From positions 1-22,113 of IMG/VR virus record IMGVR_UViG_3300046370_000546: a DNA stretch of 22,113 nt; one strand, written 5' to 3'. The translations under genes and the position numbers were made by a program. Each line of letters begins with the position of its first letter. Position 1 is the first letter of the stretch. Shown here in pieces: positions 1 to 22,113 of this stretch. This DNA is from a virus. Below the pieces are notes generated by a model. The model did not search any database. It saw only the letters and a program-made list of their open reading frames with translations, and was not told the origin of the DNA.

Positions 1-1
1 A

Positions 2-2137
2 GAAGGAGTAACTGCAGGAACCGGCTTATCTGGTGGAGGAACCTCAGGTAGTGTTACTCTAAATGTTGCAGATTTAACAGTTTCAGAGTTTGCGGCTAAC
101 TCTATACAATTAAGTTCTGAGTCTTTTGCAAACAATGATACATCTCTAATGACTTCTGCTGCAATTGAAGATAAGATTTTAAGCTATGGATACTCTACTT
201 CCGGCGGAGGAATAGCCTCTGTAGTTGCAGATACCACTCCACAGCTTGGAGGTTCTTTAGATGTAAACGGACAAAGCATTGTTTCTGTTAGTAATGGAAA
301 TATTTCGATAACTCCAAATGGCTCAGGAAAAATCATACTTGATGGATTAAGTTGGCCTACTGCGGATGGAACTGCAAATTATGTATTAAAAACAGATGGA
401 TCTGGTAATTTAAGCTGGACTGCACAAAGTAGCGGAGGAGCTTCTGTAACAGTTTCAGATAGCGCTCCCGGCAGCCCCTCATCTGGAGATCTATGGTGGA
501 GCTCCTCTTCTCTAACACCCTATATTTACTATGCGGATGGGAGTAGTAATCAATGGGTTGAATTTGCGAATCCTGACTCAGGAACAGTATCGGGCGTTTT
601 ATCGGACTTAACAAATGTAAGTACTACAAGTCCTAGCGCGGGCCAGGTGCTAAAGTGGAGTGGAAGTGAGTGGGCTCCCGCTGCGGACAATGAAGGCTCC
701 GGCGGAGGAACTCTTACAGCAACCGCAAGCGGCACCCTTGCAAATGGAGATTTAGTTGTAGTAAACTCCGATGGTAGTGTAAGTGCAGTATCGCAAACAT
801 CAAGCAGTGCAGGCGTAGGATCTGCAACTGTATTTGAGTCTGCTTCTACTTCCTATACTGCAGCTACGTTTGACTCAAATTCCGGAAAAGTTGTAATTGC
901 ATATGAAGACGTTGGAAACTCACAATATGGAACAGCCGTGGTAGGAACAGTATCGGGTAATAGTATTAGTTTTGGTACTCCAGTTGTTTTTGAAAGTGCA
1001 GAAGTAAGCTATGTTACAGCCACATTTGACTCAAACTCAAATAAAGTTGTGATTTTTTATAGAGATCACGGTAATTCAAATTATGGGACAGCGGTTGTTG
1101 GAACAGTTTCTGGTACAAGTATTAGTTTTGGCACTCCTGTCAATGTAGCTTCGCACAATCCCTCAGATACTGCAATTACATTTGATTCTACCAATAATAA
1201 AATTGTAGTTGCTTATAGGAATAATACTGTTTCTAGCTATGGAACAGCCGTGGTAGGAACAGTATCGGGTAATAGTATTAGTTTTGGTACTCCAGTTAAT
1301 TACTATACAGGAATTAGTCTTCGTAATGCTCTTGCATTTGATTCTAGCAACGGTAAAGTTATAGTTGCTTACAGGGCTCACTCAAATAGTGGGCACGGGA
1401 GAGCACAAGTAGGAACAGTATCGGGTACAAGTATTAGTTTCGGCTCATCAGTAACCTATAATTCTTCAGGAGCTAATTTAGAGTATAATAATGCGGTATT
1501 TGATTCTGCTAATAATAAAGTAGTTATTATGTACAGGGATTTAGCAAACAGCTATTTTGGGGCTGCTATTGTAGGAACAGTTTCTGGTACAACTATTAGT
1601 TTTGGCAGTGAAGCTACGTTTAACAATGCAACCACAAATCACATATCTGCTCATTTTGATTCAGGAGCAAATAAAGTTATAATTGCTTATCAGGATGAAG
1701 GAAATTCTAGTTACGGGAATGCTATAGCAGGAACAGTTTCTGGTACCAGTATTAGTTTTGGCACAGAAATTACATTAGAGAGTGCAAATAGTTCTTTTTT
1801 TGGATCTACCTTTGATACAGTTTCAAATAAATCTGTGTTTTCTTATGTAGACGGAGGAAATTCAAATTATGGAACTGCTGTTGTAGGACAACTTGCTGCT
1901 TCGAGTTCAACAAATCTTACAGGAACCAACTATATAGGAATAGCAGATGCAGCATATTCAGACTCTGCTACTGCTACAATTCAAATAGTTGGTTCAGTAG
2001 ATGATGCTCAATCCGGGCTAACGGCTGGTCAAGCTTACTATGTACAAACTGATGGTACACTTTCAACATCTGCAGATTCTCCTTCAGTATTCGCAGGAAC
2101 TGCAGTATCTGCAACTAAATTAATTGTAAAAGGATAA
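2..2137 (+). CDS. Tail fibre/adhesin with seven-unit propeller-like module (5' truncated)
   Basis: The frame is open from the first bases of the window, so the start lies upstream; 711 residues are visible. The N-terminal visible part (SGGGTSGSVTLNV, then DTTPQLGGSLDVNG and SGKIILDGLSWP) is typical of phage tail-fibre or tip proteins that carry host-binding modules. From base 719 comes a module with seven repeats centred on FDS..NKVVIAY..GNS.YGTA.VGTVSG.SISFG. The FDS-type codons begin at 869, 1025, 1181, 1337, 1499, 1655 and 1811, a period of 52 codons (54 once). Seven Gly/Ser-rich beta units fit a seven-bladed propeller; that fold is inferred. The end (TNYIGIADAAYSDSATATIQ to KLIVKG) is a conserved fibre tail repeated in the third gene. 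Likely role: virion receptor binding. No catalytic motif was recognised. Confidence 0.8.
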   Translation, partial: EGVTAGTGLSGGGTSGSVTLNVADLTVSEFAANSIQLSSESFANNDTSLMTSAAIEDKILSYGYSTSGGGIASVVADTTPQLGGSLDVNGQSIVSVSNGNISITPNGSGKIILDGLSWPTADGTANYVLKTDGSGNLSWTAQSSGGASVTVSDSAPGSPSSGDLWWSSSSLTPYIYYADGSSNQWVEFANPDSGTVSGVLSDLTNVSTTSPSAGQVLKWSGSEWAPAADNEGSGGGTLTATASGTLANGDLVVVNSDGSVSAVSQTSSSAGVGSATVFESASTSYTAATFDSNSGKVVIAYEDVGNSQYGTAVVGTVSGNSISFGTPVVFESAEVSYVTATFDSNSNKVVIFYRDHGNSNYGTAVVGTVSGTSISFGTPVNVASHNPSDTAITFDSTNNKIVVAYRNNTVSSYGTAVVGTVSGNSISFGTPVNYYTGISLRNALAFDSSNGKVIVAYRAHSNSGHGRAQVGTVSGTSISFGSSVTYNSSGANLEYNNAVFDSANNKVVIMYRDLANSYFGAAIVGTVSGTTISFGSEATFNNATTNHISAHFDSGANKVIIAYQDEGNSSYGNAIAGTVSGTSISFGTEITLESANSSFFGSTFDTVSNKSVFSYVDGGNSNYGTAVVGQLAASSSTNLTGTNYIGIADAAYSDSATATIQIVGSVDDAQSGLTAGQAYYVQTDGTLSTSADSPSVFAGTAVSATKLIVKG
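926..985 (+). repeat. 60-bp direct repeat, first copy
   Basis: These 60 bases encode the YGTAVVGTVSGNSISFGTPV part of a repeat unit. They recur without a mismatch at 1238-1297, exactly 312 bases (two 52-codon units) downstream. Other units differ at many synonymous sites. Confidence 0.85.
1238..1297 (+). repeat. 60-bp direct repeat, second copy
   Basis: This is a perfect copy of 926-985, in the same reading frame and the same position within its repeat unit. Flanking bases differ on both sides. Confidence 0.85.
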
Positions 2138-2143
2138 AAAATT

Positions 2144-2398
2144 ATGAAAACAATAATCAGGAACGAAAATAATTGGTCTCTATATATTTTTGAGGACAGC
2201 GTATCTCTATCTGTTAACTCAGACTCTATAACTACTCCTAACTTCATTATTGGAGACTTAAACTCGAGTAATGTTACTGTAGTGGAGAATGTTACACCCC
2301 CTAGTGACTGGACCGGCTGTAAATATATTTATGCCGATTCAACGTGGACATTAAATTCGGAGTGGACTGAGCCATCGAGTGAACAGATAGGAGGATAA
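2144..2398 (+). CDS. Small conserved protein between fibre genes
   Basis: This 84-residue protein starts at an ATG preceded by AAGGA about nine bases upstream, six bases after the fibre gene's stop. It has no signal peptide or membrane segment. The C-terminal half (PSDWTGCKYIYADSTWTLN) is rich in Trp and Tyr and resembles short proteins that sit beside fibre genes in marine phages. A role as a fibre accessory or assembly factor is suggested only by position; no domain was recognised. Its last codons contain the ribosome binding site of the next gene, so the two are likely translated together. Confidence 0.7.
   Translation: MKTIIRNENNWSLYIFEDSVSLSVNSDSITTPNFIIGDLNSSNVTVVENVTPPSDWTGCKYIYADSTWTLNSEWTEPSSEQIGG
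2389..2394 (+). promoter_or_regulatory. Strong ribosome binding site for second fibre gene
   Basis: A perfect AGGAGG lies five bases before the ATG at 2400, inside the last codons of the 84-residue gene. It supports that start codon and high expression of a structural protein. Confidence 0.8.
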
Positions 2399-2399
2399 A

Positions 2400-4994
2400 A
2401 TGGCAGTTAATTTTACAGATAGCCCGAGTAATGGAGCTACAATAACAGCAGGCGGCAGAACTTATACCTATAGTAGTAGTACTTCCACCTGGGAGATCAC
2501 TGCTACTACAGCAGCGAATCCTAGTATTACAGCAGTTGCAAGCGGCACCCTTGCAAATGGAGATATGGTTGTAGTAAACTCTGATGGTACTGTAAGTGCA
2601 GTTACACAGACAGGAAGTAGTGCTGGTACTGGTAGTGCTACTGTATTTGAATCAGATACCACCAGGTTTGCTAGAGCCGCGTTTGATTCAAACGCAAATA
2701 AAGTTGTAATTGCTTACTCACATACCAATAATTTTTATGGCTATGCAGTTGTAGGCACAGTATCTGGTAACAGTATTAGTTTTGGCACTCCAGTTGCATT
2801 TGCAAGTGCAAATACTCAAGAGATTGAAATTGTATTTGACTCAAATGCAAATAAAGTTGTAATTGGCTATAAAGATAGTGATAATAGCTCTTATGGAACT
2901 GCAATTGTAGGCACAGTGTCTGGTACAAGTATTAGTTTCGGAAGTGAAGTCGTATTTAATAGTGGAAATACTACAGAGTTAGCAGCTACATTTGACTCAA
3001 ACGCAAATAAAGTTGTATTTGCCTATAGAGATAGTGGCAATAATAGCTATGGAACTGCAATTGTAGGCACAGTATCTGGTAACAGTATTAGTTTTGGTAG
3101 CGAATATGTTTATTACTCTGGAATCAATCTTCGTACTGCACTTGGATTTGATTCAACTAATAATAAAGTTATAGTTGCTTATAGAGCACATTCAAATAGC
3201 GGGCACGGCAGAGCACAAGTAGGTACAATATCTGGAACAAGTATTAGTTTTGGTAGCTATGCTACTTTTAATACAGCAAATATAGAATATACACAAGTTG
3301 TACATGATTCGAGTAACGATAAAATTGTTGTTTTATATAGAGATGACGGAAACTCTACTCGGGGAACAGCAATTGTAGGTACAGTATCTGGAACAAGTAT
3401 TAGTTTTGGAAGTGAAACGGTATTTGAAACGGATGCCGCAAGTTATCTTTCAGCTCACTTTGCTTCAAATATAAATAAAATCGTAGTTGGTTATGAGGAC
3501 TCAGGAAACTCTAGTTATGGGACTGCAATAGCGGGTACTGTATCTGGTACAAGCATTAGTTTTGGTAGTCCAGTAGTTTATGCTAATAATGGCTCGATTT
3601 TTTACCAGGGAGGTACATTTGATTCAAATGAAGGAAAGTCAGTATTTGTTTATCAAGACGGGGGAAACTCTGATCGTGGAACGGCTGTTGTACTACAACT
3701 TGCTGATTCGAGTTCTACAAATCTTACAGCAAATAACTATATAGGAGTCTCCGATGCAGCTTATGCTAATTCTGCTACTGCCACAATTCAACTTATTGGC
3801 TCTGTAGACGATGCTCAGTCTGGGTTAACTCCTGGGCAGTCTCATTATATACAAAACGACGGTACACTCTCAACAAGTGCAGGGACTCCTTCAGTGTTAG
3901 CAGGAACCGCTATCTCAGCAACTAAGCTAATTGTAAAAGGCGAAATTGCGGCAGCTGCGGCAGCTGGGCTTCTAGTCAGCAGCAGCGGGGGTGTTACTAC
4001 ATATGCAAATATCGCAGCTCTTCCTTCTTCTGGAAATACTGCCGGAGATTTAGCTTTTGTAACGGATGTAAAAGCTTTTTATGGGTGGGACGGTACAGAG
4101 TGGGATAGAATTTTTAGTGGACAAAATATGCTTCCTGAGTTTACTACTAGTCCGGCGGCTAGCTATGATTTGGCTTTAGACGGAACAGCAACCACTGTTA
4201 CAGTAGCTGCTACAGATCCAGAAGGCTTTGCCATTACTTATAGTCATGATACTACCCCGGCTAACCAGGCTCAAGCTACAATTAGTCAAAGTGGGGGCAC
4301 ATTTACAGTAACTCCTAGTACTACTGCTTCTAATGCCGGAACATTTACAGCTAGATTTAAAGCTTTTGATGGGGTAAGAACCAATAGTGCTTCTTCAACG
4401 TTTTCACTAGCTTTCTATGAGTATGTAAATTGGACAACAACTAATAATTATTACAATAGCGGCTCAGGATGGCAATTAAATGATAATGGAAATAACATAG
4501 AGGTATATAATGCAGGCAACTTAGGAACCCTTTCTGCTACCCATACTACTTATACTATTGCTAATAGTCAATCAGGGCTTTCTAAAGTATATTATGAGTT
4601 TACAACTAACTCTTCTCAAGCATATTATAGCGGAGGTTTTATAAGTACTGCAAAGATTAACTCTGATCTTCATTTAAGAGATGTTACTACAAATACTACA
4701 GGACACTATGGAGGAGAGGGTTCTGCGAGCGGGGGAGCTACCTATTCTTTTATGCTTGATAGAAACACTAAAAAGTTACATTACTGGAAAAATGGAACCT
4801 ATGATTCAACAAGAAGTGGCGCACTGCCAAATGGAACATATTATGCAGCAATAGGTGATGGAGCTTCGGGTAATACTGCTTCATCTTCTACTAAAAGCAT
4901 AATTCGAGGCATAAACTCAAATGGAACGGCAACTTTTACATATAATCCCGATACGCTATGGAATAACTTAACTTCAGGACAACAAGGGCCTTAA
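2400..4994 (+). CDS. Tail fibre/adhesin: propeller module, Ig-like and SPRY-like domains
   Basis: This 864-residue protein starts at an ATG with an AGGAGG site. After a short N-terminus (NFTDSPSNGATITAGGRTYTY) comes the second propeller module, about residues 45-514, with FDS-type codons at 2682, 2835, 2991, 3147, 3303, 3459 and 3618; units 5 and 6 read HDS and FAS. Residues about 515-581 form a common fibre linker (AGDLAFVTDVKAFYGWDGTEW). Residues about 582-675 look Ig or cadherin-like (VAATDPEGFAITYSHD, FKAFDGVRT). The C-terminal part, about 676-850, resembles a SPRY/concanavalin-like fold (KVYYEFTTNS, FMLDRNTKKLHYWKNGTYD, YYAAIGDG). This is a modular receptor-binding protein, probably a tail fibre or spike. 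The propeller and SPRY calls are by eye. It ends 26 bases before the terminator. Confidence 0.8.
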   Translation: MAVNFTDSPSNGATITAGGRTYTYSSSTSTWEITATTAANPSITAVASGTLANGDMVVVNSDGTVSAVTQTGSSAGTGSATVFESDTTRFARAAFDSNANKVVIAYSHTNNFYGYAVVGTVSGNSISFGTPVAFASANTQEIEIVFDSNANKVVIGYKDSDNSSYGTAIVGTVSGTSISFGSEVVFNSGNTTELAATFDSNANKVVFAYRDSGNNSYGTAIVGTVSGNSISFGSEYVYYSGINLRTALGFDSTNNKVIVAYRAHSNSGHGRAQVGTISGTSISFGSYATFNTANIEYTQVVHDSSNDKIVVLYRDDGNSTRGTAIVGTVSGTSISFGSETVFETDAASYLSAHFASNINKIVVGYEDSGNSSYGTAIAGTVSGTSISFGSPVVYANNGSIFYQGGTFDSNEGKSVFVYQDGGNSDRGTAVVLQLADSSSTNLTANNYIGVSDAAYANSATATIQLIGSVDDAQSGLTPGQSHYIQNDGTLSTSAGTPSVLAGTAISATKLIVKGEIAAAAAAGLLVSSSGGVTTYANIAALPSSGNTAGDLAFVTDVKAFYGWDGTEWDRIFSGQNMLPEFTTSPAASYDLALDGTATTVTVAATDPEGFAITYSHDTTPANQAQATISQSGGTFTVTPSTTASNAGTFTARFKAFDGVRTNSASSTFSLAFYEYVNWTTTNNYYNSGSGWQLNDNGNNIEVYNAGNLGTLSATHTTYTIANSQSGLSKVYYEFTTNSSQAYYSGGFISTAKINSDLHLRDVTTNTTGHYGGEGSASGGATYSFMLDRNTKKLHYWKNGTYDSTRSGALPNGTYYAAIGDGASGNTASSSTKSIIRGINSNGTATFTYNPDTLWNNLTSGQQGP
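2532..3941 (+). repeat. Propeller module, copy B
   Basis: This is the paralogue of 719-2134, from AVASGTLANGDM to KLIVKG. Repeat 4 (YYSGINLRTAL, RAHSNSGHGRAQ) matches repeat 4 of copy A. The leader shares a stretch of DNA encoding SGTLANGD, and the tails are closely similar. Confidence 0.85.
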
Positions 4995-5020
4995 AATATG
5001 CCAGCTTGGTCATCATAAAA

Positions 5021-5040
5021 AAAGGGGCCGAAGCCCCTTT
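5021..5040. terminator. Bidirectional intrinsic terminator
   Basis: An eight-base-pair stem (AAAGGGGC with GCCCCTTT) closes a four-base loop. It is flanked by an A tract on the left and a T tract on the right, so each strand has a U run after the hairpin. Read on the - strand the loop is C(UUCG)G, an exceptionally stable tetraloop. It lies between the stop of the + strand fibre gene (4994) and the stop of the last - strand gene (5045), and so can end both converging units. Confidence 0.92.
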
Positions 5041-5044
5041 CTTT

Positions 5045-5266
5045 TTACTCCTCTGGAGGAGTTAGTGCTGTCTCTAGATCTGAGACAAAACCCTCTTTTG
5101 CTCGGGTGAGCTGATGAGTTTTTGCTCGTAAAGGAGACAACTGATTTTCAATATCTTGAATTTGATTTACAAGGTATTTCTGCTCGTCTGTAAGATCTGC
5201 AATAGGATATTCCTGCCCATTAAAGTTCAATACAGGATTTTCTTCAGTTTGGTCAACTTCGGACAT
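5045..5266 (-). CDS. Small conserved protein, DUF6447-like
   Basis: This 73-residue acidic protein starts at an ATG preceded by AAGGAA about eight bases upstream. An N-terminal beta-hairpin-like part (LNFNGQEYPIADLTDEQ) is followed by a helical, probably coiled-coil part (NQIQDIENQLSPLRAKTHQL). This layout, NG.EY...LTDE then a helix, resembles the short DUF6447-type proteins of phages and cyanobacteria; the match is from memory and moderate. Function unknown. It is the last gene of the - strand operon, 11 bases after nrdB and next to the terminator. Confidence 0.7.
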   Translation of the reverse strand: MSEVDQTEENPVLNFNGQEYPIADLTDEQKYLVNQIQDIENQLSPLRAKTHQLTRAKEGFVSDLETALTPPEE

Positions 5267-5277
5267 AGTAAGGTTCC

Positions 5278-6237
5278 TTATTTAAAAATGTCTTGCCAAT
5301 TACCTGTAGTACTAGCGCGCGAATACTCAGTGGCACGGTTCTCGAAAAAATTGGTGTGTTCTACACCATTCAACATATAATCTAACCAAGGAAGAGGATT
5401 GTCTTCGCTTAGAAAAATTTTCTTTAATCCAAGACCTAGTAGTCTTCGATCTGCAATATAACGAATATAGCTTTTTACTTCTTCCGGCGTAAGGTCCGGA
5501 ACTTCCGCTCCCTCAAAGCAAAGATCAATAAACGCATCTTCAAGCTCTACCGTGCGTTCTGCCGCACAATAAATTTCATATTTTAGATCGTCTGTCCATA
5601 GTTCTGGATTTTCTTTTATGAAAGTACGAAATAGCTGTGACATACCTTCAACGTGCAATGTTTCATCACGAATTGACCATGTAACAATCTGTCCCATACC
5701 TTTCATTAGATTATGGCGAGGAAAGTTCAGTAGAATAGCAAAACTACTAAACAGCTGAACTCCCTCTGTGAATCCAGAATAGATAGCCATGGTTTTTGCA
5801 ATATCCATGGGCGTATTCATTCCAAAATCATGTAGATATTCATGCTTATCAAGCATAGCCTTGTGCTCAAAAAACTTCTGGTATTCGTCATCGCCGAATC
5901 CAAGTGTTTCAAGTAGCAAAGAGTATGCTTCCTGGTGTACTGCTTCCATAGCAGCAAAGGCAGATAGCATCATTCTTACTTCTGGCTGCTTGAATGTTGG
6001 TAGATAATGCTTTGCATATCCACAACACACATCAACATCCGCTTGAGTGAAGAAACGAAAAAGGCTTGATAGCAACTTTTTCTGTCCCTCAGTCATTTTC
6101 TCCCGATAGTCTTTTAAATCATCTGCAAGCGGCACTTCGTCAGGAAGCCAGTGCATGTGCTGCTGACTCTTATAGTGCTCAAATGCCCACGGATAATTAA
6201 AAGGTTTATAATATTCTCTTTCCTGCAATAAATTCAT
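5278..6237 (-). CDS. nrdB: Ribonucleotide reductase class I, small subunit R2
   Basis: With NrdA this 319-residue protein reduces ribonucleoside diphosphates to deoxy forms, supplying DNA precursors in the cytoplasm. The di-iron ligands are visible: D67 (FFTQADVDV), E98 and H101 (MEAVHQEAY), E158 (GFTEGVQLF), E192 and H195 (IRDETLHVEG). Y105 stands seven residues after E98, as E. coli Y122 does after E115, so the radical tyrosine appears intact. The protein is shorter than E. coli NrdB, mostly between the first and second ligand groups. The C-terminus (NFFENRATEYSRAS) is the usual R2 tail that docks on R1. The ATG has only a weak upstream site. It follows nrdA with a small membrane-protein gene between. 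Confidence 0.96.
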   Translation of the reverse strand: MNLLQEREYYKPFNYPWAFEHYKSQQHMHWLPDEVPLADDLKDYREKMTEGQKKLLSSLFRFFTQADVDVCCGYAKHYLPTFKQPEVRMMLSAFAAMEAVHQEAYSLLLETLGFGDDEYQKFFEHKAMLDKHEYLHDFGMNTPMDIAKTMAIYSGFTEGVQLFSSFAILLNFPRHNLMKGMGQIVTWSIRDETLHVEGMSQLFRTFIKENPELWTDDLKYEIYCAAERTVELEDAFIDLCFEGAEVPDLTPEEVKSYIRYIADRRLLGLGLKKIFLSEDNPLPWLDYMLNGVEHTNFFENRATEYSRASTTGNWQDIFK

Positions 6238-6241
6238 TTTT

Positions 6242-6424
6242 TTACCAATTGTGAACTACGTTCGCCATGATGAAGAAACAGGTTATAAAGTTGACAAGAA
6301 CAATCAAAGTTCGTAGTATTGCTACAATATTATCATGTTCGGCTGTTTTTTCATCGCTAAAACTTCCGATTGTGTATTTCCAAATCGTCCAAACTCTACC
6401 CCTCACAAGCAAGACAACCGTCAT
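6242..6424 (-). CDS. Single-pass membrane microprotein between nrdA and nrdB
   Basis: This frame of 60 residues fills the gap between nrdA and nrdB and overlaps the end of nrdA by 29 bases. The C-terminal half has a clear hydrophobic helix (IVAILRTLIVLVNFITCFFI) followed by MANVVHNW; ahead of it is a polar stretch (GSFSDEKTAEHDN). Short proteins of this layout (WKYTIGSFSD, then one helix ending in HW) are known to me from marine phages, without a function. The start is unsure: ATG at 6424, or GTG at 6406 giving 54 residues; neither has a strong ribosome binding site. It ends four bases before nrdB. Expected in the inner membrane. Confidence 0.65.
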   Translation of the reverse strand: MTVVLLVRGRVWTIWKYTIGSFSDEKTAEHDNIVAILRTLIVLVNFITCFFIMANVVHNW

Positions 6425-8165
6425 CGTCTATACTTTCAAAGATTCTAGCGCGTAAGACTTCATCTGAAATTGTTTCTGCTCTTTTATACGCTTCGCTTCG
6501 TAAGTAGTATAGAGTTTTTACTCCTCTTTTCCAGGCCATTATATGTATAGCGTGAAGTTCTTGTTTTGATACATTCGCAGGAAAAAAGACATTGAGTGAT
6601 TGGCTTTGGCATATAAACTCTTGTCTATCTGCTGCAAGCTCGATCACCCATCTTTGGTCGATTTCCACCGCCGTTTTAAAGACGTCTTTCGTCCAATCAT
6701 CCAAGAAATCCAAGTGTTGTACAGAGCCGTTACTCGTAACAATACTTTTCCAGACATCGTCGGTGTCATGACCGAGATCCTGGAGGACAGCTTCGAGATA
6801 TTCATTTTTAAGTAAACTGCTCCCCGTTTTAGTTTTCTGAGTAAAAGCATTAGCACGGTAAGGCTCAATTGAAGGAGAAGTATTACCACAGATAATACTG
6901 CTACTGGCGTTAGGAGCAATAGCAAGAAGGTGAGCGTTCCGAACACCGTAACCCTCTCCATCAGGACATTCACCTCTTTCTTTAGCCAACTCTCTGGTTG
7001 CACGTTCCGCCTCCGACTTAATCCGTGAGAACATTTGCATGTTCCTACTCTTTGCCATAGGACTCTCAAATGGAGTGTTATGACGTTGTAGATAGGCATG
7101 AAAGCCCATTGCGCCAAGACCAATACTTCTTTCTCTCATTGCACTATACTTTGCGCGATATAGCTGATCCGGAGCATGGTCAATAAAGTACTGTAGTACG
7201 TTATCCAACATTCTTACCAAATCAGGAATAAATTGGTCATTATCTTTCCACTCATCATACTCTTCTAAATTTACACTTGACAGGCAGCATACCGCTGTGC
7301 GGTCTTTATCTGTAGGAAGTGTAATTTCAGAACATAGATTTGATTGATGAACTTTTAATCCAAGTTTTTGCTGAAATTCTGGCACGCTTTCGTCCACAGT
7401 ATCACCAAACATAATGTAAGGTTCACCCGTTTCAACACGATTTTGAATAAGTTTTACCCAAAGTGTTTTTGCCGATACTGTTTTTACAGTAGCATTACTA
7501 TGGGGATCAATAAGATCCCAGCTATCGTCGAAACCGGGTGCTCTAGTAGCGTTTTCAATAATTTGCATAAAAGCATCAGAGACAACAACGCCGTGGTGCA
7601 AATTAGTAGACTTCCTGTTAATATCTCCACCAGTAGGTTTACGGACATCTAAAAACTCCTCAATTTCAGGATGAGACATATCAAGATATGCTGCATAGCT
7701 TCCACGTCGAGTTACTCCCTGAGAGAAAGCAAGCATTTCAGCATCTACAACTTTCATAAACGGTATTACACCCGTACTTTCGGAGCCATTGCTCGTTTTC
7801 GAGCCTACACTCCGAACCCCGCTCCAGCAGCCACCAACTCCTCCTCCAACGGAAGATAGAAAAGCATTTTCTGTATAGTGGTCTGTGATGCCCTCTCTAC
7901 TATCGTCTACATAATTCAAAAAGCAGCTTATAGGCATTCCACGAGCACTTCCACCGTTGGAAAGCACAGGTGTAGAAAACATAAACCACAACTTGCTTGC
8001 ATAGTCGTAGAGTCTCTGGGCGTGTGCTTCATTGTCGGAAAAACACTTTGCTGCACGAGCGAATGCTTCTTGGGGAGATTTTTCGTCCCCGATTAAATAT
8101 CTATCTTCCAGTGTTTTAATACTGAACTCAGATAGATAATTATCACGATTATAGTTAATTTGCAT
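6396..8165 (-). CDS. nrdA: Ribonucleotide reductase class I, large subunit R1 (no ATP-cone)
   Basis: This is the catalytic subunit, reducing ribonucleoside diphosphates by thiyl radical chemistry with NrdB. Key residues can be read: C81 (PISCFLN) and C293 (AVCCLSS) for the redox pair, C278 with N276 and E280 (SNLCSEI) for the active site, Y553-Y554 (TLYYLRS) for radical transfer, and a C-terminal C584..C587 pair (GCLACEG) for re-reduction by a thioredoxin or glutaredoxin. At 589 residues it is much shorter than E. coli NrdA (761) and begins close to the core, so the N-terminal ATP-cone that mediates dATP inhibition is absent. The ATG follows AAGGGG by seven bases and overlaps the exonuclease gene by 11 bases. 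Confidence 0.95.
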   Translation of the reverse strand: MQINYNRDNYLSEFSIKTLEDRYLIGDEKSPQEAFARAAKCFSDNEAHAQRLYDYASKLWFMFSTPVLSNGGSARGMPISCFLNYVDDSREGITDHYTENAFLSSVGGGVGGCWSGVRSVGSKTSNGSESTGVIPFMKVVDAEMLAFSQGVTRRGSYAAYLDMSHPEIEEFLDVRKPTGGDINRKSTNLHHGVVVSDAFMQIIENATRAPGFDDSWDLIDPHSNATVKTVSAKTLWVKLIQNRVETGEPYIMFGDTVDESVPEFQQKLGLKVHQSNLCSEITLPTDKDRTAVCCLSSVNLEEYDEWKDNDQFIPDLVRMLDNVLQYFIDHAPDQLYRAKYSAMRERSIGLGAMGFHAYLQRHNTPFESPMAKSRNMQMFSRIKSEAERATRELAKERGECPDGEGYGVRNAHLLAIAPNASSSIICGNTSPSIEPYRANAFTQKTKTGSSLLKNEYLEAVLQDLGHDTDDVWKSIVTSNGSVQHLDFLDDWTKDVFKTAVEIDQRWVIELAADRQEFICQSQSLNVFFPANVSKQELHAIHIMAWKRGVKTLYYLRSEAYKRAETISDEVLRARIFESIDDDGCLACEG

Positions 8166-8994
8166 TCATTATCCCCTTTATCACCGATACATTCTCTACG
8201 CCTATAGCATCATCACAGTATGTGATTAGATCCATAAGCTCATAGTTTTGTAGTATTTGCTCATAGTTTTCATTTAATGACTGAATATATTTGTATTTAC
8301 TTTCAATAGGACAGGCATCGTAAATACTTAAAGCATCTCCATATTCCTTTATAAGCCCCACAGCCCTTTTTGGTCCAATTCCAGGAATTCCTGGAACATT
8401 GTCGCCTTTATCCCCGGTAAGGCATTTAAGAGAAATAAACTCTTCAGGAGTTACATCATAGTGTTTGCTCCAGTTTTCTAATGTTACTTCTTTACGTGTA
8501 ACATAAGAGAATCTGCTAACATTTTCTCCTATGAGTAAATCCCAATCCCTATCACTTGAAATAAGCCAAATATATTCTAAGTCATACTTATCTTTTTCTT
8601 TGACTAGATGAGCAGCAATATCATCTGCTTCTACTCCTCTAAATCGAAGCAATGTATAGTCCTCCTGTAAAAGACTGAGAGTTGCTTCATATTCCTCTAT
8701 AAACTCTTCGAAATCTGCTTTTTCTGCTTCCGATTGGTCAGCAAATTTATCTTTTCGATTTTGTTTATACTCTGGATTTATCTCTTTTCTATAAGTAGAA
8801 GAGCCTAAATCTGCTGTAATTATTACATTTTTACAGTCGTAAGATTTTGCTAAAGATTGAATAGTTCTTTGATACTCATATCTAAAATCTGTTCTTCCTT
8901 GATGCTTCCATCTAAACGCCAAATTTAAGGCATCTACTATTAGTGTACAGTTGATATCATTATCAACTATTTTATCTGTAAAGTTAAATGCCAT
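8155..8994 (-). CDS. 5'-3' exonuclease / flap endonuclease (FEN family)
   Basis: This 279-residue metal-dependent nuclease should remove RNA primers and 5' flaps and can resect DNA, as T5 D15 and the Pol I N-terminal domain do. Acidic metal ligands occur in the family's order: D21 (IVDALNLAF), D62 (ITADLG) followed by the YRKEINPEYKQNR helix, E122, D124 and D125 (VEADDIAA), D148 and D150 (SSDRDWD), D195 and D198 (LTGDKGDN). A helix-hairpin-helix (VPGIPGIGPKRA) follows. The polymerase encoded at 16791-19076 lacks such a domain, so this gene supplies it as a separate protein. It overlaps the nuclease gene before it and nrdA after it by 11 bases each. Confidence 0.93.
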   Translation of the reverse strand: MAFNFTDKIVDNDINCTLIVDALNLAFRWKHQGRTDFRYEYQRTIQSLAKSYDCKNVIITADLGSSTYRKEINPEYKQNRKDKFADQSEAEKADFEEFIEEYEATLSLLQEDYTLLRFRGVEADDIAAHLVKEKDKYDLEYIWLISSDRDWDLLIGENVSRFSYVTRKEVTLENWSKHYDVTPEEFISLKCLTGDKGDNVPGIPGIGPKRAVGLIKEYGDALSIYDACPIESKYKYIQSLNENYEQILQNYELMDLITYCDDAIGVENVSVIKGIMNAN

Positions 8995-9430
8995 CTAAAA
9001 ATTCTACCTTTTCTTTGGTTAGCCACTCTTCTGCAAGCAGGACAAAACAGTTTAAGAAACATATAAACATATATTCTTCTGTTTTACTGGGCGGCTCTAC
9101 CGTTACTACAAAAACTGGTGATCTATTATATTTGAAAAACAGTAAAGGCTCTTGACTTCCTTGCTCTGCTTGTCTTTCTAGTTTTTTCCACCACTGTATT
9201 AAGTTATTAGTTTTACTTGCTGTAAATATTTTATCTGTAAGAGGAGACTCTGCGTAGTTCTTTACTTCTATGCAAAATTTATTTTTTGCATGAGGAACAT
9301 ATAAGTCTCCTTTTAAGTACTCAAGTGCGCCAGAGCTAGGAACTCTTTCGAACTGATGTCCAGTATGCTCTCGCAACATATCTCTTACGAGATACTCCCC
9401 CCTCGCCCCTTTTGCTCTTGAGTCTACCAC
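8984..9430 (-). CDS. PD-(D/E)XK nuclease, Holliday-junction-resolvase-like
   Basis: This 148-residue protein has the Hjc-like order of motifs: AKGARGEYLVRDMLR with E12, then RVPSSGALEYLKGD with D42, then FCIEVKN with E55 and K57. These are the metal-binding and catalytic residues of the PD-(D/E)XK fold. Archaeal resolvases share the KG...E, SG and D...E.K pattern, so cleavage of branched DNA is the best guess; other structure-specific or VRR-like nuclease roles are possible. The start is GTG at 9430, whose G base is also the last base of the SHMT stop TAG, with GGAG five bases upstream. It sits in a recombination cluster beside SbcCD and the FEN exonuclease, consistent with joint processing of replication intermediates. 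Confidence 0.82.
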   Translation of the reverse strand: MVDSRAKGARGEYLVRDMLREHTGHQFERVPSSGALEYLKGDLYVPHAKNKFCIEVKNYAESPLTDKIFTASKTNNLIQWWKKLERQAEQGSQEPLLFFKYNRSPVFVVTVEPPSKTEEYMFICFLNCFVLLAEEWLTKEKVEFLDGI

Positions 9431-10575
9431 TACTTCTCCAATATCTCGATCATCATACCCGCCAAGTCTTGAAACCAGTAGTTAGATCTATTTTTTGTTG
9501 TTTCTGCTGCCGTACCAATTCTTATACCGCTTGTTTCAATAAAATTACGAGGATCATTGGGCACACCATTTTTATTTACAGTAATTCCATTCTCTTCAAG
9601 TCTATCTGCGGCTTCTTTTCCACTGATGGTTTTATCACTTAAATCAAGAAGAAGTAGATGACTATCAGTTCCTCCCGTAATTACGTTATATCCTGCGTCA
9701 GTAAATACTTTTGACATTGTACGAGCATTCTTAATTACATTAAATATATAATGCCCAAAAGAAGGTTGTAATGCCTCTGAGTAGCACTGTGCTTTTGCAG
9801 CAATCATATTCATAAGAGGTCCGCCCTGTGTTCCAGGAAAAATAGCACTATTTATTTTTTTAGTATAATTTGGATTATTCCAAAGAATCATACCACCTCT
9901 TGGTCCTCGTAGTGTCTTATGAGTAGTGCTTGTAACTACATCGGCAAAAGGAATCGGACTCGGATACATTCTTGCTGCGACTAGCCCACTGTAGTGCGCC
10001 ATATCACACAAAAGATAGGCATTTACTTTTTTTGCAATATCTCTAAATTTACCCCAATCTATATGACGAGAGTAAGCACTTGCACCTGCTACAATCATAT
10101 CCACATTCTGCTCTAAGGCAACCCTTTCTACTTGTTCGTAGTCAATCCAGCCGTCTTCTTTTACACCATAAGAGTGTGCTTCATATACCTTACCGCTTAA
10201 AGTTGGTTTTGCACCATGGCTCAAATGACCTCCACTAGCTAAGTCCATTCCAAGAATTTTATCTCCTGGCTTTAGAAATGCTTGATATACTGCTGTATTT
10301 GCATTGACCCCGCTATGGGGCTGAACATTAGAGTATGAACAGCCATATAGTTTTTGAACTAATTCTTGTGCATATCTTTCTACAGCATCCATGTACTCGC
10401 AACCATTATAGTAACGAGCACCAGGATAACCTTCAGCGTACTTATTAGTAAAAACACTACCGCAAAGCTCTTTTACAGCCTCACTTGCAAAGTTCTCACT
10501 TGCTATCAGCTCTATTTGATTGCTCTGCCTACACTCTTCGTTAAAAAGAATTAGTTGTAATTTTTCATCTACCAT
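9430..10575 (-). CDS. glyA: Serine hydroxymethyltransferase
   Basis: This PLP enzyme converts serine and tetrahydrofolate to glycine and 5,10-methylene-tetrahydrofolate, the one-carbon donor for thymidylate synthesis. The 381 residues hold the family hallmarks: ELIASENF (21-29), YAEGYPGARYYNGCEY (46-61), HSGVNAN (87-93), CDMAHYSGL with D191 and H194, and the PLP lysine K220 in TSTTHKTLRGPRGG. It is shorter than the usual bacterial enzyme of about 417 residues, mainly at both ends, but no active-site block is missing. The ATG overlaps the end of the SbcC-like gene by seven bases. No thymidylate synthase is in the window. Likely role: boosting methylene-folate for phage nucleotide synthesis. 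Confidence 0.95.
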   Translation of the reverse strand: MVDEKLQLILFNEECRQSNQIELIASENFASEAVKELCGSVFTNKYAEGYPGARYYNGCEYMDAVERYAQELVQKLYGCSYSNVQPHSGVNANTAVYQAFLKPGDKILGMDLASGGHLSHGAKPTLSGKVYEAHSYGVKEDGWIDYEQVERVALEQNVDMIVAGASAYSRHIDWGKFRDIAKKVNAYLLCDMAHYSGLVAARMYPSPIPFADVVTSTTHKTLRGPRGGMILWNNPNYTKKINSAIFPGTQGGPLMNMIAAKAQCYSEALQPSFGHYIFNVIKNARTMSKVFTDAGYNVITGGTDSHLLLLDLSDKTISGKEAADRLEENGITVNKNGVPNDPRNFIETSGIRIGTAAETTKNRSNYWFQDLAGMMIEILEK

Positions 10576-12371
10576 TCAAGTTTACTCACGTTTCCTTTTT
10601 TGACAACCTCTATTTTTTCTAAAAGAGGATGAGTCCAGCCGTGTGACACTACATAGGTATTTAAATCCTCTTGTAGTAATACTTCTACCATCTTTTCTCT
10701 GCCACTTTCGTCAAGAACATTTATAACTTCATCTAAGAAAAGTATATTTATTCTTGACTTTGATATGCTACTCATTAGTTTACGAATAGCTATCAAAGTT
10801 GCAGTATTTACTCTTGCTAGCTCCCCAGAAGAAAGCGCTAAAATATCGACAATATTCTCATTATCAGTAATCTGCACATTTAATTTATCATTTGATACAA
10901 TAAACTCTAGCGTAAATCTACCGTCGGATAGTTCTGCAAGATAACTATTTGCTAGCTCTTCTAGCTCTTTTACTAGATTTTCAATTTTATACGCAAGAAG
11001 TCCGTTTGTACTAAATGCTTTCTTTAGAATCTCTAAGCTAGAGTCTAATTCTTTTTGCTGATCTAAAACTTCCTGTGCTGCAGCTAGTTTTTGTATAAAA
11101 CCATCTGTCTGGGCCTGAATTATCTCAATTCTAGTATTTCTCTTTGTAATTGCTTCATTCTGTGAAGCAATATTAGCTAGTTCTGCTTTTGCAGTTTTTA
11201 GTTTTGCACTTACTTCATCTAGCTTTTCTTGCAGCTCTTCTGCGTTAAGAAGGTTAGTGGGTAAAGTATTGTCTATACTTCTGAAAAGGTCTTCCCACTC
11301 TTTCTGCGCATTGGATAAATTAGTTCTAGCAGCATTATTTCTTTTTATCTGTCGTATGATGTCTTCGTTATCTTCTTTCTTTGAAGCTAGAAACTCGAGA
11401 GTTTTTTTCTCGGCTCTGATTAACTCATTTTTAAACTCTGCATCTATATCTTGCTCGCAAGTAGGGCACTTATCTCCTAATTGCTCAAGCTTTTGCATCA
11501 TGTTATCAGAAGCTCTTTTAGCACCTTCTACCTGTCCTATGATACTCTGATATTTGTCATAAGACTCTGTAGGAGGAAGTGTTTCTAATGAGGATTGTAT
11601 TTTGTTAATATCTATCCCGCCCAGCATTTCTTTATAGTGATTATTTTTTAGAATTTTTTTATTTTTTTCGGAAATATTTTTAAGTTCTACTGAAAGAGAA
11701 CGGAATGTCTTCTCATCTTCTTCCGTATCAATTTCTAAATTTAATAGTGGTAGTATATTGGTAGCCTCAAGTTTATTGTTTGATAACCATTTTTCAATAG
11801 TTGTAATTTCTGAGGATACCTCAATCATCTTATTTGAAGACTCTCGTGATGCTTCTTTAAATACTTCAAATAACTGAACGTACTCTTCCAGCCTTAACAG
11901 ATCAATTAGAAACTTTTTCCTATTAGTATCGGTAGCGGTAAGAAACTGTAAGCTAGCATTTGTATTTTGATAAACAAGCTGTGAAAAAGTCTTAAAATCT
12001 ACTCCCACTATGTCCTGTATACTTTTATAGGTGTTTGTAGCCGTGTGACTTGATATATCTTCTCCATCTTCTAGTAAAGCAACTTTTATGTTGTTTTTTC
12101 TATTTATACGAATTAAATACTCTTTGCCAGACTTTTCAAATTCCAACTCAATATCATAGCCGTCGTTTATATACCTATTCGGTATGTCTGCTTTTTTGAT
12201 GCCTTTTGAGTTTTTATTGTATAGTGCCTCCTCAATAATTAATGGTATAGACGATTTGCCCATACCATTTGTACCAATTATTTGAGTGACAGTGTTATCG
12301 TCTAGCTGTAGCTCATTGTCTGGGCCATAGCTAAAGCAATTACTCCACTTGAGCTTTTTGAGCGTAATCAT
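10569..12371 (-). CDS. SbcC/Rad50-like recombination ATPase (T4 gp46 type)
   Basis: This is an SMC-family ATPase that partners the SbcD-like nuclease to process DNA ends. Over 600 residues it shows a Walker A (GTNGMGKS, 33-40), a Q-loop region (LVYQNTNASLQFL), long coiled-coil arms either side of a zinc hook CPTC (302-305), the ABC signature LSSGE (513-517), Walker B ILFLDE (543-548) and an H-loop VSH (575-577). The arms are short, as in T4 gp46 and unlike the roughly 1,050-residue bacterial SbcC. In T4 the gp46-gp47 pair drives recombination-dependent replication and host DNA breakdown. Its start overlaps the SbcD-like gene by 32 bases, so the two subunits are translationally linked. Confidence 0.94.
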   Translation of the reverse strand: MITLKKLKWSNCFSYGPDNELQLDDNTVTQIIGTNGMGKSSIPLIIEEALYNKNSKGIKKADIPNRYINDGYDIELEFEKSGKEYLIRINRKNNIKVALLEDGEDISSHTATNTYKSIQDIVGVDFKTFSQLVYQNTNASLQFLTATDTNRKKFLIDLLRLEEYVQLFEVFKEASRESSNKMIEVSSEITTIEKWLSNNKLEATNILPLLNLEIDTEEDEKTFRSLSVELKNISEKNKKILKNNHYKEMLGGIDINKIQSSLETLPPTESYDKYQSIIGQVEGAKRASDNMMQKLEQLGDKCPTCEQDIDAEFKNELIRAEKKTLEFLASKKEDNEDIIRQIKRNNAARTNLSNAQKEWEDLFRSIDNTLPTNLLNAEELQEKLDEVSAKLKTAKAELANIASQNEAITKRNTRIEIIQAQTDGFIQKLAAAQEVLDQQKELDSSLEILKKAFSTNGLLAYKIENLVKELEELANSYLAELSDGRFTLEFIVSNDKLNVQITDNENIVDILALSSGELARVNTATLIAIRKLMSSISKSRINILFLDEVINVLDESGREKMVEVLLQEDLNTYVVSHGWTHPLLEKIEVVKKGNVSKLEW

Positions 12372-13299
12372 TATATGTCCCCAAAATATTACTTATTTTA
12401 TCTTCTGGAAGCTCTAAAATATATTTTAGGTACTCTACCAGCTCTTCGTCTAAAGTCATATCCTTTTCAATAATTAAGGATGCTTCAGAATTTCTTTTTA
12501 CAACTTTCTTGTCAAGTAACTCTGTGTTTTCTACTGAAGCTAGCTCTTGTATATCTCCTTCTATTTCATAGATTGTGTGATGATAATTAGTGGGTATCAT
12601 ATCTGCTGGATTAGTTACTGTTTTTCTTAGTAACTGAGGCAGAGTAAAAGGCCACCAGTCCCACGACCAATCTTTGGGATTGATAAGAAGGTAGCCTGTT
12701 TCAACCTCTTGTCTATGAAAAGAAGTGGTCATTGGACTACCTGGATATACAATATTTCTTTGTGTGTTACTATGTGCGTGTAAATCTCCTGCAAACACTA
12801 CAGGAAAATCAGCAAAACGATCTAGATCTACCTCTGGTTTTACATGAGGAGGTATTTCGCCCCTCACATGAGTGAATAGAGGTTGTTCTGTACTAAAATG
12901 CTCTATGCTGTCTTTTCTGTGTAAATCGGCATAGGGCAGTACACCAAAACCTAAATCTTCATCAACATAAGAGATATCAACCACATTTACTAATGGGTTG
13001 ATATCTCTTGATGCTTGTTTAAGTTGTGAAAAAAATGTTCTATTCTTACGAGTTGCTTCATGGTTACCGTCATATACTAGAGTGGGCTTCTTTACCTTTC
13101 GTATAAAAGAAAAGTATAGAGAAAGCTCCTCCATTGTAGGTATGCGATCAAACAAATCTCCTCCAATGATGTGCATGTCACAACTCTCTGATTGTTGATG
13201 CACTTGGTCAAAAAATTCGTTATATCTTTTGGTTGCCCACTCAACTGGGACATTCTTTTGTCCCAGTTTAATGTGCCAGTCAGCAGTAAATAAAATCAT
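12340..13299 (-). CDS. SbcD/Mre11-like nuclease (T4 gp47 type)
   Basis: This 319-residue calcineurin-like phosphoesterase is the nuclease half of the SbcCD complex. Metal-binding motifs are in the family order: D7 and H9 (TADWHIKLG), D48 (GGDLFDR), N79-H80 (YDGNHE), H144 (FTHVRG), H174 and H176 (AGDLHAHSN). After about residue 230 comes a less conserved region that should contact the ATPase arms. Its start codon shares ATGA with the stop of the ssDNA-binding protein gene, and its end overlaps the ATPase gene. Expected activity is Mn-dependent nuclease on DNA ends and hairpins, controlled by the ATPase partner. Confidence 0.94.
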   Translation of the reverse strand: MILFTADWHIKLGQKNVPVEWATKRYNEFFDQVHQQSESCDMHIIGGDLFDRIPTMEELSLYFSFIRKVKKPTLVYDGNHEATRKNRTFFSQLKQASRDINPLVNVVDISYVDEDLGFGVLPYADLHRKDSIEHFSTEQPLFTHVRGEIPPHVKPEVDLDRFADFPVVFAGDLHAHSNTQRNIVYPGSPMTTSFHRQEVETGYLLINPKDWSWDWWPFTLPQLLRKTVTNPADMIPTNYHHTIYEIEGDIQELASVENTELLDKKVVKRNSEASLIIEKDMTLDEELVEYLKYILELPEDKISNILGTYNDYAQKAQVE

Positions 13300-13922
13300 G
13301 CAATTTTAAACTCGTCTTCAATAGTCTCATCAATTTCATCGCCCGCACTTTCACGAACACGATCTAGTAGCTCTTTCTGGGCATCTGGCGTTGGACGAGG
13401 CATAACTTCATCCATAGATTTGAGATCTGCAATCAAAGCAAGCTCATCTTCGCCTAGAGCACGCGATTTGCACTTAAGAGCCTGTAGCTGATACTCTACG
13501 TTATAAGGCAGAGGGCCCGTTTTTACTCGCTTAAACTGTACATCCCAGCCTGTTTCGGGATCTGTTGGATCTCCTAAATCTTCTGCGGCAGTAATAATCT
13601 GTTCCCACAGCTTTTTCTTGAGGTTTACAACCTTGACTTGACCATTATCAATACATTGAGTTGCATAGCTCCAGCCACACTTTAGGTCAGGATAATACTC
13701 ACGAACCCAGTCTTTTTCCATGTTGTTAAAAGACTCTTTATTACGATCAAAAGACAAACACTCCAGGGGAATGTTTTTGTCATTCTCGCCCTTAATCCAG
13801 TATACATAGCGAGCAAGAATATCGCCTACTAATCGAAACTTGTTATCACCATCTGTATACTGAAAAGAAGTGATATTTGATTTTTGTGCAGCACCTTTGT
13901 GCTGGTTGAATTTAATAGCCAT
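13296..13922 (-). CDS. Single-stranded DNA-binding protein, gp32-like
   Basis: This 208-residue protein begins with a basic, flexible N-terminus (NQHKGAAQKSN), continues into a core that reads like phage gp32-type OB proteins (DNKFRLVGDILARYVYWIKG, CGWSYATQCI, GWDVQFKRV), and ends in an acidic tail (DEIDETIEDEFKI) as in SSBs that recruit replication partners. T4 gp32 has the same plan but is larger and has a zinc site; C-x-x-x-x-x-x-C here is suggestive only. It is preceded by the best ribosome site of the - strand operon and lies downstream of promoter P1, in line with a protein needed in large amounts. The family call rests on similarity by eye. Confidence 0.72.
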   Translation of the reverse strand: MAIKFNQHKGAAQKSNITSFQYTDGDNKFRLVGDILARYVYWIKGENDKNIPLECLSFDRNKESFNNMEKDWVREYYPDLKCGWSYATQCIDNGQVKVVNLKKKLWEQIITAAEDLGDPTDPETGWDVQFKRVKTGPLPYNVEYQLQALKCKSRALGEDELALIADLKSMDEVMPRPTPDAQKELLDRVRESAGDEIDETIEDEFKIA

Positions 13923-13924
13923 TG

Positions 13925-14332
13925 TTAATGTATCTCCTTTGGATTGACTTCTTCATATCGAAAATAAACTTTATCTTCATCTATTATGAGTAGCCTATTG
14001 TTTTCTATAATTTTTTCTGGATCTAATCCCGGCAACAAAATTACATCAAGAGACGGGTCTTGTGTCGAGATAAAATCCGCTGATGAACGCAGAGCGCACA
14101 AACTTATGTACTGTGCAATTTCACGGTACTTATACTTAAATGAATGGTATAGAAGAACGTCAGGATGTAGCATGAAACTAATCCCAGAAAAGTTTTTCTG
14201 CGAATATCTATAGATAGGATCATACTTGTTTTTAGGAATTTGTTTCTCAACAATCATCCTAAAAATTCGTACAATTTCTATCACGCTACCTTGCGATGCG
14301 TCATAGATTTTCGGCCAGTCATAAAAGAACAT
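13925..14332 (-). CDS. Conserved phage protein of unknown function (135 residues)
   Basis: I recognise the general type (FYDWPKIYD at the start, KNKYDPIYRYSQKNFSG, FMLHPDVLLYHSFKY) from marine phage replication regions, but no function is known to me. It has no membrane segment, Walker motif or metal cluster; the second half is mixed helix and strand ending in an acidic stretch. The start is a problem: the ATG at 14332 falls only two bases after the -10 box of P1, upstream of the expected transcript start. Either longer transcripts are used, or translation begins further in, for example at GTG 14284 (residue 17) with AAGG four bases ahead. It directly precedes the ssDNA-binding protein gene, with two bases between. 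Confidence 0.75.
   Translation of the reverse strand: MFFYDWPKIYDASQGSVIEIVRIFRMIVEKQIPKNKYDPIYRYSQKNFSGISFMLHPDVLLYHSFKYKYREIAQYISLCALRSSADFISTQDPSLDVILLPGLDPEKIIENNRLLIIDEDKVYFRYEEVNPKEIH
13933..13940 (-). promoter_or_regulatory. Strong ribosome binding site for the ssDNA-binding protein
   Basis: AAAGGAGA lies 10 bases before the ATG at 13922, within the last codons of the 135-residue gene. It is the strongest Shine-Dalgarno match I saw in the - strand operon. Confidence 0.75.
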
Positions 14333-14334
14333 AT

Positions 14335-14363
14335 ATTATACTAAAAAATACCATAAATGTCAA
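14335..14363 (-). promoter_or_regulatory. Sigma-70 consensus promoter P1
   Basis: Read on the - strand: TTGACA (14363-14358), a 17-base spacer, TATAAT (14340-14335). Both boxes and the spacing are perfect. It begins 11 bases after the stop codon of the UvsW-like gene, with an A-rich stretch upstream of -35. The expected start of transcription is near 14328, so it would drive the ssDNA-binding protein, SbcDC, SHMT, nucleases and RNR genes. Confidence 0.9.
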
Positions 14364-14374
14364 GAACTATTTTT

Positions 14375-15658
14375 TTACAGTTGTTTAATTGCATAGCCCT
14401 GTTTCATGTAATGACCCATGCGATTGGAAGCCTGCTTTCTGGCAGTGTTTCCTTTTAGATGTATATCTACAATCACGGGGTCTCTCTTATTCTCCTCTTT
14501 TCGTATTACTCGTCCAATAAGTTGTGTGAGGAGAGGCTCATTATTGATAGGTGTACCAAGAATAAGACAACTTAAGTTATTTACTGAGATTCCTTCAGAG
14601 AAGATAGCTTGCGTACCAAATAGAATTTTCTTTTTTCCACTCCTGATTTCGGATATGTACGTTTCTCTATCTTCATGCGAAACCTCGCCCGTAACACATA
14701 TTGCATCCTCTCCAGCCAGTTCGGCGCAAGCTTTCAAGAAATGCACTCTATCGCTTACTACCAGTACCTTATGACCTTTTGCTGCGTAGGCCGCAGCAGT
14801 CAAAGCAATGGTGTGGCGGTATTCTTCATTATTAGCTAAAGCAGTGACTCTATTAGCCCAAGGTATTCTGGCCCCATCCATAAATCTTATCTCTGAGTTC
14901 AAAATATGAACACTTGGAGGCATAAAGTTTTCTTTTGGTGGTTTGAATACGTTATGACCAAAATAGTCTCGAAAGACTACATGCTTTCCATCTTTTCTTT
15001 CTATAGTCCCTGATAAGCCTATCTTATATCGCGCATAGTTTGTATCTATAATTTTAGAAAACGTCGGAGACGAGACATGGTGCATCTCATCCAAGATAAC
15101 TGTCCCAAATACTCGACGTATTTCTGGTATATTACGATAAAGAGTTTGAGTATTGCCAATAACCACAGGACCAGAAGTATCAAAGCTACCGCTTCCAATA
15201 ATACTTGGTTTAATTCCATAGACTTTCTCTACCTCCTTTGCCCACTGATTACGCAAAGGAACTGTGTGGGTAACCACAAGTGTTTTTAGACCTAGTTTGC
15301 CTGCTATTGCAAGACCCGTAAAAGTCTTGCCCCAGCTGACCCAAGCGTTTATTATAGCATTATCATTCAAATCATCATAGACTGCTTTTTGGCTTTCTCG
15401 TAATTCAAACTTAAAATCTGGAAAGTCTGCTTTTATAACCTCTCTTTTGTCTACAATCTCATAGTCTTTCGGAATTAGGTCAACTCTACCCACAGGAATG
15501 CTAACCAAGCCAGATTTTATTCGTGACATATTTTTTATTACAAGAGGCGGGTCTTTGGGGTTGTAAGACGGAATTGTATACGTTAGTTCTTTGCTGAGAA
15601 AGTCCTTATACTCGTCCGTTACTTCTAGATATACTCTATTACTTATTACTGCCTTCAC
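14375..15658 (-). CDS. SF2 DNA helicase, UvsW-like
   Basis: This 427-residue helicase should remodel branched DNA such as R-loops, D-loops and stalled forks, the role of T4 UvsW. Motifs in order: Q-like FELRESQKAVYDDL (84-97), Walker A AWVSWGKT (105-112), LVVTHTVPLRNQW (127-139), DEMH (190-193), LSGTIERKDG (215-224), then the second RecA domain with KVLVVSDRV, CVTGEVSHEDR, GTQAIFSEGISV and motif VI QLIGRVIRKE (379-388). In Walker A the first glycine of the usual GxGKT is serine (SWGKT). The start is GTG at 15658, sharing GTGA with the stop of the PhoH-like gene. The last codon and stop (CTG TAA) adjoin promoter P1. Confidence 0.93.
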   Translation of the reverse strand: MKAVISNRVYLEVTDEYKDFLSKELTYTIPSYNPKDPPLVIKNMSRIKSGLVSIPVGRVDLIPKDYEIVDKREVIKADFPDFKFELRESQKAVYDDLNDNAIINAWVSWGKTFTGLAIAGKLGLKTLVVTHTVPLRNQWAKEVEKVYGIKPSIIGSGSFDTSGPVVIGNTQTLYRNIPEIRRVFGTVILDEMHHVSSPTFSKIIDTNYARYKIGLSGTIERKDGKHVVFRDYFGHNVFKPPKENFMPPSVHILNSEIRFMDGARIPWANRVTALANNEEYRHTIALTAAAYAAKGHKVLVVSDRVHFLKACAELAGEDAICVTGEVSHEDRETYISEIRSGKKKILFGTQAIFSEGISVNNLSCLILGTPINNEPLLTQLIGRVIRKEENKRDPVIVDIHLKGNTARKQASNRMGHYMKQGYAIKQL

Positions 15659-16368
15659 AGACCAAGATCCGTTTTCGCAGTAATGTAATCTCTTACAAAG
15701 TTACTGCGTACAATGTCCTTTATCTCAAAATCTATTAAATCAAATTGATCCATAGCTTTGAGTATTCGTATAAATTCTTGCAAGCCGTTTTTCTGTAGAT
15801 CTGCTTGTCGAAAGTCACCGCAGAAAATAATTCTACAGTTTTCTCCGACCCGAGTTACTATAGAATCTAGCTCATGAAACGACATATTCTGACACTCATC
15901 TACAATTATAACTGCGTCTTTAAGAGTAACTCCTCTTAAATATGATGTAGTCATAAAGTGTACTAGTGCTTTTGTTTTTAGTATCTCATAGGCATCTCCC
16001 CGCTGGAATAGTTCTACTGCAATATCCTTGTAGGGCTCTTCATATACAGAGGCTTTTTCTTTTTCACTTCCAGGTAAAAAACCAATATCTCGAGTTGGAA
16101 CCGCACTTCTTATGATAATAAGCTGTTTATACAAATTTTTTATCATATCATCAAATGCAAGATAGCAAGAGATAAATGTTTTTCCTGTACCCGCTACACC
16201 GTGAAGAATCATGTTTTTTTCGCTTTCAAAGGCTAGAACTTGATTTCGTGTTAAAGGCTCTATATCGTGTAGAGTCAGTCCAGAAGAATTTAGTGTTTTA
16301 TTTTTTCTGTTTGCCATAAATTTATACTTTTCTTCGAGTGTCAGCTTTTTTAGTTTCTGAGTACTCAT
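15655..16368 (-). CDS. phoH: PhoH-like ATPase
   Basis: This 237-residue P-loop protein has Walker A GVAGTGKT (57-64), the family block RSAVPTRDIGFLPG, Walker B VIIVDECQN and a C-terminal CGDFRQAD arginine-finger region. PhoH ATPases are common in marine phages; their role is unsettled, with RNA or nucleic-acid remodelling the leading idea. The ATG at 16368 gives a 47-base overlap with the gene before it and has no clear ribosome site. A second ATG at 16317 (MANRKNKT) would start four bases after that gene's stop and is a real alternative, with the P-loop ATPase intact either way. Confidence 0.92.
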   Translation of the reverse strand: MSTQKLKKLTLEEKYKFMANRKNKTLNSSGLTLHDIEPLTRNQVLAFESEKNMILHGVAGTGKTFISCYLAFDDMIKNLYKQLIIIRSAVPTRDIGFLPGSEKEKASVYEEPYKDIAVELFQRGDAYEILKTKALVHFMTTSYLRGVTLKDAVIIVDECQNMSFHELDSIVTRVGENCRIIFCGDFRQADLQKNGLQEFIRILKAMDQFDLIDFEIKDIVRSNFVRDYITAKTDLGL

Positions 16369-16819
16369 ACAGTAACCAAGGAATTTCTTTTACATGTAAA
16401 ACTCCTGCCCAGCTAAGGCCGTCTTTAGGGGGGCGAGGAACTTTAAAAGGAAACGATACTCCATTTAACCACAAAACAGAAGCGACATCTTTTAATTCTA
16501 TCTTTCTTATTTTGTAATATTTTAAGGAACTCGATGTTGTTTTTTCATAGATAAATGGAGTTCCGACATTATCTATGAAAGTTTTGATTCTAGTTTGGCG
16601 AATTAGAGATATAGGAGCTGCGATAGATCCGCGCAAGGGATACAACTCTTTTACTGGAGTCTGTAAACGTCTCATGCCAAGAGTTTTTCCTGGCATATTT
16701 TTATCGTCCACTATTTGGTTATCAACATATAATAACCTGTCTTGCTCCTCCCAATTTGAAGAGGGAAGAGCAAATACAGGAAACTGTATATTACTGAGCT
16801 GTTTCCAGGTTATGACCAT
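16322..16819 (-). CDS. Conserved phage protein of unknown function (165 residues)
   Basis: The open frame runs further up, but I choose the ATG at 16819 (MVITWKQLSNIQF): it follows GAGAAG by four bases, and the residues ahead of it look like polymerase gene read in another frame. The product is soluble, with beta-rich stretches, a middle part LLYVDNQIVDDKNMPGKTLGMRR, and the C-terminal run VPRPPKDGLSWAGVLHVKEIPWLLYEY then a basic end (KKADTRRKV). It resembles hypothetical proteins found near replication genes of marine phages. No catalytic signature was recognised. It overlaps the polymerase gene by 29 bases and the PhoH-like gene by 47. Position suggests a replication accessory role; that is a guess. 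Confidence 0.75.
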   Translation of the reverse strand: MVITWKQLSNIQFPVFALPSSNWEEQDRLLYVDNQIVDDKNMPGKTLGMRRLQTPVKELYPLRGSIAAPISLIRQTRIKTFIDNVGTPFIYEKTTSSSLKYYKIRKIELKDVASVLWLNGVSFPFKVPRPPKDGLSWAGVLHVKEIPWLLYEYSETKKADTRRKV

Positions 16820-19076
16820 ACATCTTCTCAAATTTACCCAAGGAGTAATCTTCATGTACATCAAAATCACAGCCAACAGGAGCGCCTGGTATAGATACAC
16901 CGCGATCGAGTTGAATAAACATTTTGAGGGCTCTACTGTACTGTTCAACTTCTTCGTCTGGAACTTCTGCAAGTATTGAGTCATGCACAAGTGCAAAGAT
17001 ACGAGATTTCATCTTTTCTACTCGTATATAGTCATTCATATCAATTGCACCTAGAAGATTAATATCTGAAGCAGGCGATTGTACCAAAAAATTAAGCCCA
17101 GACCGAATACTATGACTACGAATAGCAGCATCTTCAGATAATACGTTTGGAAGTCGTCGTTTCCGTCCAAAAAACGAATAAACGAATCCATTCTGTTCAA
17201 TAAACTTTTGATTTGTCTCCAGCCACTTTTTAAGACGGTGAAAAGAGCCGAAATAATCATCAATAACTTCTTTAGCTTCTGATACCCTGAATAATTTTCC
17301 TGAGTCTTTTGTAACTTGTTGACTAATCTTTGAAGGACCAGCCCCATACATAATACCGAATGTTACTGCTTTTGCAGCTTGTCTTTGAGTTCCGTAAAGC
17401 TCGGCAACATCTTCTACATCGCAAGGTAGCTTGAAGACTGTTTTAGCAATCGTACTATGAAAGTTTCCGCCGCTGCGGAATACATCCATAAGTGCTTCAT
17501 CATCTGCAAGTTTTGCTGCAACATATACTTCTGCGGTAGTTAAGTCCATTGCAACAATTTTATTGCCAGGCGCTGCTTTGATACATCCTTTTACAATTGG
17601 ATTGTCGCGAGGCAGCTGCTGCATATTTAGCTTGCCAGAACTACTAAGTCGGCCACTAGTAGTGCCATGAAGATTGAAATTAGTCCGAAGGCGAGAATCT
17701 CTATCAAGCTGCGGAATGATTTTATCAAGATATGTATTTTTGATCTTTGACTTTTGTCGGATGCTAAGTATGTGTTTTGGAACTTCATGTACTTCTCCAA
17801 GCTGTTGTAGTACTTCTGCATCTGTAGAGTTTGCTCCTGTTCCCGTCTTTTTGCCGGTAGGCTTGAGACCTATATAATCAAACAAAAGAGAACGCAGCTG
17901 TACAGTGCTGTTAGGGTTAAACTGTTTGCCCTGTGCTTCTTCAAATCTTTTTATTTCAGGTACGTCATACAAAGATTGGATAGCTTCATCAATATCATCC
18001 TGCATCAATCCCTGAGAGATAAGTAGTCGTTGGCGATCAAACGGCACTCCATTGTCCTGTGCATCAATTAGAAAACGACAGCCAGGAATAAGAATATTAT
18101 CATATACCCATTTAAGCTTTGGGTTTTCTTTAATTTTCTTGAATTTTTGGTAGAGCAGAAAAGTACACACTGCATCCATTGCTGCATATGTTTTCATTAC
18201 GTCAAACGGAATCATATCCCATTGAAAACTTTCTTGGTTTAGTCCGTTTGCTCTTTTGTAGTCTTGAATCCAATCATACATTGGTTTTTCATAATCACCA
18301 AATGCAGTAAACTTTAGGGAGAGCTGTTTAAGGCCATGTCCTCCAGGATTCTCGTCTATGAGGTAATGGAGCAACATGGTATCTTCAAACCGAGGAAACT
18401 CAAATCCAAAATGATACTGAAAAAATGCCATATCAAACTTAGCGTTGTGGAAGATTACTCTGCGTTTTAGAAAAAGCTCATGTAGCATCTTTTCTATTTC
18501 ATCATCAAAACACTCAGTATCAATATAGATACCGTTTTTTCCGTTATAGGACATAGAAATACCGATCATATGTCCATTTCGAGGGTACAGGCCGTTTGTT
18601 TCTGAGTCAAGAGCAATATAGTCACCACTATGTGCTAGCGCTCCTCGAATCCACTCTTTTGCTACTTGAGTATCCTGGGTGCCCATAGCAATGCTTTCAT
18701 CAATAACAACATCCTCTATCTCACCATTGATGTAGGCAATAATATTTTTCTTGGAGTCTTCCCAGGTCTTGCGTGCTTCTGGCTTAAATGCAAGCATCGC
18801 AGGATTTATAACAGGCAGGAACTTTTCCTCCACTTTTTTGCCAGAGTACTCTGTAACTGAGTTTATTTTTGTAAAGTATTTTAGAGCATCACTTCCGACG
18901 AGTACAACCCAGTCATACTCATCGGTGTCAATTGAAATATCGCAATCTCGTTTTAGAACTTTTTTAAGTGTAGGATCAGAACAAAGTTGATACTGATCAA
19001 AGTCAAAAGCCCCATCAAACTCACGAGTAAAGTCTGTGCGGCTAGGTTTTGTTTCTACTAATGCAACTTTAGGCAT
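16791..19076 (-). CDS. polA: DNA polymerase, family A, with 3'-5' exonuclease
   Basis: This is the replicative polymerase (761 residues). The ATG at 19076 is chosen because GGAG lies eight bases upstream; an earlier start would add 15 residues read through the primase gene. The proofreading domain has exo I D157 and E159 (ALDSETNG), exo II D215 (IFHNAKFD) and exo III D301 (YAAMD). The polymerase domain has motif A D511 and E516 (MDLTTAEV, unusual against DYSQIEL), motif B R565, K569, F573 and Y577 (RQAAKAVTFGIMYG) and motif C H698-D699 (LVHDSILAEV). The residue matching E. coli Pol I F762 is Phe. There is no 5' nuclease domain; the FEN gene supplies it. Residues about 1-120 resemble a degenerate UDG-type fold. 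Confidence 0.96.
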   Translation of the reverse strand: MPKVALVETKPSRTDFTREFDGAFDFDQYQLCSDPTLKKVLKRDCDISIDTDEYDWVVLVGSDALKYFTKINSVTEYSGKKVEEKFLPVINPAMLAFKPEARKTWEDSKKNIIAYINGEIEDVVIDESIAMGTQDTQVAKEWIRGALAHSGDYIALDSETNGLYPRNGHMIGISMSYNGKNGIYIDTECFDDEIEKMLHELFLKRRVIFHNAKFDMAFFQYHFGFEFPRFEDTMLLHYLIDENPGGHGLKQLSLKFTAFGDYEKPMYDWIQDYKRANGLNQESFQWDMIPFDVMKTYAAMDAVCTFLLYQKFKKIKENPKLKWVYDNILIPGCRFLIDAQDNGVPFDRQRLLISQGLMQDDIDEAIQSLYDVPEIKRFEEAQGKQFNPNSTVQLRSLLFDYIGLKPTGKKTGTGANSTDAEVLQQLGEVHEVPKHILSIRQKSKIKNTYLDKIIPQLDRDSRLRTNFNLHGTTSGRLSSSGKLNMQQLPRDNPIVKGCIKAAPGNKIVAMDLTTAEVYVAAKLADDEALMDVFRSGGNFHSTIAKTVFKLPCDVEDVAELYGTQRQAAKAVTFGIMYGAGPSKISQQVTKDSGKLFRVSEAKEVIDDYFGSFHRLKKWLETNQKFIEQNGFVYSFFGRKRRLPNVLSEDAAIRSHSIRSGLNFLVQSPASDINLLGAIDMNDYIRVEKMKSRIFALVHDSILAEVPDEEVEQYSRALKMFIQLDRGVSIPGAPVGCDFDVHEDYSLGKFEKMYGHNLETAQ

Positions 19077-19896
19077 ATAATTTATTCTCCAGTTTTCTAA
19101 CTTGGGTTTCGGTAAGTGCACCAGGGTCTAAGTCTTTGAGATAGACATTCCTGGCTATGAGACCAACTTTCTCGCACATAACCTGTATATTTGTGGCACC
19201 TTTTTGGCCTGCCTCATCTCCATCAAGAAAGACAGCTACTCTACTGATTCCCTGCATTTGCAGCATACGTAGCTTATCTTCATTTATATTATTTGTGCCA
19301 AAACAGCACATTGCATTTTTAAGACCTTTATCATGTAAATTTATTACATCATAAATACCTTCAACAAGGATAATCTCTCCTAGCTTGGGAGATACCTGTG
19401 GAAAGAGCGGCAGCTTTGCACCAGGAGGAGTAAATTTATACTTAGGCTCCCCACCTGCAGTGTGTCTACCTTGAAAAGCTACTATCTTTCCAGATATATC
19501 TCGAATAGGAAAGTTTATTCTACTAATGTAGTCTCTTCCTGTGTGCTCGAAAGCTTCAAACCTTTTATATGTTTTGGGTGAAATATTACGCCAATTTCCA
19601 ACATAAGGCATATAGTTAGCTGGGAAAGTAAGTCCGATATTTTCTGCACGCTTTTCCTGTATTTTTCTTTTTACTACTTCTCGCTTCATTTGCATCATAG
19701 ATGCTTTTTCACCGAAATGAACAAAAATACTACCCTTATATCCACACGAAAAGCAGTTGAACCGACCATCAATCTGGTCGATTCTCATACTTGGATTGCG
19801 GTCTTCGTGTTCAGGGTTAAGACATCTAACTACATAGTCTTTTCCCTTCTGTATAAAGTGTACCGATTTTTGCTCTAGTAGTTCTTGTACGTTCAT
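19069..19896 (-). CDS. DNA primase, DnaG type
   Basis: This 275-residue primase makes RNA primers for lagging-strand synthesis. The N-terminal CHC2-type zinc ribbon uses C25, H30, C48 and C51 (RCLNPEH, FNCFSCGYKG). The catalytic core follows with RINFPIRDISGKIVAFQGR, then TOPRIM with E179 (ILVEGIYD) and D225 and D227 (FLDGDEAG). It is far shorter than bacterial DnaG because the C-terminal helicase-binding domain is missing, as in many phage primases whose helicase is a separate gene (here 20516-21916). Its ATG shares ATGA with the MazG-like gene's stop, and its end overlaps the polymerase start by eight bases. Confidence 0.94.
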   Translation of the reverse strand: MNVQELLEQKSVHFIQKGKDYVVRCLNPEHEDRNPSMRIDQIDGRFNCFSCGYKGSIFVHFGEKASMMQMKREVVKRKIQEKRAENIGLTFPANYMPYVGNWRNISPKTYKRFEAFEHTGRDYISRINFPIRDISGKIVAFQGRHTAGGEPKYKFTPPGAKLPLFPQVSPKLGEIILVEGIYDVINLHDKGLKNAMCCFGTNNINEDKLRMLQMQGISRVAVFLDGDEAGQKGATNIQVMCEKVGLIARNVYLKDLDPGALTETQVRKLENKLYA

Positions 19897-20141
19897 TCGT
19901 AGTGAGGGTTTACCATTTTTTCTAGTCTCTTATCAACTAGTTTTTCTATATAATCAGGACTAAAACTAGCAGCACTTACAACTAAATGTATCATTGCTTG
20001 TACATCCGCTAGCTCTTCCATGAGATTGTTTCGATACTTACGATCCTCATCCATGCCATGACGTACTACTTTAGCACAGGCACGAGTAAGCTCACCACAC
20101 TCCTCCATTGTTACTATCAGAGTTTTGTTTAGTGTCATCAT
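19893..20141 (-). CDS. MazG-like nucleotide pyrophosphohydrolase
   Basis: This small all-helical protein has the MazG-family metal motif: EECGE followed after about 25 residues by EELAD (MEECGELTRACAK and NLMEELADVQAMI). Such enzymes hydrolyse NTPs or dNTPs to monophosphate and pyrophosphate; in phages they are proposed to clear unusual nucleotides or to tune alarmone or nucleotide pools. I start it at the ATG at 20141, one base after the previous stop, giving 82 residues; an upstream TTG at 20153 would add four. It is adjacent to the primase (shared ATGA) in a replication operon, which favours a precursor-pool role. The phosphoribosyl-ATP pyrophosphohydrolase branch is an alternative name for the fold. 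Confidence 0.85.
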   Translation of the reverse strand: MMTLNKTLIVTMEECGELTRACAKVVRHGMDEDRKYRNNLMEELADVQAMIHLVVSAASFSPDYIEKLVDKRLEKMVNPHYE

Positions 20142-20142
20142 A

Positions 20143-20448
20143 TTATTTACCAATATTTTTTATTTCGTCATTTGGAACAACTTGGTATGCACCTTTGTTG
20201 TATGGAATACTTACAGTATACTTTTTACTTACTTCTTCTCTGTATGAAGTATCGTCAAGCTGCTTTGGCTCAAAGGGAAGAAATGGAGTAGACTTCATTT
20301 CTTTTTTCTTCTCTTCCCACCACGCAGGCGAAAACGAGTGCTTCTCTCTACTGAGAGGCACAAACTCTGCTTGTTTTTTCTTCCTTGTTTTCAATTTGTT
20401 CTTACGTCTACCAGAATAGGTATGATTCATGCTGCCGTGTATAATCAA
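20143..20448 (-). CDS. Small basic phage protein of unknown function
   Basis: This 101-residue protein is the first gene after promoter P2. Its N-terminal third is very basic (HTYSGRRKNKLKTRKKKQ), suggesting nucleic-acid contact; later parts contain FVPLSREKHSF and PFLPFEPKQLDD. No fold was recognised. The TTG at 20448 has GGAG seven bases upstream and lies about 20 bases from the predicted transcript start, so it fits the promoter. The ATG six codons on (MNHTYSG) looks more like the start of related proteins but has no ribosome site. A single base separates its stop from the MazG-like gene. Confidence 0.7.
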   Translation of the reverse strand: MIIHGSMNHTYSGRRKNKLKTRKKKQAEFVPLSREKHSFSPAWWEEKKKEMKSTPFLPFEPKQLDDTSYREEVSKKYTVSIPYNKGAYQVVPNDEIKNIGK

Positions 20449-20474
20449 TACAATTCTCCGAAATGTGAACGTAT

Positions 20475-20503
20475 ATTATACAGGCTTTCAACAAAAATGT
20501 CAA
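20475..20503 (-). promoter_or_regulatory. Sigma-70 consensus promoter P2
   Basis: On the - strand: TTGACA (20503-20498), 17-base spacer, TATAAT (20480-20475), both perfect. Transcription should begin near 20468, ahead of the basic protein, MazG, primase and polymerase genes. As in P1, the -35 box follows a helicase gene's CTG TAA end within 12 bases, after an A-rich stretch. The text around the -35 box (TTCTTGACATTT) is shared by both promoters. Confidence 0.92.
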
Positions 20504-20515
20504 GAAATATTTTTG

Positions 20516-21916
20516 TTACAGATCGTCAATGTCTTCGCCAGTTTTATGCTCAGACTGTTCTCGTTCAGAAGGAGTCATTGCAGAGTCTGGACCAATTTTC
20601 ATTGTTTCCCAATCGACAGTAGAAGTAAAAGAACGCATAGCGGCAGAACGCATTTTAGTACAGTTGAACGTGATGGCTGCATCCTCTTGGTCATAAGTTT
20701 CAAGAGCATAAGCAGCATCCGCTGCATCAAGTATACCTTTTGCAAAACGCGCTTCACCGCTTGCGTCAGTTTGATATGGAGTCACAACAGTACATTCGTA
20801 CTCTTGCGCCATAGATTTGAGGGCTTTGCTCACCTCTATCTGCTCAGTCCAATCGTATTGTCCCATGCGGGAAGGTACTGCAGAGCGTTTGACCTGATTG
20901 ATATAGTCAACAAGAACAACCGCAACATTAAGAGACTTCACTTTTTTGTCCATTTCTGCTTTGATTTTTGCAAGAGTCAAAGCTGGATCATAAATCACAT
21001 CAACCTGTTGAGTCGGGAGAAGCTCACAGTTTGTTGTTAAATTATGATGAAATTTCTCAAAGTCACGGTGTTCGTTGTACTCCATCAATTTATCTTGGCC
21101 TTGCTGAAACCTATTGGCCCACCAGCCTGCTACTAGCTGCCACTCTGTCACGCTCAGATTCTTTGTCCGAAGTCGTGAAAAGGGTACACCAGTAGCGATA
21201 GAACATATGCGTTGGAGAATGGATCGACTATCCATTTCAATAGTGAAATACATAGCCGACTTGCCACTCTCAAACACACTATGAGCAATATTTGCACAAG
21301 TTAAAGATTTACCAGCCCCGCGACGACCCCCAATAAGAACCAAGTCTCTGGGAGAGAACTGAATCTCACGGTCGTAGTCTGCATTTAGACCAAGAGGCAG
21401 ATATTTACCAATCTCAGTATCATCTTCAAATAAAGTTATGCGCTGCATACTTTCTTGAGGTTCTTGTAAATCGACTTTTTTCTCAACGTCGAGTACAATC
21501 TGATGTAAATGTGCAACTGACTCCTCTGCATCTTCAAAAGCTACAGAGTTGTCGATATACGTTTCAAGAGAGTCTAAGATCTCTTTCTGCGTATACTCAT
21601 TTTTAAGGTACTGTAGAAGCATGAAAGCATCAGCTTCCACTTCTATACTCTCTATTGCAAAGAGCTTTTCTACTGTTGCAGTATCTCGTACCTCAAACTT
21701 GAGATCCTCGAAAGTGGGAAGTGAATGAAACTTTTCACAATGCTTATCCACAACATCAAAGATAGTGTGGTATTCATTAGGTAAATAGTCTTTGCGAACG
21801 GACGTCCAGGTCTCAAAGTCCTGCAGCGCCAACACCTGCTTGATTAAAGCACTCGCAATATTCAACACTTCCCCCGAAGATAAATGAGGCAGGGTACAAG
21901 GAGTAGCCTTGTCCAA
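20516..21916 (-). CDS. Replicative DNA helicase, DnaB-like
   Basis: This hexameric RecA-fold helicase should unwind the fork 5' to 3' on the lagging strand. Of 466 residues the first part is helical (VLNIASALIKQVL, PTFEDLKFE), followed by the ATPase core: Walker A GRRGAGKS (197-204), E227 (FTIEMDS), Walker B VVLVDYIN (333-340), the Q-containing TPYQTDASGEAR (379-390) and C-terminal TFNCTKMRSA with the basic finger. The ORF can start only at TTG 21916, the first start codon after an in-frame stop, with no good ribosome site; a GTG 16 codons later (VLNIAS) has a G-rich stretch just upstream and begins where similarity to other phage helicases begins. No primase domain is fused. Confidence 0.93.
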   Translation of the reverse strand: MDKATPCTLPHLSSGEVLNIASALIKQVLALQDFETWTSVRKDYLPNEYHTIFDVVDKHCEKFHSLPTFEDLKFEVRDTATVEKLFAIESIEVEADAFMLLQYLKNEYTQKEILDSLETYIDNSVAFEDAEESVAHLHQIVLDVEKKVDLQEPQESMQRITLFEDDTEIGKYLPLGLNADYDREIQFSPRDLVLIGGRRGAGKSLTCANIAHSVFESGKSAMYFTIEMDSRSILQRICSIATGVPFSRLRTKNLSVTEWQLVAGWWANRFQQGQDKLMEYNEHRDFEKFHHNLTTNCELLPTQQVDVIYDPALTLAKIKAEMDKKVKSLNVAVVLVDYINQVKRSAVPSRMGQYDWTEQIEVSKALKSMAQEYECTVVTPYQTDASGEARFAKGILDAADAAYALETYDQEDAAITFNCTKMRSAAMRSFTSTVDWETMKIGPDSAMTPSEREQSEHKTGEDIDDL

Positions 21917-21928
21917 GCATCCGGTTGA

Positions 21929-21950
21929 GGTCTTCTGTCACCAAAAGACC
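21929..21950 (-). other. Hairpin ahead of the helicase gene
   Basis: A perfect six-base-pair stem (GGTCTT with AAGACC) closes a ten-base loop in the 50-base gap between the small upstream gene and the TTG start of the helicase. No U run follows, so it is not an intrinsic terminator. It could be an mRNA processing or translation-control element, or chance. Confidence 0.35.
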
Positions 21951-21966
21951 GTACCTCACAAAAAAA

Positions 21967-22113
21967 TTAACCTGCTGCTTTTTCTTTTCGAGCAGCACCG
22001 TCATAGTCCTCTGCAACAAGGCCACGACGAGTAAGCATGGTTTTTACACCACGCGCAGTTTTGCCGATAGCTTCGGCAATCTCTTCAACGGTCATTGAAG
22101 AGAGATCACCCAG
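21967..22113 (-). CDS. Small helix-turn-helix-like protein (N-terminus beyond window)
   Basis: The last 48 residues are visible; the frame is open at the window edge. The stretch MTVEEIAEAIGKTARGVKTM followed by LTRRGL reads as a helix-turn-helix (two helices around an IGKT turn, then a recognition helix with basic residues). The tail is charged (DYDGAARKEKAAG). The pattern is common in small phage DNA-binding regulators. What it binds cannot be told. An internal ATG exists at the first Met, but the frame continues upstream of it, so the full length is unknown. Confidence 0.65.
   Translation of the reverse strand: MGDLSSMTVEEIAEAIGKTARGVKTMLTRRGLVAEDYDGAARKEKAAG

Follow-up and report, generated by a model that had tools for sequence, protein, structure and literature searches.

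Two neighbouring genes of an uncultivated virus carry a predicted seven-bladed propeller of a new sequence family, probably for host recognition

Introduction

In the passages of PMC4901313 and PMC6115969 that deal with it, PhiKZ gp131C (PDB 4GBF) is a seven-bladed propeller and peripheral tail protein with a proposed receptor-binding or cell-degrading role. The two virus genes analyzed here resemble gp131C, as so presented, in that a (predicted) seven-bladed propeller is placed at the end of a tail protein, but their family has no sequence match to it, their carrier domain and tandem arrays are not described for gp131C in those passages, and 4GBF was not among the 50 fold-search matches listed. 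Phage phi11 Gp45 (PDB 5EFV) is a trimeric receptor-binding protein that likewise bears a propeller, preceded by a stem and followed by further domains, and has a putative GlcNAc site; it differs in its five blades and its Gram-positive host, and gave no match in the sequence searches. A closed ring of seven blades is also found in the lectins PLL, PHL, and BP39L. In lectins of the PLL type the sugars bind between the blades, and the repeats carry a W-motif with a sugar-stacking tryptophan (PMC6943638). Identity to these lectins is about 10%, and propellers A and B of the present locus contain no tryptophan, so that the W-motif is absent and they cannot be counted among the PLL proteins.

The whole module is matched, at 25% identity, by a propeller protein of Lentibacter phage vB_LenP_ICBM2 that is uncharacterised, strongly diverged and annotated only as a hypothetical protein. 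Its gene sits among tail-assembly chaperone genes, in a Cobavirus region described as encoding tail fibres, connectors, and tail assembly (PMC6775973).

Organization of the locus

The window, by which we mean the whole stretch of DNA analyzed, is a virus record of 22,113 bases. Three plus-strand genes occupy its left 5 kb, namely gene A (2–2137), which is open at position 2 and runs off the left edge, an 84-residue ORF and gene B (2400–4994), whereas the minus strand of the right part holds replication genes encoding DNA polymerase, a DnaB-like helicase, an SbcD-like endonuclease, a PhoH-like protein, and ribonucleotide reductase. The refined limits of the propeller modules are 710–2134 in gene A and 2523–3941 in gene B, each module consisting of a propeller set between the leader and tail halves of a putative small carrier domain (Table 1). 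The fibre part of gene A matched PHROG 9729 (E = 2.7e-17), annotated as tail fiber protein, and, at E = 1.1e-8, PHROG 677 (baseplate wedge tail fiber connector); gene B gave no fibre-family match in the PHROG search. The propeller thus lies on a tail-fibre or baseplate protein through the fused fibre in gene A, and by context in gene B. The 84-residue ORF also stands behind the A-type propeller genes of sister phages; a role as a fibre-assembly helper is possible.

Table 1. Features of the propeller genes, in window coordinates
Feature	Positions	Strand	Basis
C-terminal part of long tail-fibre protein, joined to propeller A	2–709	+	PHROG 9729, PHROG 677; alignment with L003 fibre
Gly-rich junction	688–709	+	L003 fibre match ends at 687, match to L003 stand-alone propeller gene begins at 699 (blastn)
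Carrier domain, leader half, A copy	710–825	+	A/B alignment; strands predicted in the equivalent part of B
Propeller A, seven units	826–1900	+	residues 227–584 counted from the ATG at 149
Carrier domain, tail half, A copy, then stop	1901–2137	+	alignment and tail-domain searches
84-residue ORF	2144–2398	+	homologue at L003 7435–7674; similar stretch in G001 behind the propeller gene
Gene B head (MAVNFTDSPSNGATITAGGRTYTY...)	2400–2522	+	common to stand-alone sister-phage genes with and without propeller
Carrier domain, leader half, B copy	2523–2639	+	A/B alignment; structure model
Propeller B, seven units, predicted closed seven-bladed propeller	2640–3704	+	residues 81–435
Carrier domain, tail half, B copy	3705–3941	+	alignment and tail-domain searches
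Gene B linker domain	3985–4412	+	mostly strands, largely confident model; 70–91% to propeller-less L185 genes
Gene B C-terminal tip	4413–4994	+	close matches in two sister phages only; pLDDT mostly under 50

Repeat units and their correspondence

Propeller A is built from units of 50, 52, 52, 52, 54, 52, and 46+ residues and propeller B from units of 49, 52, 52, 52, 52, 52, and 46+ residues. An earlier sequence-only reading of the window had proposed exactly seven repeats in both large plus-strand proteins, which these counts bear out; the period of 51–54 codons that it gave is roughly right and slightly too narrow, the units spanning 49–54 residues with a last unit of 46+. The two modules align end to end with few small gaps at 68% protein and 71.7% DNA identity. 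The leader and tail are indeed shared, at about 78% identity in the module alignment, for which the term "near-identical" had been generous.

The same reading had assigned a private signature to the fourth unit and, from it, a one-to-one correspondence of the units. Both points were upheld. RAHSNSGHGRAQ is present in unit 4 of A and of B and in no other unit, and unit 4 is the most similar A/B pair (79% protein, 77.6% DNA). The string also occurs in the sister phage L003, with a near-match (RAHSNSGRGRAQ) in G001; since the blade-4 consensus of the family lacks it, it is a marker of this lineage alone. Pairing the units of A and B by position was the best among all 5040 permutations, with a mean identity of 0.64 between units at the same position and 0.49 between units at different positions. 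A tree of the 14 units, which had been suggested as a check, paired A4/B4, A5/B5, A6/B6, and A7/B7 by position, left units 1–3 without a resolved pairing and showed no grouping of units by gene.

Predicted fold

AlphaFold2 was run on module B with an alignment of 58 sequences (B and 57 relatives) and gave a model with a pLDDT of 92.7 and a pTM of 0.80, in which the module is predicted to be a closed ring of seven four-stranded blades. The best structural match was Escherichia coli YncE (Z = 32.3, 2.6 Å over 306 residues), which is 9% identical and, as a cellular protein, has no relation to phage tails; next came BP39L, PLL, and PHL, all seven-bladed lectins, with Z of ∼30 over ∼310 residues (2.5–2.8 Å). 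The closed β-propeller anticipated from the number of repeats is thus supported by the prediction for B, and module A is taken to share this fold on the strength of the 68% identity and the same unit count. The strands predicted in unit 3 give the strand order D-A-B-C. The C-terminal part of gene B is also predicted to be folded in its linker, which is mostly strands and modeled with confidence over much of its length, whereas the tip has a pLDDT mostly under 50. This C-terminal part may resemble SPRY domains; a SPRY family search, which gave no match in the window and none in any control genome either, speaks neither for nor against this.

A widespread sequence family

No named family had been known to the earlier reader for this repeat, and none was found in the libraries searched: among the Pfam, NCBIfam, PHROG, and PDB sequence families none covers the repeat, and only short low-complexity matches were returned. 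Pfam matches to Cyclophil_like2, Agenet, and CPSase were set aside as short low-complexity stretches within the repeats. The PDB profile search returned antibody light chains alone, at E over 0.1, and no chain that matches the family; two sequence strings of the unit had no occurrence in the literature searched, and a Collar-domain search of four relatives' records gave no match. As a single-sequence query of IMG/VR, module B alone found nothing, whereas an alignment of A and B used as the query found at least 451 relatives of the module.

Runs of three or more units were counted in 79 fetched loci and the window. Seven units make up 161 of the 184 runs and fourteen make up a further 8, and a tail-domain search with a query free of any propeller unit found exactly seven units preceding the tail in 57 of 67 contigs. 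Such clustering at multiples of seven is expected if the units close into a ring. Of 70 contigs, 45 contain two or more modules, with a maximum of six in one contig. At L024:763–11847 six genes of seven units each stand in tandem on one contig, and at L191:3580–8937 a single 1786-residue ORF holds 21 units, equal to three successive propellers.

Relatives, mostly of seven units, are also carried by bacterial and archaeal metagenome-assembled genomes (MAGs), and those of bacterial MAGs show that the propeller also exists outside phages. Three of the bacterial ones (L092, L095, and L091) combine seven units with a LruC domain or a type 9 secretion sorting domain. Taken together, the repeat is a new and widespread sequence family that belongs to a known kind of phage adhesin.

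Variability on one face

Loop sides were deduced from the strand order, that is from topology and not from measurement on coordinates. On this basis the D-A loop (columns 7–9) and the B-C loop (columns 31–35) lie on one side, and the A-B (columns 19–22) and C-D (columns 46–47) loops on the other. The propeller face with the D-A and B-C loops is usually the ligand-binding one. Within-blade entropy peaks at columns 9, 11–13, 29, 31, and 35 and reaches its minimum at the opposite ends of the strands, and across the family the D-A and B-C loops are two to four times as variable as those of the opposite face.

The same asymmetry is seen in pairwise comparisons. In 15 independent close pairs the D-A/B-C side carries 0.234 changes per site against 0.090 on the other side (0.234 against 0.058 if the strand ends are included), and 13 of the 15 pairs differ in this direction; one of the two remaining pairs is A against L003 (0.07 on the variable side and 0.12 on the other). 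Paralogues within a contig show 0.70 against 0.35, with the bias present in 131 of 131 pairs. Between A and B themselves the difference is weak if just the loops are compared (0.50 against 0.38), and it becomes clear only on inclusion of the strand ends (0.56 against 0.22). The suggestion that A and B have two receptor specificities would fit this one-sided variability of the family.

Duplication, fusion, and exchange among sister phages

L003 is a close sister of the present virus, with a neighbouring nrdB stretch that is 96.5% identical, and has one stand-alone propeller gene, with 95% identity to A in the propeller. That gene also aligns with gene B from head through tail domain (window 2388–3940 to L003 5845–7424, 71%); its head starts MPVNFTDSPSNG, and three genes of the sister phage L185 begin alike. 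Because the single L003 gene aligns with B including the head, the whole gene (head and propeller) was probably duplicated, and not the module alone. The block-wise copying proposed earlier therefore holds in broad terms only, the more so as a sister phage has a mosaic copy. The dS of 0.81 between A and B, against 0.10 between A and L003, places the duplication before the split of the window from L003.

Positions 1–687 of the window match the L003 fibre at 82%, and from 699 the match is to the L003 stand-alone gene at 94.5%. Propeller A hence sits on the fibre, to which it was probably joined after the duplication; fibre-propeller fusions of a like kind are found in about ten other contigs. 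The N-terminal parts of A and B differ, which leaves the idea of a heteromeric fibre of the two unsupported. Both copies are under constraint, with dN/dS of about 0.26 for A against L003 and 0.33 for A against B, values of purifying and not of positive selection.

In G001 a gene with the B-type linker and tip (∼90%) has blades 2–3 mostly nearer to A, the first two 26-residue windows being 96% identical to A and 54% and 73% identical to B; by its sequence, this propeller gene is an A/B mosaic. It is broken into two reading frames at G001:3121–3129, either by a sequencing error or by a real break. L185 has three genes that combine the B-type head with the B-type linker but lack a propeller. The region is, as these comparisons indicate, rebuilt often, with exchange, fusion, loss or mosaicism of its parts among sister phages.

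The carrier domain also seems to take propellers of unrelated sequence. Leader and tail flank an SBBP-type propeller in L116 (L116:1498–3222), and the tail half recurs behind an FG-GAP propeller in L172 (L172:1–1197). A search of isolated phages with the leader and tail joined and the propeller removed gave Marine virus AG-345-O18 as its sole match. The L003 fibre contains a deeply diverged propeller-like region with a like tail (hhalign probability 97.9%, E = 5.6e-13). As the window begins just past the matching point of this fibre, the viral DNA upstream of the window probably encodes a third propeller. The propeller-like region of the fibre is 85% identical between L003:1183–2682 and L185:3838–5328, two sister phages with widely different distal genes.

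Discussion

We consider it likely that the two genes, at the end of the tail-fibre region, code for adhesins (host-recognition proteins) in which the propeller is a replaceable receptor-binding cassette, and that they arose by duplication of a whole gene followed by divergence. Three lines of evidence agree on the host-recognition role: the fibre context, the duplication and swapping of the genes, and the one-sided variability. In each protein a closed seven-bladed propeller would be placed between the two halves of the carrier domain, with the B-C and D-A loops forming a single variable face in contact with the host surface, and the opposite face and the strands conserved to hold the fold. 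Once the propeller gene had been duplicated whole, the copies could diverge, the main fibre gaining copy A as its tip and copy B staying separate with a head, linker, and tip of its own. The propeller ligand may well be a glycan, a guess made by analogy with the lectin-like fold. Virion location, trimeric assembly, ligand, and the two specificities are points that we infer.

The propellers might instead be enzymes of a glycan-cleaving, sialidase-like kind and not pure binders. Several sialidases are among the Foldseek matches, and we take the unit motif D-x-G-N-S-x-Y to recall, faintly, an Asp-box; compared with S/T-x-D-x-G-x-T-W, the unit consensus YRDGGNSNYG is without the tryptophan, and a sialidase Pfam match is absent while the structural matches are present. 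This reading is unlikely, given that the probable active face is the most variable part, that its few conserved residues repeat in each blade as turn residues with no single catalytic set, and that the top Z-scores go to YncE and lectins. A mainly structural role without host contact, like that of the seven-bladed nozzle domain of SU10, is distinctly improbable: one would expect a nozzle to be conserved and present in a single copy, whereas the module is fused to a fibre here, stands in up to six tandem genes in L024, is missing from the stand-alone genes of L185, and varies on one face. Propellers are nevertheless contained in short-tail nozzles (SU10, PMC9509320; P-SCSP1u, PMC10575957).

The fusion of the fibre to propeller A could also be an assembly chimera, the real virus having ordinary stand-alone propeller genes, as the jump in identity to L003 falls exactly at the Gly-rich junction and this very junction was found in no other contig searched. 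The reading frame is, however, open across the junction, and the like fusions in other contigs argue further against an artifact, which we regard as very unlikely.

Beyond these two adhesin genes, a wider reading can be put forward tentatively, and we hold it possible without favouring it: that uncultivated viruses have a widespread cassette system in which a split carrier domain accepts at least three sequence kinds of interchangeable propeller, in one to six copies per contig, and in which a single variable face, diversified by duplication, recombination, and tip swapping, would provide a single phage with a repertoire of specificities for receptors. For most uncultivated viruses the hosts and receptors have yet to be identified, and the adhesin family offers a handle on them, being detectable by profile, with a repeat that can be counted, a variable and predicted binding face usable as a specificity fingerprint, and modules that could be expressed for ligand finding. 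The window and its relatives also illustrate how tail-tip genes are rebuilt in sister phages by duplication, fusion, and swapping.

Two observations concern the replication part of the window. A 381-residue protein encoded at 9430–10575 on the minus strand, near the ribonucleotide reductase genes, matched PHROG 9968 (methyltransferase, E = 1.3e-161), and we take it to resemble serine hydroxymethyltransferase. Within the SbcD-like gene, positions 12969–13009 form an imperfect palindrome of ∼41 bases (86%).
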